Below are positions 1-64,000 of a stretch of DNA of 64,000 bases, piece after piece; position 1 is the stretch's first letter, and every line of letters begins with the position of its first letter. The stretch comes from an uncultured SAR86 cluster bacterium (lineage in GTDB: Bacteria; Pseudomonadota; Gammaproteobacteria; Magnimaribacterales; AG-339-G14): positions 1-64,000 of the forward strand of contig CACIUX010000003.1 of the NCBI GenBank assembly GCA_902589965.1. Direction: 5' to 3'. The notes under the pieces were generated by a model. The model saw only the letters and a program-made list of their open reading frames with translations. It searched no databases and was not told where the DNA came from. Position numbers and translations under genes: made by a program.

Positions 1-412
1 CATCTATTTCTAACTTGCATGCTTCTTCGCTTAACTGTTTTTTATCTAAATTTATGGATTTGGAAAAAGATGAGCATAAATTGATTAAGCCAACTGTGAA
101 TGAACTTGATGATCCCATCCCAGAATTTGATGGTAAATCAGCGATGCTAGATAGAACTACATCACTAATTTTATATTTTATAAAGATCTCTCGAATAATT
201 GGATGTTTGATTGATTCAGTTGTTTTTGCAAATTCATTAGTGCTGTATTTTAAATTTAGACCTAGCGTCCTAAACTGCCTATTAATCGATAAGTAAATAT
301 ATTTATTTATGCTGGAAGAAACAACACACCCACCGTTGCTCTCATAAAATGATGGTAAATCTGTTCCGCCTCCAAAAAAAGATATTCTAAAAGGAGTTTT
401 TGTAACTAACAT
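1..412 (-). CDS. GHMP-family sugar kinase, N-terminal part (runs off the left edge)
   Basis: The minus strand is open from an ATG at 412 to the window edge, giving 137 codons with no stop. The N-terminus has the GHMP kinase signature of D-glycero-D-manno-heptose 7-phosphate kinases (HddA type): FRISFFGGGTDLP near residues 7-19 and the glycine/serine-rich ATP loop PSNSGMGSSSS near residues 95-105. Such enzymes phosphorylate C-1 of a sugar 7-phosphate on the way to GDP-heptose. It is a paralogue of the kinase at 10462-11463. Its start lies one base beyond the stop of the glycosyltransferase at 414-1163, so it is probably co-transcribed. The substrate is inferred; other sugar kinases of the family are possible. 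Confidence 0.8.
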   Translation of the reverse strand, partial: MLVTKTPFRISFFGGGTDLPSFYESNGGCVVSSSINKYIYLSINRQFRTLGLNLKYSTNEFAKTTESIKHPIIREIFIKYKISDVVLSSIADLPSNSGMGSSSSFTVGLINLCSSFSKSINLDKKQLSEEACKLEID

Positions 413-413
413 T

Positions 414-1163
414 TTAATTAATTTTAAAGAGTCTTCTATAAGCTACATCAAAAATATATGCAGAGTACACTAATATACTTTTTAATAAACTTAAGTTGAA
501 TTGATTTCTATAAAGCTTCCAAACTGCAATTTGATTAGAAATTACATCTCTAGACCTTGATTTTCCATGTTTTCTGTAACTTAAAAGATATTTATCTATT
601 CCAATGGCTTCAATACCTTTTTGTAATATTTTTCCATGAAAAAATAAATCTTCTGCAAAACCATCATAGACATCAAAATTTAAATCTTTCAAAATTTTCT
701 TTTTAACCATTACGGATGACATAACGATTATTCGTTTTGAAAAAAATTTATGAAAATTCATCCTTGAAATAAAATATTTATTTTTCCCAATAAAAGTTGT
801 TCTATTATCAATCCAAGAATAATTCGTGTATGTGAAAAGAAAATTATTATTAATCATTTCCCCTAGTTGAATATGCAGCTTTTCTTTTTCCCAAACATCA
901 TCAGAATCAATAAAAGCAACATACTCTCCTTCTGCAACTGTAATGCCATAATTTCTTGCTAACCCTGGACCTAAATCTTTTGTTATGACTTTAAATCTTT
1001 TTTCATTGTAGGATTTAATTAATTCTAGCGAGCCATCTATAGAATTTGAATCAATTACTAAGAGCTCCCAGTTTGAAAAAGTTTGATTCTTTATAGAATC
1101 AAGAGTTTCCTTTAAAAATGGCATGCCATTTTTTAATGGCATGATAATTGAAACAGAATTCAT
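414..1163 (-). CDS. Family 2 glycosyltransferase
   Basis: This 249-residue protein has a GT-A fold N-terminus of glycosyltransferase family 2. VSIIMPLKNG opens the first strand, LLVIDSNSIDGS follows, and the metal and nucleotide-sugar binding motif is DSDD near residue 87 (preceded by EYVAFI). Such enzymes add one sugar from an NDP-sugar donor to a lipid-linked glycan on the cytoplasmic face. It is about the usual size for a single-domain GT2 and has no clear membrane segment. It sits between the Wzy-like polymerase (one base upstream) and the partial GHMP kinase (one base downstream), which supports a role in the same surface polysaccharide. Donor and acceptor cannot be read from sequence. 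Confidence 0.9.
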   Translation of the reverse strand: MNSVSIIMPLKNGMPFLKETLDSIKNQTFSNWELLVIDSNSIDGSLELIKSYNEKRFKVITKDLGPGLARNYGITVAEGEYVAFIDSDDVWEKEKLHIQLGEMINNNFLFTYTNYSWIDNRTTFIGKNKYFISRMNFHKFFSKRIIVMSSVMVKKKILKDLNFDVYDGFAEDLFFHGKILQKGIEAIGIDKYLLSYRKHGKSRSRDVISNQIAVWKLYRNQFNLSLLKSILVYSAYIFDVAYRRLFKIN

Positions 1164-1164
1164 T

Positions 1165-2415
1165 TTAATTTACCGCGAGTCCCTTTTCTTTAATGAAATA
1201 AAAGGCAAGAAATAATGTCGCTAGAGATGCAGGAGTTCCAACAATCATCAAGAAGAATAGTTTGAAAAAAGCTATGCAAAAGATGCTTTTCTCTAGGCGC
1301 GAGAAATTATCGGAAAACATTATATAAAAATCTTTACGAAACCTATTTATAAAATAAATAGTAAAAATAAGTCCAATGAAACCTAGTTCTAAAAAAATAG
1401 TAGCAAATAGAGAGGATGGCTTCAAAGATTGAATGTCAACATAAATAAAGTCAGCAAAATAGTTTAAATCTATTCCTATACTGGTAAGGGCATATAAAGA
1501 ATTCACGCCAGCTGTACCTATTCCATACATTGGCTGCAAAAAGAAAATTGAAGAGTAGCTTGCAAAATCCAAAGTAAATCTCCATCCAGAGGTTAAGCTG
1601 ATAAAGGAAAAAATTTCAGATATCTCTAATGCAGAGATAATTTTTAATAGATTAAATGCCCTATTATTAAACTCTAAATTTTCTAATATTGGAGATAATG
1701 ATTGGAATATGAGAAAAGAAACAAAAAATAAAATTAAAGCTTTGAACCACTTAAGATAGAAGATTGTGAAGGATAATAAAAAAATTGTGAGCAGCATCAA
1801 GCTAGTTCCAGAAGAAGATAAAATAGCTGTCAAAAGAATGGTTATTGATACAACCCAATTGGAAAATCTAAATCTACTGAGAGAATAAAATAATAAAATA
1901 AAAAAAATACTCCCCATTGCTTCAGATGGCTCTGTTGAAAAGAACCTTGATCCCTGGCCTCTAGTAATTTCTGAACCAAGTCTTTCGGTAGAAAGTAAAA
2001 CCAAAAGATCATTAATGAAAGTAAAACCAAGTGTCCAAATTATTCCACTAAATAGATGGAAAAGTATCAAAAGAATACAAAACCTTTCTGAAATAGTTTG
2101 AAGCCCATACTTAAAAATATAAAAAGCAACAAAAATATTTTGCATATAAACAAATAATTGTTCAATTCCATCTAAATAGTTTAAGCCTTGCGGAATTGTA
2201 ATTACCCATAAAAAAAATAAAAGGATATTTATAAAAATGAAGTTCTTATCGTACTTATCGTGAATCAAAATTAAAATAAGAGAAATCAATAAAGGAAATG
2301 GTGAGGTTTCAGCTGGAACCAATCCCAAGGTTATATGAGGGAAAGTAATTGTCAGTAGTAAAAGCTTTTCAAAAAAGGATTTTAAAGGATAAAACCTTAA
2401 TGGAAAACTGGACAT
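1165..2415 (-). CDS. Wzy-like O-antigen polymerase/ligase membrane protein
   Basis: This 416-residue protein is hydrophobic throughout, with about ten to twelve predicted membrane segments and one larger polar loop at about residues 240-340. That layout is typical of O-antigen polymerases (Wzy) and of the related O-antigen ligases (WaaL). The stretch RGQGSRFFSTEPSEAMG near residues 151-167 resembles the conserved loop of this superfamily. The gene lies directly after the Wzz-like gene (16 bp gap) and before a glycosyltransferase, as expected for a polymerase in a Wzx/Wzy-dependent pathway. Sequence conservation in the family is very low, so polymerase rather than ligase is inferred from context. 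It would link repeat units at the periplasmic face of the inner membrane. Confidence 0.75.
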   Translation of the reverse strand: MSSFPLRFYPLKSFFEKLLLLTITFPHITLGLVPAETSPFPLLISLILILIHDKYDKNFIFINILLFFLWVITIPQGLNYLDGIEQLFVYMQNIFVAFYIFKYGLQTISERFCILLILFHLFSGIIWTLGFTFINDLLVLLSTERLGSEITRGQGSRFFSTEPSEAMGSIFFILLFYSLSRFRFSNWVVSITILLTAILSSSGTSLMLLTIFLLSFTIFYLKWFKALILFFVSFLIFQSLSPILENLEFNNRAFNLLKIISALEISEIFSFISLTSGWRFTLDFASYSSIFFLQPMYGIGTAGVNSLYALTSIGIDLNYFADFIYVDIQSLKPSSLFATIFLELGFIGLIFTIYFINRFRKDFYIMFSDNFSRLEKSIFCIAFFKLFFLMIVGTPASLATLFLAFYFIKEKGLAVN

Positions 2416-2431
2416 ATATTCTATTTAAAAT

Positions 2432-3280
2432 TTATTGAATAATCTGTTTTCTAAAAAAATATAGATAGCTAAGAAGAAATCCAAAAACAAAGCCAAAGAT
2501 AATGAATCTGAGTCTATTTGGATAATGATAACCCCCGGGTAAATGAGGTGCATCAATTATTTCAAATATGAGATTACTTTTTACTTTTCCTGAAATCAAA
2601 GCTCTTTTCTCGCTATTATAAATACCCTGAATGATTTTTTTAGTATTGTTATCGGGACTCTCGGACAGTATTTTCTCTAGGGAAAAAATTATATTCTTCT
2701 TATCATTCAAATATCTGTTTTTCATTGTAAACTCAAGTTCCTCTATTATTAGATTAAGAATTATTTGTGAATCTTCAGCCTTTTTTGCCGCAAGACTAAG
2801 GACAATCAATCCATCCTGATCGGATTGATCAATGCTTATGAATCTCTTTTTAAATCTTGCGGTTAACCCATCAATCTCTTTCTTATCAAAATTATTATTT
2901 GAGGAATAATCAATATCAGATTTTAGTTTATTGACATCCAAACTAGATTTTCCAAGAGTATAATCTTCCAAACCGTACTTAAAAAGAAAGTTGGAAATAA
3001 AATCTCTCGATTGAAGAATGGCTATTGCCTCTACAACTTTTTTATTTGAAGAACTACCGCCTAAACCTAACAAATCAGAAACTCCATCTAAGCCACTGGA
3101 CTGACCCAAATTACTAGAAGAAATAATTGTTGCTTCTGATTTATAACTTCTGTCAAAAAAGAAGGAGGATGTGAAAGATATCAAGGAAAGCAAGATCGAA
3201 AAAAGTAAAATTGATGATAAATTTTTTTGAATAATATCAGATAGATATTTTAAATTAATATTATCAACTTCTTCAGTCAA
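2432..3280 (-). CDS. Wzz-type polysaccharide chain-length determinant
   Basis: This 282-residue protein has the two-helix architecture of the Wzz/PCP family: a membrane segment near residues 23-43, a large periplasmic part, and a C-terminal membrane segment near residues 258-278 preceded by a proline-containing stretch (DAPHLPGGYHYPNRL). A glycine-rich stretch (LLGLGGSSSN) near residues 70-80 and the hydrophilic helical middle are also typical. The family sets the modal length of O-antigen or capsule chains by acting on Wzy. There is no tyrosine-kinase domain. The start codon is TTG; no ATG lies near it, and the first membrane helix requires this or a very close start. The Wzy-like gene follows at once. 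Confidence 0.85.
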   Translation of the reverse strand: MTEEVDNINLKYLSDIIQKNLSSILLFSILLSLISFTSSFFFDRSYKSEATIISSSNLGQSSGLDGVSDLLGLGGSSSNKKVVEAIAILQSRDFISNFLFKYGLEDYTLGKSSLDVNKLKSDIDYSSNNNFDKKEIDGLTARFKKRFISIDQSDQDGLIVLSLAAKKAEDSQIILNLIIEELEFTMKNRYLNDKKNIIFSLEKILSESPDNNTKKIIQGIYNSEKRALISGKVKSNLIFEIIDAPHLPGGYHYPNRLRFIIFGFVFGFLLSYLYFFRKQIIQ

Positions 3281-3342
3281 TGCTTACTCTCCAGCTTATA
3301 GAAAACACAATTTTACTTATAAAAATCATATTTACTAAGTTT

Positions 3343-4410
3343 TTAATTTTTAAAAATTGTTCCATCATTCAAATTTCTAGATAGATAGATTAATACCTTC
3401 CCAAGATATGTAATATTTTTTCTAAGATATAAACTAAATTTCATACGCAAGAATTTATTAGGAAAAAATAATAAATAGAAAAAAGGAAAAGAACACGATA
3501 CAAATATAGAAATAAAAGTTTGAATAGTTAGATTTTTTCTAGAGGAAGTGATTCCTTTTATATAATTATTTTTTTCAACTTCAGAGATATCTAACTTATT
3601 GAAATAATTATTTATAAAATAAACCAAGTGATCATGTGCGCCCAGCAAACAACCAACAACAATATAGTTTAATAGGAATTTTTTTCTATCCTGAGATTTT
3701 TTAAGCAAATAGCTATTTAAAAAACTTTCTTCATTTTTCAAATAATATGCATCTCCCCAAATAATTTCTGGGTTTGAATTTATGAAATATGTTTTTGTTT
3801 TTAACCAACTAGAGTTTTTTAACTCAAGTAAGAAATAGCTTTTCCTCAAGTAAGCATCAATTTCAGAAAATAAAGGCGACCCAATATTTCTTTCTTTAAA
3901 TTGAACTTCTATTTTAATCCCCAGACAGTCAGACAAGCTTTTTTCACCCCCTCTAATTACCTCCAAATCTGCACCTTCAACATCAACTTTTAAAAAATCA
4001 AGTTTTTCATTTTTATTGAATACAGAGTCTAATGTTGTTAATTTTATTTTTTCTTCCTTACCAATATCACTGGCATTTGCATTCATGAATTTATCAAGAA
4101 AATTTTTATTTGGTTCATACAAAGAACTTGCATCTGGCATCTGGGTTAGAAAGATTTTTTTTTCATCATCTGATGAAAACAAACCTTTATTATGGAAGAT
4201 GATATTAGGAGATGAAGATTTTCTAGCTCTATTATCGGGATCAAAACAATGAAAATTAGTTTTTTCAAAAATAGGAAAGAATTCTTCAGGAGGCAAACCT
4301 GACGAACCAACATCTGCAATTATTAGATTAGATTCTATTTTTTTTCTCAGAATTGAGCTTAGAACTGATATCTCTGGATCGAGTAATTTTTTTAGCCTTA
4401 TAATATTCAA
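3343..4410 (-). CDS. FkbM-family methyltransferase with C-terminal hydrophobic extension
   Basis: Residues about 30-205 form an FkbM-type SAM-dependent methyltransferase: VGSSG is motif I, HCFDPDNR follows, and LKVDVEGADLEVIRGG is the family hallmark. FkbM enzymes commonly O-methylate hydroxyls of sugars or natural products. Beyond residue 230 there is a C-terminal extension, including a strongly hydrophobic segment at about 297-325, that is not part of the standard domain and may place the enzyme at the inner membrane. The start codon is TTG. A perfect TATAAT lies on the same strand only six bases ahead, so either the mRNA is nearly leaderless or that hexamer is fortuitous. The gene diverges from the glycosyltransferase at 4496. 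Confidence 0.8.
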   Translation of the reverse strand: MNIIRLKKLLDPEISVLSSILRKKIESNLIIADVGSSGLPPEEFFPIFEKTNFHCFDPDNRARKSSSPNIIFHNKGLFSSDDEKKIFLTQMPDASSLYEPNKNFLDKFMNANASDIGKEEKIKLTTLDSVFNKNEKLDFLKVDVEGADLEVIRGGEKSLSDCLGIKIEVQFKERNIGSPLFSEIDAYLRKSYFLLELKNSSWLKTKTYFINSNPEIIWGDAYYLKNEESFLNSYLLKKSQDRKKFLLNYIVVGCLLGAHDHLVYFINNYFNKLDISEVEKNNYIKGITSSRKNLTIQTFISIFVSCSFPFFYLLFFPNKFLRMKFSLYLRKNITYLGKVLIYLSRNLNDGTIFKN

Positions 4411-4495
4411 GTTGCTATTATAGTTTAATTGAAAGAATTAGGTTTGTGGTTTTGGGATTAATAAATTTTCCTTCTTAATTATTAGATTTTCAAAG

Positions 4496-5203
4496 ATGTT
4501 CTCTGAAGAAATTGATACCAGTAAATTTGAGCAAATATGGATTTTAGTCCCCTGTTTCAATGAGTCAAAAGTTATAAATGAGACAATATCTGAGCTATCA
4601 AAATATTTTCAAAACATTTTAGTTGTTGATGATGGCTCGACTGATAACACCTCTAACTTACTTAAATCTTTAAATGTCACTGTTTTACAACACCCTATAA
4701 ACCTAGGACAAGGTGCTGCAGTAAGTTCAGGTTTTGAATTTATTTCGAGAATAGATAATTCAAAAGCTGTAATAACTTTTGATGCAGATGGGCAACACTC
4801 AGTTAATGATGCTGTGACTTTTGCAAATGAAATTTTGTCTTCAAGTGAAGACATCATCTTTGGATCAAGATTTATTCATCATGAGAAAAATATCCCCTTT
4901 ATTAAAAGACTTGTATTAAAAATAGTTACAAAAATCTCAAATGTGATTTTAAAAATGAATCTTTCAGATACTCATAATGGACTGAAAGCCTTCAAGATAG
5001 ATGCTTTAGATAAAATAAAATTAAAAACCAGTAACTATGCTTTTGAAAGTGAATTATTAGCAAAAGTAAGTAAATTAGGATTAAGTTACAGAGAATTACC
5101 CTCTGATATCATTTATACAGAATATTCAACAACAAAAGGACAAAGTTTACGTAATGGTATGAGAATACTTGAAAGCCTAGTGGTTTTATTTTTTAGTCGA
5201 TGA
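4496..5203 (+). CDS. Dolichyl-phosphate-mannose-synthase-like family 2 glycosyltransferase
   Basis: The protein has 235 residues. The N-terminus carries the classical DPM1-like GT2 motifs: WILVPCFNES, LVVDDGSTDNT near residues 44-54, PINLGQGAAV, and the catalytic-metal motif FDADGQH near residues 97-103. Enzymes of this class transfer a sugar from an NDP-sugar to a polyprenyl phosphate, making donors for GT-C enzymes. The nearby GT-C-like protein at 6926-8353 is a possible user. It overlaps the next gene by 4 bp (ATGA), and the pair is the only plus-strand insert in the first 32 kb. It lacks the long C-terminal membrane domain of some homologues; that job may fall to the small membrane protein encoded next. 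Confidence 0.88.
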   Translation: MFSEEIDTSKFEQIWILVPCFNESKVINETISELSKYFQNILVVDDGSTDNTSNLLKSLNVTVLQHPINLGQGAAVSSGFEFISRIDNSKAVITFDADGQHSVNDAVTFANEILSSSEDIIFGSRFIHHEKNIPFIKRLVLKIVTKISNVILKMNLSDTHNGLKAFKIDALDKIKLKTSNYAFESELLAKVSKLGLSYRELPSDIIYTEYSTTKGQSLRNGMRILESLVVLFFSR

Positions 5204-5547
5204 CACCTGATTTAACATTTGGAATACTTTTTATATTTCTGCTCTTATATAGCCTTGTTAGACCTTTCCAAAGTATTTTTTCAAAAATGTTTCTTATCTT
5301 TGGTAGTTGCCTGGGTTTACTAAGTGTAATAAATATTGAGGTAGTTGATGAAATATCCAGATCATTAGGTGTAGAGAGAGGAGCAGATCTTTATTTATAT
5401 CTTGGCTTGATAACATCTTTTTTATTTTTTTTATTTTTGTTGAACAGGTTTAGCTCTCTTGAAAGCAAAATCAATAAGTTGAGTAGACATATCGCTTTAA
5501 AAGATCTTGAAAGAGAAAGTGCTAAAAAAGAAGTAAAGCCTGATTAA
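5200..5547 (+). CDS. Small DUF2304-like membrane protein
   Basis: This 115-residue protein has three hydrophobic segments (about residues 6-24, 30-46 and 66-86), then a charged helical tail with a short coiled-coil look (SLESKINKLSRHIAL). The order of membrane helices, a RGADLYLYLG motif near residues 62-71, and a tail ending in a HIAL-type motif match DUF2304 proteins as I know them. These are commonly encoded next to polyprenyl-phosphate glycosyltransferases of the DPM1 type. The 4 bp overlap with such a gene supports a functional pair. A biochemical role is not established. The gene ends 4 bp inside the convergent formyltransferase gene. Confidence 0.7.
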   Translation: MTPDLTFGILFIFLLLYSLVRPFQSIFSKMFLIFGSCLGLLSVINIEVVDEISRSLGVERGADLYLYLGLITSFLFFLFLLNRFSSLESKINKLSRHIALKDLERESAKKEVKPD

Positions 5548-6179
5548 GATTTATCCAGATTATTACTTTTATGATTTTCTTCTTTTAGATGGAGGCTTAA
5601 AATTTTTTTCGATACTTTTAAAACCTTCACATAATTTAAAAGTTTACTTTTAGATTTAGGCTTAAAAAAATCTTGTTTAATAATTTCACCCTCATCAAAT
5701 TCCTCTGAAATTTCATGAAGAGTTGCACCAAGATATTCATCTTTTCTTTTCAAAGCTTTTAATGGGGAAAACCTTCCCGTTTGATAAGGCAAGATACCTC
5801 CATGTAAATTATAAAAAGTAATTCCAAAAAAGATTTGTAAGTTAGAATCAATTTTTGTGGGACATCCTATTGAATAGACACCATTAAACTTATTACTATC
5901 TAATAGAATTTTAATTTTTTCGTTTAATTGAAAATCATGGATTTTCTCTGAATCTAGGGCAGACTTCCTTCTAAACAGTAAAAGGCTATGAATGAACTCA
6001 AGAATTACTATAAAAAAAAAGTTGAAAAAACCAAATTCACTGTATATCTCTTTAATTTTTCTAAAAAAACCTCTTTTTTTTTCTGAGACATAAAGAACTT
6101 TACAATGTTGATTCTCATAAATTTCTAAAAAAATTCTATGCATAAAAAAGTAACTGTTTTGCGTTATGAAGAGTTTCAT
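5544..6179 (-). CDS. Formyltransferase-family protein, probable sugar N-formyltransferase
   Basis: This 211-residue protein carries the catalytic core of the methionyl-tRNA formyltransferase/GARTF family: asparagine 124 and histidine 126 in YNLHGGILPY, and aspartate 162 in EEFDEGEII. The order N-x-H then about 36 residues to D is as in the family. Its short length and polysaccharide-locus position point to a sugar N-formyltransferase using N10-formyltetrahydrofolate on an amino sugar, not to tRNA modification. A hydrophobic stretch at residues 50-70 is atypical. It lies 5 bp downstream of the PIG-L deacetylase gene, which could supply the free amine. It meets the plus-strand DUF2304 gene tail to tail with a 4 bp overlap. 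Confidence 0.72.
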   Translation of the reverse strand: MKLFITQNSYFFMHRIFLEIYENQHCKVLYVSEKKRGFFRKIKEIYSEFGFFNFFFIVILEFIHSLLLFRRKSALDSEKIHDFQLNEKIKILLDSNKFNGVYSIGCPTKIDSNLQIFFGITFYNLHGGILPYQTGRFSPLKALKRKDEYLGATLHEISEEFDEGEIIKQDFFKPKSKSKLLNYVKVLKVSKKILSLHLKEENHKSNNLDKS

Positions 6180-6184
6180 AATAT

Positions 6185-6916
6185 TTAAACCTTCTGAATT
6201 ATTGAGTTTATATCTACCTTATATCTTTTTTTTGTTAGTGAATTTTCCCAGTCAACAGTTTCAATATTTATTTTATTAGTTAGATAAACTTGATAAGAGA
6301 ACAAGGTCTTTATAACCAGAAAGGGTAAAAGTTTTAAAAATGCAGATCTTTCAGACTTATAAACATAAGCAATCTTTAATGAAGAGTACCAATCAAAAAC
6401 ATTTATTCTTTTTGTCTTGAAGTATCTTAATTGAGATTTAAGCGGTCTCAAGACGCTTATAGGAAAGAATAAAGTTTTTCTTGAATTATAAGATGGTAAG
6501 AAATATTTTTTTATATTAAGTTTGGTGCAAAATTTATCAACTATCAGTGCTAGAGAGTCATGATCTGGATGGCCTCCTTCTAAATTAAGAGTATAAATTT
6601 TATATATAGGATTTTTTTGATGATATTCTGATAAAAAGGATTTTATTTCATTTGTCTTTTCGTAAATCTTCAAATCATCTACATGCAGATGATCATTCAT
6701 GAAAATTATCTCTGACCTATTAACTCCAAAATAATTAAGCGATTTTATGCACTCTTCTCTTCTTATTTGCCTTATTTTTTTTGATTCATTATTTCTTTCA
6801 GCAAAAAAAATAAATTTACAATTTTTTCCTGCTTTGCTGATTATGTTTTTAAGGATTGGGCTGATAGCAAATTCATCATCTAAGTGAGGAAGAAGGATTA
6901 ATGAATCTCTGGCCAT
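6185..6916 (-). CDS. PIG-L/LmbE-family zinc deacetylase
   Basis: The N-terminus reads LLPHLDDEF, a variant of the PIG-L family HPDDE motif with histidine 11 and aspartates 13-14. The second zinc-binding motif, GGHPDHD, is at residues 114-120. Members are metal-dependent hydrolases that remove acetyl groups from N-acetyl sugars (GlcNAc-PI, mycothiol precursor and others). The 243-residue length is normal. The spacing, 9 bp after the GT-C-like gene and 5 bp before the formyltransferase gene, suggests one transcription unit and consecutive steps: removal of an N-acetyl group followed by formylation of the amine. The substrate is inferred from the neighbours only. Confidence 0.82.
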   Translation of the reverse strand: MARDSLILLPHLDDEFAISPILKNIISKAGKNCKFIFFAERNNESKKIRQIRREECIKSLNYFGVNRSEIIFMNDHLHVDDLKIYEKTNEIKSFLSEYHQKNPIYKIYTLNLEGGHPDHDSLALIVDKFCTKLNIKKYFLPSYNSRKTLFFPISVLRPLKSQLRYFKTKRINVFDWYSSLKIAYVYKSERSAFLKLLPFLVIKTLFSYQVYLTNKINIETVDWENSLTKKRYKVDINSIIQKV

Positions 6917-6925
6917 ATGAATGAT

Positions 6926-8353
6926 TTAGAAACAAATAGTATAAAGTCTGACATTTTGGATTCTATCAATTTCCACATAATTCTTAAATTCGTCTTTGGT
7001 CAAGATGTAGTGCAAAAAATCAACATCACAATTTATGTCTGAAAGGTTATTTATACTTTTTGTCCCTTTATTTGCTATCCAAAAATACTCTCTTCTTAGA
7101 TCATCACTATAAATTAATTGATTTGATAAATTCCATTTTTCATTTAATGTCTCAATGTTTTTGAGGTTATTGCTTAACACTGATTTTTCTATCCTATTAA
7201 AAATATCTTGATAAAAATAAGATCCCAGAAGAAAAAGAAAAGATAAAAATAATATAATGACTTTTTTATAAATTTTTTCAATGAAAAGAGAGTAATGATC
7301 TAAAAAGATCATGAATAATACAGCTAAAGGAATTAATTGATGCCAGTAATATCTTATAGGGTCATCAAAAAAAGAAACAGGAATAAACAAAAAAACAAAC
7401 AAAATATTCCCCATTATAATCAGGAGAAAAAAGGTAAAAGTTTTTCTATCTCTCTTTCTTAAGATCTTTAAGCTCAATAAAAATAAAAAAATTAAAGGAA
7501 AGATAAATAGAATTAGAAACTTATTCGCTAAACCAAGGAAGTAAAAATTAAATAAAATGCCGAAAGAATTAAGTGAGTAAAAAATTTTAGTATTAATTTC
7601 ACTGAAGATACTTCCTATATCAGATGTAGACGAATTGACATGGAAGTTTGATTCCAAAGAATAAAATAAAAAGGAATATGCAAGAATAGGGACAATAGTT
7701 AATATCAGCCTATTGAGCTTCAATTGTTTATGGAAAAATAATGTGAAAAACAATGCTAAGTAAATTACAAGAAACTGTAATCTAAACAACACTCCCAAAA
7801 AAGATAACAATAATAAGAAAAGAAAAGTACTATTTTTCTTATCTGATTCAAGATTAAAAATTAAAAATTTAGAGATGAGTAAAATTTGTAATGGAATAGA
7901 AAAGGATTCGTTATAAAAAGAAGTTGAAATCCTTACTAACATAATTGACGTAGTACAAATTAGTAAAAGGAAGATAAAGATAATTTCTTTATCATAAAAT
8001 AAACTAGATTTATTAAATATAGTTAATTCAAGAGTCCTAGAAAGGTCTTTTAAAGAGTATAGCCAGAATAAACTTATCAAGATAATAAAGAAAATGTACC
8101 AACTTTCACCAAATAAAATGATTAACGGTACCAAAATAAACGATATTCCAATTTGGGGAGTGTAAATTAAGTTATCCTTGAACATTAATGAATTCAAGGA
8201 GAAATTTTCAATGATGTTCAATGCTATGGAGTAATAAAGAATTCCATCGTTAGGGCTTGTTAAAAGATTAAAGTTCAGCCAAGAAAACAAAAAAATTGAA
8301 GACACTGAGGTTGCAATTATAGAAAAATAAAAAAAACGAGATGAGGTAAACAT
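6926..8353 (-). CDS. Polytopic GT-C-like membrane glycosyltransferase
   Basis: This 475-residue protein has about ten membrane segments in residues 1-385 and a soluble C-terminal tail. The first external loop contains SPNDGILYYS near residues 33-42. An acidic residue in this loop is the usual catalytic position in GT-C enzymes (ArnT, PMT and relatives). It is followed by an IYTPQIGIS stretch, similar to the family's motif for the second loop. Such enzymes use polyprenyl-phosphate sugars on the periplasmic side. The plus-strand DPM1-like gene at 4496 could make that donor. The ATG shares its A with the stop of the epimerase gene upstream (TAATG), indicating translational coupling. Family assignment rests on topology and weak motifs. 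Confidence 0.6.
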   Translation of the reverse strand: MFTSSRFFYFSIIATSVSSIFLFSWLNFNLLTSPNDGILYYSIALNIIENFSLNSLMFKDNLIYTPQIGISFILVPLIILFGESWYIFFIILISLFWLYSLKDLSRTLELTIFNKSSLFYDKEIIFIFLLLICTTSIMLVRISTSFYNESFSIPLQILLISKFLIFNLESDKKNSTFLFLLLLSFLGVLFRLQFLVIYLALFFTLFFHKQLKLNRLILTIVPILAYSFLFYSLESNFHVNSSTSDIGSIFSEINTKIFYSLNSFGILFNFYFLGLANKFLILFIFPLIFLFLLSLKILRKRDRKTFTFFLLIIMGNILFVFLFIPVSFFDDPIRYYWHQLIPLAVLFMIFLDHYSLFIEKIYKKVIILFLSFLFLLGSYFYQDIFNRIEKSVLSNNLKNIETLNEKWNLSNQLIYSDDLRREYFWIANKGTKSINNLSDINCDVDFLHYILTKDEFKNYVEIDRIQNVRLYTICF

Positions 8354-9264
8354 TAAAAGTTAATGTATTCCTCAAACCATCTTATAGTTTTTTCTAATCC
8401 TTTTTTTAATGAAGTTCTAGAGAGATCGCCAATAATGTCTTTTTCTTTTTCAGTATTTAGAAATTTTGATTCAGCCCCAACATATCTTGATTCATCATAC
8501 TCTATGAGACTAATGTCATAATCTACAATTTCGCATATTTCTTTGGCAAAACTTCTAATTGATAGCTCCTCATTAGCTCCAATGTTGACAATATCATTCT
8601 CAGTTTCCTTATCAAGAAGAATAAGGTCATCAATGAAATCATCAATGTATACAATTTCTCTTTTTTGATAGCCATTCCCCCATAAAATTACTTTTTTCCC
8701 TGTTTTTTTTGCAATTAAAATCTTTCTTATCAAATCAAAAATAAAGTGCATTTGTCTGCCATCTGAGTGATAACCAGGACCATAGATAGTTGAAGGCACA
8801 ACTGTAAGATAACTTAAACCAAATTGTTTGTTTATTGCTCTCAGTCCAGATTCCATAATCCTTTTTGTCATTGCATAAGTAAATAAACTATCTATTGGTT
8901 TACCGGAAAGATAGTTTTCTTCTTTAAGTGGCAGATTAGGATCATAAGAACAACTTGTGCCCATAGTTATTAACTTTGTATTAGGCTGATTTTCAAACCA
9001 AAAATTAATAATTGAGCTATTTATTTTCTGATTAATTATCCATTGCTCTCCAGGATGCTTCAAACAAAAATCTCCAGCCTGAGTCCATGCTGCAAGGTGA
9101 TATATCCTATCAAGCTCAGGATCAGTAAATAAATTAATCGAGTCATTCTTTGTTAAATCACAATTTTTGCTGTTCAAACATATTAATTCATGACCATCAG
9201 ACTCAAGTCTTTTTACTAGATGATGCCCCATGAATCCCGAGGAACCTGTTATAAGGATTTTAAT
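8353..9264 (-). CDS. NAD-dependent sugar epimerase/dehydratase with a probable AUU start
   Basis: This extended SDR has a nucleotide-binding motif ITGSSGFMG and a catalytic YAMTK motif near residues 137-141. The first ATG of the frame (9231) falls inside the glycine motif and would delete it. The frame is open upstream only to a TGA at 9268-9270. The only start that keeps the Rossmann strand and has a ribosome site is ATT at 9262-9264, four bases after GAGGTG; it gives 303 residues starting (M)KILITG. The start overlaps the stop of the upstream methyltransferase gene by 5 bp. Fold and context suggest a 4-reductase or epimerase acting on an NDP-sugar, similar to GDP-fucose synthase-type enzymes. 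Function is confident at family level only. Confidence 0.82.
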   Translation of the reverse strand: MKILITGSSGFMGHHLVKRLESDGHELICLNSKNCDLTKNDSINLFTDPELDRIYHLAAWTQAGDFCLKHPGEQWIINQKINSSIINFWFENQPNTKLITMGTSCSYDPNLPLKEENYLSGKPIDSLFTYAMTKRIMESGLRAINKQFGLSYLTVVPSTIYGPGYHSDGRQMHFIFDLIRKILIAKKTGKKVILWGNGYQKREIVYIDDFIDDLILLDKETENDIVNIGANEELSIRSFAKEICEIVDYDISLIEYDESRYVGAESKFLNTEKEKDIIGDLSRTSLKKGLEKTIRWFEEYINF

Positions 9265-10459
9265 TTTTCACCTCAACAGGAAAATAAAATTCTGTTCCAT
9301 CCTTTATCAATTCATAATTATTTTTCAGAATTTCCTCTTTAAAATTCCAAGCAAGCACATAATATACATCTGGTGGTTTTGATAACTCATTTTCCATAAC
9401 TACTTCGAGATGACTACCAGGAGAGAAAAGCCCCTTTCTTAAAGGATTAATCTCAACGAGCTTTGAAACTAAATTATTATCTATTCCAAAAAAATTAAGT
9501 AAGGTATTTCCTTTTACTGGAGCTCCCATTCCGAAGACTGTTTTATTTTTCTTCCTGCAGGATTCTAAAAAACTTAAGTTTTGATTCTTTATATCTTGTA
9601 ATTCATTTGCATAAGTAATATACGTTTCAGGTAAGTGTAATTTTTTAAGATCTTCTTCTTGAATCATTTTTTTTAATCTATTTGATTTTTTTCTTGAACC
9701 TTTATGCGAAACATATGCAATACAAGAACCTCCATGAATTGGCAATTCCTCTGAATCAAATATTTCTAAGCCATGAAGTTTAAGCAACGTTTCCAGCGGT
9801 CGAAGATTATAGTAGAGAAGATGTTCGTGATAAATTTGATCAAAAGCATAGTTTTCAATCATTTTTTTTAAATATATAAACTGAACTACAAATACTCCGT
9901 TATCCTTCAAAGCCTTTTTTATTCCTTTCGTCACGGAATGAAGCTCTTCTAGGTGAAAGAAAATTCCTGAAGCATTTATAACATCAAATTTTTTATTAAT
10001 GTGATTGACGAATTCTTCATTGAAGAAAGCGCATCTTGTATCTATTCCATTCCTATTAGCAATGTCAACAATGTTTTTTGAACTTTCTACGCCTAGAATT
10101 TCGTATCCTAAATTAGAATAATGCTTCAACTGGGTTCCATCATTTGAACCTATATCCAAGGCAGAAAGATTTTCAGAATTTTGAAAAAATTGTTCATGAA
10201 CTTTTAAAGCTAATGATTCAAAGTGACTATCTAATGTAGTTGTCATTCCAGAAAGATAAGTATGATTTGAAAACATGATTTCTTTTGGAACAGTGAAATT
10301 AAGTTGACTACAAGAACATTTAGGACAAAATTCCACCTCTAGTGGATAATATGGTTCCTTGCCAATTTCGCTTTTCTCCAAAAAGTTGTTACCCCAAGGC
10401 TGTTTTCCTAGATTGATTGTGGAGATTAACTTTGAATAGTTACATATTCTACAGTTCAT
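9260..10459 (-). CDS. Sugar C-methyltransferase (SAM-dependent, zinc-binding N-terminus)
   Basis: This 399-residue protein has the three-part layout of deoxysugar C-methyltransferases (NovU/TylC3-like). An N-terminal zinc site is formed by cysteines 3, 6, 45 and 48. A SAM-binding Rossmann domain follows, with ALDIGSNDG near residues 99-107, and the C-terminal domain carries GMGAPVKGNTLLNF. The signature YHEHLLYY and the HGGSCIAYV stretch in the middle are diagnostic of this family. These enzymes methylate the carbon next to a keto group of an NDP-keto-sugar, making branched sugars. The gene is 2 bp downstream of the heptose-kinase-like gene, and its stop overlaps the probable AUU start of the next gene. 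The methylated position is unknown. Confidence 0.88.
   Translation of the reverse strand: MNCRICNYSKLISTINLGKQPWGNNFLEKSEIGKEPYYPLEVEFCPKCSCSQLNFTVPKEIMFSNHTYLSGMTTTLDSHFESLALKVHEQFFQNSENLSALDIGSNDGTQLKHYSNLGYEILGVESSKNIVDIANRNGIDTRCAFFNEEFVNHINKKFDVINASGIFFHLEELHSVTKGIKKALKDNGVFVVQFIYLKKMIENYAFDQIYHEHLLYYNLRPLETLLKLHGLEIFDSEELPIHGGSCIAYVSHKGSRKKSNRLKKMIQEEDLKKLHLPETYITYANELQDIKNQNLSFLESCRKKNKTVFGMGAPVKGNTLLNFFGIDNNLVSKLVEINPLRKGLFSPGSHLEVVMENELSKPPDVYYVLAWNFKEEILKNNYELIKDGTEFYFPVEVKN
9269..9274 (-). promoter_or_regulatory. Shine-Dalgarno sequence deciding a non-ATG start
   Basis: The minus strand reads GAGGTG followed by AAAA and then ATT. This six-base match to the anti-Shine-Dalgarno sequence lies inside the last codons of the methyltransferase gene and is ideally placed for the ATT at 9264. 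It lies 38 bases from the ATG at 9231, too far to serve it. Confidence 0.65.
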
Positions 10460-10461
10460 TT

Positions 10462-11463
10462 TTATCCTTTAAATATTAATTTAGTCCCAGAAAAATCTAC
10501 TTTAAAATCAATGCAATTTTTTTCTCCAAAATACCTTATAAATTTTTTTTTGGCATCCAAAGGCATGATGAAAAGAAAAAAGCCTCCGCCTCCTGCACCA
10601 CATAACTTTCCTCCATAAGCCCCCATACTTAATCCTTTATCATACATTTCATCTAAATAATCAGCTGATATCTTTTTTGTGAGTGATCTTTTGATCATCC
10701 AATACTCATTCAGCAATAAGCCTATTTCTTTAATAGTATTGTCATTGTATTTTGTGAGAAGTTTTTCAGCATCAGAAACGGTTTTAAATATTTCATTGAG
10801 GCTATTATTTAATCTTTTACTTTTTGTTTTTTTTATTTGTTCTGCTGCAATAGAGGAAGCACTTCTTTTTTTTCCAGTATGGACAAGCAGCATGCTTTCT
10901 TCAAGCTCAGATAGATTTCTCTCTGAAAAATTGATTGATTTTCTAGTTATTTTGTCCTTATGAAAAGAAAATTTATTAAAACCTCCATAAGCAGAATGTA
11001 AATGGTCTTGAACACCAACATCCTCTTTCAGAATATTTCGATCTAAAAAAATTGCTTTATCAGAAAGTTTTTTTTTAGATAACTTGTTCCCTTTAATTTC
11101 AGAGATCAATTTTATGAATCCAGTTGAAAAGCTAGATGAACTTCCTAGTCCTGAGCTAGCAGGTAAATCAGCTTGAAAAGAAAAATCAACAGGTGAATTA
11201 AAATTTAAGTTTTTCATACCTTCTCTAACACAAGGATGAAAAATATCATTTATCTTTGTTGTAGTTTCAAGTTTTGAGTAAGCCAATCTATATTTGTAAT
11301 CAACATAATCATTCGTGAGCAATCCACCCAAGTAAATATACTTATTTATAGAGAAACCAATTACAGAGCCTTTATTTTCTTCAAAATATTCTGGATAGTC
11401 AGTTCCACCGCCAAATAAACTTACCCTGTAAGGCGATCTAACGAGGAAATATCTCTCAGACAT
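10462..11463 (-). CDS. GHMP kinase, HddA-like heptose 7-phosphate kinase
   Basis: This 333-residue protein has the full GHMP kinase set: YRVSLFGGGTDYP near residues 12-24, the ATP loop PASSGLGSSSS near residues 101-111, and the C-terminal glycine-rich motif CGAGGGGFFL near residues 288-297. It matches D-glycero-alpha-D-manno-heptose 7-phosphate kinases in length and motifs. Together with gmhA at 12391 it suggests synthesis of an activated manno-heptose. The remaining steps of the GDP-heptose route (GmhB phosphatase, HddC guanylyltransferase) are not in this window. Its start overlaps the previous gene's stop by 8 bp (ATGTCTGA). Fucose kinase-like activity is an alternative within the family. 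Confidence 0.85.
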   Translation of the reverse strand: MSERYFLVRSPYRVSLFGGGTDYPEYFEENKGSVIGFSINKYIYLGGLLTNDYVDYKYRLAYSKLETTTKINDIFHPCVREGMKNLNFNSPVDFSFQADLPASSGLGSSSSFSTGFIKLISEIKGNKLSKKKLSDKAIFLDRNILKEDVGVQDHLHSAYGGFNKFSFHKDKITRKSINFSERNLSELEESMLLVHTGKKRSASSIAAEQIKKTKSKRLNNSLNEIFKTVSDAEKLLTKYNDNTIKEIGLLLNEYWMIKRSLTKKISADYLDEMYDKGLSMGAYGGKLCGAGGGGFFLFIMPLDAKKKFIRYFGEKNCIDFKVDFSGTKLIFKG

Positions 11464-12385
11464 TTGAAAATAAGCTTGTCCTAAAGGAAGCGTAGCCTTT
11501 GATTAATTCTTTGATTCCATCATCAAGAGAAAAAGATGGCTTAAAACCTGTACTTTCAATTTTTTCATTACTTACCAGATAATCTCTTTTATCAGGATCT
11601 TCGCCTATCTTAGACTCTATAAAAGTAAAATTAGGGAGATGCTCTTTGATTTTTTTACAAAGCTCTAATTTAGTTAAATTAGCTGAAGAAAGACCAACAT
11701 TAAATGGCTCGTTATTCATTCTTTCATAATTATCTATAGCGTGAACGAAAGCTCTAGAAACATCTCTAATATGAATAAAATTTCTTCTGAAAGAACCTTC
11801 GAAGATTATCAAGGCACTATCAAACATTGCCCTGTAAACAAAATCATTAACTATAAGATCTAAACGCATTTGTGGTGACATTCCAAAAACTGTAGCAAGT
11901 CTGAATGTAATGCCATTCCCAGATTGCAGTATTAAATCTTCAGCTTCACATTTAGACTTTCCATATAAAGAAATGGGATTTAGAGGAGAATCCTCTGTAC
12001 ATAGTTCATCATTATTAGAAATACCATAACCACTATTAGTAGTGGGGAAAATAATTTTTTGTTCAGTGGAAATATTATCAACAATCAATTTAATTGCATC
12101 AAAATTAGTGGACTGCGCATTAATAGGATCCTGTTTGCATAATGGAGCCCCTACCAGCGCTGCAAGAGGTATTATCATTTCAACACGATTTAAAATTGAT
12201 TTTAAAATCTTTTCATCTCTCACATCGCCTTTGATGATGTGAAAACTTTTGTTACTACAAAAGAAAGCTAAAGATGGATTATTTTTTTCAAATTTATCCA
12301 AAACATACACTTCATGCTCTTTCAATAAATAATGAATAAGAACTGAGCCAATATATCCACTACCTCCTGTTACTAGAATTTTCAT
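11456..12385 (-). CDS. NAD-dependent nucleotide-sugar epimerase/dehydratase
   Basis: This 309-residue extended SDR has the motif VTGGSGYIGS near residues 5-14 and catalytic SLYGKSK (tyrosine and lysine of YxxxK) near residues 139-145. Proteins of this fold interconvert or dehydrate NDP-sugars with bound NAD. Placed between gmhA and the heptose-kinase-like gene, it is a candidate for modifying a GDP- or ADP-heptose, but this is inference from position. The stop overlaps the next start by 8 bp, and 5 bp separate it from gmhA, so the three genes form one tightly coupled unit. Confidence 0.85.
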   Translation of the reverse strand: MKILVTGGSGYIGSVLIHYLLKEHEVYVLDKFEKNNPSLAFFCSNKSFHIIKGDVRDEKILKSILNRVEMIIPLAALVGAPLCKQDPINAQSTNFDAIKLIVDNISTEQKIIFPTTNSGYGISNNDELCTEDSPLNPISLYGKSKCEAEDLILQSGNGITFRLATVFGMSPQMRLDLIVNDFVYRAMFDSALIIFEGSFRRNFIHIRDVSRAFVHAIDNYERMNNEPFNVGLSSANLTKLELCKKIKEHLPNFTFIESKIGEDPDKRDYLVSNEKIESTGFKPSFSLDDGIKELIKGYASFRTSLFSNV

Positions 12386-12390
12386 ATGAT

Positions 12391-12954
12391 TTATAAAAAG
12401 TTTTTTTCAATTCCCAAACAAATATAATGATAAGCAATGAGATGACCTTGTTGAATCATTGGTACTGATTTTGAAGGAATTCTAATAATAAAATCGGAAA
12501 ATTTTAAAAGATCGCCGCCTGTTTCACCCGTAAGGCTAACGATGTTTAACCCTTTTTCTTTTGCTACTTCTGCTGCTAACAAAACATTTTTCGATGTCCC
12601 CGAAGTACTTATACATATTAAAGATCCACTCACAGAAGCGTGCGCCTCTACTTGCCTTGAAAAAACAGTTTCATAAGAGTAATCGTTTGACCAAGCAGTA
12701 AGTATGGCAGGGTTTGAAGAAAGAGAGATAGCATTTAAAGCTTTTCTTTCTTCAAGAAACCTACCTACCAATTCTCCAGTTATATGCATTGCGTCACTAG
12801 CAGAACCACCATTACCACAGACAAGAAGAGCTTTATTTGAAGATATTGATTTTGAAATTAGGTCAATAGATCCAAGAATATTTTCCTTTATATCATCAGA
12901 ATTTAATTTATGCAGAACCTGCAAAGAATCATCAAGATATTTGTCCCAACTCAT
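12391..12954 (-). CDS. gmhA: D-sedoheptulose 7-phosphate isomerase GmhA
   Basis: This 187-residue SIS-domain protein has the GmhA motif CGNGGSASDAMH at residues 46-57 followed by ELVGRF, whose glutamate (61) aligns with the catalytic Glu65 of the E. coli enzyme. A second SIS motif, STSGTSKNVL, follows, and the C-terminal QQGHLIAYH supplies the second catalytic position, histidine 171. GmhA isomerises sedoheptulose 7-phosphate to D-glycero-D-manno-heptose 7-phosphate in the cytoplasm, the first step of heptose synthesis for LPS. The neighbouring HddA-like kinase suggests that this copy feeds the GDP-heptose branch. DiaA-like or other SIS roles are less likely because both catalytic residues are present. 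Confidence 0.88.
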   Translation of the reverse strand: MSWDKYLDDSLQVLHKLNSDDIKENILGSIDLISKSISSNKALLVCGNGGSASDAMHITGELVGRFLEERKALNAISLSSNPAILTAWSNDYSYETVFSRQVEAHASVSGSLICISTSGTSKNVLLAAEVAKEKGLNIVSLTGETGGDLLKFSDFIIRIPSKSVPMIQQGHLIAYHYICLGIEKNFL

Positions 12955-12961
12955 AATAATT

Positions 12962-14020
12962 TCAAAGGTTTAATGTATATTTAATAGCCTTTTCCCAAGA
13001 ATCCTTAAATGAAGAAGAGGTATGAAATACTTTATTATCTTCTAGAGATACATTATCTTTTGTAAGCTTAGAAGTAGCGGCTTCAAATGATGATGGATTT
13101 AATTCATCAACCCAAAATACATTCGAGTTATCGCGAAATTTTTCAAATGCCCAATCTAATTTTGTTGATATTATTTTTTTACCGCAGCTCAAAGCTTCCA
13201 TAAAAGGTCCACTAGTTCCTGAAGAATAAGATTTTACATTGTATGGCAAAACTAAAACATCTATTTTATTTAGAATCCAAGCATATTCTTCATCTGAAAT
13301 ATACCTACTCAAAAAAGTTACTCTCGAATTAAGTTTGAAAGTTTTTTCTAAATTTTCTAACTTTTTTTTCATATTTTTATCATTTGCTACTGCATGAATT
13401 AGAAATATCGAATGAGGGATTTTACTTAGAGTTCGTTTAATTATATCTTCATAAAGATATACACCTTTTTCTTCTCTTAACACTCCTGTAAAAGCAAAAA
13501 TAAGACTAACACTCTCCAGAATATTTACTTCCTTAGGTTTGAGTATCTCGGAGAATTCCCTATTAGGAATGTCAATTTTAAAAGTTTCATTGAAAGTATT
13601 TTCTGAAGATAAAATTTTATTTGAATCAGATACTAATACAAAATTAGACTTTGTAAAAAAAGACCTTAGAAAGAAATTTAGTAAAGCTTCTTTAAAAAGA
13701 TTGTCATCATAAATTCTTCTTTTAAAAAAAATAATTTTAGCCTTTGTAATACTGCTTAGAATATACAGACATAAAATATCATGAGTAGTTGGAGTGGGAA
13801 GGATAATAATACATTTATCCTTTCTTATAATATTGAACAAATTTATAAAAGTGGAAAGAAAAATTCTTGTTTTGCTGAGTTTATTTCTATTCAGATGTTT
13901 GAAAGGAATTTTTTTAAGTAAACTATAAGACTCTGAAATTGAAGAGATTAACTTTTTGTTATAAAAATCTTCATGTCCTGACTTTGATAAATTTGAACTT
14001 GAATCAAATAAATAAATCAA
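12962..14020 (-). CDS. Glycosyltransferase, GT-B fold (family 4-like)
   Basis: This 352-residue protein ends in a typical GT4-type C-terminal half: FAFTGVLREEKG, the strand-helix DVLVLPYN, and a SGTSGPFMEALSCGKKII stretch with the family's conserved glutamate and glycine. The N-terminal half is divergent. GT4 enzymes transfer sugars from NDP-sugar donors with retention. The start is TTG; the first in-frame ATG lies far into the protein. It sits between two SIS isomerase genes, 7 bp upstream of gmhA and 17 bp downstream of the second SIS gene. Donor and linkage cannot be predicted. Confidence 0.8.
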   Translation of the reverse strand: MIYLFDSSSNLSKSGHEDFYNKKLISSISESYSLLKKIPFKHLNRNKLSKTRIFLSTFINLFNIIRKDKCIIILPTPTTHDILCLYILSSITKAKIIFFKRRIYDDNLFKEALLNFFLRSFFTKSNFVLVSDSNKILSSENTFNETFKIDIPNREFSEILKPKEVNILESVSLIFAFTGVLREEKGVYLYEDIIKRTLSKIPHSIFLIHAVANDKNMKKKLENLEKTFKLNSRVTFLSRYISDEEYAWILNKIDVLVLPYNVKSYSSGTSGPFMEALSCGKKIISTKLDWAFEKFRDNSNVFWVDELNPSSFEAATSKLTKDNVSLEDNKVFHTSSSFKDSWEKAIKYTLNL

Positions 14021-14037
14021 ATCTCAATAATCCTTAA

Positions 14038-14571
14038 TTATTTTAGTTTGACCATATTAATCTGATCAATGGCACTAGTAAGAATTATCATATGAATGCA
14101 TTCAATGATGTTGTAAATATTTGAATTTACTCTGAAATTTATTTCTGAAGATTCAATAACTTCTTTGTTTGGTCTGGGACCAGTTAAGCTCACTAACTTT
14201 AGTTTATTTTTTTTACAAAACCGAGCAGCTTTTACAATATTTTCCGATTTTCCGCTCGAAGAGATTAATATTACTAGATCATCCTTTTCATAATAATGAT
14301 TTAATGCCTCTTTCATCCAGTTTTCATAACCAAAATCATTTCCAAAGCATGTTATCAAAGAAGGATCATGAAAAGTATGAGCTTTGATTTTTGTAGCTTT
14401 TGTTAGATCATTGGCTATGTGACTTGAAATCGCAGCGCTGGCACCATTTCCCAAGATCATAACTTTATTTTGGTTTGTTTTAGCATCCTTCAACATTTCC
14501 ACCAAAGATAAGATATCTACTTCATAACCTTCAAAGATTAGTTCATAATTCTTCAAATATTCTTTAATCAT
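14038..14571 (-). CDS. SIS-domain phosphosugar isomerase, GmhA-like paralogue
   Basis: This 177-residue SIS protein has LGNGASAAISSH near residues 40-51 and ISSSGKSENIV for sugar-phosphate binding. It looks like GmhA but differs at the active site. The glutamate of the GmhA ELTG motif is aspartate 55 here (ANDLTK), while a histidine in the C-terminal helix (IECIH, about residue 160) is kept. It may isomerise a different ketose phosphate or have altered activity. It is the first gene after the largest non-coding gap in the window and leads the gene group that contains gmhA and the HddA-like kinase. The substrate is not known. Confidence 0.72.
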   Translation of the reverse strand: MIKEYLKNYELIFEGYEVDILSLVEMLKDAKTNQNKVMILGNGASAAISSHIANDLTKATKIKAHTFHDPSLITCFGNDFGYENWMKEALNHYYEKDDLVILISSSGKSENIVKAARFCKKNKLKLVSLTGPRPNKEVIESSEINFRVNSNIYNIIECIHMIILTSAIDQINMVKLK

Positions 14572-14826
14572 GATGGAAAATATAAATATACCTTTATTGA
14601 ATGTAGTGAAATGAATTTTTTAAAACTATATTCAAGAAATTCAAAACCTCATTAAATTTTTTTTAGCCAAACTAAAAACCTTTTTAAGTTCCGAGTTAAC
14701 ATTCAAAAAACATTATCATACAGTTATCAAAACCATTGGTGAAGAAAAAAGAGATTCAAAGTAATTATTCCTCCATACCAAATATTAATGATTCTATAAA
14801 GGATTAAAGTATTTATTTAGAATTTA
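14572..14826. other. 255 bp intergenic region, the largest gap in the window
   Basis: This AT-rich stretch separates the flippase gene from the SIS-isomerase gene group. I see no coding frame of note, no tRNA and no convincing sigma-70 promoter. It contains a short perfect inverted repeat of seven bases (TTTTTAG at 14660-14666 and CTAAAAA at 14672-14678, five-base loop) that lacks the GC stem of an intrinsic terminator. A promoter for the 14571-to-5544 gene group would be expected here, but I cannot place one. Confidence 0.5.
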
Positions 14827-16158
14827 CTAAAAATTAATTTCTCTTTTGTAATTATTTCTTCTGTGAATGAAATAAATAGTTACCACAAATGGAAAAGCAG
14901 ATGATGCGACTATTGCATAAAAAATAGGTAATGTTTGTATGCTGAAATATTCTAATGCGATGTAGTTTGAAATGAAGACCGAAATAGAAAATAAAACAGA
15001 AATTTTCATAATTGGATCAATTTTGTGGGCTCTTAAATATGCACTCATTGGGGCACCTAAACTTGAAAATATCATCCCAATTGCAAAATAAATAAAACTA
15101 GACATTGGCATTAGCCTTGTAAGAATGTCAGGAAATAAAGACTCCACAAAATAGAAAGATATTAAAATAGAGATAATCAGAAGAATGCCCAAAATAAGAA
15201 CTATTAAAGCCAATCTCATTACAAGCTTATCCATAGCTTTGATATCTTTATTTGAAGCTAAAACACCAAATTTATGGAAATTCACAGAAACTAAGACAGT
15301 TGTCAAACTTATTACTGCTAATAAAATAGTCAAGCTTAAGCCCATCCTACCTGCATCTTCAGCGCCATAAAATACAAAAGTCATTGGCGTTATAGTAGAA
15401 ATCGCAAAAATACCTGATAAAGCGCTTATTGCAATTTTTATTTGCAAAGGAAGCAGGTCCTTAATCCAATTGAATGAATTTGATATTTTTTTAATATTGG
15501 ACTTAAATAGCTGAAAAAAAATCTTCCTATACTTATGGATAAAAAATAAGTATGGAATCATGGAAATCAAATATGAAATAGGTAAACTCCAAAGGTTAAA
15601 ATCTAAGTAAAGGAATAACCAAAAGGATAATGCAAATACCACTGTGTAAAAAAGCCTAAGAAGATAAACATCCTTTAATTTGCCAAGACCTTCCATAAAG
15701 CTCAAAAATAATAATGTAAAAAGATTAAAGGACAAAAAAATTACAAAAGCTATCCATGGGAATTGCCATGAAATTTTTTCTGAGGATGAATCAAAAATTA
15801 AAAAGCCAATTATTAAGGATGAAAATAATAGACACAAAGAGGCGCCTAGATACCACTTGAGCGCAAATTTAAATATTTCTTTAAGATAATTTAATTTAGA
15901 AAGTGTTCCTTTTAAAAATTGTTTATGAAATCTAATTTCATCTATCTCATGCGATATGAAAGTAATTAATACTTGAGTTAAACCAAGTTCGAATAGCAAA
16001 ATTAAACTCAAAAAACTTTGAAAAGTAGAAATAAATCCTTGAGTTTCAAGATCTACATATTTATAGATAAAGTAAACCGAAATTGGTCCAATTAAAATGC
16101 TAAAAATTCTTGTTAAGAATGCATAATGTGATTCATTAATGTTTTTAAAAACTTTCAC
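14827..16158 (-). CDS. Wzx-like polysaccharide flippase
   Basis: This 443-residue protein has about twelve hydrophobic segments spread evenly along its length, alternating with short basic loops, as in the MOP/PST exporter superfamily that includes Wzx. The N-terminus (FLTRIFSILIGPISVYFIYKY spans about residues 14-34) and the pattern of paired helices fit flippases that move undecaprenyl-linked repeat units across the inner membrane. It is the only candidate for that role in the window and pairs with the Wzy- and Wzz-like proteins. The start is GTG, 10 bp after the dehydrogenase gene. Sequence conservation in this family is poor, so the call rests on topology, length and context. Confidence 0.75.
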   Translation of the reverse strand: MKVFKNINESHYAFLTRIFSILIGPISVYFIYKYVDLETQGFISTFQSFLSLILLFELGLTQVLITFISHEIDEIRFHKQFLKGTLSKLNYLKEIFKFALKWYLGASLCLLFSSLIIGFLIFDSSSEKISWQFPWIAFVIFLSFNLFTLLFLSFMEGLGKLKDVYLLRLFYTVVFALSFWLFLYLDFNLWSLPISYLISMIPYLFFIHKYRKIFFQLFKSNIKKISNSFNWIKDLLPLQIKIAISALSGIFAISTITPMTFVFYGAEDAGRMGLSLTILLAVISLTTVLVSVNFHKFGVLASNKDIKAMDKLVMRLALIVLILGILLIISILISFYFVESLFPDILTRLMPMSSFIYFAIGMIFSSLGAPMSAYLRAHKIDPIMKISVLFSISVFISNYIALEYFSIQTLPIFYAIVASSAFPFVVTIYFIHRRNNYKREINF

Positions 16159-16168
16159 AAAGTTTTTA

Positions 16169-17212
16169 TTAATCTTCTAATTCCATATCAATGATTGGTC
16201 TTAAAACCTTTCCTTTCTCAAAGTCGCTTACTGCCGTATTTATGTCTTTCAACTTATAAGGCTTTGAGAGATATTTCTTAGAAGGAATTTTTCCTTCTTT
16301 AATTAATTTTATATATTTTTTGATATCTTTATCTGGAAGAGTTTCACCTCCCCAGGTTCCAGTGAGTTTCTTTCCAGATATTAAGTCATAAGGATTAACT
16401 TTTATTAAGTCACCATGTGATGGGTTGCCAGCTAAAATAAATTGGCCAGAATTGTTGAGGCTTCTTATAGCTAGATTAATTACCTCTGTTATTCCTGTAG
16501 CGTCAATGGAGTAATCGAGGCCATTGCCTTTATTAAGTTTCAAAATTTGGTTTAGATTTTTTTTTGGCTCGTATATCAAACAATCTGATGCTCCAAAATC
16601 TTTAGCAAGAGCTAGTTTCTTTCTATTGATATCTATGGCAATTATCTTTCTAATCCCTTTAGCCTTAGATGCCATGATTGAACTTAAACCAATACCTCCA
16701 CATCCAAAGATGGCAATTGAATCAGATTTCTTAATATTACTATTATTTAAAACAATACCTGCGCCAGTTGGTATGGCACACCCCAGCATACAGGCTTCTA
16801 TAAGAGGAAAATTTTTGGGAATTTTCACTAATCTATTCTCAGATATGACTGCTACTTTCAAAAAAGTTGAAATTGGGCCGGAGTTAATATTTTTTTTCGA
16901 TGATTTGTATATGCAGCCCCCAGAATCTATACCCTCGCCTTTAATCCACGTCAGAACTACATGGTCATTTTTAGAAACTTTAGTCACGCCAGCGCCAATT
17001 TTTAATACTTTGCCTGAACCTTCATGACCTAAAGTATGAGGAAGAAACTTATCCTCTCCCTTTTTTCCTTTTATTTCATTTAGTTGAGAGTGACATATGC
17101 TTGAATAAGATATCTCAACAAGAACTTGCCCTCTTTTAAGCCTTGGTATATCTAAATTTCTAAGTTCAAGTTTTTCATTTATCTCATTAAGAACAGCAGC
17201 TAAGGTTTTCAT
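16169..17212 (-). CDS. Zinc-dependent medium-chain alcohol dehydrogenase
   Basis: This 347-residue MDR protein has the catalytic zinc ligands: a cysteine in SSICHSQ near residue 39, GHEGSGKV with histidine and glutamate near residues 62-63, and the cysteine of MLGCAIPTGAG near residue 142. The NAD-binding motif is FGCGGIGLSS near residues 168-177. The lobe that normally holds the structural zinc has only one cysteine (GIDSGGCIYKS), so that zinc is probably absent. It most resembles class III/zinc ADH enzymes, but its place in a polysaccharide locus suggests oxidation or reduction of a sugar or polyol. It is 9 bp downstream of a glycosyltransferase gene and 10 bp upstream of the flippase gene. 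Confidence 0.82.
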   Translation of the reverse strand: MKTLAAVLNEINEKLELRNLDIPRLKRGQVLVEISYSSICHSQLNEIKGKKGEDKFLPHTLGHEGSGKVLKIGAGVTKVSKNDHVVLTWIKGEGIDSGGCIYKSSKKNINSGPISTFLKVAVISENRLVKIPKNFPLIEACMLGCAIPTGAGIVLNNSNIKKSDSIAIFGCGGIGLSSIMASKAKGIRKIIAIDINRKKLALAKDFGASDCLIYEPKKNLNQILKLNKGNGLDYSIDATGITEVINLAIRSLNNSGQFILAGNPSHGDLIKVNPYDLISGKKLTGTWGGETLPDKDIKKYIKLIKEGKIPSKKYLSKPYKLKDINTAVSDFEKGKVLRPIIDMELED

Positions 17213-17221
17213 TTCTATTAA

Positions 17222-18454
17222 TTAAGTAAGGAGATTTTTATGATTTGATAAAAACATTTCTGAAACACTTGCTTTGCACAGGTAACTGAAATGTTGTTCA
17301 TTAATCATTGATTTAAATTTGTTTGAATAAGTATTTTCCTCATTATCATTTAAATTTCTTTCTTCATCTAATTTGTTAAACATTTCTATTGTAAGGTCTT
17401 TAATTTCTTCTTGAGTATTATCAATTAAAGTTATTCCATCTTTCTTAAAATCCTCTAGATATCTGTAATTAGAGATTTTAGAATTAAAAATTTTACTAAT
17501 TTTAATTAATTGCTGATCTTTTTTATAAAGTTTTGGTATGCATATATTTGATTCAATACCTATCGGGCAATGAGAAAACGGCGAAATATTATTAACTGCT
17601 GCAGGAACCCCAAATAAATTTGCAAGGTCAACAATGCCGCTTAAAGAAGCTAAAACAAATTTTGATGATGCTATTAAAGCTATATCTAATTGAGGACATT
17701 TATATTCTGAATTAGCATAATCGATGAAGAAAGAATTGTTTTCAATCTCTTTCATGGATTTGTCACCTAAGCGAACACAAATTCCCCCTCTTTTGTGTAT
17801 CTCTGCAATTGCAAGATCATAAGAATTAATATCTATATTTCTATAAGACTGATCATAATCATGCCCCTCTAATTCAAGAGAATAACCTGACTCGCGGGCA
17901 AATAAACATACATGAAATCTATATTTATTTTCCGGTAAGTTATTTTTAAAAAAGGTGTCTAAAACTTCTCTATCATCTGAATCCAAGGAATAAAGTGGAT
18001 CTCTTTCTTTCCAAGAGTTAAGAATTGGATGCAACTTGGATGAACTTATTGAGGTTGTATTATTCGTATCTAAAGTATTGTATTTAATCCAAGTGAATGG
18101 AATAAAAATTAATTTCAAATATTGATTTTTTATAAACTGGACATCTCTTGATAAATACTTAAGCAGATGATTGTTTGCAGCTACCTTGCTTTCGAATAAA
18201 ACTATTATTTTATATTTATCCTGATTAATTTCTTTCGCCTTGATTAATAAACTAGTATCTGTAGCTAAATGACCTAGTCTCCTTACATATATATTTACAA
18301 TTCTGTAGTTATATAAAAATAATATGAAAGAAGCTGGAAGGTAAATAAATATTATTAATATCTTGAATAAAAAAATTAAAAAAAGATAAGAGTATTTAAG
18401 CAAGAAAAAAAGAATTGTTGAAAATTCTTTTATAGTTGTTGATAATTTTCGCAT
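17222..18454 (-). CDS. Probable glycosyltransferase of the TIGR04372 type
   Basis: This 410-residue protein begins with a hydrophobic hairpin (about residues 12-52), then a RRLGHLATD motif near residues 58-66. The later motifs are HVCLFARESGYS, a YRNIDINSY segment, RGGICVRLGDKSM, and a region (LANLFGVPAAVNN) resembling the nucleotide-binding end of GT-B enzymes. This motif set matches what I know as the TIGR04372 putative glycosyltransferase family, often found in O-antigen clusters. The N-terminal hydrophobic part suggests membrane attachment. Neighbours on both sides are polysaccharide genes with gaps of 9-24 bp. The reaction is not known. Confidence 0.62.
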   Translation of the reverse strand: MRKLSTTIKEFSTILFFLLKYSYLFLIFLFKILIIFIYLPASFILFLYNYRIVNIYVRRLGHLATDTSLLIKAKEINQDKYKIIVLFESKVAANNHLLKYLSRDVQFIKNQYLKLIFIPFTWIKYNTLDTNNTTSISSSKLHPILNSWKERDPLYSLDSDDREVLDTFFKNNLPENKYRFHVCLFARESGYSLELEGHDYDQSYRNIDINSYDLAIAEIHKRGGICVRLGDKSMKEIENNSFFIDYANSEYKCPQLDIALIASSKFVLASLSGIVDLANLFGVPAAVNNISPFSHCPIGIESNICIPKLYKKDQQLIKISKIFNSKISNYRYLEDFKKDGITLIDNTQEEIKDLTIEMFNKLDEERNLNDNEENTYSNKFKSMINEQHFSYLCKASVSEMFLSNHKNLLT

Positions 18455-18478
18455 CAGACTTTAAATGATGTTTTTACT

Positions 18479-19141
18479 TTACTGGGCAAAAAACCAATAG
18501 TAATCACCTTTATAGCCGACTTCTTCAAAAAGTTTTAGCCAATCATCACAATGCATGTATGTTAAAGCAGTTAAATTCCATTTCAGCATTGCTTCTCTTC
18601 CATTGTCATCTCTCCAAGCATCATTCATTACAAAGGCATCTTTCTTGGTGACTCTGGAGATTTCTCTTAAGGCTTGCTTACAATCTATTTCCGGGAGATT
18701 ATGAATAGTATTTATAGCTATTACTAAATCAAAGTAGTTATCTTCAAAAGGAATTGAGTTAGCATTTGCTATAGTAATGTTATTTTTTTGAGTATCTATT
18801 GCATTATCTTTTGCATATTTCGATACATCTATCCCTTTTATTTCAGAATTTGGTAAAGCGATACTCAAGTCATGCATCATAAAGCCTTTAGCACAACCAA
18901 CATCTAAAATTTTTGAATTTTCGTTCAAAGAATAATAACTTATTATGTAATCAACTGTCTTTTTCCAAAACTTTGGATTATATTTATACCCACCATATCC
19001 TGTAAGCCTATCCCTATCAAAATATTCAATATCAAATTTTCTTGCAATAGCTCTATCTTTTTCAGAAATAAGTTCACCTCTTTCTTCTATAGGCCTTTTT
19101 GATCGAGGATAATATTTAAGAAGATTTATTTCTTTTCCCAT
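18479..19141 (-). CDS. Class I SAM-dependent methyltransferase
   Basis: This 220-residue protein contains a compact methyltransferase domain: motif I ILDVGCAKGFM near residues 79-89, an acidic residue at the end of strand 2 (GIDVSKYA), motif NANSIPFEDNYFDLVIA, and a following INTIHNLPEID. This is the Methyltransf_11/25 pattern used by many small-molecule methylases. No substrate-specific feature was recognised. It lies 3 bp downstream of an FkbM methyltransferase gene, so two methyl groups may be added to the same glycan, or one protein may act on a nucleotide-linked precursor. Confidence 0.82.
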   Translation of the reverse strand: MGKEINLLKYYPRSKRPIEERGELISEKDRAIARKFDIEYFDRDRLTGYGGYKYNPKFWKKTVDYIISYYSLNENSKILDVGCAKGFMMHDLSIALPNSEIKGIDVSKYAKDNAIDTQKNNITIANANSIPFEDNYFDLVIAINTIHNLPEIDCKQALREISRVTKKDAFVMNDAWRDDNGREAMLKWNLTALTYMHCDDWLKLFEEVGYKGDYYWFFAQ

Positions 19142-19144
19142 ATC

Positions 19145-20068
19145 TCAATACCACTGATTCTTATTTGAGATAAATATTGAACCTTCCCTATGAGACGTGG
19201 GTAAATCGTCTATAGAATTAACTTTTCTCCACGATTTTTTTTGAGAGTAAACTGAAACTTGCAATGTTGAAAAGTATTCCCAGAATTCAATTCTATTTTT
19301 CTCAGTTGAAATTTCAGCTATAAAATCTGAATTATTAAAATGTTGTTCTTCAAAACTTTTTAAAATATCTACTTCTGAACCCTCTACATCGAGCTTAAAT
19401 AGATCAAATTTGTTGCTCAGATTTTTTGCATCCTCTACTTCAACTTCATAAACATCAACAGGTCCATAACTTTCCTTTTTATCATTGATATAGCTGCCAG
19501 TTGTATTATTGACGATTTTGGTGAATTCAGCTTTACCAGAATAATTTGAAACAGCCTTTTGATGAAAAGTGTTATTTGAAAAACCTTCTAAAAAATCTTT
19601 TGCTATTACCGAATGATTGATATCAGGTTCATAAGAATGTACTTCATAGCCCAGAGAACATAAAATTTTGCTATGAAGTCCAACGTTTGTGCCAATGTCA
19701 CAAACAGTCTTATATCTTTCCTTATTTTTTTTATAAAACATATAAATGAATAACTCGTCTATACCAAAAAAGTGCCTCGAATTAATATTTCCCATTTCCA
19801 TAAAGGGGAAATCAATCTTAATATCTAAAATTTTCTCTACTGTGTTATTGAGACTATAGTGTGATGCATATCGCAATATAAGTAGATTTTTAAAAAAAAT
19901 ATAAATTGAGGAGCTTGGATTTTGTAGCTCTGGATTAGACCAAAAAAATTCAATACAATCATCAACAGAAAAGTTTAAATCTTCGGCATTGAAATCTCTG
20001 TAAGTTAAGTCTTCAAGAGAGTTTAATAGGCTATTGAAATCCTTTTCGGAAATTTCTTTATTTGACAT
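19145..20068 (-). CDS. FkbM-family methyltransferase
   Basis: In this 307-residue protein the SAM-binding motif VCDIGTNVGLHS is near residues 121-132, HSYEPD follows, and the FkbM hallmark FKLDVEGSEVDIL is near residues 224-236. The N-terminal 110 residues are an extra region without a recognised domain. FkbM enzymes typically O-methylate sugars. This is one of three members in the locus; they differ in length and N- or C-terminal additions, suggesting separate methylation targets. It is 22 bp downstream of the SDR gene and 3 bp upstream of another methyltransferase gene. Confidence 0.83.
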   Translation of the reverse strand: MSNKEISEKDFNSLLNSLEDLTYRDFNAEDLNFSVDDCIEFFWSNPELQNPSSSIYIFFKNLLILRYASHYSLNNTVEKILDIKIDFPFMEMGNINSRHFFGIDELFIYMFYKKNKERYKTVCDIGTNVGLHSKILCSLGYEVHSYEPDINHSVIAKDFLEGFSNNTFHQKAVSNYSGKAEFTKIVNNTTGSYINDKKESYGPVDVYEVEVEDAKNLSNKFDLFKLDVEGSEVDILKSFEEQHFNNSDFIAEISTEKNRIEFWEYFSTLQVSVYSQKKSWRKVNSIDDLPTSHREGSIFISNKNQWY

Positions 20069-20090
20069 GATTCATTAAATTTAAAGCGAA

Positions 20091-20912
20091 TTATATATCA
20101 ACTACTTTGTTGTTGCCCTCTCTTCTTAATTTATACAAATCTTTTGAAATCTTTAGTTCTTCTTCAAGTTTCTTATGACCCCATTTATCATGCACAACAG
20201 AAAAATTTCTACCACTAGTTAAACTTTTATCGGCTTCATCAATCCATCTTAGGCATTTAAAAATATCATCAAAAGAAGTGCCTTGATCACCTGAGTTCAT
20301 AAATTCAAGAACTCTTTTATAATTATCTCCCGCTGTCTCTTTTGCTTTAAGGGTTTCATAATGTGTTTTTGTCCTCACGAAACCAGGGCCAATTATTTGA
20401 ATTTTTAAGTCATCATATTCAGAGTCAATTAGCTCGCACATTTTAATTAAACCTATTTTTGAAACACAATATGCGGAATAATGTTTCATAGCAGAATTTG
20501 TTCCTCCTCCAGCCATTAAATTAATGCACGAAATTGTTGATTTATCTCTAAATTCATAAAGTCCATGAATTATTTTCATTTGATTGGTGAAGTTAAGTAA
20601 AATTGATCTTTCCCATTTGTTAAAGTCAATTTCAAAAAAGTTTCCTATAGGCTCACTTGAACCAATTGAGCTAAATAGATTAGTCCATTCAAATTTCTTA
20701 TTCTTGATATTTGTTAATAAAAATTCAATATCAGACTCATCTAAAACATCACATCTTAAAAGATCTACATTTTTGTATTTTTTTAAAGATATGACATTTT
20801 CATTTTCTTGCCTAAAAGTTCCCAGAACCTCAAACCCTACATCTGAATACCTTTTGCAAATATTAAAACCTATATCCGCATTTACCCCCAAAATAATTAT
20901 TTTATTATTCAA
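20091..20912 (-). CDS. Short-chain dehydrogenase/reductase
   Basis: This 273-residue classical SDR has a cofactor motif GVNADIGFNI near residues 9-18, a serine/asparagine region (INLMAGGGTNSA) where the catalytic serine is not obvious, and YSAYCVSKIGL near residues 138-148 with the YxxxK pair. The glycine motif departs from TGxxxGxG, as in several sugar-modifying SDRs. It overlaps the TPP enzyme gene by 8 bp (TTGAATAA), so the two are translationally coupled; a ketone made by that enzyme would be a natural substrate for reduction. The start is TTG. Substrate unknown. Confidence 0.8.
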   Translation of the reverse strand: MNNKIIILGVNADIGFNICKRYSDVGFEVLGTFRQENENVISLKKYKNVDLLRCDVLDESDIEFLLTNIKNKKFEWTNLFSSIGSSEPIGNFFEIDFNKWERSILLNFTNQMKIIHGLYEFRDKSTISCINLMAGGGTNSAMKHYSAYCVSKIGLIKMCELIDSEYDDLKIQIIGPGFVRTKTHYETLKAKETAGDNYKRVLEFMNSGDQGTSFDDIFKCLRWIDEADKSLTSGRNFSVVHDKWGHKKLEEELKISKDLYKLRREGNNKVVDI

Positions 20913-22638
20913 ATTTAACCCCTTTTAAATAAGGCTGCATGATACTTAAAGGTAAAGGAGTAAATGTTCCATCATCATTTGCCTTATAACCCTGTCTAAA
21001 AAGTTCCATTACATCTTCTTCTACAACAACCTCGCAAATAATTGGTCCTTTAGACTTATTTAGCTTTGCGACAATAAAGTCAACGTCAGATTTATGGTTT
21101 AGCTTTAGATAATCTATTTTAAATCCAGAGGCTAATCTTTCTATATCTGGCATTTTCAAAGACCAGTCTGGGTGAGTACCATAAAGCCTTCCCTCCAAAA
21201 ATTCTTTTTGCGTGTGTCTTATTGCTAGGTAACCATTATTATTAATGACACAAATTACTACAGGAATATTTTCAGATTTTATATTTTGTAAATCTTGAAT
21301 ATTCATAAGAAAACTTCCATCTCCAATTATGCAATACAACTTTTTAAATTTATTTGAAGCATTTACTCCTATTGTTTCTGCTAGGCCTGTGCCCATTGCA
21401 GATATAGCCGATGAACATATAATTCTTTGATTTTCCTTTAAAAAAGAACTTTGGAATCCGCAATACAATGCAGTACCGCCTCCGTCAACAATAATAGCAC
21501 TTGATTTTGGGGATTTTTGTGTGAGTTTTCTGAAAAAAAGATTTGGATTTGGTAAGGTATCTTGCTTAGGCTTGTACCAGTTTAGAGATTTTAAGTCTTC
21601 ATAGTCTGAAGTTAATGAATTTGTATTTTTCTTCAGATTTAAAGAAGACATAATCTTTAAAAAGTCTGATAGATCAGCGTTAATTTTTAGGTCGAATTTA
21701 ATATTTAAATTATTAAGTTGATCTTTATCAATATTTACAATTATTTTTTTTGAGTTTGGCGCAAAGGTATCTGTCAATGTTGTAGTTTGAGAAATGGAAA
21801 GATGAGTACCCAGACAAATAAGTAGATCAGATTTGAATAATGCTAAATTTGCTCCCCTTTGTCCTCTCATCCCTATAATACCTAGATTAGTTGAGTCGGA
21901 AGTCTCAAAAATATCAGCTGCTGTCCAAGTCGTTACAGCTTTAAGATTATTTTTTCTCAAGATATTCTTAATCTTTTCCTCTGATCTAGAAAGTCTCAAA
22001 CCGTACCCTAGAACAAATAATGGATTTTTAGAATTACTATAGAGCTTTTTAAAATTATCTAAATTTTTTATATTTGGATTATTTTTTATTTTTTTAACTT
22101 TATTTATTTTTCCTACTTTTTCTATATTTTCCCACTGAAAGTCTAATGGAATATCTATCCAAACAGGCCCAGGTCTTCCAGAGGTAGCCAACTGGATAGC
22201 ATCATTCATCACATTTACTACTTTCTCTTTATTTTCTATCAGAAAAGTCCCTTTAGTAATTGGTTTTACAATATCGAGAATGTTTGCCTCTTGAGTTCCA
22301 ACTTGTCTTACTTTTTTTCCATATGATAAATGACTAGATCTAACTTGACCTGATATAAAAATTACTGGAATCGAATCCTGCCAAGCACCCAAAAGACCTG
22401 TTAAAGCATTTGTACATCCTGGACCAGTAGTAATCACAGCACATCCTATCTCTCCCGTAACTTTTGAGTTCGCAGCAGCAGCAAGAGCAGCCGATTCTTC
22501 ATGATGATTATAAATAACATTAATACCTTCTTTCTCCAATGAATCAAAGATGTGAACAACTGCGCCTCCCTGAAGACCAAAAACCGAAGAGACACCATTT
22601 TTTTTAAGTGTTTTTGCTATAAAATCTGTAATCTTCAT
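20905..22638 (-). CDS. Thiamine-diphosphate enzyme, acetolactate-synthase-like (IlvB family)
   Basis: This 577-residue protein has the three-domain IlvB layout: a catalytic glutamate 47 in NHHEESAALA, the TTGPGCTNALTG stretch near residues 79-90, and the TPP/Mg motif GDGSFLMNIQ (GDG at 439-441) ending in NNNG near residues 467-470. No ilvN regulatory subunit is next to it. In a polysaccharide locus with an SDR coupled downstream and a PLP aminotransferase upstream, a biosynthetic carboligase is more likely than branched-chain amino acid synthesis. The precedent is YerE of Yersinia, which transfers a two-carbon unit from pyruvate to a CDP-keto-sugar. That specific role is inference; the family is certain. 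Confidence 0.85.
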   Translation of the reverse strand: MKITDFIAKTLKKNGVSSVFGLQGGAVVHIFDSLEKEGINVIYNHHEESAALAAAANSKVTGEIGCAVITTGPGCTNALTGLLGAWQDSIPVIFISGQVRSSHLSYGKKVRQVGTQEANILDIVKPITKGTFLIENKEKVVNVMNDAIQLATSGRPGPVWIDIPLDFQWENIEKVGKINKVKKIKNNPNIKNLDNFKKLYSNSKNPLFVLGYGLRLSRSEEKIKNILRKNNLKAVTTWTAADIFETSDSTNLGIIGMRGQRGANLALFKSDLLICLGTHLSISQTTTLTDTFAPNSKKIIVNIDKDQLNNLNIKFDLKINADLSDFLKIMSSLNLKKNTNSLTSDYEDLKSLNWYKPKQDTLPNPNLFFRKLTQKSPKSSAIIVDGGGTALYCGFQSSFLKENQRIICSSAISAMGTGLAETIGVNASNKFKKLYCIIGDGSFLMNIQDLQNIKSENIPVVICVINNNGYLAIRHTQKEFLEGRLYGTHPDWSLKMPDIERLASGFKIDYLKLNHKSDVDFIVAKLNKSKGPIICEVVVEEDVMELFRQGYKANDDGTFTPLPLSIMQPYLKGVKFE

Positions 22639-22646
22639 AAATTAAG

Positions 22647-23816
22647 TTATTTCAAATCTTTGATAAAGTTCTCAATCCTCACCGAAGCAGATAAGATATT
22701 TTTTTTGGAGTTTGCGAAACATAGCCTCACATATCCTTCTCCGCTCTTGCCAAAGTAACTACCGGGACAAGTAGCTACACCATGTTCATCTAAAAGCCTT
22801 TGAGAAAAAGTTACGTCATTCAATCCCGTTTCTTTGATATTTACAAACAAATAAAAGGCTCCTTCGGGTTTTATGCAACTAAGAAAATCTATTGAGTTTA
22901 TACATTTATAAATGAGATCTCTTCTCTCTTTAAATTCAGAAATCATATTTTTAATGTAAATTTGATCTGAGATAATTGCTTCAGTTGCAGCTGACTGTAT
23001 GAATGGTGGAACGCAGGAATTAAGGGTCTCAAGTACCAGAGTCATTTTTTTTATGAGCTTTTCGGGACCTGTGACTGCACCTATTCTCCAACCAGTCATA
23101 GCATAAGATTTGCTAAAAGAATGAATGATTACTGTTCTATCTTTGCAATGGTCTATAGAGCTGGGAGAGAAAAAGTTTTCTTCGAAAATCATTCTTCCAT
23201 AGACTTCATCGCTCAAAAGAAATAGATCATATTTTTCCGCTAAAGCATAAATTTGTTTCATTTCTGCTTCTCCTAGAACAGAACCAGTTGGGTTATGAGG
23301 GGAATTAATTAAAATAGCTTTTGTCTTAGAAGATATAACCTTTTCTAACTCATTGGGATCTAACTTAAAATGATTTGATTCTTGAAGTGGGATGTAAATC
23401 CCTTTTAAGCCAAGGAAATCAATTATTGATCTATAAGAAACAAAACAAGGATCAACCGTAATTATTTCGTCTCCCGGATCAGCAATTGTTGCTAGGCAAT
23501 AAAAAATTTGAATATTCGCTCCCTGAGTAACAAGAATTTGTTCAAAGGAGGGTTTAAAACCTCTCGATAAAAATGTTCTTTCAGCTGCTGCGGCCTTAAA
23601 TTCTTCTGAACCTGATGCAGATACATAGTGAGTATTTCCATCTCTAAGTTCTTGAATACATTTTTCAACGACATTAGGAGGTGACTCAAAATCTGGATCT
23701 CCGATTTCTAGGTGAATGATAGATTTACCTTGATTCTCAAGTTCTTTTGCCCTGGTCAAAATCTGAAACATCTTTTGTCCTGCAAGATTCTCTGTCGATC
23801 TAGAAAGTTTTCTCAT
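22647..23816 (-). CDS. PLP-dependent class I/II aminotransferase
   Basis: This 389-residue fold-type I aminotransferase has NSPHNPTGSVL near residues 171-181, the aspartate of LLSDEVYGR, and the PLP lysine 236 in SFSKSYAMTGWRIG. The tail VRLCFANS holds the substrate carboxylate arginine. It resembles aspartate/aromatic amino acid aminotransferases, which act on amino and keto acids rather than sugars; DegT-type enzymes are the usual sugar aminotransferases. Its place between E1-beta and the IlvB-like enzyme, with gaps of 2 and 8 bp, suggests that a 2-keto acid made or used by those enzymes is its partner. It could equally be a general metabolic enzyme caught in the locus. Confidence 0.85.
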   Translation of the reverse strand: MRKLSRSTENLAGQKMFQILTRAKELENQGKSIIHLEIGDPDFESPPNVVEKCIQELRDGNTHYVSASGSEEFKAAAAERTFLSRGFKPSFEQILVTQGANIQIFYCLATIADPGDEIITVDPCFVSYRSIIDFLGLKGIYIPLQESNHFKLDPNELEKVISSKTKAILINSPHNPTGSVLGEAEMKQIYALAEKYDLFLLSDEVYGRMIFEENFFSPSSIDHCKDRTVIIHSFSKSYAMTGWRIGAVTGPEKLIKKMTLVLETLNSCVPPFIQSAATEAIISDQIYIKNMISEFKERRDLIYKCINSIDFLSCIKPEGAFYLFVNIKETGLNDVTFSQRLLDEHGVATCPGSYFGKSGEGYVRLCFANSKKNILSASVRIENFIKDLK

Positions 23817-23818
23817 TA

Positions 23819-24868
23819 TTAAAATGGACCCTTAAACCAGTCTCCTGGAACATCATGGGGATGTATTTTTTTAAAGTTATTTAAAGATTTTGTTTTTTTT
23901 CCAAACATTTTAAGAACAGTCTTTGTAATCTCTAATGCGCCAGGATAATACTTATCAGTAAGTCCAAAACTTGTTGGTGAGGATAAATCATCTAAAGCTA
24001 ATCTATTAGGAGGAGATTTTAATTTTGATATTTCCATAGAAACTGATGCAACTATCTCGCTAGATACTGAAAAACTTTTAACAGATGAATCTATAGCTAA
24101 TAGTCTTTTGGTTTTATTGACTGATCTAATTATTCTTTTTATGTCCAGCGGACTTGTTGTTCTAATGTCAATAAGCTCGCATGAAATACCAAGCTTTTCG
24201 AGTTCCTTTACAGCATGCATTGATTCAACTGTCATGTAAGAAAGAGAAGTAATTGTTATATCACTCCCTTTTTTTATTACCTTTGCTTCCCCTACAGGAA
24301 CTCTATATTCTTCTACAGGTACTTTTCCTACCTGTCCATGAAGCCATCTATGCTCAAGAAATATTGTAGGATCATCATCGAAAATACTCTCCAGTAAGAG
24401 ACCTTTTGCATCATAAGGGTTTGATGGCATGACTACTTTTAATCCAGGAATATGAGAGAATATTGAATGAAGGTTTTGTGAATGTGTTGGACCTTGGCCC
24501 CACCCATGACCAACTATTAATCTTATCGTAATTGGTACAGAAGAAGTTCCCCCAAACATAATTTTCCATTTTGAAGCATTATTTATAATTTGATCCATTG
24601 CAAGAAGGAAAAAATCTACTCTTTGATGCACCATGACGGGTCTTGTACCCAGAAGAGAGGCGCCTATTCCAATACCAGTCATAGCATTTTCTGAGGTTGG
24701 AGTATCAAATACTCTTTCACTTCCAAATTTTTCTTGGAGGCCTGTAGTAGTTGAGAATACTCCTTTAGGATCAGGAACTCCTAGTCCAAAAGTGATGACC
24801 TCTTTTGAGGTTTTCATTGCTGAGAACATAGCCTCATTTATTGCTCTAGCAAATGAAATTTCTCTCAT
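23819..24868 (-). CDS. 2-oxoacid dehydrogenase E1 beta-like subunit
   Basis: This 349-residue protein matches the beta subunit of heterotetrameric TPP dehydrogenases (PDH, BCKDH, acetoin DH). It has FGLGVPDPKG and a TPTSENAMTGIGIGASL stretch at the N-terminus, RLIVGHGWGQGPTHSQ in the middle, and a transketolase C-terminal domain (about residues 210-330). It is 2 bp downstream of the alpha-subunit gene. No E2 acyltransferase, lipoyl domain or dihydrolipoamide dehydrogenase is encoded nearby, so the pair may act as a stand-alone decarboxylase or carboligase for a sugar-linked product. The tail after residue 320 (lysine-rich, ending GDWFKGPF) is not typical. Confidence 0.85.
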   Translation of the reverse strand: MREISFARAINEAMFSAMKTSKEVITFGLGVPDPKGVFSTTTGLQEKFGSERVFDTPTSENAMTGIGIGASLLGTRPVMVHQRVDFFLLAMDQIINNASKWKIMFGGTSSVPITIRLIVGHGWGQGPTHSQNLHSIFSHIPGLKVVMPSNPYDAKGLLLESIFDDDPTIFLEHRWLHGQVGKVPVEEYRVPVGEAKVIKKGSDITITSLSYMTVESMHAVKELEKLGISCELIDIRTTSPLDIKRIIRSVNKTKRLLAIDSSVKSFSVSSEIVASVSMEISKLKSPPNRLALDDLSSPTSFGLTDKYYPGALEITKTVLKMFGKKTKSLNNFKKIHPHDVPGDWFKGPF

Positions 24869-24870
24869 AT

Positions 24871-25821
24871 TTAAGACTGAATAGACCTGAATTGTTTGTA
24901 AGAAGGATATTTGGATTTATCAGCAAACTTATGCGCTTCTTCTATTTCATGAGCAAAGGACTCTGCTAGATTAAAATATTCATTTGATTTAATTCTTTTT
25001 CTTTGTGTCTCAATTGGATCTCTTTTTTTCCAGCTCATAAATTCTTCTTCGGTTCTGTACCCCAAATCGTTATCATAATTTGGGCCACAGTGTTCCCTCC
25101 ATCGATAAGTATCGAGTTCAATGAACTGAGGGCCCGCATTGTTGACTATTTTTTCTCGAATTAGCTTCGTTAAGGAAAATACTTCTTCAACATCATTTCC
25201 GTCTCCTTTATGGGTATCAATTCCAAGTGCTCGAACCATTTTGTATATCTTCCTATTTTCTGGTTGTCTTACTTCGAGTCCTGAGTAAACAGAATATAAA
25301 TTATTTTCACAAACAAAAAGAATAGGAAGTTTTTTGACAACTGCAAAATTTACTGCTTCATAAAAAACCCCCTCTTCAACTGCTCCATCTCCAAAAAAAA
25401 CGCAACTAATATTTTTTCTACGTTTCAGTTTAATTGATAGAGCCAAGCCTACAGCGACAGGGATAGTGTTCCCTACAATAGCAGTACTTCCCATAAAACC
25501 AGCTCTCTTATCAATAAGATGCATCGACCCGCCCATGCCCAATGAGCATCCTGTGACCTTGCCGTAAATTTCAGCAATCATAGATTTCAAACTTCCTCCC
25601 TTAGCAAGGTAATGAGCATGAGCTCTATGTGTACTTAAAACAAGGTCCTTTTTTTCTAAGGCCGAACATACCCCAGTAGCAATTGCTTCTTGACCTATTG
25701 AAAGATGAGTTGGGCATCTCATTTTTCCTTCACTATATTTTTCAGCTATTGATTCCTCAACCATTCTAATTCTCAGCATTGATTTAAATAGTTCTAAAGA
25801 GTTATTTCTGCTTTTATTCAT
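24871..25821 (-). CDS. 2-oxoacid dehydrogenase E1 alpha-like subunit
   Basis: This 316-residue protein has the alpha-subunit TPP site of PDH/acetoin-DH-type enzymes: STHRAHAHYLAKG near residues 63-75, the GCSLGMGGSMH segment, and the TPP motif GDGAVEEG at 144-151 closing at CENN (171-174). It would form the active site with the beta subunit encoded 2 bp downstream. Its start overlaps the stop of the epimerase gene (ATGA), which ties the enzyme to sugar-nucleotide metabolism rather than central metabolism. Reaction and acceptor are unknown. Confidence 0.86.
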   Translation of the reverse strand: MNKSRNNSLELFKSMLRIRMVEESIAEKYSEGKMRCPTHLSIGQEAIATGVCSALEKKDLVLSTHRAHAHYLAKGGSLKSMIAEIYGKVTGCSLGMGGSMHLIDKRAGFMGSTAIVGNTIPVAVGLALSIKLKRRKNISCVFFGDGAVEEGVFYEAVNFAVVKKLPILFVCENNLYSVYSGLEVRQPENRKIYKMVRALGIDTHKGDGNDVEEVFSLTKLIREKIVNNAGPQFIELDTYRWREHCGPNYDNDLGYRTEEEFMSWKKRDPIETQRKRIKSNEYFNLAESFAHEIEEAHKFADKSKYPSYKQFRSIQS

Positions 25822-26765
25822 TTATCAAGGTTGAGTTTCTTCATCGTTCGCACAGTATGATAATGATCATTATCAGAAATTAAACCATTTTTATATTTTT
25901 CAATAATTTCATCTATAGCATCTGAAACTTCAAATTTTTGTTTAAACCCTGTAGAGATTAATTTTGATGAATCCTGCCTGTAAGATCTTGGATCATTTGA
26001 TTCAGAAACTTCTATGTCAGCTTCTAATCTATCTGCAACCATTTCAGCAATTTTCATAATTGATATGTTTTCAAATCCAGCATTATAAAAACCTGATTCA
26101 ATTGAATTTTTATTTTGAATGAAGTGCTCATAAACTCTTATCATGTCCTTAATGTTTATGTTAGGTCTTACTTGATCCCCTCCAAAAACTGTAATTTTTT
26201 TGTTTTTTAAAGCTTGGAAGGTTAGCATGTTAACACTTACATCTAACCTCATTCTCGGAGACCAACCGCAAACTGTAGCAGGTCTGACGTTGATAATTTT
26301 TATCTCAGGTGAAAAACTCATTGCAACCCTTTCGGAGACCATTTTAGTTTTGTTATAAACAGAAATTGGAACAAGAGAGAGATCCTCTGTAACCTTTGGT
26401 TCATCTTTCACACCATAAACACTTCCAGATGAAGCATAGATAAACTGATTTACTCCCATTTTTATAGAATTTTCGACGAGCTTTTGGGTAGCCAAAACGT
26501 TAACTTCCCAGGAAAGAACTGGGTTCAAGTCCACTCCCGGATCATTTGCTATATTTGCTAAATGAATTACTGTTTCAATACCTTCAAAATATTTTTCATC
26601 CAAGTCTCTAACATCTTCCTTATAAATAGTTAAGTTTTTAGATTCCTCTAAATTTAATCCGAACCATTGTGTGTCAATAGCTATAATTTCGTGTTCTTTA
26701 CTCAATAGGTACGGTGTCAGAGATGATCCAACATACCCGCAAGCTCCAGTAACTAATATTTTCAT
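25818..26765 (-). CDS. NAD-dependent nucleotide-sugar epimerase
   Basis: This 315-residue extended SDR has VTGACGYVGS near residues 5-14, ASSGSVYG around residue 113, and catalytic YNKTK near residues 134-138. It resembles UDP-glucose 4-epimerase-type and related NDP-sugar enzymes. The protein is similar in layout to the one encoded at 11456-12385 (both have a VFG/VCG, SPRMRLD or SPQMRLD segment after the active site), so the two are likely paralogues. It overlaps the upstream gene by 1 bp and the E1-alpha gene by 4 bp. Confidence 0.86.
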   Translation of the reverse strand: MKILVTGACGYVGSSLTPYLLSKEHEIIAIDTQWFGLNLEESKNLTIYKEDVRDLDEKYFEGIETVIHLANIANDPGVDLNPVLSWEVNVLATQKLVENSIKMGVNQFIYASSGSVYGVKDEPKVTEDLSLVPISVYNKTKMVSERVAMSFSPEIKIINVRPATVCGWSPRMRLDVSVNMLTFQALKNKKITVFGGDQVRPNINIKDMIRVYEHFIQNKNSIESGFYNAGFENISIMKIAEMVADRLEADIEVSESNDPRSYRQDSSKLISTGFKQKFEVSDAIDEIIEKYKNGLISDNDHYHTVRTMKKLNLDK

Positions 26766-27757
26766 TATGATTTGTGTATATATTCCTGAGGCATTTTTTT
26801 TAGAATCTTAATATCCCTTTTTATCCAGTTTATAGTCTCAAGTAAGCCTTCGTCTAAAGTCTTATCCTCTTTCCATGAAAATTCTTTTCTTAATTTTTTA
26901 GAATCCAGTGAGTAAGATTGATCTTTCCCTAGCCTCTCATCTGAATAGATTACAATTTTATCAAAATCAGCTCCGAGTTTATTAAAAATCTTCTTAACTA
27001 AATCTCTTATAGAAATTTTCTCTTGAGTAGAAATGTGATAGGTTTCACCTATTTTTCCTTCAAGCAAAACCTTTAAAGTTGCTCTCGCTGTATCAGATAT
27101 ATTTATAAAAGATCTCTCAGAATATCCCCCCCCGTGAAGTTCCATTTTAGTTCCTAGATATGCTGACAGAATTGCTTTAGGAATGATTCTATATAATTGC
27201 TGTCCAGGTCCAAAAACATTTGCTGCTCTTGTAAACAAAACAGGAAAGTCATAATTTTTATAAAAGCTCATCAAGTGAAGGTCGCAAGCTGCCCTTGATG
27301 TTGCATAGGGTGTGCTCGGCATAAATATAAAATTTTCTTTTTTCCAACCCTCTATGCTTCCATAAACTTCTGGTGTGGAAAAATTTAAGTACTTTTCAAT
27401 GAAATCAAATTTCCTTATTTGATCATGAAAATCTACTTGCGAGATTAGATTAGTTTGATACCAATCTAAAGGATTCTTCCAACTTTCTGCCACCATGCCT
27501 TGAGCAGAAAAATTGACTACAAATTCAGGCTTATATTTTTTTATAAGAGAGATTATTTTCTCTAAATTTTTATTTAAATCTAACTTAAAAAAATTAAAGC
27601 ATTCAATAAAATTTTCATTTGTTTTATATTTTAAAAATGTATCATGAGGTTCTTTTGACCTTGAAACTCCAATAACCTTGTAATCTTCTGACAAAGCAAT
27701 GTCTACAAAATTGCTCCCTGAAAAAGAATTAGAGCCGAGTACGAAAATAGTTTTCAT
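26765..27757 (-). CDS. NDP-sugar dehydratase/epimerase-like SDR with altered active site
   Basis: This 330-residue protein aligns by eye with dTDP-glucose 4,6-dehydratase/GDP-mannose dehydratase enzymes, but three key sites differ. The glycine motif reads GSNSFSG, with a serine for the middle glycine. The dehydratase T-D-E triad region reads STPEVYGS at 127-134, so proline replaces the catalytic aspartate while glutamate is kept. The YxxxK pair is Y151-R155 (YATSR). Substrate-binding features such as NVFGPGQQ remain. It may be an epimerase-type or non-canonical member rather than a dehydratase. It overlaps both neighbours (1 and 4 bp), so it is expressed with them and is not obviously decaying. 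Confidence 0.8.
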   Translation of the reverse strand: MKTIFVLGSNSFSGSNFVDIALSEDYKVIGVSRSKEPHDTFLKYKTNENFIECFNFFKLDLNKNLEKIISLIKKYKPEFVVNFSAQGMVAESWKNPLDWYQTNLISQVDFHDQIRKFDFIEKYLNFSTPEVYGSIEGWKKENFIFMPSTPYATSRAACDLHLMSFYKNYDFPVLFTRAANVFGPGQQLYRIIPKAILSAYLGTKMELHGGGYSERSFINISDTARATLKVLLEGKIGETYHISTQEKISIRDLVKKIFNKLGADFDKIVIYSDERLGKDQSYSLDSKKLRKEFSWKEDKTLDEGLLETINWIKRDIKILKKMPQEYIHKS

Positions 27758-29268
27758 TTCAAACTCGAATTAACTGCCTTGACTAAATTAACTTTAGATA
27801 TTGATTGAGAATTTCCTTGATAAGAAATAGTTTCAGCAGCGGCTAAAGAGCCAAGAAAAAGAGAAAAAATATCTGGCTGTTTTGAAGCTAAAGAAAGAGA
27901 GGAAATAACAAAAAGAGAATCCCCTGCTCCAACTCTATCTTTAATGTCAGAGGCTAAAGCAGGCACAAAAATAAAATCTTTTGAACTTGTCTTCAAAATA
28001 CTTCCCTTTGTGCCTCTAGAAATTATCAAGTTATCGTATTTTTTTTGCTTTATTAGCTTGCTCATAAGGGACTCAATAGGAGATAGCTTATCTCTAAAAT
28101 GTTGTCGAATTTCTCCCTCATTAACAAGAAGCAGGTTTGCATCATTAAATTTTCTTAAGTTATAAAAGCCAGAATTAAATGAGTTTTGCTGTAAATTAAT
28201 TGCCAGAAATTTTGATTTTTTTTCTAAAATATTCACTGCTTTCTCAGTCAGTAGACCGTGTCCGAAATCCATTACAATTACTAGATCATAGTTTTTAATA
28301 TTTTTATTTAACTTTTCACAAAACTCTTTTTCTTTTTCTTTAGATAATGGATTATCGTTTAAGTCATAGATGCCAGAGATTTTAGAATTAGTATACTCAT
28401 CGACAAATCTAGTTTTAAGTATGGTGGGACTGTCATCTTTTTCTACGAATTCGTAGTCTACTTTTTTATTTAGTAGTTTTTTTATGGATCTCATTTTTGA
28501 ATCCCTGTCACCAATGTATGACAAAATTTTCACTTCCGAAGCAAAATCACATACATTATTTGCTCCAGCTAAAACTCCTCCAGCATAAATTTCTGAGGAA
28601 ATTTTTTTACTCACTAGAAATGGATCTTTGCCAGCTTTTCCAACTGTTTCGCAAAAAACATATTCATCTAGTATTGATTCCCCCACCAGCAAAACTTTTA
28701 GATTAGATAATTCATCTATGAGATCATTAGGAGATTTATCTTTTAAAGCTTTTTTCAAACTGGTTTTAAAGTCCTTTTTTTCAACTCTTTCTTTAAATAG
28801 ATTGTTATTAATCAGTTTTGAGGAGCTAAAAATATCTCCTGAAGTAAAAACTAATTTTCCTTTTATCCTTTCTACTGCTTTTTTTTCTAATTTGATATTA
28901 CCAGTCACATCATCTGAGAAATTTTTATAATCTGGTCCTTTGATGTAAAGAGATGGTTTAAGTAAAGACAAGGTATTGATAGCAGTTTCCCATTTATTAA
29001 TTGATACGTAATCAACACAGCTCAATGAAGCAAGGGCTTCAGCCCTTTGATAATGATTGAAAACTGGTCTTCCGGGACCTTTATTTACATACTCGTCTGG
29101 TGTAATAGTTACAATTAATTTGTCACATTTTGTTTTTGCCTCTTGAAGATATTTAATATGACCAAGGTGAAGTAGATCAAAAACTCCATGACAAAGACCT
29201 ACAGACTTTGATTTTTTTTTCTCAATTTCAACTTGTGTTTTAAGTTGATCTAGGTCAATTATTTTCAA
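27754..29268 (-). CDS. HldE-like bifunctional nucleotidyltransferase-PfkB kinase, domains in reverse order
   Basis: This 504-residue protein has an N-terminal cytidylyltransferase-fold domain (about residues 20-165) with CHGVFDLLHLGH, whose HxGH motif is at 34-37, and a YIKGPDYKN segment typical of heptose adenylyltransferases. Residues about 188-500 form a PfkB-family kinase with the AGGVLAGANN substrate loop and DRVGAGDSLF, with catalytic aspartate 450. E. coli HldE has the same two activities in the opposite order (kinase first). The pair would phosphorylate a heptose 7-phosphate and adenylylate the 1-phosphate. It starts at TTG, overlapping the upstream stop as TTGA. Substrate assignment is inferred by similarity to HldE. 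Confidence 0.8.
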   Translation of the reverse strand: MKIIDLDQLKTQVEIEKKKSKSVGLCHGVFDLLHLGHIKYLQEAKTKCDKLIVTITPDEYVNKGPGRPVFNHYQRAEALASLSCVDYVSINKWETAINTLSLLKPSLYIKGPDYKNFSDDVTGNIKLEKKAVERIKGKLVFTSGDIFSSSKLINNNLFKERVEKKDFKTSLKKALKDKSPNDLIDELSNLKVLLVGESILDEYVFCETVGKAGKDPFLVSKKISSEIYAGGVLAGANNVCDFASEVKILSYIGDRDSKMRSIKKLLNKKVDYEFVEKDDSPTILKTRFVDEYTNSKISGIYDLNDNPLSKEKEKEFCEKLNKNIKNYDLVIVMDFGHGLLTEKAVNILEKKSKFLAINLQQNSFNSGFYNLRKFNDANLLLVNEGEIRQHFRDKLSPIESLMSKLIKQKKYDNLIISRGTKGSILKTSSKDFIFVPALASDIKDRVGAGDSLFVISSLSLASKQPDIFSLFLGSLAAAETISYQGNSQSISKVNLVKAVNSSLK

Positions 29269-30068
29269 TTTTGAGACGGCTTAAAATAAACATTAATTAC
29301 ATCATTTTTTTTAATTGTATTTAAGTCAAAGGGTGTCATAGTTATGTCAGCATTAAACGGTTTGTAACTTAAACCTTCAAGGTAATTAAAAATCTCATTA
29401 TAGTGAATATTGTGTTCTCTTTCTGAGTTCTCTCCAATTTCTATTATAATATTTGGTTTGTGCACATTTTCTAAATATTTTGAACATCCCTTAAGAGCAA
29501 GAAAATCTAAGCCATCTATATCTATCTTTATAAGGTCAACTCTTTTCTCATTCAAAAAATTATTTATTGACACAGTATTTATTAATTTTCTCTCAGCCAT
29601 AAGATTTGGGCTAGTGTATTGAATTTCTTCATCAATATTTGAAACAAATAGTTTATGAACTCTAGAAGAAGAAAAATTTTCCAGATTTTCTTGGAGTAAT
29701 TCATTAACTTCTGGATTGGGCTCAAAAGAATGGACTATTCCGTTTTCGCCAACAGATAAATTAAATATTGAAGAAAAGTACCCAACATTTGCTCCGATAT
29801 CGATTGCAATATCACCTTTATTAAGAATATTTTTGCAAAGAAGAATAGTTTCGAACTCATAATTATCTAAGTAGGAATATAAGATTCTACTTGGGTGATC
29901 AATTAGATTGATTTTAAGTTCAAAATTTTCAAGTTTAATAGTTTGTTTGTTTTTTAAAAATGCACTTAATATGAATCTTAACCTAGCTATAAAAGGGTAG
30001 ATTTGAAAGGCCTTCTTAAAATTTTTAGGAAGAAAATTATATTTAAAAAAAAATAAAAGTTTTTTCAC
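29265..30068 (-). CDS. FkbM-family methyltransferase
   Basis: This 267-residue protein has the SAM motif AIDIGANVGYFS near residues 89-100, HSFEPNPEV, and the FkbM motif IKIDIDGLDFLALKG. It lacks the extra regions seen in the two other family members of this locus, so it is the most canonical of them. It probably O-methylates a sugar of the repeat unit or an NDP-sugar. The start is GTG. A 43 bp gap separates it from the upstream dehydrogenase-like gene, and it overlaps the next gene as TTGA. Confidence 0.85.
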   Translation of the reverse strand: MKKLLFFFKYNFLPKNFKKAFQIYPFIARLRFILSAFLKNKQTIKLENFELKINLIDHPSRILYSYLDNYEFETILLCKNILNKGDIAIDIGANVGYFSSIFNLSVGENGIVHSFEPNPEVNELLQENLENFSSSRVHKLFVSNIDEEIQYTSPNLMAERKLINTVSINNFLNEKRVDLIKIDIDGLDFLALKGCSKYLENVHKPNIIIEIGENSEREHNIHYNEIFNYLEGLSYKPFNADITMTPFDLNTIKKNDVINVYFKPSQN

Positions 30069-30111
30069 AGTTTTATAATTTAAATTGGCCGAACAAATGA
30101 TAAATTAGGTT

Positions 30112-30906
30112 TCAGGATTCTCTCATATTCTTAAAAACTGTTTTTTTAAGTTTTTCGTTAGACTCATGAATTTGCTTAAAAATTTCTAAAGGAAGCATCT
30201 TTTTCTTGCAATATGCAGCAAGCGCTTTGGTATCTTTGGGAAGACAAACTCCTGCATAACCTCTCAATTCATCGTTAACTTTTAAATAACTGTCAGAATA
30301 TTCATTTCTTTCTAAAGCACCCAAAAGAACATTTTCATAATCTATAGATTCATACTTGCATATCTCGTAAATTTCATTGGCAAACACTATTCTCATTGCA
30401 TTAAAAACATTATGAAAATACTTTATCATCTCTGCTTCTGTTGGCATTACTGAAAAGATCTTCTCAGGCAAGCTTCCATGACTTTTTGAAATTATTTTTA
30501 TGATCTCTTCATCAGAACTTCCTATAATAAGCGTTCCATGATTTATAAAATCTTCTTTTGCGCTTCTTTCTTTGAGGAATTCTGGAACAAAACAGATTCT
30601 ATTTGAATAACTTTCTATGAATTTTTGTGTAGTTCCAGGCTCTACAGTACTTTTTATGGCGATTACTCCAGAATAATCTTTAATTTCCAACTCCTGAATA
30701 ACACTTTCTACGATACTCACATCGCAAGAACCATCCTCAAGTGAAGGACTCGGAACAGTAATATAAACTACTTCTGTTTCTAAAACTGCATCTAAAGAAG
30801 TGTTTAAGACTAAATCGTGTTCAAAAACTTCATTTCCAACTTCTTGAAAGCCCTCTTTACAAGCACTTCCAACTACTCCAGCAGAGCCAATAATTCCAAC
30901 TTTCAT
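30112..30906 (-). CDS. Short UDP-glucose/GDP-mannose dehydrogenase-like protein
   Basis: This 264-residue protein has the N-terminal NAD domain (VGIIGSAGVVGSA), the glutamate of VPEFLKE, lysine 162 in the central helix, and the catalytic cysteine 221 in GYAGVCLPKDT. All residues needed for the two-step oxidation are therefore present. It stops about 40 residues after that motif, so the C-terminal UDP-binding domain of the usual 390-450-residue enzymes is missing. The frame is intact and overlaps the upstream epimerase gene as ATGA, arguing against a decaying gene. A second protein of the same truncated type is encoded at 35071. It may use another substrate or oligomerise differently. Confidence 0.82.
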   Translation of the reverse strand: MKVGIIGSAGVVGSACKEGFQEVGNEVFEHDLVLNTSLDAVLETEVVYITVPSPSLEDGSCDVSIVESVIQELEIKDYSGVIAIKSTVEPGTTQKFIESYSNRICFVPEFLKERSAKEDFINHGTLIIGSSDEEIIKIISKSHGSLPEKIFSVMPTEAEMIKYFHNVFNAMRIVFANEIYEICKYESIDYENVLLGALERNEYSDSYLKVNDELRGYAGVCLPKDTKALAAYCKKKMLPLEIFKQIHESNEKLKKTVFKNMRES

Positions 30907-31787
30907 AAAAATTTTTTTAAAGTTAATTTTAGACCTTCTTCCAAAGAAAACTCTGGTTTGTATTGTATAAGCTTTTTCATCAAAGATATGTCAGGACATC
31001 TTCTAGACACGCTTCCTTCTGGAGCATCTTTCAAAATTAGTTCCCCATCTAATTTCATAATATCTAAAATTTTAGTTGCAATGTCTTTGATACTAATTTC
31101 TTCATCATTGCCTAAGTGGATTATTTTATTTAGAGCTTTATTACAGAAAATTAATTCATAAGAGGCTCTTATGGCATCATCTATGTAACAAAAAGACCTA
31201 GTATTTTCCCAGCCATGCAAAGAAAAATCACCAGTTAAAGCCCTTTCAGCAAATTCAGGGATAAAATGATCTACCTGACTTTCACCATAAACATTATGAT
31301 ACCTCAATATAATATAGTCCTGATTATTTTCCTTTTTCGATGCAAGAACTGCCAACTCTCCTAAATATTTTGATGCGGCATAACTCCATCTCAAATTTTG
31401 AGAATTTTTAAACACAATGGGTGCATCTTCCTTAGTAGGAATATCTGCAAGCCCCAGTTCAGTTGCATCAGCATAAATTTCACAGGTTGAAGCATAAATG
31501 AAACACTTTACTCTTCCAGAATATCTTTTTAAAAGATTTATCGTAGGTACAGATGAGTTTTCAATGACCGATAAGGGAGAGTCATAAAAGTGCTTTGTTC
31601 CATTATGAGCAGCAAGGTGAATCACATAATCAACATCTGGTAGATTTTCTACTTCATCTTGAATTGTTAAATTGCAGCCACTATTTTTATCTGCAAATAA
31701 AACGTTTTCAGGTCCATATTTTTTCTGAAGAAAATTATAAAAGCTTTTTCCTATGAAGCCAGAGCTTCCAGTTACCAAAAATTTCAT
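30903..31787 (-). CDS. NAD-dependent nucleotide-sugar epimerase/dehydratase
   Basis: I chose the ATG at 31787, which starts MKFLVTGSSGFIGKS and is one base after the stop of the upstream glycosyltransferase gene. A longer frame adds 13 residues but would overlap that gene and is not needed for the fold. The 294-residue protein has the Rossmann motif at residues 5-12 and catalytic YAASK in the sequence RWSYAASKYLGE. It belongs to the UDP-glucose 4-epimerase/dTDP-glucose dehydratase group; which reaction it runs is not readable. It overlaps the dehydrogenase-like gene by 4 bp, so the two may act in sequence on one NDP-sugar. Confidence 0.83.
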   Translation of the reverse strand: MKFLVTGSSGFIGKSFYNFLQKKYGPENVLFADKNSGCNLTIQDEVENLPDVDYVIHLAAHNGTKHFYDSPLSVIENSSVPTINLLKRYSGRVKCFIYASTCEIYADATELGLADIPTKEDAPIVFKNSQNLRWSYAASKYLGELAVLASKKENNQDYIILRYHNVYGESQVDHFIPEFAERALTGDFSLHGWENTRSFCYIDDAIRASYELIFCNKALNKIIHLGNDEEISIKDIATKILDIMKLDGELILKDAPEGSVSRRCPDISLMKKLIQYKPEFSLEEGLKLTLKKFL

Positions 31788-31788
31788 T

Positions 31789-32790
31789 TTATGCGTATAA
31801 AGAATTATAAGAGTTAATGTGCTCAATTATTTTAATTGAGTTCCTATTTGCATCATCATTACCATATTTCTTAAAAGATAGCTTTTTAGTAATAATTTTA
31901 TCTAAAAGGCAATTTATTTGTTTTACATTCTCAGTTTTATTTGCGGAATATTTATAAAAATGTAGATTTTCATTCTTGGAGAAGAATTCAGTACCCAAAA
32001 TCATATTAGAACAAATGACCATACAACCTTTTGACAAGGCTTCTAAAAATACGCCGCCAAAAGATTCGTATGCTGAAGGAAAAATTAGCACTTTGGTTTT
32101 TTCGTAAATAATGTCTAATTCATAATCTGAGACATTTGATTGAATTTGAAGATTTTTAATATGATCAATTTTGTTCCTTGGTTTTGTTACAGCAACAAAA
32201 TTTTGCTTAGGAAAATTTTTTGAAACTTCAATAAACTCAAAAAGGCCCTTATGTTTATCATCTCTGCCCACAAACAATATATCTTGTTTATTATTCATCT
32301 CTAGTTTTTCATTAGAGATAAAAAAAGGCGGAAAAATAAAGGTGTTGTTATCGCTTGTTTTATTAAAATAGTTTCTCTCAAAATTACTACAAAAATGTAC
32401 CTTTACCCTAGAGGATATAATTAATTTCAAAAAGATCATGTTTAAGAATGATAAGAATGGTTTGCTTGTATATCGTGGTTTATGAAAAAAAGGAGTAAGA
32501 GCGATTTTTAAATTTAATCTTTTTATCATTTGAATGGACAACCAAATAAAAGGTGTTGAGCCATGAAAGTGAATTACATCAGGGGAATTTTCTTTGATAA
32601 CTTGAAAAATCTTGCTTTTGCTGGGAATAACCTTTCCAAATAATAAAAAGCTCTTAAGTTTATTTGAATTTATAAATTCGCCTTCGTATCCAGCAGGAGG
32701 ATAATGAAGGCAGTTTCTGATAACTGTTTCAATTCCTCCAGGAATATCTATTGAATTTGTATCGGCTATATGTAAAATTTTCTTCATCAT
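31789..32790 (-). CDS. Family 4 glycosyltransferase, first gene after tRNA-Leu
   Basis: This 333-residue protein has an N-terminal half with IPGGIETVIRN (a GT4 donor-side loop), and the C-terminal half carries FVGRDDKHKG and the EX7E motif ESFGGVFLE in SAYESFGGVFLEALSKG. It is a retaining GT4 enzyme. Its first ATG is only one base from the 3' CCA end of tRNA-Leu, with a second ATG three bases later. There is no room for a separate Shine-Dalgarno sequence, so translation may follow tRNA excision as a near-leaderless message or use the tRNA body as leader. It heads the main polysaccharide operon. Confidence 0.86.
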   Translation of the reverse strand: MMKKILHIADTNSIDIPGGIETVIRNCLHYPPAGYEGEFINSNKLKSFLLFGKVIPSKSKIFQVIKENSPDVIHFHGSTPFIWLSIQMIKRLNLKIALTPFFHKPRYTSKPFLSFLNMIFLKLIISSRVKVHFCSNFERNYFNKTSDNNTFIFPPFFISNEKLEMNNKQDILFVGRDDKHKGLFEFIEVSKNFPKQNFVAVTKPRNKIDHIKNLQIQSNVSDYELDIIYEKTKVLIFPSAYESFGGVFLEALSKGCMVICSNMILGTEFFSKNENLHFYKYSANKTENVKQINCLLDKIITKKLSFKKYGNDDANRNSIKIIEHINSYNSLYA

Positions 32791-32791
32791 T

Positions 32792-32878
32792 TGGTACCCA
32801 GGGCCGGACTTGAACCGGCACGAAGTTGCCTTCGAGGGATTTTAAGTCCCTTGTGTCTACCAATTCCACCACCTGGGC
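32792..32878 (-). tRNA. leuZ: tRNA-Leu (anticodon UAA)
   Basis: The reverse complement folds as a class II tRNA of 87 bases with encoded CCA. The acceptor is GCCCAGG pairing CCTGGGT (one G-U), the anticodon loop CTTAAAA gives UAA, a long variable arm follows, and the T-arm is GCCGG-TTCAAGT-CCGGC. It closely resembles E. coli leuZ, which lies next to cysT and pgsA there; here tRNA-Cys is about 4 kb away with sugar genes between. The glycosyltransferase gene begins one base after the CCA. Confidence 0.96.
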
Positions 32879-32909
32879 AAATAGGAGTCAGGTAACTAAT
32901 TCGATGAGC

Positions 32910-32915
32910 TATAAT
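32910..32915 (+). promoter_or_regulatory. Possible -10 element for the oxidoreductase gene
   Basis: A perfect TATAAT lies in the 103 bp divergent gap between tRNA-Leu and the oxidoreductase gene. No good -35 hexamer is found 16-18 bases upstream, so the promoter is weakly supported. The predicted transcript would have a leader of about 60 bases. The same gap must also hold the tRNA-Leu promoter on the other strand, for which I see only weak candidates. Confidence 0.35.
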
Positions 32916-32971
32916 ACATAAAATAACTCTTATTTTTAAAAGAAATTTTTTTATTTTATTTCTAAATTCTG

Positions 32972-32977
32972 TAGGTG
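32972..32977 (+). promoter_or_regulatory. Shine-Dalgarno sequence deciding an ATA start
   Basis: TAGGTG (AGGTG core at 32973-32977) is followed by AAAA and then ATA at 32982. The spacing and core match those before the ATT start at 9264. The nearest GTG (32994) is 16 bases beyond the core, too far for normal initiation. Confidence 0.55.
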
Positions 32978-32981
32978 AAAA

Positions 32982-34076
32982 ATATTTGATTTAGTGATTA
33001 TTGGTGCTGGGGTTGTAGGTCTAGCTGTTGGAAGATGTTTCTCTGAAGCAGGATTGTCTGTTTTGATTGTTGAGAAAGAAGAAAGATCTGGTGAATCAAC
33101 TTCTTCGAGAAACTCCGGAGTTATTCATGCTGGAATGTATTATCCTGATGACACCTTAAAAGCAAGACTATGCGTTGAAGGTAATGCACTTTTATATGAA
33201 TATGCTTCAAAAAAAAGGATAGATCATAAAAGAATTGGAAAATATATAGTTGCTTGTTCAAAATCTGACTTTGAAAAGTTGGACTTTATTTATGACCAAG
33301 GCATAAAAAATGGTGTAGAAATATTAAAAGTTACAAAGGAAGAAATTGAATCCAGCGAAAGTGATTTATCTGTCTGTGCTGGTCTTTTTTCTCCAAATAC
33401 AGGAATTATTGATGTTCCAGAACTTTTGACAGCTCTTGAAGGTGACATCCAACATAATTCTGGAATGATTTCTTTCAGAACAAAATGTGAAAAAGTTGAA
33501 AGGAAAAATGATGTATTCATTATTCATTGCTCCTCTCATGAAAATTTTATAGTTGAATCTAAATTTCTTATCAATTGTTCAGGATTAGATTCAGAAAATA
33601 TATCAAAAAAAATGAGTTTTTTAGATAAACGACATGTACATAAAATAAATTTAGCCAAAGGGCATTATTTTAAATATTCTGGCAAAAATCCATTTAAGAA
33701 ACTAATTTATCCAATACACAATGAATCTTCTCTGGGTATTCATGTTGGATTTGATTTATCGGGGCAGCTTAGATTTGGACCAGATTTGTCTTGGGTTTCA
33801 GAAGTTGACTATTCTTTTGATGAAACTCTTAAATCAAAATTCGTCAAAGAAATTAAGTCATATTGGAAAAACTTAGATCCAAATAAACTTCATCCAGATT
33901 ACACGGGCATTAGACCAAAAGTCCAAAGAAAGGGTGAGAAAATGAAGGATTTCATAATTTCCGATTGTAATGATCATGGTATAAAAGGTTTAATAAATCT
34001 TCAGGGTATTGAAAGTCCTGGCGTTACAAGTTCACTTGCAATAGCAGAATACGTCAAAGAGCTAACCCTTAATTGA
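32982..34076 (+). CDS. FAD-dependent oxidoreductase, L-2-hydroxyglutarate oxidase-like, probable AUA start
   Basis: The N-terminal dinucleotide-binding motif VIIGAGVVGLAVG and the signature SSRNSGVIHAGMYYP near residues 44-58, followed by KARLCVEGNALLYEY, match the LhgO/L2HGDH family. The C-terminal NLQGIESPGVTSSLA is also typical. A GTG at 32994 would begin right at the first beta strand and is poorly placed relative to the ribosome site. ATA at 32982, four bases after AGGTG, restores (M)FDLVIIGAG, the usual N-terminus of the family, and gives 364 residues. An in-frame TGA at 32976-32978 blocks longer forms. It converges on galE with a 15 bp overlap. The enzyme would oxidise a 2-hydroxyacid at the membrane. 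Confidence 0.85.
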   Translation: MFDLVIIGAGVVGLAVGRCFSEAGLSVLIVEKEERSGESTSSRNSGVIHAGMYYPDDTLKARLCVEGNALLYEYASKKRIDHKRIGKYIVACSKSDFEKLDFIYDQGIKNGVEILKVTKEEIESSESDLSVCAGLFSPNTGIIDVPELLTALEGDIQHNSGMISFRTKCEKVERKNDVFIIHCSSHENFIVESKFLINCSGLDSENISKKMSFLDKRHVHKINLAKGHYFKYSGKNPFKKLIYPIHNESSLGIHVGFDLSGQLRFGPDLSWVSEVDYSFDETLKSKFVKEIKSYWKNLDPNKLHPDYTGIRPKVQRKGEKMKDFIISDCNDHGIKGLINLQGIESPGVTSSLAIAEYVKELTLN

Positions 34077-35051
34077 TTTAACCATTTCCTCTAATCCATA
34101 TGAAGATTTCCATTTAAGAATATCTTTTGCTTTAGAAGGGTTTGAATATGAAATTGCAATATCTCCTTTTCTCCTTCCAAAGTATTCATATTGAATACTT
34201 GTAGAATAGATATTTTCAAAAGTTCTGAGTGTTTCTAGAACGCTATAACCAGAGCCAGTGCCTAAATTGAAAACATCCCATAAGGGTGAATCTTGCTTTA
34301 GCATGTAAGTCATAGCTGAAATATGTCCTGAAATAAGATCGTCTATATGTATAAAATCTCTTATGCAAGTTTTGTCCGGAGTTTTATAATCTTGTCCATA
34401 GATCTTAAGTTTTTGCTTTTTTCCTTCAATAACATCCAAAATATTTTCAAAAAGATTTTTCAAGTAGGCAGGCTTTTTTTCTTTATAAAAATGATTTAAT
34501 TTATCACCGACTGGATTGAAATATCTAAGACATAAAACGCTCCATGAATCCTTATGTTTAAATGTTTTTTTTAGTATTTCTTCTGCTAATACTTTTGATT
34601 CGCCATAAGGGCTTAATGGCTGAAGAGAATGATTTTCATCTAACGGAAGATATATTGGTTTCCCATAAACACTAGCACTGCTACTAAAAACAAATCTTTT
34701 AAGATTCTTATTTTTTTTACTAAAAGCATTCAGCAATTTTTCTGTTCCTTTTACGTTAGTTTCATAATATTTCTCTGGAAATTTATGAGACTCTGGAACA
34801 GACTTTAAACCCGCAAAGTGAAATATAAAATCAATATTATTCTGATCAAAAAAATTATCTAACTCATCAGAATGTCCAATATTGCAATAATGAATTGTTA
34901 TATTTGAAGAAAATTTTAAAATTTTTTTTTCTAGGGATTTTTTATTTTCTATTTCTTTATCAATTATTTTTACCTTGTAACCCTTTTTATCTAAAGCAAG
35001 AGACAAGTGACTTCCTATATATCCCAATCCTCCAGTAACTAAAATATTCAT
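34062..35051 (-). CDS. galE: UDP-glucose 4-epimerase GalE
   Basis: In this 329-residue extended SDR, VTGGLGYIGSHLS is at residues 5-17, HFAGLKSV is the GalE-typical active-site loop near residues 77-84, SSSASVYG follows, and SPYGESK holds the catalytic tyrosine and lysine near residues 146-152. RYFNPVGD, a GalE substrate-loop motif, is near residue 177. It interconverts UDP-glucose and UDP-galactose (or the N-acetyl forms) for glycan synthesis. It ends 15 bp inside the convergent oxidoreductase gene. It is one of the genes lying between the two tRNA genes. Confidence 0.9.
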   Translation of the reverse strand: MNILVTGGLGYIGSHLSLALDKKGYKVKIIDKEIENKKSLEKKILKFSSNITIHYCNIGHSDELDNFFDQNNIDFIFHFAGLKSVPESHKFPEKYYETNVKGTEKLLNAFSKKNKNLKRFVFSSSASVYGKPIYLPLDENHSLQPLSPYGESKVLAEEILKKTFKHKDSWSVLCLRYFNPVGDKLNHFYKEKKPAYLKNLFENILDVIEGKKQKLKIYGQDYKTPDKTCIRDFIHIDDLISGHISAMTYMLKQDSPLWDVFNLGTGSGYSVLETLRTFENIYSTSIQYEYFGRRKGDIAISYSNPSKAKDILKWKSSYGLEEMVKSIKG

Positions 35052-35070
35052 TTAATAAACATAGAAAACT

Positions 35071-35928
35071 TCAATCATTGGAAAAATCATAATTAACGTT
35101 TTGATCCTTTTCCCTTTTATCTAAACTTTTGTAAGACTTTCTTAGAGAATTATTCAAAGATACTACTTTTTGAAGTAATTCGAATTTTTTACTAATTGAA
35201 TCAGAATAATTTATCAATGCAGCTGTATCTTTTGTAAAACAAGCTCCTCCAAAACCTCTTTTTCCATCATGGCCTGGCACTGACATATGAGAATTTCCTA
35301 TCCTTTCATCTAATGAAAGAATGTTTATAAAATCAACCCAATTTTCCTTTGTATCTAGCTCATCAAAAATATCTTTTATTCCATTAAAAAACAAAACCTT
35401 CGTAGCTAGAAAAGAGTTTATTGAATATTTGATTAGTGAAGCAGTTTCCATATCCACGTTAAAATATTTTTTAGTTAAGCAAGATGAGAAATTTCTATAT
35501 AAAAGTTCAACTTCTTTACATGTTGATTTTTCTCCCCCAAGGATAACAAATGGAGAATTAATAAAGTCCTCATTAGCATGTTTCTCTCTAAGAAATTCTG
35601 GATTATAAACAATGGAATCTTGATCATTAGTTAGCTTGTTTAATAGGTCTGGTAAAATTGTGCTTTTAAGTATTTTTGGAATTCCATTAAAGTTATTTTC
35701 TAACTCTTTGAAAACATTATTAACAATGGACGGGTCTTGGCTTCCATCTTTTTTCATAGGAGTGGGGACGCAGATAAAAATGAAGTCTGGTTTAAATTTT
35801 TTTAATTCTTCAATCGTGGTTCCATATCTTGGATCTACAATAAATTTATCTCTTACTTTGGAAAAACCATGATCGGTTGCCTGACCCACAAAACCATGCC
35901 CTATAATTCCTAATTTAATTTTTTTCAT
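35071..35928 (-). CDS. Short UDP-glucose dehydrogenase-like protein
   Basis: This 285-residue protein has the NAD motif GIIGHGFVGQA, the YNPEFLREKHANEDF block, lysine 167, and catalytic cysteine 230 in GFGGACFTKDT (FTKDT replaces the usual FPKDT). Like the protein at 30112-30906 it ends soon after the cysteine motif and lacks the C-terminal UDP-binding domain. The tail after residue 265 is charged and looks unstructured. It sits 1 bp after a UDP-glucuronate-epimerase-like gene, which suggests the pair makes and epimerises a uronic acid. The missing domain makes direct UDP-glucose oxidation uncertain. Confidence 0.82.
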   Translation of the reverse strand: MKKIKLGIIGHGFVGQATDHGFSKVRDKFIVDPRYGTTIEELKKFKPDFIFICVPTPMKKDGSQDPSIVNNVFKELENNFNGIPKILKSTILPDLLNKLTNDQDSIVYNPEFLREKHANEDFINSPFVILGGEKSTCKEVELLYRNFSSCLTKKYFNVDMETASLIKYSINSFLATKVLFFNGIKDIFDELDTKENWVDFINILSLDERIGNSHMSVPGHDGKRGFGGACFTKDTAALINYSDSISKKFELLQKVVSLNNSLRKSYKSLDKREKDQNVNYDFSND

Positions 35929-35929
35929 G

Positions 35930-36883
35930 TCATTTGTCTTTGTAGGTTGAGTACCAACTTAAAAAATTTGTCATTCCGTCTTCAAATAAAGTTTCAGGCT
36001 CATATTTTAAAATTTCTCGGGACTTTGTAAGGTCTGCCAAAGTTTTCTGAACCTCATCTTCAGAATTTTCAAATTTTAAAATTGCTTTTTTACCAAAATA
36101 ATTTTCTATGAAAGATATCATTCTCGCTAATTTAATGGGTTTATTATTACCTAAATTAAAAACTTGATGATCTAGACATTCAAAATCAGTACTTTTTAAA
36201 ATTCCGTCACAAATATCATCTATATATGTCATATCTCTACTCATAAGAGCATTGTTATAAACAGTAATGGGCAAGTCATTAGATATATTTTTGCTAAATT
36301 TAAAATAGGCCATATCTGGTCTTCCAAATGGTCCGTAAACAGTGAAAAATCTTAGTCCTATTATTCCTAAATTAAATTCTTTGCTATAAAAATCAGCAAT
36401 ATCCTCGTTAAATTTTTTTGTTAAGCCATAAAATGACTGAGGATTTAGCTGAATATCTTCAGCAAGGGGAAATTTTTTTTGTTTTCCGTAAACAGAACTG
36501 CTAGAAGCATAAATTAATTTTATTTTAGAGTATCTAACGTTTTCTATTATGTTTGAAAAAGCTGTCAAATTAGAATCAACATATGATTTAGGGTTAATTT
36601 TTGAAAAACGAACTCCTGCTTGAGCAGCAAGGTGAATTACTATATCTGGTTTTTCCTTTTTAAATATTTGAGAAACAGAGTTAAAATTACTTAAATCATT
36701 TTTGTGAAAATTGAATCTCTTGAAACCCTGCAGTTTTTTTAACCTTAGCTTTTTTAATTTTGTATCATAGTAATTATTCATTGAATCAATACCGGTTACT
36801 TGATAATTAGAATCTAAAAGCAATTTAGAGATATGGAACCCCACAAAACCTGATGAGCCAGAAATTAAGACTTTTTTTACCAT
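35930..36883 (-). CDS. UDP-glucuronate 4-epimerase-like protein
   Basis: In this 317-residue extended SDR, SGSSGFVGFH is near residues 8-17, followed by GIDSMNNYYDTKLK, which is typical of UDP-glucuronate 4-epimerases. The catalytic SFYGLTK is near residues 147-153, and LRFFTVYGPFGRPDMAYFKF (a GAE family landmark) is about residues 174-193. It would make UDP-galacturonate from UDP-glucuronate. The start codon lies 5 bp after the CCA end of tRNA-Cys, leaving no separate ribosome site, and the gene is 1 bp from the short dehydrogenase gene that could supply the uronic acid. Confidence 0.87.
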   Translation of the reverse strand: MVKKVLISGSSGFVGFHISKLLLDSNYQVTGIDSMNNYYDTKLKKLRLKKLQGFKRFNFHKNDLSNFNSVSQIFKKEKPDIVIHLAAQAGVRFSKINPKSYVDSNLTAFSNIIENVRYSKIKLIYASSSSVYGKQKKFPLAEDIQLNPQSFYGLTKKFNEDIADFYSKEFNLGIIGLRFFTVYGPFGRPDMAYFKFSKNISNDLPITVYNNALMSRDMTYIDDICDGILKSTDFECLDHQVFNLGNNKPIKLARMISFIENYFGKKAILKFENSEDEVQKTLADLTKSREILKYEPETLFEDGMTNFLSWYSTYKDK

Positions 36884-36888
36884 TTATG

Positions 36889-36962
36889 TGGAGGCTGAGG
36901 TCGGAATCGAACCGGCGTACACGGATTTGCAGTCCGCTGCATAACCACTCTGCCACTCAGCC
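36889..36962 (-). tRNA. cysT: tRNA-Cys (anticodon GCA)
   Basis: The reverse complement folds as a 74-base tRNA with encoded CCA. The acceptor is GGCTGAG pairing CTCAGCC, the discriminator is U, and the anticodon loop CTGCAAA gives GCA. The T-stem GCCGG/CCGAC has one C-A mismatch, which is unusual but leaves four pairs. It begins 2 bp after the stop of the DegT aminotransferase gene and ends 5 bp before the next start. In E. coli cysT is between glyW and leuZ, downstream of pgsA. Confidence 0.95.
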
Positions 36963-36964
36963 AA

Positions 36965-38077
36965 TTAATTTTCAAAAGATTGTATAGCATTAGAGATATA
37001 TTCTGAATCTTTTATGCTCAAATGTGGACCTATAGGAATACTTAAAATATTTTTAGCTGCAAATTCTGAATTTTCACTATGAATTTTGTTTGTGCTTACT
37101 AGGTTTTTAAAAGCACTCATTTTTGATAAGGGTTTTGGATAATATACACCTGTATTAATGCCCAGATTTTTTAGGTGTTGAGCCAATAAATTTCTTTTTT
37201 CTAACAAAATTGGAAATTGATGGAAAACTGAATGCTGATTTGAATTTAATTCAATCAACCTAATTTTTTCAGCTTTTATTTTTTTTAGAAATAACTTTGC
37301 TTGTTTTATTCTTAATTGATTATTTTTATTAAGACTTTTGATTTTTTCATTTAAAACAAAAGCCTGAATTGAGTCTATTCTTGAGTTCCTTCCAGCCAAA
37401 ATATGATCATAAGTATCTATTCGTCCATGATTTGCAATTTTTTTTGCTTTCTCATATAAATTTTTTTTATTTGTCACAATGGCTCCAGAATCGCCAAAAG
37501 CACCTAAGTTTTTTGTTGGATAGAAGCTAAATGTGCCAATATCACCAAAATTTCCAACCTTTTTTCCTTTAAATTCTGCACCATGCGCCTGAGAACAGTC
37601 TTCTATCAGTTTGATATTGTATTTCTTTGTTAATTTAAGGATTTCTGACATATTGCATGGATTTCCGAATAAATGAACAATAATTATTGCGCTGGTTTTT
37701 TTAGAAATTAAAGATTTAATTGACTCTATAGAAACATTGAAGTCCTTTAAGTCTATATCTGCTAAGACAAGTTTGTAGCCTCCTCTTATTACTGCTTCTG
37801 CGGGGGATAGAAAAGTAAAATTTGGCACTATGATTTCAGATTTCTTTGGTAGGCCGAGGCTTTCAAGAGCAATTTCAATAGCATCTGTTCCATTGCCAAC
37901 ACCTAAACAATACTTGCTGTCATTGAAATCTTGGAAGTTCTTTTGAAATCTTTCTACCTCTTGCCCGCCAATAAAATTCTTTTTATTAATCAAATTTGAA
38001 ATCCCATCCAAAGTTCTTTTTTTAGATGGCTTAGTTAGAGTGAGATCAATGAATTGTATGTTACTACTCTTTCGCAT
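36965..38077 (-). CDS. DegT/DnrJ/EryC1/StrS sugar aminotransferase
   Basis: This 370-residue protein has the features of PLP sugar aminotransferases: VGNGTDAIEIAL near residues 60-71, a glutamate-aspartate pair in LIEDCSQAHGA, and the PLP lysine 189 in FYPTKNLGAFGDSG. It would aminate an NDP-keto-sugar (for example at C-3 or C-4). A free amino sugar of this kind could also be the substrate of the N-formyltransferase encoded at 5544-6179. It overlaps pgsA by 14 bp upstream and stops 2 bp before tRNA-Cys, so it was inserted or placed neatly between pgsA and the tRNA. Confidence 0.92.
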   Translation of the reverse strand: MRKSSNIQFIDLTLTKPSKKRTLDGISNLINKKNFIGGQEVERFQKNFQDFNDSKYCLGVGNGTDAIEIALESLGLPKKSEIIVPNFTFLSPAEAVIRGGYKLVLADIDLKDFNVSIESIKSLISKKTSAIIIVHLFGNPCNMSEILKLTKKYNIKLIEDCSQAHGAEFKGKKVGNFGDIGTFSFYPTKNLGAFGDSGAIVTNKKNLYEKAKKIANHGRIDTYDHILAGRNSRIDSIQAFVLNEKIKSLNKNNQLRIKQAKLFLKKIKAEKIRLIELNSNQHSVFHQFPILLEKRNLLAQHLKNLGINTGVYYPKPLSKMSAFKNLVSTNKIHSENSEFAAKNILSIPIGPHLSIKDSEYISNAIQSFEN

Positions 38078-38576
38078 AGATATAATTTAGCAAAGACAGC
38101 CAAGCAAATAATGCCGAAAGAATAATTAAAAACTCAGCTAATTTACTATATTGAGAATCAAGGAAAATAATTGAAACTCCAATAGATAAAAATTGAAAAA
38201 AAGTTTTAAATTTACCAAAAAAATTTACCTTAGATCTATTCTTCTCTCCTAATTCTAAGAAATACTGTCGAATCATATTCACTGTAAATTCTCTTATTAA
38301 AATTAATAAAGTCATTATTAAAAAAATAAAATTATCGAAATGAAACGAGATAAAAATTAATAATACGCAAACAAATATTTTATCTGCTAAAAGATCTAAG
38401 TTTGACCCCAAAATAGTTTCATTATTTGTCTTTCTGGCCAGAAAACCGTCAAGAAAATCTGTAAAACTAGCAATAAAAAAAATTACTAAAGCCAAATAAT
38501 TATTACCTGACATTAACAGATAAATGATTGGTAAAATTAATATTACTCTTGATAGGGAAATAAAATTTGGGAGCAT
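38064..38576 (-). CDS. pgsA: CDP-diacylglycerol-glycerol-3-phosphate 3-phosphatidyltransferase
   Basis: This 170-residue membrane protein has the CDP-alcohol phosphotransferase motif in DFLDGFLARK, followed after eight residues by GSNLDLLADK. This gives the D-x2-D-G-x2-A-R-x8-G-x3-D-x3-D pattern near residues 40-66. About five hydrophobic helices follow the usual arrangement. PgsA makes phosphatidylglycerol phosphate in the inner membrane. It follows uvrC by 68 bp, as in E. coli and many relatives. In the other direction it now overlaps an aminotransferase gene instead of preceding glycine, cysteine and leucine tRNAs. Confidence 0.93.
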   Translation of the reverse strand: MLPNFISLSRVILILPIIYLLMSGNNYLALVIFFIASFTDFLDGFLARKTNNETILGSNLDLLADKIFVCVLLIFISFHFDNFIFLIMTLLILIREFTVNMIRQYFLELGEKNRSKVNFFGKFKTFFQFLSIGVSIIFLDSQYSKLAEFLIILSALFAWLSLLNYIYAKE

Positions 38577-38644
38577 TAATATGATTTCCTATTTAAGTTC
38601 GACAGTTACCTTATTATTAGGCCAAATGATTAAAGGTTCAAATA

Positions 38645-40441
38645 TTATTGTCTGTTAAAAAAATCATATATAGCTTTTGCCTTTGTTGATCCTATTCCCT
38701 CAATAGATTTTATCTGCTCTTCACTAGCCTCCTTCAGAGATTTTATGCCTCCAAAATGTCTAAGAAGGTCCCTTTTATTTCTTTTTCCAATACCTTTAAT
38801 TTCATCAAGAGTTGATTGAGAGACATTTTTTCTTCTTTTTTTACTCCGTGATAAAGCAAATCTATGAGATTCATCTCTAATAAATTGAAGAAGGCGTTTG
38901 CCTTCATTTTCCAAGTCTATTCTAATTATCTTTCCATCTGAAAAATAGAGAACGTCATCATATTTAGAATTTCTACCTGGGCCTTTGACTAGTGAAAATA
39001 TTTTTGTATTACAATCCTCATATTTTTCAATTTCTTTCATTGCTGAAGAAAGTTGTCCCTTGCCGCCATCTATAACAACTAGATCAGGAAAGTTATTACC
39101 ATCTCTTTCAAGTCTCTTAAATCTCCTAGATAAAACTTCTTTCATAGCTAGATAATCATCATTTTTATTAATTTTTATATTAAAAGTTCGATACTGTTTT
39201 TTTTGGGGTCCATCTTTATCAAATACCACACATGATGCGGTGACATTTTTACCTGATAAATGACTGACATCGAAACCTTCAATCCAATTTATTTTTGAGC
39301 CGGTTTTATCTTCAATAGATGAAAGCCCATCTAATATCCAAGGATAATTGTATTGACGTTGTAGGCCGTCATCTGATTGTATGAGAGATAGCTCAAAAAT
39401 TTTTTTATTTTTGAAGTTCTTTTTCTCCAAGTAGATCTTTTTATCTCTTAACTGTGTTTTTAAGTTTTTAAATTTAAAATCTGACAACAAAGTAAGATTT
39501 TCCAAGTTTTTTTCTATTAAAATCTTTGAAAGGAAACTTTCCATCAGTTCTTCATCTGATATGAGAATATCTTTCTTAGAAAAATAGTTCTCAGAATTGA
39601 TCAGCCAACCATCTTTAATTTCTAATATTGAAATGCAGTTTACAAAATCATTTGATTTCTTTGTCATCACGATCGCCTTATCATAAATGGTAAAAACGGA
39701 CTGATCTTTTTGGATATCTCTATAAGCCTTGATTTTATCTCTGAAAATGGCAGCTCTCTCAAATTCTTTCAAGGAAGCGTATTTATCCATTTTGCTATAA
39801 AGAACATCAAGAAAAGATTTATCCTTTCCCTCAATAAATTTTATTGCTGAATTAATCTCTTCAAGATAATTTTTCTGTGATATTTTTCCGACGCACGGAG
39901 CTGAACATTTACCTATTTGATGTTGTATGCATGGTCTTGTGCGATTTTTAAAAACCATATCCGAACAATTTCTTACGCCAAACAATGTTCTTGTTAGTTC
40001 CATGGATTGCCTTGCTGCCGTTACATTTGCGTAAGGTCCTAGCTTTATCCCATTAAGTTTTTTGTTTCTGGTTAAATAAATTCCTGGAAAATCGTGATTA
40101 GATGAAAAATAGATAGCTGGAAAAGATTTATCATCTCTAAACTGAACATTGAAAGGAGGTTTTAATTTTCTAATTAAGTTTTGCTCGAGAAGCAAAGCAT
40201 CGCTTTCTGTTTTAGTTAGAAATATTTCTAAAAACTTTATCTTATTAATTAATTCATTTTTCTTTCTATCCTTTGATAGTGAAAGATAAGACTTAAGTCT
40301 GTTTGAAAGATTTTTTGCTTTGCCAACATAAAGAATCTTATTGTACTCATCATAAAATTTATAAACTCCTGGAAGTTTTGGTAGATCCTTTTCCTTTGAG
40401 AAAATTTCTTTTGTTTTAGTGTACTGATATTGCTCTTCCAT
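38645..40441 (-). CDS. uvrC: Excinuclease ABC subunit C
   Basis: This 598-residue protein has an N-terminal GIY-YIG nuclease domain (PGVYKFYDEYNKILYVGKAK, about residues 23-42), the cysteine-rich FGVRNCSD region, and a UVR domain near residues 205-240. The RNase H-like nuclease part has WIEGFDVSHLSG and VVIDGGKGQL near residues 385-460, and a C-terminal tandem helix-hairpin-helix (IKGIGKRNKRDLL) follows. It makes both incisions during nucleotide excision repair with UvrA and UvrB. The length is close to the usual 610. Its start overlaps the end of ggt by 26 bp, which is unusual for unrelated genes. Confidence 0.97.
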   Translation of the reverse strand: MEEQYQYTKTKEIFSKEKDLPKLPGVYKFYDEYNKILYVGKAKNLSNRLKSYLSLSKDRKKNELINKIKFLEIFLTKTESDALLLEQNLIRKLKPPFNVQFRDDKSFPAIYFSSNHDFPGIYLTRNKKLNGIKLGPYANVTAARQSMELTRTLFGVRNCSDMVFKNRTRPCIQHQIGKCSAPCVGKISQKNYLEEINSAIKFIEGKDKSFLDVLYSKMDKYASLKEFERAAIFRDKIKAYRDIQKDQSVFTIYDKAIVMTKKSNDFVNCISILEIKDGWLINSENYFSKKDILISDEELMESFLSKILIEKNLENLTLLSDFKFKNLKTQLRDKKIYLEKKNFKNKKIFELSLIQSDDGLQRQYNYPWILDGLSSIEDKTGSKINWIEGFDVSHLSGKNVTASCVVFDKDGPQKKQYRTFNIKINKNDDYLAMKEVLSRRFKRLERDGNNFPDLVVIDGGKGQLSSAMKEIEKYEDCNTKIFSLVKGPGRNSKYDDVLYFSDGKIIRIDLENEGKRLLQFIRDESHRFALSRSKKRRKNVSQSTLDEIKGIGKRNKRDLLRHFGGIKSLKEASEEQIKSIEGIGSTKAKAIYDFFNRQ

Positions 40442-42095
40442 CTGGTCTTCTTAAGTCGGCAAAGCCCTCATAATTTTCCTTATTGAAAAGTATAGAGTGT
40501 GATTCCCCAATTCTTTCTCTATAAACTTTATCAAAACCTATCTGGTTTATATTTTTAATATTTTTATCCTTCTCTATAAACAAAATATCTGGCTTCCATT
40601 GATGATGAATTCTTTTAGCGATAGATGCTTCATCAAGCTTCATATCAAAAATTAATATATTCAATAAAAGTTGAAGAACGGTGGATATGATTGTTGATCC
40701 TCCAGGAGATCCAGTAATAAGATAAGGTATCCCTTCTTGGAATACTATAGTTGGCGTCATTGATGAAAGAGGAGCTTTTCTAGATTCAACCTTATTTGCT
40801 TCAGATCCTACCAGTCCAAAAAAATTTGGAAAGCCAGGTTTTATTGAAAAATCATCCATTTCATTATTCATAAGAATTCCAGTTCCTTTTGCAATTATTC
40901 CAGAGCCATATGCTGTATTTAATGTATAAGTATTTGAAACAGCGTTTCCTCTTGAATCAATTATTGAGAAATGAGTTGTTTCTTCACTTTCATTTAAATA
41001 CTCACCTGGAGTATCAATCAAGATTTTACTTTCAGAGTTTTTAATAATTCGTGAAAGGGATTTTGCGTATTTCTTTGAAGTTAGTCTTTTGATATCAAAA
41101 TTATTAAAATTTCCATCTCCCAAAAATTCTGACCTATCTGCAAATGAAAATCTCATAGCCTCTGTCAAGAGCCTATTGTATTCAAGGGAATTATGCTCAT
41201 ATGAAGTTAAATTGAAATTTTCGAGAATATTTAATGTTTGTGAAAGAACAATGCCACCTGAACTTGGAAGAGACATCGAACATACCTTGTAGTTAATAAA
41301 AGTTGAGCAAAGAGGAGGCTTAAATGATGATTGATAATTCATAAAATCCTTCTCTGTAAAAATTCCCCCATTTTTTTGAAAGTATTTAATGATTTTTTTT
41401 GCAGTCTCACCTGAATAAAATTCATCTCTGCCAAACTTTGATATTCTTTTTAATGTTTTTGCTAGGTCTTCTTGTAGGAAGAGATCACCTTTCTTCCATA
41501 AATTTTCTCTTACAAAAACTTTTTTTGTATTAGGATTTTTTGAAAATTTATCTCTATTACTATTAAAGTATTCTGCTTGAAATTTAGATAGTATAAATCC
41601 CTTTTCGGCCAGATCTATGGCAGGTGAAATTAATTGCTTTATTGGGAGAGAACCATATTTTTTATGGATTTTAAACATTCCATCAACTGTACCGGGAATA
41701 CCAGAAGCAAGAAAAGATGATGTGCTTAAACCTTTTATAACATTTCCATTTTCATCGAGAAACATATTTTCTTTAGCTTTAATTGGAGCTCTTTCCCTAT
41801 AGTCTATGGATTCAATAGTTTTCTTATTTGCATCGTAAAGTAAGGCAAAACCTCCACCACCAATATTTCCTGCAGAGGGATTTACAACTGCTAAAGCGAA
41901 AGCAACCGATACAGCCGCATCAAAAGCATTTCCACCGTCTAGGAGTATTTTTGAACCAACTTCAGTTGCTAAGTGATGTCTTGTTACAACAACCGCATTA
42001 TGTTTTGAAACAGATAAGCTTGAAAAACTGATTAAAGAAATAAAAAAAAGAAAAATTAATAAATTTCTCTTAAATAAAGTATGAATCAATTTCAT
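40416..42095 (-). CDS. ggt: Gamma-glutamyltransferase
   Basis: This 559-residue precursor has an N-terminal signal peptide (about residues 1-30, hydrophobic core 11-27), so it is exported to the periplasm. The Ntn-hydrolase nucleophile is threonine 373 in EETTHFSIID, at which the precursor would cleave itself into large and small subunits. NPSAGNIGGGG and the small-subunit GSPGGSTI glycine motif are conserved. It hydrolyses or transfers the gamma-glutamyl group of glutathione and related compounds. It overlaps pyrF upstream and uvrC downstream by 26 bp each, so it is wedged between genes that are not normally its neighbours. Confidence 0.94.
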   Translation of the reverse strand: MKLIHTLFKRNLLIFLFFISLISFSSLSVSKHNAVVVTRHHLATEVGSKILLDGGNAFDAAVSVAFALAVVNPSAGNIGGGGFALLYDANKKTIESIDYRERAPIKAKENMFLDENGNVIKGLSTSSFLASGIPGTVDGMFKIHKKYGSLPIKQLISPAIDLAEKGFILSKFQAEYFNSNRDKFSKNPNTKKVFVRENLWKKGDLFLQEDLAKTLKRISKFGRDEFYSGETAKKIIKYFQKNGGIFTEKDFMNYQSSFKPPLCSTFINYKVCSMSLPSSGGIVLSQTLNILENFNLTSYEHNSLEYNRLLTEAMRFSFADRSEFLGDGNFNNFDIKRLTSKKYAKSLSRIIKNSESKILIDTPGEYLNESEETTHFSIIDSRGNAVSNTYTLNTAYGSGIIAKGTGILMNNEMDDFSIKPGFPNFFGLVGSEANKVESRKAPLSSMTPTIVFQEGIPYLITGSPGGSTIISTVLQLLLNILIFDMKLDEASIAKRIHHQWKPDILFIEKDKNIKNINQIGFDKVYRERIGESHSILFNKENYEGFADLRRPDGRAISVH

Positions 42096-42771
42096 TAATT
42101 ACTTTAAGAGGATCTGAGGATGAAATTATTTCTCTAGCCACTACCAGGTAGTCTGCGCCCATATTAATGGCATCATGAATAGTTGAAGTTCTTTTTTGAC
42201 CTCCGCTCTCTGCTTTAACTCTTATTCCCGGGCAAACAGTTATAAAAGAATCCATTTCTTCCTTATTTAAATAAGCAAGATCATTGGGAGAACAAACGAT
42301 TCCATCTATTCCTCCCCTTTTTCCTAAATTAATAAGAGAGATAATTTGATCCCTCAGATCGTTGCTAACTCCAATATAAGATAAATCTTTTTGATCGAGA
42401 CTTGTTAAAACGGTAACTCCTATTAAAAGAATTTCAGATGAAATTGAGTTTTTTGCATTGACCGCAGCCTCAATCATGTTCTGCCCTCCTGAAAGATGAA
42501 TATTAGTCATCCATACTTGCTGTTTGCAGGCTTCTAAGACAGCTTTCTCAACTGTATTTGGTGTGTCGTGATATTTTAAATCTAAAAAAATATCAAAACC
42601 TTGCTTTTTTAGATCTTCTAGTATTTGTGGCCCACATGCTGTAAAAAGTTGGTTTCCAACCTTTACTTTGTAATTTTCAGGATTCAGGAATTTAGTTATT
42701 TCAAGAGCACTTTGCGAATTATCAAAATCTAATCCAACTATTATTTGCCCCTGCTTGATAAATTTTTCCAT
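42070..42771 (-). CDS. pyrF: Orotidine 5'-phosphate decarboxylase
   Basis: This 233-residue TIM-barrel protein has the catalytic aspartate-lysine tetrad in FLDLKYHDTPNTV near residues 61-73. VGLDFDNS is at the N-terminus, KVGNQLF near residue 37, and the phosphate-binding end CPGIRVKAESGGQKR near residues 184-198. It converts OMP to UMP, the last step of pyrimidine synthesis. It follows ihfB by 26 bp. In E. coli the LPS-assembly genes lapA and lapB lie between ihfB and pyrF; they are absent here. Confidence 0.96.
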   Translation of the reverse strand: MEKFIKQGQIIVGLDFDNSQSALEITKFLNPENYKVKVGNQLFTACGPQILEDLKKQGFDIFLDLKYHDTPNTVEKAVLEACKQQVWMTNIHLSGGQNMIEAAVNAKNSISSEILLIGVTVLTSLDQKDLSYIGVSNDLRDQIISLINLGKRGGIDGIVCSPNDLAYLNKEEMDSFITVCPGIRVKAESGGQKRTSTIHDAINMGADYLVVAREIISSSDPLKVINEIDSYFI

Positions 42772-42797
42772 TTAAGAAACTTTGAAAATTATATCAG

Positions 42798-43085
42798 TTA
42801 TGAGGTCAATTTATTTATTCTATTTTTGATCAGCTTTGAAGGTCTGAAGTAAATTAAAGATCTACTATCTAGTTCTATTGCTTTTCCAGATTTTGGGTTT
42901 CTTCCTCTGATTGGATTTCTCTCTCTGACTGAAAAAGCCCCAAAGCCTCTTATTTCAATTCTATGCTTTTCAGAAAGAAGGTTTGATAGATGATCAATTA
43001 GAGAATCAAGAGCAATTTTTGAATCGGCGGAAGAAAAAGTAGTATTTTGGGTAGTTAGTTTTTCAAGAAGATCCGATTTTTGCAT
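42798..43085 (-). CDS. ihfB: Integration host factor beta subunit
   Basis: This 95-residue HU/IHF-family protein begins MQKSDLLEKL. Its HRIEIRGFGAFSVRER core and RNPKSGKAIEL arm (with the proline that intercalates into DNA) are near residues 60-72. Position directly after rpsA (3 bp gap) and length identify the beta subunit. With IhfA it bends DNA sharply at specific sites in promoters, origins and recombination sites. No other feature is odd. Confidence 0.95.
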   Translation of the reverse strand: MQKSDLLEKLTTQNTTFSSADSKIALDSLIDHLSNLLSEKHRIEIRGFGAFSVRERNPIRGRNPKSGKAIELDSRSLIYFRPSKLIKNRINKLTS

Positions 43086-43088
43086 AAA

Positions 43089-44762
43089 TTACTTGTCTTC
43101 AAGCTCCTCTTTAATGAGGTCACCAATTGAAGATTTAGAGCTCTCTTCAATTTCTTTATTTTTTATTTCGTTTTCTTTCAAAATTTCTTTTTCTTTACTT
43201 TTTTCAAGTGCTTTCATAGAACCCCAGATTTTTCTTTCTTTTCTATCTATATTTGAAATTAAAAAGCTTATTTCATTGCCTTCTTCAAGTGTAGAGCTTT
43301 CATCTTCTATAAAGTCTCTTTTTCTCATTAAAACAGAAATACTTTCTTTTACGGTTAATTTTAAAATCTCCTCCTCAATATTTGAAATTACTCCTGAAAC
43401 AGAAGTTCCTTTAGGGTGATCTTTAATAAAGTTTTCAACTGGATCATCTTCTAGTTGTTTAATACCTAAAGATATCCTCTCTTTTAATGGATCCATAGCC
43501 AAAATAAGAGCTTGAACATCTTGGCCTTTTTGAAATTTTTGAACCGCATTTTCTTCTGCTTCTGTCCAAGACAAATCTGAAAGATGAACTAAACCATCAA
43601 TATCACCGTCAAGACCAACAAACATTCCAAAGTCAGTTATAGATTTAACAGAACCGTTTACAGTATCTCCTACAGAATTGTTTTCGGAGAAAATCAGCCA
43701 AGGATTTTCCTGACATTGCTTCATTCCTAAGGAAATTCTTCTTTTTTCTAAGTCAAGCTCTAAAACCATCACATCTATCTCATCTCCTGGGGAAACAACC
43801 TTAGATGGATGGATGTTTTTGTTGGTCCAATCGATTTCAGAAACATGCACCAGACCTTCAGTATCCTTATCAAGCTCAGCAAAGAAACCATAATCTGTAA
43901 GAGTTGAAACTTTGGCCTTATGTACTGAATTGACTGGATAAAGGGTTTCGATTGTCTCCCAGGGATCTGAAGACATTTGCTTCAATCCTAAAGAAATTCT
44001 TGATTTCTCCTTATCAAAATTTGTGACTTTTAAATTAAGTTGATCACCTATATTAAGTACCTCTGAAGGGTGATTAATTCTTTTCCATGTAATGTCTGTA
44101 ATGTGAAGGAGACCATCAATACCTCCCAGATCAATAAAGGCTCCATAATCTGTGAGATTTTTAACGATACCTTCAATAGTTGAACCTTCTTCAATAGTTG
44201 CAAATAGCTTCTCTCTTTCCTCAGAATTAATATCTTCCTGAACAGCTTTTCTGGATAGAACTACATTAGACTTGTCTTTGTCTAGTTTGATAACCTTAAA
44301 GTCTTGAAAAGTTTTTTCTAAGTGATCAAAACTTTCAAGTTGTTTTGAATCGACGAGAGAACCAGGCAGAAAAGCTCTTACTCCTGCTACGTCTACGGTC
44401 ATTCCGCCTCTAACTTTGCCAGATATGTATCCTTTGACTATTGAACCTGTTTTGAGTGATTCTTCTAAATTTAGCCAACTTTCATCGTGCATTGCACGCA
44501 ATCTTGATACCCTGGTCTCACCATAACCGTCTTCAACAGCCTCTAAAGTTACTTTTACTTCGTCTCCTATCTCAAGTTCCTTATCAGATTCGTCTGCTAA
44601 AAATTCACTTCTGGCGAGAACCGGCTCTGATTTTAAACCCACGTGAACAGTAACCCAGTCAGGTTTCAGATCTACTATTACTCCGGTAATGATAGTTCCT
44701 ATTTGAAAATCTAATGTCGATAGACTTTCGTCTAGAAGTTTTCCGAAGTTTGCTTGTTCCAT
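43089..44762 (-). CDS. rpsA: 30S ribosomal protein S1
   Basis: This 557-residue protein is built of six S1 (OB-fold) repeats, at about residues 18-85, 103-168, 190-258, 275-345, 362-432 and 449-520. The inner repeats carry the GAFIDLGG / GFFAELD / GMFVGLD core and HITDITW / HVSEIDW / HLSDLSW ends. S1 binds mRNA at the ribosome platform and is essential for most translation initiation in gammaproteobacteria. That is relevant to the weak or non-ATG starts in this genome. It lies 3 bp after cmk and 3 bp before ihfB, the standard order. Confidence 0.97.
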   Translation of the reverse strand: MEQANFGKLLDESLSTLDFQIGTIITGVIVDLKPDWVTVHVGLKSEPVLARSEFLADESDKELEIGDEVKVTLEAVEDGYGETRVSRLRAMHDESWLNLEESLKTGSIVKGYISGKVRGGMTVDVAGVRAFLPGSLVDSKQLESFDHLEKTFQDFKVIKLDKDKSNVVLSRKAVQEDINSEEREKLFATIEEGSTIEGIVKNLTDYGAFIDLGGIDGLLHITDITWKRINHPSEVLNIGDQLNLKVTNFDKEKSRISLGLKQMSSDPWETIETLYPVNSVHKAKVSTLTDYGFFAELDKDTEGLVHVSEIDWTNKNIHPSKVVSPGDEIDVMVLELDLEKRRISLGMKQCQENPWLIFSENNSVGDTVNGSVKSITDFGMFVGLDGDIDGLVHLSDLSWTEAEENAVQKFQKGQDVQALILAMDPLKERISLGIKQLEDDPVENFIKDHPKGTSVSGVISNIEEEILKLTVKESISVLMRKRDFIEDESSTLEEGNEISFLISNIDRKERKIWGSMKALEKSKEKEILKENEIKNKEIEESSKSSIGDLIKEELEDK

Positions 44763-44765
44763 AAT

Positions 44766-45416
44766 TTAAACTAAATCCATTATTTTATTTAATACCTCAT
44801 CTATTGATAGATTTGTGGAATCAATCACTTTTGCGCCTTCCGGAATCAAAAGAGGAGATACATCTCTATTTTTATCCTTTAAGTCTCTATCTTCTAAGCT
44901 TGAGATAAGGTTGCGCATGTTAACCTCCATACCCTTTTCTTTCAACTGAATTTGACGTCTTTTTGCTCTCTCTTCGATAGATGCATCTAAATAAATTTTT
45001 ATCTTAGCTTCAGGAAAAACTACCGATCCCATATCTCTTCCGTCTGCAATTAAGCCTGTATTTGGATCGTAAAAGGACCTTTGAGTATCTTTAATAAGGT
45101 CTCGAATATTTTGGTTATGTGCCAGGTCTGAAGCTTTTATCCCTATCTCTTCTCTTCTAATGGTATCTGTTACATCCTTGCCATCAAAAAAAAGATGGTA
45201 TTGATCTCCTATGAGCTTAAAAAAGATGTTCTTATCTTTAAGTTCTATTCCAATTGAGTCTGGATCAGTTTCTTTAATATTCTCAGAAATCAGCGCTATT
45301 AACCTATACAGAGCTCCGCTATCTAGGATATTCCATCCTAGTTTCGCTGCTAACAACTTAGCTACTGTTCCCTTTCCAGAGCCGCCTGGGCCGTCAATCG
45401 TTATTAAATTATCCAT
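44766..45416 (-). CDS. cmk: Cytidylate kinase
   Basis: This 216-residue P-loop protein has the ATP-binding motif DGPGGSGKGTV near residues 8-18, ILDSGALYR near residues 31-39, and ADGRDMGSVVFP near residues 124-135, all typical of bacterial CMP kinases. It phosphorylates CMP and dCMP. Its start overlaps the aroA stop by 8 bp (ATGGATAA), and rpsA follows after 3 bp. Confidence 0.96.
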   Translation of the reverse strand: MDNLITIDGPGGSGKGTVAKLLAAKLGWNILDSGALYRLIALISENIKETDPDSIGIELKDKNIFFKLIGDQYHLFFDGKDVTDTIRREEIGIKASDLAHNQNIRDLIKDTQRSFYDPNTGLIADGRDMGSVVFPEAKIKIYLDASIEERAKRRQIQLKEKGMEVNMRNLISSLEDRDLKDKNRDVSPLLIPEGAKVIDSTNLSIDEVLNKIMDLV

Positions 45417-46719
45417 TTTTGAAACTGAATCCCAACGTTTTTGCTTGATCGATGAATTCTGGGAAAGAAGTATTGATACACTCGAGATTAGTGATTGTTA
45501 AACCTTCAGTAGATCTCAGCCCTGCTACTAACATTGTCATCGCAATTCTATGATCCCCATGCGAATCAAATACTTCATCAGAAAAAATTCTATCCTTTTT
45601 GCCAATTATTTTTAGACTATCCTCATTTAATTGAACTTCAACATCTAGTTTTTGAAGGTTATTGATCATGATTGAAAGTCTATCGCTCTCTTTGTGCTTC
45701 AATTCTGATAAACCATTAAATTCTGATTCTCCATCTATCAAGCTTGCAATTAAAAAAAATAATGGGAGCTCATCAATTAAATTAGGAACGATATCTTCCA
45801 TTATTTTTGCAGGGAGTAAATCCGATGACTTTATGACTAAATCAGCAACTTCTTCATTTCCTAATTGTCTAATATTTGCAAGATCAATATTTGCATTCAT
45901 ATCTAAAAGACAGTCAAGAAAAGCTTTTCTAGTGTTATTTATTCCAACATTTTTAATTTTTATTTCAGAATTTTCTGAAATTAAGCATGCACCTATGAAA
46001 AAGGCTGCTGATGAGAAATCCCCAGGAACTTCAATCTGCCCTGGAGTTTTTAAATCACTCTTTTCAATTTCTACAATCCCTTTTGAAAATGAAATATTAG
46101 CTTCAAAAGTTTTCATCATCCTTTCTGTATGGTCTCTGGTTGGATATTTTTCTTGTACCTGAGTTTTACCTTCAGCGTTTAATCCTGCTAATAAAATTGA
46201 GGACTTTACTTGAGCACTTGCAATTGGCATTTTGTAGGTAATACCTATTAAACCAGTTGACGGACTAATCTTAAGAGGAGGATTTTCTTTATTAGTCGCG
46301 GAAATTTTTGCTCCCATTTTTTGCAAAGGGTCAATGATTCTCATCATAGGCCGATTTGAAAGAGAGGCGTCACCGGTCAATGTGGATGAAAAGTTTAACG
46401 AGCTCAAGAATCCTGCAAAAAGTCTCATACCTGTTCCGGAGTTACCAAAATAAAGATCTTTTGTTGGAGCAGACAAACCTTCTATGCCAGGAGAATCAAG
46501 AAAAATAACGGAGCTTTTAACTTTGGTTTTGATTCCAAGAAATCTAGCTACGTTAAGCGAATTATGAACATCTTCACTATTTTGTGAGCCGTGAATTTGC
46601 GTTTTTCCTTTGCTTAAAAGTCCAAATACGATTGCTCTGTGCGAGATTGATTTATCACCTGGAATAACAACCTCTCCTGAAAGATTATTTTTCTTTGATG
46701 ACTTTAATGATGTAGTCAT
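45409..46719 (-). CDS. aroA: 3-phosphoshikimate 1-carboxyvinyltransferase (EPSP synthase)
   Basis: The 436-residue protein has the N-terminal motif GDKSISHRAIVFG near residues 20-32, the GNSGTGMRLFAGF loop near residues 92-104, the SAQVKSSILLAGL segment, and the C-terminal KHKESDRL and DHRIAMT motifs. The GNSGTGMRL version resembles Pseudomonas-type and class II enzymes more than the E. coli GNAGTAMRP form. It joins shikimate 3-phosphate and PEP in aromatic amino acid synthesis. The start follows the tyrA stop with no intervening base (TGAATG). In Pseudomonas the two are fused into one protein. Confidence 0.96.
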   Translation of the reverse strand: MTTSLKSSKKNNLSGEVVIPGDKSISHRAIVFGLLSKGKTQIHGSQNSEDVHNSLNVARFLGIKTKVKSSVIFLDSPGIEGLSAPTKDLYFGNSGTGMRLFAGFLSSLNFSSTLTGDASLSNRPMMRIIDPLQKMGAKISATNKENPPLKISPSTGLIGITYKMPIASAQVKSSILLAGLNAEGKTQVQEKYPTRDHTERMMKTFEANISFSKGIVEIEKSDLKTPGQIEVPGDFSSAAFFIGACLISENSEIKIKNVGINNTRKAFLDCLLDMNANIDLANIRQLGNEEVADLVIKSSDLLPAKIMEDIVPNLIDELPLFFLIASLIDGESEFNGLSELKHKESDRLSIMINNLQKLDVEVQLNEDSLKIIGKKDRIFSDEVFDSHGDHRIAMTMLVAGLRSTEGLTITNLECINTSFPEFIDQAKTLGFSFKNG

Positions 46720-47550
46720 TCAATCAATAATTTTTTTTCTTGCCTTATTGGATTCAGCAATTAAGTTTTTAGTTTTAGAGCGGCTACTTAAGATATTTTT
46801 TTCCATTACCTCTAATTCTTTCTTAAAACCTTTTATTGACTTTAAGATTTCCTTTTTATTTAGATCAAAAATATCACTCCACATTTCTGGGTCACTTGAA
46901 GAAATTCTAGTGAAGTCTTTTAGTCCACCTCCCATAAGGACTTTATTCTTTATATTTGAGGATTTTTCGATATATCTCATTAAGCTAAAGCTAATTACAT
47001 GAGGTAAATGGCTTGTAGCTGCTAATATTTTGTCGTGAGAGTTTAAGTCCATTTTTATGCAATTAGAGCCTAAAGATCCCCATAATTTTTGGGCCTTTGT
47101 AATTGAATTTTTTGACGTCATTTTCAACGGAGAAAGAATGCAAATTTTGTTTTCAAAAAGTTTTATGTCAGATGCATCTATCCCACTTCCTTCGTTCCCT
47201 GCAATTGGATGTGAAAGAATAGCATTCTCAATTTTGTTGATGAAAGCATTCTTTTTTATCTTATTTTTAGAGCTAGATGTCTCAGTAAATAACACAGCAT
47301 TTTTAATGAGATCTTTATTTTCGTTAACTAATTTATTGGTAACAATTGGCGGAGTTGAGAAAATAACTGAATAGGGTTTTGAAAGGTCTAAATTTGAGAA
47401 TGTTCCTTTAATAATTTTATTTTTTATTGCATATGTGATTGTTTTTTTACTCAAATCCTCTGCATAGACTTTAATTCCTTGTTTGCAAAGAGATTTAGCT
47501 ATTGATCCTCCAATATGACCTAAGCCGAATATTAGTATTTGTTCTTTCAA
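46720..47550 (-). CDS. tyrA: Prephenate dehydrogenase
   Basis: This 276-residue protein has the NAD motif IFGLGHIGGSIA near residues 6-17 and the catalytic histidine in LSHPIAGNEGSG near residues 113-124. A helical C-terminal domain follows, with SHLPHVISFSL. It oxidises prephenate to 4-hydroxyphenylpyruvate for tyrosine. There is no chorismate mutase domain and no ACT domain, so feedback control by tyrosine through ACT is not expected. The start is TTG, overlapping the hisC stop (TTGA), and its TGA abuts the aroA ATG. Confidence 0.93.
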   Translation of the reverse strand: MKEQILIFGLGHIGGSIAKSLCKQGIKVYAEDLSKKTITYAIKNKIIKGTFSNLDLSKPYSVIFSTPPIVTNKLVNENKDLIKNAVLFTETSSSKNKIKKNAFINKIENAILSHPIAGNEGSGIDASDIKLFENKICILSPLKMTSKNSITKAQKLWGSLGSNCIKMDLNSHDKILAATSHLPHVISFSLMRYIEKSSNIKNKVLMGGGLKDFTRISSSDPEMWSDIFDLNKKEILKSIKGFKKELEVMEKNILSSRSKTKNLIAESNKARKKIID

Positions 47551-48656
47551 TTCCTTGAACCTTTAATCTTTTTTGCAGCTTCAATAAAAGCATCGTTTTC
47601 AAATTCTTGACCAATGCTTACTCTTACAAATCTATCCATATTGTATGATTTGAGTGATCTTAATATGATTCCTTCATTTAAAAAGGCTTCAAAGGTTTCA
47701 TCAGAATCTGTATCCAAACTAAAAGAAAAGAAATTACCCTGAGTGGGCAGATATTCAATATTTTCTTTTTTAAAGAATTGCATTAATTTATTTTTTTCTC
47801 TTTGGTTTAAATCGACAGATTTTCTTAAATGCTCCATATCATTTAAAGATGCAATACCCGCCTCAAGAGCAAAAGAACTTACATTGAATGGCTGTCTAAC
47901 ACGATTTAAATAATCTGCGATTTTTTGAGATGATATGCTGTAACCAAGTCTATAAGCCGCAAGACCGTGAGCCTTTGAAAAACTCCTGGAAATTATCAAA
48001 TTTTGATACTTATCGATTAAATCAAAAGGTAATTTGTATTGTTCATCTTCAATATATTCAAAGTAAGCCTGATCGAGAAAGACAATTAAATCATTCGGTA
48101 AATCATTTAACATTGCTTCAATTTCAGAAAATGTATTCGCTGATCCTGTAGGATTATTTGGCGATGCTATGAAAACTACTTTAGATTTTTTATCAACGAA
48201 ATTAATTACCGAAGTTAAGTCTTGATGATAATTCTCAGTCACAGGCAACTCTCTTAAATCTGCTCCTGTAGCTAGGATGGCAAGGGGATATATTGCAAAT
48301 CCATGCTTAAAATAAAGTGCATTATCTCCATTCGTTAAAAAAGCTCTGGCTGAAAACTCAATCAAATCATTGGATCCGTTTCCTAACGTAATGCTATCAA
48401 GTGGAACTCCTTCTAACTTTGAGATTTCTTGTTTTAGTTTTGTGCCATTTCCATCAGGATATCTATGCCCTTCTTCAACAATATGACTAATTGCTTTGGT
48501 AGCTAACTTACTAGGACCTATAGGATTCTCGTTGCTTGCAAGCTTTATCAGCTTTTCTTTGCTTATGTTTAAGCTATCGGATGATTTTCCAGGTTGATAA
48601 GGAGTTATCTTATTTACGCCGAGATTTACTCTATCTTCGGGAAAAGTCTTTTTCAT
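47547..48656 (-). CDS. hisC: Histidinol-phosphate aminotransferase
   Basis: This 369-residue fold-type I PLP enzyme opens with LASNENPIGPS near residues 38-48 and continues with LGNGSNDLIEF, SPNNPTGSA near residues 163-171, and the PLP lysine in SRSFSKAHGLAAYRLGY. The motif set is that of HisC. In the pheA-hisC-tyrA arrangement of pseudomonads and relatives it can also act on aromatic keto acids. It shares one base with pheA (TAATG) and overlaps tyrA by 4 bp. Confidence 0.93.
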   Translation of the reverse strand: MKKTFPEDRVNLGVNKITPYQPGKSSDSLNISKEKLIKLASNENPIGPSKLATKAISHIVEEGHRYPDGNGTKLKQEISKLEGVPLDSITLGNGSNDLIEFSARAFLTNGDNALYFKHGFAIYPLAILATGADLRELPVTENYHQDLTSVINFVDKKSKVVFIASPNNPTGSANTFSEIEAMLNDLPNDLIVFLDQAYFEYIEDEQYKLPFDLIDKYQNLIISRSFSKAHGLAAYRLGYSISSQKIADYLNRVRQPFNVSSFALEAGIASLNDMEHLRKSVDLNQREKNKLMQFFKKENIEYLPTQGNFFSFSLDTDSDETFEAFLNEGIILRSLKSYNMDRFVRVSIGQEFENDAFIEAAKKIKGSRN

Positions 48657-49747
48657 TAAATTCCTTTGGGATAGGATCCCAAAACTTTTAAATTTAGTGA
48701 AAGTCGTGATATTTTTTTTAAGGCAATGTCTACATTCTTATCAGTCTTGTGTCCGTCCAATTCTATAAAAAACATATACTCCCAGTTGTTCTTTTTGGTT
48801 GGTCTCGATTGAATGTTTGTAAGATTGATTTTTTGTTCTTTAAACTTTTCTAAAATATCTGAAAGTGCTCCAGACTTATTTTTTGTTATTATACTTACGC
48901 TAGTTTTATCCTCTTTTGTAGCTGAGACGTCATGATTTCCGACAATGATAAATCTTGTTTTATTATTTTTATAATCTTGAATATTTCGTTTTAATACTTT
49001 CATGTCATACTTTTTTGCAGCCTCAATAGAGGCTATAGCAGCGGAATAATTTGTTCTTTTTGACTGCATTACTCCTTGAGAATTACTTGTCGCATCTTTT
49101 TTTATAACTTTGGGTAAGTTTTTATTCAACCAAGATTGGGACTGTGCAAAAGCCTGACTGTGCGCAAAGATAGTTTTAATACTTGAAAGAGCAATGTTTT
49201 TCTTTGATAAAAGACTTAAATTAATTGGAATGCTTATCTCGCTGCAAACCTTAAGATTACTTTCAATGATTTCATCTAAAGTCGAATTAACAAGGCCTTC
49301 AGTTGAGTTTTCAATTGGCAAAACGCCGTAATATTCTGAATTATCTTCAACTGAATCTATAATTTCTCGGATAGATCCGCAGGAAACAAAATTTGTAGAA
49401 GACCCGAAATGTTTTTTTGCAGCTTTTTCTGAAAATGAACCTTCAGGCCCCAAATATGCAACCTTAATTTCAAATGCTGTTGAAAAACAGGCCGATATAA
49501 TATCCTGAAAAATTGTTCGGATTTTATTATCCTCTAGCGGGGAGTTATTCAAAGATTGTAAACGCCTAATAATTTCTTTCTCTCTATCTGGACGATAAAA
49601 AGGGCCTTTCGATGTATTTTTTTTTAAATTCTCAGCATCAATAACCAAAGAGACCCTATCTTCAAGTAAAGAGAGCATTTGGTCATCAATTAAATCAATT
49701 TTCTTACGAATTAAACCTAATGATTTTTCTAATTTTGAGTTAGCCAT
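48656..49747 (-). CDS. pheA: Bifunctional chorismate mutase / prephenate dehydratase
   Basis: I chose the ATG at 49747 (starting [10 protein letters not shown]), which overlaps the serC stop by 8 bp (ATGGCTAA) like other pairs here; a start six codons upstream is also possible. The 363-residue protein has an AroQ chorismate mutase domain (about residues 6-90, with IRKKIDLIDDQML), a prephenate dehydratase domain (AYLGPEGSFSEKAA near residue 95; NKTRFIIVG near residue 260), and a C-terminal ACT domain (KSGALSDILEKF), which in homologues binds phenylalanine for feedback inhibition. It commits chorismate to phenylalanine. Confidence 0.94.
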   Translation of the reverse strand: MANSKLEKSLGLIRKKIDLIDDQMLSLLEDRVSLVIDAENLKKNTSKGPFYRPDREKEIIRRLQSLNNSPLEDNKIRTIFQDIISACFSTAFEIKVAYLGPEGSFSEKAAKKHFGSSTNFVSCGSIREIIDSVEDNSEYYGVLPIENSTEGLVNSTLDEIIESNLKVCSEISIPINLSLLSKKNIALSSIKTIFAHSQAFAQSQSWLNKNLPKVIKKDATSNSQGVMQSKRTNYSAAIASIEAAKKYDMKVLKRNIQDYKNNKTRFIIVGNHDVSATKEDKTSVSIITKNKSGALSDILEKFKEQKINLTNIQSRPTKKNNWEYMFFIELDGHKTDKNVDIALKKISRLSLNLKVLGSYPKGI

Positions 49748-50819
49748 ACTTATTTGCAAATACATCCATAAAAGAAACTAGAGCATCTATAGCTTCTTCT
49801 GGCACAGCATTGTATATGCTAGCTCTCATCCCTCCAACTGATCTATGACCAGCAAGATTCAGTAAACCTTCCTTTTCGCTATCTTTGAGAAATGAATCAT
49901 TTAGGGAATCATCATTCAATAAGAATGGAACATTCATGATTGACCTACTCTCGATAGATACATCGTTGTAGTAAAAGTCACTGTTGTCTATGTAATCATA
50001 TAGTTTTTTTGCTTTTCTCAGATTAGTTTCTTCAATTGATTTAAGACCACCATTCCTTTTTAGCCAAGAAAAAACTTTACCTGAAAGATACCAAGCAAAT
50101 GTTGGAGGCGTGTTGTACATTGATTCTGAATCTGCATATGTCTGATAACTCATTAAAGCGGGAAGATCATCTCTTTTTTGAATTAAGTCTTTTCGAATAA
50201 TTACAATTGCTAACCCAGCTGGGCCAATATTTTTTTGAGCGCCCGCATAAATGAGTCCAAACTTTTTTACATCTAGTGGTTCAGAGAGTATGTTGGAAGA
50301 ACAGTCCGAAACTATTACTTTTTCTGGTAAATTATCTAACGACCTGCAAGCAACTCCTTCAATTGTCTCATTCATCACCATATGAATGTAGGAGGAATCA
50401 TCTGAAATATTCCAATCATTTATTGAAGGATATTTTTTAAATGAAATATCTTTTGAAGATGCGGCTATATTAACGTCATGAAATTTCTTAGCTTCAGCTA
50501 TAGCTTTTTTAGACCACGATCCGACTTCTAAATAATCTACTTTTTGGTTCTTATTTCCGAGATTCATTGGAATCATTGAAAATTGTAGACTGGCGCCTCC
50601 TTGAATAAATAAAACATCGTACTCATCAGGTATAGATAATAAATCAATGAAATCATGTTTTGCTTGCTCCGCTATGGATACAAACTCTTTACTTCTATGG
50701 CTCATTTCCATAACCGCTAAACCATGATTTTTATAATCTAAAGTTTCTTCTTGTAACTCCTTCAAGACTTCTTCAGGAAGAGCAGCTGGACCTGCACAAA
50801 AATTAAATGCCCTAGTCAT
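49740..50819 (-). CDS. serC: Phosphoserine aminotransferase
   Basis: I chose the ATG at 50819, giving [15 protein letters not shown], the usual SerC N-terminus, and an 8 bp overlap with the gyrA stop (ATGACTAG). A start four codons upstream is possible. The 359-residue class V aminotransferase has the PLP lysine in [12 protein letters not shown] and the C-terminal [10 protein letters not shown] phosphate-binding motif. It makes phosphoserine, and in many gammaproteobacteria also the PLP precursor 4-phosphohydroxythreonine. The gyrA-serC-pheA order matches Pseudomonas. Confidence 0.95.
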
Positions 50820-53340
50820 CTGTATCTTCAATTATAGAAGCTAGTCCCACAAGCTTTTCTGAGTCTTTAAGTTTTATAACAGTTACTCCTTGAGTATTTC
50901 TTCCGATAACGTTAATTTGATCAACTTTAGTTCTGACTAAGGTACCTTTGTTACTTATCAACATTATTTCTTGGTCTTCGATAACCTGGTTTGCGCCAAT
51001 AAGTAATCCATTCCTATCGGAGGTTTGCATTGCGATAACACCTTTTGCTCCTCTCCTAGTTTTTCTGAAGTCATCGACGTTTGTTCTTTTCCCATAACCG
51101 TTTTCAGAAACAGTGAAGATTGTATTTTCTTTCTCGGGAACAAGAAGAGATATGACCTGATCATCTTTCCCTAAATTGATTCCTTTAACTCCCCTAGCAG
51201 CCCTTCCCATTGATCTTGCTTCCTTTTCATCAAAAAAAACTGCTTTACCAGATTGAGAAACTAGCATGATGAATTTTTCTCCATTGGTTAAAGTTGAGCC
51301 TACTAATTCATCATCAGGATCAAGTTTTATAGCTTTTTTTCCAACTTTCCATTGTCTTTTAAATTCATCTAAAGAAGTTTTCTTTACCACGCCTTTTTTC
51401 GTTGCCATAAAAACAAATCCTGGCTCTTCAAACGATTCAACATTCAATAAACTTGTTATTCTCTCCCCTTCATCTAAATTTATTAAGTTTATTAGCGGCC
51501 TACCTTTAGCAACTCTTGATGCTGCAGGGATTTGATAAACCTTAAGCCAATACACTTTGCCTAAATTAGAAAAACATAAAAGAGTTGAATGAGTATTTGC
51601 AACTATAAGCTGCTCTACAAAATCCTCATCTTTAACAGATGCAGCCGTTTTACCTACACCGCCTCTTCGTTGAGATCTGTAAACTTCAAGAGACTGAGTT
51701 TTTGCATAGCCTAAGTGGGAGATAGTCACAACCATATCTTCCTGCTTGATCAAATCCTCATCTGTTAGATCTAACTTATCCTCGATAGGAGTCTTTCTAG
51801 TGTCTCCATACTCTTCTTTAATCTCATTTAGCTCTTTTTTGATAACGCTTATGAGCTTATTTTTATCAGAAAGAATTTCTTGTAATTTTTTTATCTGATC
51901 TAATATTTCAGCATACTCTTCTTTTAATGATTCCTGTTCAAGTCCAGTAAGTCTTTGAAGTCTGAGATCTAATATTGCATGTGCCTGATGATCCGATAGT
52001 TGGTATTTATTCCCGGACAATCCAAAATCATTTTTTTTACTTCCGGATATATCAGCGCCAGATGCTTTTAGAAGCTTAACCACATTAGAGGCTTTCCATG
52101 ATTTTGATAACAATTTTTTCTTAGCTTCTTGTCCATCCTTTGATTTTTTAATCAGATCTATAACAGGATCTATATTTTCTAAAGCTACGGTAAGACCCTC
52201 GAGAACATGAGATCTGTTTTTTGCTTTTTCTAGATCAAATTTGGTTCTTCTGGTTACTACCTCTTTCCTATGATCAATAAATACTTCAAGAATTTGTTTT
52301 AAATTTAAAAGTTTTGGGACGTTGTTTATTAATGCTACGTTATTGATACCGTAAACATTTTCTAAAGGAGTAAGAGCATATAAGTTATTAAGAATAACTT
52401 CTGGAGATTGACCAGATCTAATTTCAATTACTATTCTGACGCCATCTTTATTAGATTCGTCTCTTATTTCAGAAATTCCCTCAATTCTTTTTTCTTTGGA
52501 AAGTTCAGCAATTTTCTCTACCAATCTTGATTTATCTACTTGGTAAGGAATTTCAGAAACTATGATTTTGCTACGATCTTTCTTATCAGTTTCTATATCG
52601 GCTTTTGCTCTGAGATAGACTCTGCCCTTGCCAGTTTTTGCTGCTTCTATCAGGCCAGCTCTTCCATTAATGAACCCACCGGTTGGAAAATCTGGACCAG
52701 GAATAATCTCTAAAAGCGAATCAATATCAGCATCCGGATTATCAATAAGCAACAAGCATGCTTCTATAGACTCAGTTAAATTATGAGGAAGCATGTTTGT
52801 AGCCATGCCTACTGCAATTCCAGAAGAGCCGTTAACAAGAAGATTTGGGATTTTTGTTGGAAGAACTTCGGGCATTAACTCAGTGCCGTCATAATTTTCC
52901 ACAAAATTAACTGTATCTTTATTTAAATCTGCAAGTAGTTCATGAGCAATTTTTGAAAGTCTGACTTCGGTATATCTCATTGCTGCTGGCGGATCTCCAT
53001 CCATAGATCCAAAATTTCCTTGGCCATCAACTAAGGTATAACGAAGAGCAAAGTCTTGCGCCATTCTAACAAGCGTGTGATAGACGGCAGCGTCTCCATG
53101 AGGATGATATTTACCTATGACGTTTCCAACTATTCTTGCTGACTTTTTATAAGCCCTATTCCAATCATTGCCTTCTACATTCATGGCAAATAATGTTCTT
53201 CTATGAACTGGCTTAAGCCCATCTCTAGCATCAGGCAATGCTCTTCCTACAATTACGCTCATTGCGTAATCCATATAGGAAGATTTGAGCTCTTCCTCAA
53301 TACTTATAGTGGAATCTTTATCGTCAAAAATGTCTGTCAT
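50812..53340 (-). CDS. gyrA: DNA gyrase subunit A
   Basis: This 842-residue protein has the type IIA topoisomerase breakage-reunion domain with catalytic tyrosine 123 in [10 protein letters not shown] and a C-terminal six-bladed pinwheel. The GyrA box reads QRRGGVGK, with valine where lysine or arginine is common. In the drug-contact helix the sequence [14 protein letters not shown] has alanine 84 and histidine 88 at the positions of E. coli Ser83 and Asp87. Gyrase introduces negative supercoils with GyrB. A TATAAT with TG extension about 57 bp upstream is a likely promoter, and serC overlaps its end. Confidence 0.97.
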
Positions 53341-53396
53341 TCAATGAAATGATACTCAGAAAAATCAATAGAAAATAAGCTCAAAATACTAAGTAA

Positions 53397-53402
53397 ATTA
53401 TA
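53397..53402 (-). promoter_or_regulatory. Extended -10 promoter for the gyrA operon
   Basis: On the minus strand the 92 bp gap between pntB and gyrA contains TGCTATAAT, an extended -10 element. No strong -35 hexamer precedes it, which is normal for extended -10 promoters. The predicted start near 53390 gives a leader of about 50 bases before the gyrA ATG. It would drive gyrA, serC, pheA and the genes beyond. Confidence 0.5.
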
Positions 53403-53432
53403 GCATTTCTGTCGTATTTTTAGGGGTTTATT

Positions 53433-54863
53433 TTATGACTTAAACTCAGAAACTAAGCCACTTACAGACTCTTTTGCATCACCAAAAAGCATACGAGTAT
53501 TTTGTTTAAAAAATAAACTATTTTCTATTCCTGCGAAACCAGAAGCCATGGATCTTTTTAGGACAAAGACTGTTTTAGCTCTATCAACCTCTATGACGGG
53601 CATGCCATATATAGGGCTTGATTCGTCCTCTCTAGCATCAGGATTCACAACATCATTTGCACCAATGACAATGCATACATCTATGGTATCCATAATAGGA
53701 TTTACATCTTGAGGCTCAACAAGAACATCGTATGAAACATTTGCTTCTGCTAAGAGTACATTCATGTGTCCTGGCATCCTGCCAGCAACTGGATGAATTG
53801 CATACTTAACTTCACAACCATTATCTTGAAGCAACTCTCCTAACTCCCTTACAGAGTGTTGTGCTTGAGAAACAGCCATCCCATAACCAGGAACGATAAG
53901 AACCGATGAAGCAGCCTCTAATATGAGGTATGAATCTGCAATGTTGATAGGCTTTACATCACCTTGAACCTTTCCTTCACCCGAAGACGAGGAGGAGTCA
54001 GTCGCACCAAAACCTCCAAAAAGAACATTAAGCAATGATCTGTTCATTGCCTTACACATTATATTAGTAAGGATCAATCCGCTCGCCCCTACTAATGAAC
54101 CAGCAACAATCAATACATTGTTCCCTATTACAAAACCTGCTGCACATGCAGCAAGGCCAGAATAACTGTTAAGAAGAGCAATGATTACAGGCATATCAGC
54201 ACCACCTATAGGTATGGCTAATAAAATTCCTAGTAAAAGAGATAATACTATTAGAAGAATTAATGCATATTGCGCGTTAATCCAATCAAAACCAAAAAGA
54301 ATTTCAGCAAAGAAAATACCCGAACAAAACTGAAAAAGTAATAGAAGAAGTAATAAAATTACTAATCCAGTGAGGATTTTTTGACCGATAAACAAATAAG
54401 GTTTGCCGGGCATAATTTCTGAAAGTTTCCCAAACGCTATTAAGCTTCCTGAGAAAGTTACCCCTCCGATGATAGTTGCTATTCCTATTGCAATCATTGC
54501 AACTAGATTAGAAGTTGTTAAAGCAAATAATTCTGCAGAGGCAACCAGAAGGCTTGATGCTCCACCGAAACCATTCAATAAAGCAACTAATTCGGGCATT
54601 GATGTCATTTTTATTCTTATTGCGGCAATTGCTCCAACTGCCCCGCCTCCAATAAGACCTATCAAGATAAATTGAAATGAAACTATTTCTTTGCTTAATA
54701 AAGTCACAACAACAGCAAGAAGCATCCCTAAAGAAGATACAAAATTTCCTCTTTGAGCAGTATCGGGTGAGCTCAACATTTTTAAACCAAATATAAATAA
54801 GACAGAAGCTAAGATGTAACTTAGGTTGATAAAAGTATTATTCTGAAAGGCTTCTAAAATCAT
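53433..54863 (-). CDS. pntB: NAD(P) transhydrogenase subunit beta
   Basis: This 476-residue protein has about nine membrane helices in residues 1-275 and a C-terminal NADP-binding domain (about residues 300-476). That domain has PGYGMAVSQAQHSVREL, HPVAGRMPGHMNVLLAEA and the GANDVVNP motif, all typical of PntB. It pumps protons while passing hydride between NAD and NADP with the alpha subunits encoded upstream. Its start overlaps the small alpha subunit gene by 4 bp (ATGA). No terminator hairpin is visible in the 92 bp before gyrA. Confidence 0.96.
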   Translation of the reverse strand: MILEAFQNNTFINLSYILASVLFIFGLKMLSSPDTAQRGNFVSSLGMLLAVVVTLLSKEIVSFQFILIGLIGGGAVGAIAAIRIKMTSMPELVALLNGFGGASSLLVASAELFALTTSNLVAMIAIGIATIIGGVTFSGSLIAFGKLSEIMPGKPYLFIGQKILTGLVILLLLLLLFQFCSGIFFAEILFGFDWINAQYALILLIVLSLLLGILLAIPIGGADMPVIIALLNSYSGLAACAAGFVIGNNVLIVAGSLVGASGLILTNIMCKAMNRSLLNVLFGGFGATDSSSSSGEGKVQGDVKPINIADSYLILEAASSVLIVPGYGMAVSQAQHSVRELGELLQDNGCEVKYAIHPVAGRMPGHMNVLLAEANVSYDVLVEPQDVNPIMDTIDVCIVIGANDVVNPDAREDESSPIYGMPVIEVDRAKTVFVLKRSMASGFAGIENSLFFKQNTRMLFGDAKESVSGLVSEFKS

Positions 54864-55135
54864 TTTTTCTTAAACATTCTAAGCATTCTATTTGTAACTA
54901 GATATCCGCCAACAACATTGAGACTTGCCAAGAAAACAGCTATTGTGCCTAAGGCAATAGTAATGCTTGAAGAGTCGCCCCCCGAAGATAATATTGCTCC
55001 AACAAGGGTTATTCCAGAAATTGCATTAGCACCTGACATCAAAGGAGTGTGAAGAGTAGATGGAACCTTATTAATGAGCTCAAAACCCAAAAATATTGAA
55101 AGGACAAGGACAAACAGTAGCAGCATCATTTCCAT
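54860..55135 (-). CDS. pntAB: NAD(P) transhydrogenase subunit alpha, membrane part (PntAB type)
   Basis: This 91-residue protein has three membrane helices and the conserved HTPLMSGANAISGITLVGA motif (about residues 27-45) of the C-terminal part of PntA. In E. coli this part is fused to the NAD-binding domain in one polypeptide of about 510 residues. Here it is a separate gene, an arrangement best known from alphaproteobacteria. It is 4 bp after the larger alpha gene and overlaps pntB. Confidence 0.93.
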   Translation of the reverse strand: MEMMLLLFVLVLSIFLGFELINKVPSTLHTPLMSGANAISGITLVGAILSSGGDSSSITIALGTIAVFLASLNVVGGYLVTNRMLRMFKKK

Positions 55136-55139
55136 TAAA

Positions 55140-56258
55140 TTAACTCCTTAGAATTTCTGATATGAAATTACCATCTTTTGTGACTATGCAGCTTTTTAAA
55201 ATTTCATCTGATTCATCTAATTCGAGTTTTTTTGCATCTTTATCCCAAAACTCTTCAATTAAATTATAGATATTGCTTGCATATACTTGAGTGGAATGTT
55301 CTGGAACATAACCTGGAAGATTTTCATGTCCTATTATTTTCACCCCATTTTTTTCCACAGTCTCACCCAAGACAGAACCTTCGACATTTCCACCTGAGGT
55401 AACAGCCATATCAACAATGACGCTTCCAGGTTGCATGCTGGAGATCATATCTCCAGATAAAATTCTGGGAGCTGGCTTTCCAAAAACTTGTGCCGTGGTT
55501 ATTACAATATCTGAGTATCCACAAACCTTTTTCATTCCTTCTCTTTGTAACTCTAATTGTTTCTCCGTTAATTCTTTCGCATAGCCTTGATCAGTCTCTT
55601 CAGTTTCACCGATATCTATTTTTATAAATCTTGCTCCTAAAGACTTCACTTGTTCTTCAACTGCTGGTCTGGTATCAAATGCTTCAACGCGAGCTCCAAG
55701 TCTTTTTGCAGTTGCCATAGCTTGAAGTCCTGCAACTCCAACACCAATTACAAAAACTCTTGCGGGAGAAATTGTTCCTGCAGCTGTCATCATCATTGGC
55801 ATTGCTTTATTCATTTCAGATGAGGCCAACATTACTGCTGAATACCCTGCTAAATTAGCTTGAGATGATAATGCATCCATTTTTTGAGCTCTTGTGATTC
55901 TTGGAATTAATTCCATACTGATAGAAACGATCTTTCTTTGTTTTAGCTTCTCTAAAAATTCTTTCTCATTGAACACATCAAGAAAACTTATAGTTAAAGT
56001 ATTTTCAGAAACTGAATCCAAGTCTGATAAAGGCAAATGATTTACTGAGGAAATAATTTCTGAATTAGATAAACCCTCTGATCTAGATTCGTTTTTGCAT
56101 CCTATATCTTCTAAATCTTGATCTGCGATATCTATCTTTTGAGTGACGCCTGATTCAAACGAAACTTCTATTCCAAGATCGATCAACCTCTTAGCAGAAG
56201 CAAGATCCAGGGCAGATCTCGTTTCTTTTTCAGATTCTTTTGGAAAGAATATTTTCAT
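55140..56258 (-). CDS. pntAA: NAD(P) transhydrogenase subunit alpha, NAD-binding part (PntAA type)
   Basis: I chose the ATG at 56258, giving MKIFFPKESEKETRSALD, the usual N-terminus of the family; the longer frame adds 13 residues rich in aromatic and polar residues without family match. The 372-residue protein has VFVIGVGVAGLQAMATAKRLGA in the NAD-binding domain, the RPAVEEQVKSLGARF segment and PGSVIVDMA. It ends before the membrane part, which is encoded separately 4 bp downstream. It binds NAD(H) on the cytoplasmic side of the proton-pumping transhydrogenase. Confidence 0.95.
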   Translation of the reverse strand: MKIFFPKESEKETRSALDLASAKRLIDLGIEVSFESGVTQKIDIADQDLEDIGCKNESRSEGLSNSEIISSVNHLPLSDLDSVSENTLTISFLDVFNEKEFLEKLKQRKIVSISMELIPRITRAQKMDALSSQANLAGYSAVMLASSEMNKAMPMMMTAAGTISPARVFVIGVGVAGLQAMATAKRLGARVEAFDTRPAVEEQVKSLGARFIKIDIGETEETDQGYAKELTEKQLELQREGMKKVCGYSDIVITTAQVFGKPAPRILSGDMISSMQPGSVIVDMAVTSGGNVEGSVLGETVEKNGVKIIGHENLPGYVPEHSTQVYASNIYNLIEEFWDKDAKKLELDESDEILKSCIVTKDGNFISEILRS

Positions 56259-56351
56259 TTCAAGTTTTAAATAAAAATAAGAATTAATTTTAAACAAAGT
56301 ATTAAGCTTAATATAAATGAAGCTTTAACTTTTTTTTACAATGTAATTCAA

Positions 56352-56357
56352 TATACT
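56352..56357 (+). promoter_or_regulatory. Possible -10 element for ubiG
   Basis: TATACT lies 20 bases before the ubiG ATG in the 119 bp divergent gap to pntAA. The region upstream is a T-run without a clear -35 hexamer, and the implied leader is short (about 14 bases). The opposite strand of this gap should hold the pnt promoter, but several AT-rich candidates cannot be told apart. Confidence 0.3.
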
Positions 56358-56377
56358 GAACTCAGATTGTCAGAAAT

Positions 56378-57070
56378 ATGAATATCGATCAAGCAGAAAA
56401 AGATAAGTTCAATAAAATAGCAGAAGAGTGGTGGGATCCTTCTGGAAAATTTGCACCTCTACATAAAATTAATCCTCTACGTTCAAATTATATTAATGAC
56501 AAAAAAAACGTAAATAATTTAGAGGTTCTTGATGTTGCTTGTGGAGGCGGATTATTAACAGAAGCTTTGTACGATTTTGGAGCGCAAGTCACAGGAGTTG
56601 ATATATCAGAAGTCGCAATAGAAACAGCGAAACTTCATGCTTCAAAAAGCAACAAAGACATAAGCTATATTCTTGGAGAAGCTGAAAGCCTGCTTGTTGA
56701 AAAGAAAGCTTTTGATATCGTTTCTTGTCTTGAAGCTATAGAACATGTTCCCGATCCTGAATTGCTCGTTAAGACTTGCTCAGATTTATGCAAACCGGGC
56801 GGCGAAGTGTTTTTTTCAACTATCAATAGAAATCCAAAATCCTTTCTTTTTGCAATTATTGGTGCTGAATACATTCTTAATTTATTACCCAAAGGCACTC
56901 ATGATTTTTACAAGTTCATAAAACCATCAGAACTTCATGGTTTTATGACAAGGTCGGGTTTAGAAGTTAAAGAAATCATTGGAATGAGTTACAACCCACT
57001 TTCAGGAAACTATTGGTTAGGTGATGATGTTACAGTTAACTATTTAGTTCATGCTCATAAACCACAGTGA
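56378..57070 (+). CDS. ubiG: Ubiquinone biosynthesis O-methyltransferase UbiG
   Basis: This 230-residue SAM methyltransferase has the UbiG N-terminal block FNKIAEEWWDPSGKFAPLHKIN (about residues 11-32), motif I LDVACGGGLLTE near residues 50-61, VTGVDIS, and SCLEAIEHVPDP. UbiG performs both O-methylations in ubiquinone synthesis at the inner membrane. It overlaps the HAD phosphatase gene by 20 bp, the same neighbour as in Pseudomonas. Confidence 0.96.
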   Translation: MNIDQAEKDKFNKIAEEWWDPSGKFAPLHKINPLRSNYINDKKNVNNLEVLDVACGGGLLTEALYDFGAQVTGVDISEVAIETAKLHASKSNKDISYILGEAESLLVEKKAFDIVSCLEAIEHVPDPELLVKTCSDLCKPGGEVFFSTINRNPKSFLFAIIGAEYILNLLPKGTHDFYKFIKPSELHGFMTRSGLEVKEIIGMSYNPLSGNYWLGDDVTVNYLVHAHKPQ

Positions 57071-57710
57071 TATAGACCTGTACCTCTTTGATTTGGATGG
57101 CACCATTCTGGACACTGCTAAAGAATTTCATCTGTCTCTTAATGTTTTGCTTCAGCAAAAGGAGTTAATTGAAAAAGAATTTTCATCTGTAAGACAAATT
57201 GTTTCTGAGGGTGCTGGAGCTTTGATTTCACTTGGATTCTCAATTTCAGATAATGATGCCAATTTCGAAATTCTAAGGAAAGAACTTATTGAGGAGTACG
57301 AAAAAATATGTACTGACTCCAAAACATTTGGAGGCTTTGAAGAACTAATAAGATTCATTAAAGATAATAATAAAAAGTGGGGAATAGTTACAAATAAACC
57401 TAAATTCCTCACTGATAAAATCTCAAATTTTTATAAATGGGATGAAATGGCAGATATAGTTATCTCTCCAGAAGATGTTGAGAACAGACGAAAACCCGAT
57501 CCAAGCGGTATAAATTTAGCCATGAAGAAGTTAAATTGTTCTCCTGAAAATACTCTTTTTTTTGGAGACCATTTCAAAGATTTTGAGGCATCAAAACGTG
57601 CGAAAACCTCATTTATATTTGCAAAATATGGCTATCATAATAACTCCATTAAAGATGAGGATTTAAACGATGTTGTTTATATTAAATCCCTAAGAGAGAT
57701 TCTTGATTAA
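57051..57710 (+). CDS. HAD phosphatase, Gph/MupP type
   Basis: This 219-residue HAD hydrolase has the nucleophile motif YLFDLDGTILDTA near residues 11-23, the motif II threonine in GIVTNKP, the motif III lysine in RRKPDP and the motif IV acidic pair in FFGDHFKD. A helical cap lies between motifs I and II. It is annotated in relatives as phosphoglycolate phosphatase. In Pseudomonas the gene right after ubiG is mupP, an N-acetylmuramate 6-phosphate phosphatase, so that role is an equal candidate. It overlaps ubiG by 20 bp and converges with rluB by 21 bp. Confidence 0.88.
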   Translation: MLINHSDIDLYLFDLDGTILDTAKEFHLSLNVLLQQKELIEKEFSSVRQIVSEGAGALISLGFSISDNDANFEILRKELIEEYEKICTDSKTFGGFEELIRFIKDNNKKWGIVTNKPKFLTDKISNFYKWDEMADIVISPEDVENRRKPDPSGINLAMKKLNCSPENTLFFGDHFKDFEASKRAKTSFIFAKYGYHNNSIKDEDLNDVVYIKSLREILD

Positions 57711-58415
57711 GTTATCAATTTCTTTTTGGCTCAGTTCCTTATAGGAGCCCTGCTTTAACGTAGAGGGTAAAAAAATATTTGCGTATCTTACTCTCTTGAG
57801 GCGACTTACTTCATAGCCTAATGCATTCCATAACTTTCTGACTTCTCTATTTTTTCCCTCTTGTATAACAAGAGCAAACCAAGAGTGGGATTTAGTTATC
57901 CTGCCTTCAACTAAATCATTGAATTTCATTCTTTTTCCATCTATTTGAATACCTTTTTTTAATTTGTCTATATCAGCCGGTTCAACTTCTCCCCTTATAC
58001 GAGCAATGTATTCTCTATCAAGCATTGATGAGGGATGCATCAGTTGATTGGCAACTTGCCCATTATTTGTAAGCAAAAGAAGGCCTGAGGTGTTTAAGTC
58101 CAATCTACCTACTGATATCCATCTGAAGTTTTTTTCAGGTGGCAACAAATCAAATATTTTTTTCTTAGGGCTTTTTTCTGATCTTGTGCATTCAAACCCT
58201 TCAGGTTTGTTTAAAGCTAATATTCTTAACTTATTATTAACATTAAGAGTAATTTTTTTTCCATCAAGGAAAATTTGATCATCTCTAGAAATTTTCTCTC
58301 CAAGCTTGGCGAGTCTATCGCCAACAAAGATTCTTTTTTCTTGAATGAACTTTTCTATCTGTCGTCGAGATGCAATGCCTGAATCGGAAAGAACCTTTTG
58401 GATTCTTTCTTTCAC
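57690..58415 (-). CDS. rluB: 23S rRNA pseudouridine synthase RluB-type
   Basis: This 241-residue protein has an N-terminal S4 RNA-binding domain (about residues 1-60, RIQKVLSDSGIASRRQIEKF) and a RsuA/RluB-type catalytic domain with aspartate in SVGRLDLNTSGLLLLT. Position next to scpB favours RluB (U2605 of 23S rRNA) over RsuA or RluE. E. coli RluB is longer, with a basic C-terminal tail; this protein lacks it. The start is GTG, overlapping the scpB stop (GTGA). Confidence 0.9.
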   Translation of the reverse strand: MKERIQKVLSDSGIASRRQIEKFIQEKRIFVGDRLAKLGEKISRDDQIFLDGKKITLNVNNKLRILALNKPEGFECTRSEKSPKKKIFDLLPPEKNFRWISVGRLDLNTSGLLLLTNNGQVANQLMHPSSMLDREYIARIRGEVEPADIDKLKKGIQIDGKRMKFNDLVEGRITKSHSWFALVIQEGKNREVRKLWNALGYEVSRLKRVRYANIFLPSTLKQGSYKELSQKEIDNLIKNLS

Positions 58416-59011
58416 TGGATTATCTCATTTCCCTCAATGGAATTTTGGTCTGGATCCTCCAAAGGTAATGGGATGGTAGATTCAGAAGAAATATTTATTT
58501 CAGGTAAAGAAGGCAAATCCGATAGTTTCTTGAGCCCTAAGTCATCAAGAAACTCTTTTGTAGTCCCTAGCAAACTTGGTTTTCCTGGAACATCTCTAAA
58601 ACCGACAACTTTAATCCATCCCTTTTCAAATAAATTCTTAATTAAATTACTGCTCACTGAGACTCCTCTAACTTCCTCTATCTCACTTCTTGTTATGGGC
58701 TGCTTGTAGGCTATCAAAGTTATCGTCTCCATTAACGCTCTGGAATATCTTTGATTCTTCTCTTGCCAAATTTTAGCAATGTAAGGAGCGTAAACTTGAT
58801 CAACCTGAAGTCTAAATCCACTTGCAACCCTAGATAAAGTAAAAGAATTATTTTGAGAATTTTGCTCAATCAAATCTAAAGCGTCCTTAAATTCTGAATG
58901 AGATGGTTTTTCTTCTTCGTCGAATAGGTTAGTGATCTCTTTTTCGCTTAAAGGTCTGCCAGACGATAGAAGTATCGCCTCAATAATTTTTGAAAGTTTG
59001 ATCGTATTCAT
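58412..59011 (-). CDS. scpB: Segregation and condensation protein B
   Basis: This 199-residue protein has two winged-helix domains: KIIEAILLSSGRPLSEKEI at the N-terminus, and ALMETITLIAYKQPITRSEI with EVRGVSVSSNLIKNL near residues 90-125. These are the ScpB landmarks. It forms the chromosome-organising complex with ScpA and SMC or MukB-like partners. It starts right after the scpA stop with no gap. The tail after residue 165 is acidic and likely disordered. Confidence 0.93.
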   Translation of the reverse strand: MNTIKLSKIIEAILLSSGRPLSEKEITNLFDEEEKPSHSEFKDALDLIEQNSQNNSFTLSRVASGFRLQVDQVYAPYIAKIWQEKNQRYSRALMETITLIAYKQPITRSEIEEVRGVSVSSNLIKNLFEKGWIKVVGFRDVPGKPSLLGTTKEFLDDLGLKKLSDLPSLPEINISSESTIPLPLEDPDQNSIEGNEIIQ

Positions 59012-59857
59012 TTAGTGGACGCCTGTAATTTTTTTTGAAAGATGGATTTTTCCGAAAGGTTCGTTTTGAATCCCTTTAATTAGTGAATCTTTAAGCAACT
59101 CCATGATTGCTAACAAGACAACTGCAACGCCCATCTTTCCTTCTGACTTCTTTATCAAATCATTGAAAGCTATCAAGTCACTTTTTTGGAGTAATTCAAG
59201 AATTTCGGTCATCCTTTCTCTTGTAGAAAGTTCTTCGAAATCAATAACATGACTTTTGTTAAGACTTATTCTTTCTTTAAGCTCATTAAAAATAAGCACT
59301 AAGTCTTCTCCGGTAATTTTTGGTTTTTCTTTTGATGCTTCAAATTCAGGTTTTGCTGCACTAGCGAGATAAAAATCTCTGTTTACCATCGGAATATCAT
59401 TTAAGCTTTCAGATGCTTTTTTATATCTCTCGTATTCTTGAAGTCTTCTAATTAATTCTGATCTCGGATCGTCTTCTATCTCATCATCTTCAGATAGTGA
59501 AGGAAGCAAAATCCTTGATTTTATTTCTGCAAGATAAGCAGACATGACTAGGTATTCACCAGCCAAATCAAACTGAAGTTCTTCCATTAGGTTTATGTAT
59601 GAAATATATTGATCAGTAATCAAAGAAACATCTATGTTGGCAATATCAAGGTTCTGCTTTTTAATAAAATATAAAAGGAGGTCTAACGGGCCTTCAAATG
59701 AATCTAAAAATATTCTTAGAGAATTAGGTGGGATGTATAAATCTTCGGGAAGGTCAGATATATTCTCGCCTTGCAATTTTAGAGGCAATTCTTGTTGTTC
59801 AGCTTTATTGATGTCTTTTATTGTATCCACAGCTGTTTTGAGCGAATTATAGCTCAA
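59012..59857 (-). CDS. scpA: Segregation and condensation protein A
   Basis: In this 281-residue kleisin the FEGPLDLLLYFIKKQNLDIANI block (about residues 54-75) and YLVMSAYLAEIKSRILLP near residues 102-119 are the ScpA N-terminal SMC-binding region. A winged helix follows at the C-terminus. The start is TTG with a GAAGG three bases ahead; the N-terminal 40 residues are not conserved in the family, so a slightly later start cannot be excluded. It is the first gene of scpA-scpB-rluB. Confidence 0.92.
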   Translation of the reverse strand: MSYNSLKTAVDTIKDINKAEQQELPLKLQGENISDLPEDLYIPPNSLRIFLDSFEGPLDLLLYFIKKQNLDIANIDVSLITDQYISYINLMEELQFDLAGEYLVMSAYLAEIKSRILLPSLSEDDEIEDDPRSELIRRLQEYERYKKASESLNDIPMVNRDFYLASAAKPEFEASKEKPKITGEDLVLIFNELKERISLNKSHVIDFEELSTRERMTEILELLQKSDLIAFNDLIKKSEGKMGVAVVLLAIMELLKDSLIKGIQNEPFGKIHLSKKITGVH

Positions 59858-59903
59858 TTGCCTTCAAAAGCACAAAATGTAGTGATTTTTTCTAATAATA
59901 ACC

Positions 59904-61505
59904 CTATATGTTGGGTTTCCATGAATTGGTAATAGGATATCTTCTACCCTTGTCAAAATTTCTATCGGATATTTTCACTCCCAATGGAGCCTGTCTTCTT
60001 TTGTACTCATTAAAATCAATGAGTCCAATTATTTTTTCTACAGTCTTTTTATCAAAACCTTCTTGAATTATCTCTTTTACGGAAAAATCTTTTTCTACGT
60101 AAAGTTCTATTATTGGATCCAATATTTCATAATCTGGCAGCGAATCAGAATCTTTCTGATCTGGAGCTAGTTCAGCGCTTGGAGGTCTTGTAATAATTCT
60201 TTCAGGAATTACTTTATTTAATCCATTCCTATATTTTGATAGTTCATAAACTAATGTCTTTGACACATCTTTTAAAACTGCAAATCCTCCTGCAGTGTCG
60301 CCGTATAACGTCGAGTAGCCAACTGCAGTTTCACTTTTATTTCCTGTTGTGAGAACTAATAAACCGTCTTTATTTGAAATTGCCATCAAAGTCACTCCTC
60401 TGATTCTTGACTGCAAATTTTCTTCGGTTTTATCAATTTTTTTATTGTTAAAAATTTCAGAGAGCTTGCTCATATGAGCGTCATAAACCATCTCTATTGG
60501 GATTTCTTGATGATTAATTTTTAAATTATTTGCCAAAAGTGCAGCATCATTGATGCTTATATCTGCAGTATATTTAAAAGGCATCATAATCGTTCTAACT
60601 TTATCTGAACCAAGCGCATCTGTTGCAATCGTTGCTGTCAAAGCAGAGTCAATGCCACCAGATGAACCAATTAGCACTCCTTTGAAATTATTTTTTTCTA
60701 CGTAGTCTTTAGTAGCCAGAACTAATGAATCGTAAAGATCTTTCAATCTGTTAGATGTTTTTTCTTTGATTGAACTTTTGTTTATTTCTTCATGATTAAA
60801 TTGAATAGAGTCAGTTGCAAAGCTTTTAAGTTCAATAGTCACATCCCCTTGCTTATTGACTACCGAGGACGTGCCATCAAAAACCAGTTCATCTTGCCCG
60901 CCAGTTTGATTTACGTAAATCAAAGGAATGTTTAATTTTTCTGAGATCTTGGCAAAAACATTGCCTCTCTCTTCTTTCTTGTTGGTAGTAAATGGTGAAG
61001 CACTCAGATTTATGAGAAGGTCCAAATTATTTTCTTTTTGCAAATCTATAAATCCTTCATCCCAAATGTCTTCGCAAATTGAAAGTCCTACTTTGAGATC
61101 GTCAAATTGAAAAAAATTCTTGGAGCTACCATTTGAAAAATATCTCTTTTCATCGAATTCGATGTAGTTTGGAAGAACATGTTTATCATAGATTTGAATG
61201 ATTCCAGACTTATCGACTAAAGCAGCAGAATTGTATCTTTTGCCTTCTTTCCAAGTTGGTAGTCCAATTAAAACTTTTGATTTTTTTATTATTGATGACA
61301 AATTTTCAACACTTTTTTGTGCAGAAATAAGAAAATCCTCTCTCAATAATAAATCTTCAGGAGGATAGCCTGTAATAAAGAGCTCACTAAATACAATAAG
61401 ATCTGAACCAGATGATTCAAATTTCAAAATATAATCTCTTGCTATAGAAGTATTTCCTTCTATGTCACCAACAACGGGATTTTCCTGTACTAGAGAAATT
61501 TTCAC
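59904..61505 (-). CDS. nadE: Glutamine-hydrolysing NAD+ synthase
   Basis: This 533-residue protein has an N-terminal nitrilase-fold glutaminase (about residues 1-250, with FSELFITGYPPEDLLLR and the nucleophile cysteine in VGLSICEDIW) and a C-terminal NAD synthetase domain. The latter has the PP-loop IGSSGGIDSALTA near residues 281-293 and TTGNKSETAVGYSTLYGD. It amidates deamido-NAD using glutamine nitrogen. The start is GTG. A TATAAT on this strand 35 bp upstream is a possible promoter shared with the divergent aro gene. Confidence 0.96.
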   Translation of the reverse strand: MKISLVQENPVVGDIEGNTSIARDYILKFESSGSDLIVFSELFITGYPPEDLLLREDFLISAQKSVENLSSIIKKSKVLIGLPTWKEGKRYNSAALVDKSGIIQIYDKHVLPNYIEFDEKRYFSNGSSKNFFQFDDLKVGLSICEDIWDEGFIDLQKENNLDLLINLSASPFTTNKKEERGNVFAKISEKLNIPLIYVNQTGGQDELVFDGTSSVVNKQGDVTIELKSFATDSIQFNHEEINKSSIKEKTSNRLKDLYDSLVLATKDYVEKNNFKGVLIGSSGGIDSALTATIATDALGSDKVRTIMMPFKYTADISINDAALLANNLKINHQEIPIEMVYDAHMSKLSEIFNNKKIDKTEENLQSRIRGVTLMAISNKDGLLVLTTGNKSETAVGYSTLYGDTAGGFAVLKDVSKTLVYELSKYRNGLNKVIPERIITRPPSAELAPDQKDSDSLPDYEILDPIIELYVEKDFSVKEIIQEGFDKKTVEKIIGLIDFNEYKRRQAPLGVKISDRNFDKGRRYPITNSWKPNI

Positions 61506-61539
61506 TGTATATTTAGATTAAAACCTTTAAATTGAAGAG

Positions 61540-61545
61540 ATTATA
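61540..61545 (-). promoter_or_regulatory. Divergent -10-like core between nadE and the DAHP synthase gene
   Basis: The 66 bp gap contains TTATATATAA. On the minus strand it gives TATAAT for nadE, and on the plus strand TATATA/TATAAA for the aro gene at 61572. Both lack good -35 hexamers. The two start sites, if real, would overlap and compete. Confidence 0.35.
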
Positions 61546-61571
61546 TATAAAATGCTTTCACTTAAAAGATT

Positions 61572-62642
61572 ATGCAATATTTAACAGACAATACTAGGAT
61601 TAAAGGGCTTTTGGAGGTCACACCTCCAATCAAGCTAATTGACAAGTTACCGCTGTCTTCAAAAGCATCAAAGCTGGTTTACGAATCAAGAAATGAACTT
61701 TCCTCAATTCTAAAGCAAGAAGATGACCGTTTGTTAGTTGTAGTAGGTCCTTGTTCAATTCATGACCCAAAGGCTGCAATAGAATATGCAAAAAAATTAA
61801 AGCCACTTGCTGATGCTTTATCGAAAGAACTCAAAATAGTGATGAGGGTTTATTTTGAAAAACCTAGAACCACAATTGGATGGAAAGGTTTGATAAATGA
61901 TCCAGACATTGATAACAGTTTCAATATCAATAAAGGACTGAAAACAGCCAGGAAACTTCTTATAGAAATAAACGAATTAGGATTGCCTGCGGGAACGGAA
62001 TATCTCGATATTATCACTCCGCAATATATCTCTGATTTAATAACTTGGGGGGCCATTGGAGCTAGAACCACTGAGAGTCAGATTCATAGAGAATTAGCCT
62101 CAGGTTTGTCTTGTCCTGTTGGCTTTAAAAATAGTACAAATGGCTCAGTCAAAGTAGCTGTTGATGCTTTAAAGGCTGCTAGTCATTCACATATCTTCCT
62201 CTCAATCACCAAAGAGGGTAAGTCAGCTATCTTCAACTCGGCGGGCAATCAAGATTGTCATGTAATCCTTAGAGGAGGAAGCGAACCCAATTACAAAGAC
62301 AAAGATATAAAAGAAACATCAAAAATACTTAATGAAAATGGACTGATAGATTCCGTCATGGTTGATATGAGTCATGGTAATAGCAGCAAACAATTCAAAA
62401 AACAGTTAATAGTAAATCAAGACCTTTGTAACCAAATATCATCTGGATCTAAAAATATCATTGGGGTTATGATTGAAAGCAATTTAATTGAGGGAAACCA
62501 AAGCTCTGATAAAAAAGATAAGCTTGAATACGGACAAAGTATCACCGATGCTTGTGTGGGTTGGGAAGATACAGAAATTATGCTGAACTTGCTTTCAAGT
62601 GCTGTCAAAAATCGAAGACAGAATATCAAGGTTTCAGCATAA
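61572..62642 (+). CDS. aroG: 3-deoxy-7-phosphoheptulonate synthase, AroF/AroG/AroH type
   Basis: This 356-residue class I alpha DAHP synthase has the PEP and metal motifs VVVGPCSIHDPKAAIEYA near residues 56-73, YFEKPRTTIGWKG near residues 94-106, and GARTTESQIHRELASGLSCPVGFKN near residues 163-187. DMSHGNS provides a metal ligand. It condenses PEP and erythrose 4-phosphate, the first step towards chorismate. The isozyme (Phe-, Tyr- or Trp-sensitive) cannot be read with certainty. The DnaT-like gene begins at the next base after its stop (TAAATG). Confidence 0.94.
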   Translation: MQYLTDNTRIKGLLEVTPPIKLIDKLPLSSKASKLVYESRNELSSILKQEDDRLLVVVGPCSIHDPKAAIEYAKKLKPLADALSKELKIVMRVYFEKPRTTIGWKGLINDPDIDNSFNINKGLKTARKLLIEINELGLPAGTEYLDIITPQYISDLITWGAIGARTTESQIHRELASGLSCPVGFKNSTNGSVKVAVDALKAASHSHIFLSITKEGKSAIFNSAGNQDCHVILRGGSEPNYKDKDIKETSKILNENGLIDSVMVDMSHGNSSKQFKKQLIVNQDLCNQISSGSKNIIGVMIESNLIEGNQSSDKKDKLEYGQSITDACVGWEDTEIMLNLLSSAVKNRRQNIKVSA

Positions 62643-63554
62643 ATGTCTGAAAAGAAGTACTCGTTCTCAAAAGAAATTGCTGAATCTCTTGGAATTATTG
62701 AAGCAATAATTCTAGATTTTTTTCAAAATAATCCAAAAAACTTTTCCTTGGATGCTTTGAAGAATGAGTTAGGGTTCCTTGATGTTTCGCAAATAGAAAA
62801 TTCTTATAAAAAACTAAACAATTTAGGCCTTTTCAAGATTATTCCTACAAAAAACAATTCGTCCGAGCCAGATGAGACTATGAATTTTTATCCAAGTGAA
62901 GATTTGGTTAAGCAAGCATGCAATTTAGGAATTGAAGAGGATTTCTTAGGAGATCAGTTACCAAGTTTTAATTTATTTTGGAAAGGAAAAGATTTAAAGC
63001 CACATTTAAAGGAGTCAAAATTTCTTCAATATGCCTTAAAAAATTGGAGGGAAAAGGAAAAAATTGAATATCAAGAATCGAAAAAAGTTCTAATAGATAG
63101 CAACTGGCGGCCTTCTGAAGATGCAATATCTATTCTCAAAAGTCTAGACATAAATGATTCTTTCTTTGAGAGCCTTCTGCCAGAATTTATCTTATTTTGG
63201 AAAGAGAAAAGAATTAAATCCAATTCTTGGAATTCTACTTTTTTAAATCATGTAAAAAAACAATGGGCTAAAAAGAGCTTTAAGCTCGAAAGTGGCAAAG
63301 AAAATCTTCCTTTGTCAAAAAATTGGTCCCCCAGTGAGGATTGCATGAAAGTATTGGAAGTAACAAATATTCCCGTAGAATTTATAGAATCAAAATTACC
63401 TGAATTTAGACTTTATTGGATTGATGCAGGAGAAATTTCTACAAATTGGAATAATAAATTTATAAACTTTGTAAAAAACTCCTGGGAAAAGGATTCAAAA
63501 AAAAGTTCCAATATATTGGAAAGGCTTGCTAACACTGAATGGGCGAAAAAATAA
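62643..63554 (+). CDS. Protein with three DnaT-like repeats, candidate primosome factor
   Basis: This 303-residue protein starts with a winged-helix-like region (about residues 8-66), then has three units beginning NFYPSED (81), NWRPSED (154) and NWSPSED (227), exactly 73 residues apart. Each continues with a helix, a LPxFxLFW/YW motif and a FLxxxxxxW end. This is the pattern of the DnaT DNA-binding domain (W-P start, IAYW-like middle, W end), which E. coli DnaT has once. DnaT helps PriA restart replication and bind ssDNA. The gene overlaps by 16 bp a gene for a lambda-P-like protein, reminiscent of the dnaT-dnaC pair. Function is inferred; the repeats are seen. Confidence 0.72.
   Translation: MSEKKYSFSKEIAESLGIIEAIILDFFQNNPKNFSLDALKNELGFLDVSQIENSYKKLNNLGLFKIIPTKNNSSEPDETMNFYPSEDLVKQACNLGIEEDFLGDQLPSFNLFWKGKDLKPHLKESKFLQYALKNWREKEKIEYQESKKVLIDSNWRPSEDAISILKSLDINDSFFESLLPEFILFWKEKRIKSNSWNSTFLNHVKKQWAKKSFKLESGKENLPLSKNWSPSEDCMKVLEVTNIPVEFIESKLPEFRLYWIDAGEISTNWNNKFINFVKNSWEKDSKKSSNILERLANTEWAKK
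62883..63488 (+). repeat. Three-unit protein-level tandem repeat (219 bp period)
   Basis: The three DnaT-like units start at 62883, 63102 and 63321, a strict 219 bp step. DNA identity between units is low by eye, while the aromatic and proline positions are kept. This points to an old duplication maintained by selection. Confidence 0.7.
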
Positions 63555-64000
63555 AAATTCCTAATAACCACATAGAGTTGGTTAATCTAATTTTTGCTCA
63601 ATTGGAAATCACCTATCACAATCAATTTCATAAAGCTTTTAAGGATGAAGTTAGTTTAAATTTAGCAAAACAATTATGGCTAAAAAAGTTAGAAATATTC
63701 TCTCTGGATTTGATATTTGAAGCAATTGATGAATTAACTTCAAAATCAAAATTTCTTCCGTCGTTAAGTCAAACTCTAGAAGGAATTAAAAACCATTATT
63801 TAAAAAAAGAAGGAATTAAATCTATTGAATCTGCTTTTGCTGAGGCTTGCTTAGGATCAGATGATCCTGAAAATTTCAAATGGTCACATCCTTTAGTATA
63901 TGAAACAGCTAAAAATTTTGGTTGGGCCGATCTAAGACGCTCAGAAGAGAAAATAGGTTTTGAAAAGTTTCAATCTCTTATGTCCGATTCCATAAAAGAT
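63539..64000 (+). CDS. Lambda replication-protein-P-like helicase loader candidate, N-terminal part (runs off the right edge)
   Basis: An ATG at 63539 opens a frame with no stop to the window edge (154 codons), overlapping the DnaT-like gene by 16 bp. The sequence is helical and has a segment FKWSHPLVYETAKNFGWADL (about residues 110-129), preceded by SAFAEACLG. It matches my memory of the Phage_lambda_P family (YxEA..., WSHPAVYHAA..., FxLR). Lambda P loads the DnaB helicase in place of DnaC. In a chromosome next to a DnaT-like gene it could be the resident helicase loader. The C-terminal half is not visible, so the call is tentative. Confidence 0.5.
   Translation, partial: MGEKIKIPNNHIELVNLIFAQLEITYHNQFHKAFKDEVSLNLAKQLWLKKLEIFSLDLIFEAIDELTSKSKFLPSLSQTLEGIKNHYLKKEGIKSIESAFAEACLGSDDPENFKWSHPLVYETAKNFGWADLRRSEEKIGFEKFQSLMSDSIKD

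Follow-up and report, generated by a model that had tools for sequence, protein, structure and literature searches.

The window, which is the whole 64,000-nucleotide stretch of SAR86 DNA analyzed here, contains one run of four minus-strand genes. In order of position they encode an IlvB-like protein, predicted to be a YerE/JanthE-like ThDP carboligase (20905-22638, 577 aa, TPP_enzyme_N/M/C), a class-I PLP aminotransferase (22647-23816, 389 aa, Aminotran_1_2 at 9.3e-67), an E1-beta-like subunit (23819-24868, 349 aa, Transket_pyr and Transketolase_C) and an E1-alpha-like subunit assigned to an E2-less family (24871-25821, 316 aa, E1_dh at 2.9e-59, active-site loop TYRWREHCGPNYDNDLGYR). The genes are separated by gaps of 8, 2 and 2 bp and their Pfam assignments all lie far above cut-off. 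The run is flanked on one side by an SDR gene (20091-20912, TTG start, adh_short at 3.3e-15), which overlaps the IlvB-like gene by 8 bp and whose product may reduce the acyl branch or a keto-sugar. On the other side are two sugar-nucleotide epimerase/dehydratase genes, Epi1 (25818-26765, an extended SDR with Epimerase at 1.3e-35 and an SSGSVYG motif), which overlaps the E1-alpha gene by 4 bp, and Epi2 (26765-27757, NDP-sugar 4,6-dehydratase-like, motif STPEVYG). The coordinates thus bear out the original prediction of a run with 2-8 bp gaps between an SDR and two epimerases. Its count of three ThDP enzymes is corrected to two, encoded by three genes, because E1-alpha and E1-beta are subunits of one heteromeric enzyme. 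The host is a marine-type bacterium with a tiny genome.

The surrounding locus is of the surface-polysaccharide type and encodes Wzz, glycosyltransferases, UDP-sugar dehydrogenases, DegT and PIG-L proteins, all genes given here with coordinates being on the minus strand. Upstream of Epi2 lies a nucleotidyltransferase-PfkB kinase fusion (27754-29268, CTP_transf_like and PfkB) with HldE-like domains in reversed order. On the SDR side are found an FkbM-type methyltransferase belonging to an SDR-FkbM-IlvB tail (19145-20068) and a SAM methyltransferase (18479-19141), both identified by profile match, as well as a Zn-dependent alcohol dehydrogenase (16169-17212) that recurs in the gene set described below, with homologues at 40-51% in 39 loci. 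Further away are a GmhA-like sedoheptulose-7-phosphate isomerase (12391-12954, 175 bits against a TIGR00441 cut-off of 209) and an HddA-like, heptose-7-phosphate kinase-like GHMP kinase (10462-11463, 117 bits against an NF049969 cut-off of 600). The PDB structures nearest to the aminotransferase are aromatic and aspartate aminotransferases. Epi2 has dTDP-glucose 4,6-dehydratases as its best PDB matches, and nearly all of its homologues carry a [ST][ST]PEVYG-type motif. The best PDB match of Epi1 is 6vo6/6vo8 (118 bits for 6vo6, 84 for the next structure), which we take to be Cj1427.

Both E1 subunits score below the corresponding NCBIfam cut-offs, with 285.6 bits against 393.85 for PDH E1-alpha and 265.6 against 321 for E1-beta. 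In the E1-alpha tree, nine PDH-type E1 proteins are split from 88 E2-less ones with an SH-aLRT support of 99. By sequence, the pair is therefore a member of an E2-less family apart from PDH E1. A fold search with E1-beta retrieved E1-beta subunits, a fold that is common to split transketolases. E1-beta retains E60 and H129, the equivalents of the ThDP-activating Glu (E59b) and the catalytic His (H128b) of Geobacillus stearothermophilus, and both residues are kept in all 75 E2-less E1-beta sequences. In the same 75 sequences, F82b, T124b and P125b around H128b are replaced by Arg, Gln and Gly, the window's protein carrying R83, W123, Q125, G126, R174 and W175. The pocket roles of residues near His128-beta are taken from published work (PMC2663715). 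The E1-alpha active-site loop is longer and altered, and the H-S/F-x-x-D motif of lipoyl-dependent E1 is absent. Among BLAST matches gathered without motif selection, the E1-beta Arg is present in 28 of 28 E2-less and 0 of 12 PDH-type proteins. EHCG in E1-alpha was dropped as a strict marker, since the six patterns used in the search included EHCGPNYD and matches obtained without it have [EGAQ]H[CVH]G at this place; safer markers are the E1-beta Arg and the length of the E1-alpha loop. E2-less E1 pairs of the same signature are likewise carried by Streptomyces plasmids, there in a non-sugar context. The viral contigs searched contained one YerE-like gene and no E1 relative.

The IlvB-like protein is a single-chain TPP_enzyme N/M/C protein with the catalytic Glu and a GDG...NN motif. 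Its best PDB match is JanthE (8rph, 274 bits by phmmer vs 223 for the best AHAS) and the six top Foldseek matches are all JanthE chains. It falls below the NCBIfam AHAS cut-offs (334 vs 738 and 321 vs 538), and in the tree it lies on the side of JanthE, itself a long branch, split with a support of 100 from AHAS proteins that include the genome's own housekeeping copy. Arg276 and Trp464 (E. coli AHAS II numbering), which we take to be AHAS substrate residues, are replaced by Ser283 and Thr476; the Arg is present in 6 of 6 and the Trp in 5 of 6 reference AHAS proteins. We thus predict a YerE-like ketone carboligase, placed via JanthE. The analogy to YerE drawn in the original prediction is upheld by these matches, in sequence as well as fold, and by the loss of the AHAS residues.

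The E1 pair is part of a sugar-nucleotide gene set that recurs in 80 loci under about 22 phylum labels and consists of a SIS isomerase, a kinase-nucleotidyltransferase, two epimerase-family genes, a methyltransferase and E1, followed by variable tails. In the 42 loci with 8 kb available on both sides, Epi2 is found 35 times, an RfaE-like gene 32, Epi1 and SIS 31 each and the methyltransferase 28. Homologues of the SAM methyltransferase (46-73%) occur in 55 loci, usually directly before E1-alpha; in several related loci, E1-beta is immediately followed by an SDR homologue (36-44%), and FkbM-type homologues (33-43%) lie beside SDR or IlvB genes. In locus L034, an aminotransferase homologue (53%) lies two genes from an IlvB-like homologue (56%). 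Sampled Pseudomonadota genomes that have both E1 and IlvB-like genes carry them on different contigs and therefore give no support for an obligate pairing. A genome-level link in this sample (6 of 12 shared against 0.66 expected) was discarded, being confounded by a single genus and by the different contigs. Taken together, the separate E2-less clade, the rebuilt active site and the sugar-nucleotide gene set support the carboligase role that had been suggested for the E1 pair.

The chance that these are relocated housekeeping genes, that is, an acetolactate synthase and the E1 of a pyruvate or branched-chain dehydrogenase placed by accident in a polysaccharide locus, appears very slim. The Pfam families would agree with such an origin and the genome holds no second E1-alpha, which is the part of this scenario, already named in the original prediction, that stood. 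However, tblastn with four E2 and three E3 proteins found no homologue in the window, no credible E2 or E3 was found in the 80 related loci, and no lipoyl E2 (PF00198) was detected in the genome itself (86% complete) or in eight genomes of the same genus (up to 94% complete). In these nine genomes, the only E1_dh matches above cut-off are the window's copy and one short transketolase-like match. As had been predicted, normal oxidative decarboxylation is thus unlikely. The proteins also do not cluster with PDH E1 or acetolactate synthases, and all three fall below the equivalog cut-offs. A housekeeping acetolactate synthase is already present on another contig (C10), no IlvN-like gene adjoins the IlvB-like gene and the AHAS substrate residues are gone from its product. 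On these grounds the housekeeping explanation was rejected as largely refuted.

The run probably codes for two ThDP enzymes that form C-C bonds in a sugar pathway for surface polysaccharide, the E1 pair and the IlvB-like protein both branching keto-sugars. The E1 pair might instead be a non-sugar carboligase whose product, a small acyloin or 2-oxo compound, is then used by the aminotransferase or the IlvB-like protein, for example for acyl or amino-acid decoration. The aminotransferase is indeed of class I and not of the DegT sugar type, and the Streptomyces plasmid pairs adjoin a condensation-domain protein, an ACP and SARP regulators. Yet most related loci embed the E1 pair among sugar-nucleotide genes, often followed by DegT sugar aminotransferases, and we regard this role as unlikely. 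More doubtful still is a transketolase-like E1 that extends a sugar phosphate by a two-carbon ketol unit, giving a higher-carbon sugar with no branching of an NDP-keto-sugar. Besides the shared fold, some of the gene sets that hold the E1 pair also contain split transketolases, and the common SIS isomerases could convert the resulting ketose phosphate; the E1 sequences, however, match PDH/BCKDH E1 and not transketolase, and the true split transketolase beside E1 in L034 would leave one of the two redundant. By contrast, the chances are about even that each ThDP enzyme serves a sugar of its own within the repeat unit, with no doubly branched sugar formed, which is compatible with the branching of keto-sugars by both enzymes. 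In 28 of the 42 loci, the E1 set has no second ThDP enzyme nearby, and in L034 the aminotransferase and IlvB-like genes are separable from the E1 genes, but in the window all are interleaved in one overlapping run.

If both enzymes branch keto-sugars, the kinase-nucleotidyltransferase would activate a sugar phosphate, probably heptose-like given the GmhA- and HddA-like matches, which lie below curated cut-offs, and Epi2 and/or Epi1 would convert it to an NDP-keto-sugar. E1-alpha/beta would decarboxylate pyruvate on ThDP and, without a lipoyl acceptor for the acetyl group, attack the sugar carbonyl with the hydroxyethyl carbanion; the product would be a sugar with an acetyl branch, as has been proposed for AviB1/B2. 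Alternatively, E1-alpha/beta may use an aldehyde or a non-nucleotide intermediate as its acceptor. The IlvB-like protein, acting like YerE or JanthE, may add a second acyl unit to the same or a neighboring keto-sugar, its 2-oxo acid donor presumably being supplied or recycled by the adjoining aminotransferase, and the SDR and methyltransferases would finish the branch. The donors, acceptors, reaction order, products and activity given here for both ThDP enzymes are those we infer, and together the two probably build unusual branched sugars. A bolder proposal, which we think somewhat unlikely, is that E2-independent E1 carboligases whose His-128-beta pocket has been rebuilt form a common, horizontally spread family in the synthesis of surface-glycan sugars across many bacterial phyla and some archaea, and that the one encoded here cooperates with a YerE-like enzyme in making an undescribed sugar with two branches and nine or more carbons.

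Should the E1 carboligase assignment hold, many genomes would contain sugar carboligases under the label of pyruvate dehydrogenase E1, which would affect metabolic reconstructions, for example of this genus with no detected E2. The combination of E1-beta Arg83/Arg174 and E1-alpha EH[CV]G would tell E2-less E1 from PDH E1. Most known examples of C2-branched and higher-carbon sugars come from a small number of O-antigens and from antibiotics of actinomycetes; such sugars would then be widespread in the surface chemistry of bacteria and could yield ketone-accepting biocatalysts. The assignment can be tested in cultured carriers, among them the non-pathogenic Azospirillum oryzae KACC 14407, Catenovulum sediminis and Vogesella aquatica.

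Several known systems share parts of this locus. The Campylobacter jejuni heptose modification pathway, which includes the GDP-heptose C4-dehydrogenase Cj1427 (PMC10680097), resembles it in the 6vo6/6vo8 match of Epi1, the nearby GmhA- and HddA-like genes and the logic of a keto-sugar intermediate, but has no ThDP enzyme, and the similarity of Epi1 is moderate (118 bits). The PDH E1p heterotetramer has the same fold, ThDP motif, Glu59-beta, His128-beta, Phe85-beta and loop His; in the window's pair, E2 and E3 are absent, the loop H-S-x-S-D has become E-H-C-G with three extra residues and the hydrophobic nest of His128-beta is replaced by Arg, Gln and Gly. AHAS (IlvB/IlvG) shares the domain architecture and the equivalents of catalytic Glu47 and Gln110 with the IlvB-like protein, which in contrast has lost those of Arg276, Trp464, Phe109 and Lys159, has no regulatory subunit gene and falls in a clade apart from its own housekeeping copy. 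Closer are YerE (yersiniose), ErwE (erwiniose) and JanthE, likewise single-chain TPP_enzyme N/M/C proteins of LPS-type loci. JanthE, the nearest solved structure, also has Thr at the position of AHAS Trp464 and an insertion near residue 110. The IlvB-like protein is, however, only about 28% identical to JanthE, has a canonical GDG and not CDG, and differs from all three in its adjoining class-I aminotransferase and the E1 pair in the same operon.

For the E1 pair itself, the chemistry of C2 branching has precedent in actinomycete antibiotics, as AviB1/AviB2 (avilamycin), Pau11/Pau12 (paulomycin) and KbDH-alpha/beta (kibdelomycin) are known as alpha-KADH2 carboligases (PMC12247030, PMC4425429, PMC4753412). 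They have been proposed to couple a C2 unit from pyruvate to a ketone, and for KbDH this was shown in vitro on ketones (PMC12247030, PMC4425429, PMC4753412). Such reports of E1-type C2 branching mean that the original prediction went too far in treating the setting of the pair as unprecedented (PMC12247030, PMC4425429). The place of the pair in widespread surface-glycan loci does appear to be new, and no O-antigen cluster with E1 genes was found in the literature searched. The likeness to the antibiotic systems is one of description and gene setting, and no AviB1/B2-type example was identified in a sample of mostly small actinomycete genomes. In both cases, PDH-like E1-alpha and E1-beta, adjacent here, are encoded in a sugar cluster with no E2 or E3 described or found; unlike the antibiotic clusters, however, the SAR86 pair belongs to a surface-polysaccharide gene set that spans many phyla and includes kinase-nucleotidyltransferase and SIS genes.

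All genes of the run lie on the minus strand at the positions originally predicted, in the order NTase-kinase (27754-29268), Epi2 (26765-27757), Epi1 (25818-26765), E1-alpha (24871-25821), E1-beta (23819-24868), aminotransferase (22647-23816), IlvB-like protein (20905-22638), SDR (20091-20912), FkbM (19145-20068) and methyltransferase (18479-19141), with gene classes assigned by Pfam and NCBIfam. From NTase-kinase to SDR, every junction is an overlap or a gap of at most 8 bp. The original prediction counted three ThDP enzyme genes, which holds for the genes, however, a single enzyme is made up of the E1-alpha and E1-beta subunits and the run thus encodes two ThDP enzymes. The wider window represents a surface-polysaccharide locus with Wzz, glycosyltransferase, UDP-sugar dehydrogenase, DegT, GmhA-like and HddA-like genes, adjoining uvrC and a gamma-glutamyltranspeptidase gene. 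Two UDPG/MGDP-dehydrogenase-family proteins (30112-30906 and 35071-35928; 264 and 285 aa) match the family in their N-terminal and central domains, with the C-terminal domain lacking a match.

A scan of genome contigs identified 203 relatives of the E1 pair. The best 80 loci carry about 22 phylum labels, two of them archaeal, derived from MAGs of which some may be mis-binned. ORF clustering across these 80 loci defined a recurrent gene set. E1-beta immediately follows E1-alpha in 70 of 73 testable loci, and the 42 loci with 8 kb on either side frequently encode Epi2 (35), an RfaE-like NTase-kinase (32), Epi1 (31), a SIS isomerase (31), a 220-aa methyltransferase (28) and a Zn-dehydrogenase (22). 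The tail past E1 is variable: some loci continue with SDR-FkbM-IlvB-like genes, others with a DegT pair and others again with a split transketolase. A named and annotated example is found on the Azospirillum oryzae plasmid NZ_CP054615. Three loci on Azospirillum plasmids (L115, L116, L126) encode a compact E1-alpha, E1-beta and DegT arrangement with an epimerase-family gene close by and the E1-beta signature variant WQGHRL; HAD hydrolase and tetratricopeptide-repeat genes are also nearby in L115 and L126. In some of the loci (L051, L052, L054, L073 and others), the E1 pair is flanked by radical-SAM/SPASM-type proteins (clusters c22, c23). Two loci on Streptomyces linear plasmids (L113:9989-12035 and L123) carry an E2-less E1 pair of the same signature, whose neighbors in L113 are an ACP, a protein with a condensation domain and SARP regulators instead of sugar genes.

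Judged by sequence, the E1 pair is a family different from PDH E1. In a quick E1-alpha tree, nine PDH-type proteins, four of them from loci with an annotated adjoining E2, separate from 88 E2-less proteins at SH-aLRT 99. The His-bearing loop of PDH E1-alpha aids transfer to lipoate. Here, this loop has three additional residues and the sequence EHCG in place of [GA]H[SF]. The ThDP-activating Glu and pyruvate-contacting His are kept in all 75 E1-beta proteins, while the residues forming the hydrophobic nest around this His in Geobacillus stearothermophilus E1-beta (F82, T124, P125; PMC2663715) are replaced by Arg, Gln and Gly in 75 of 75. Because the selection pattern of the scan included part of the E1-alpha loop, loop and Arg were re-examined in BLAST-found relatives. 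All 29 matches of at least 249 bits have the altered loop, several being fused alpha-beta chains of ~695 residues, and the Arg is present in 28/28 having E1-beta; 12 matches of at most 236 bits are PDH-type. Fused, E2-less single chains of about 650-725 residues occur in L135, L137, L139, L142, L145-L150, L152, L153 and L155.

Could the E1 pair and the IlvB-like gene be relocated housekeeping PDH E1 and acetolactate synthase genes? We rejected this reading, as no E2 partner was found in nine incomplete genomes of the genus and a second IlvB homologue, the likely acetolactate synthase copy, lies on contig C10. All three ThDP-domain proteins score below the curated NCBIfam cut-offs of their housekeeping equivalogs, and no credible E2 or E3 was found in the 80 related loci. 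The own genome (1.12 Mb, 86% complete) yielded no AceE above cut-off and no second E1_dh. E2 of 2-oxoacid dehydrogenases was absent from it and from eight same-genus genomes (60-94% complete), so an E1 dependent on a lipoyl arm would have no partner here. In those eight, E1_dh searches gave two weak matches only, a 280-codon frame barely above the permissive family cut-off (G003) and a 662-codon, transketolase-sized frame below it (G005). The genus (G000-G008, nine incomplete genomes) thus appears to lack a lipoyl-dependent 2-oxoacid dehydrogenase, unlike other families of the order, where both E1 and E2 are present. The IlvB homologue on C10 groups firmly with acetolactate synthases and is likely, by sequence, the housekeeping copy.

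The best solved relative of the IlvB-like protein by sequence is JanthE (PDB ID: 8rph; PMC12188165). JanthE was again the best match in a fold search using a moderate-confidence model (mean pLDDT 71.5; both structure models of this analysis were built from shallow alignments), and in a tree the protein falls on the JanthE side of the split from AHAS (support 100). AHAS Arg276 and Trp464 position the second 2-oxo acid. Both are missing from the IlvB-like protein, which shares with JanthE a Thr at the Trp464 site as well as an insertion close to residue 110. One Methylophilaceae locus (L034:2626-15413) encodes three ThDP enzymes, namely an IlvB-like enzyme with aminotransferase and SDR, an E1 pair and a split transketolase. 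There, a 53% aminotransferase homologue lies two genes from a 56% IlvB-like homologue, therefore the aminotransferase probably serves the IlvB-like enzyme by producing its 2-oxo acid donor. A YerE-like protein (34%), apparently frame-split, is found amid sugar genes on a 73.5 kb IMG/VR contig (L190:8001-9749).

Epi2 is similar to NDP-sugar 4,6-dehydratases, and the closest PDB entries of Epi1 are 6vo6 and 6vo8, which we take to be the Campylobacter jejuni heptose C4-dehydrogenase Cj1427. Family resemblance of the SIS, NTase-kinase and HddA-like genes points to a putative heptose-type precursor. We propose that Epi2 and Epi1 would form an NDP-keto-sugar, E1 would decarboxylate pyruvate and move the C2 unit onto the carbonyl, the IlvB-like enzyme would transfer a second acyl group, and SDR and methyltransferases would then reduce and methylate the product. 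By analogy, both ThDP reactions have literature precedent, in the single-chain carboligases YerE (yersiniose), ErwE (erwiniose) and JanthE and in the E1-type enzymes AviB1/B2 (avilamycin), Pau11/12 (paulomycin) and KbDH (kibdelomycin) (PMC12247030, PMC4425429, PMC4753412), the likeness to AviB1/B2, YerE and ErwE being drawn from published descriptions. A review places YerE-like enzymes in LPS and E1-type enzymes in secondary metabolites. As far as open papers show (a 2024 in silico survey by Krug et al. may overlap), a predicted E1-type carboligase in surface-glycan loci of many phyla thus represents a new setting.
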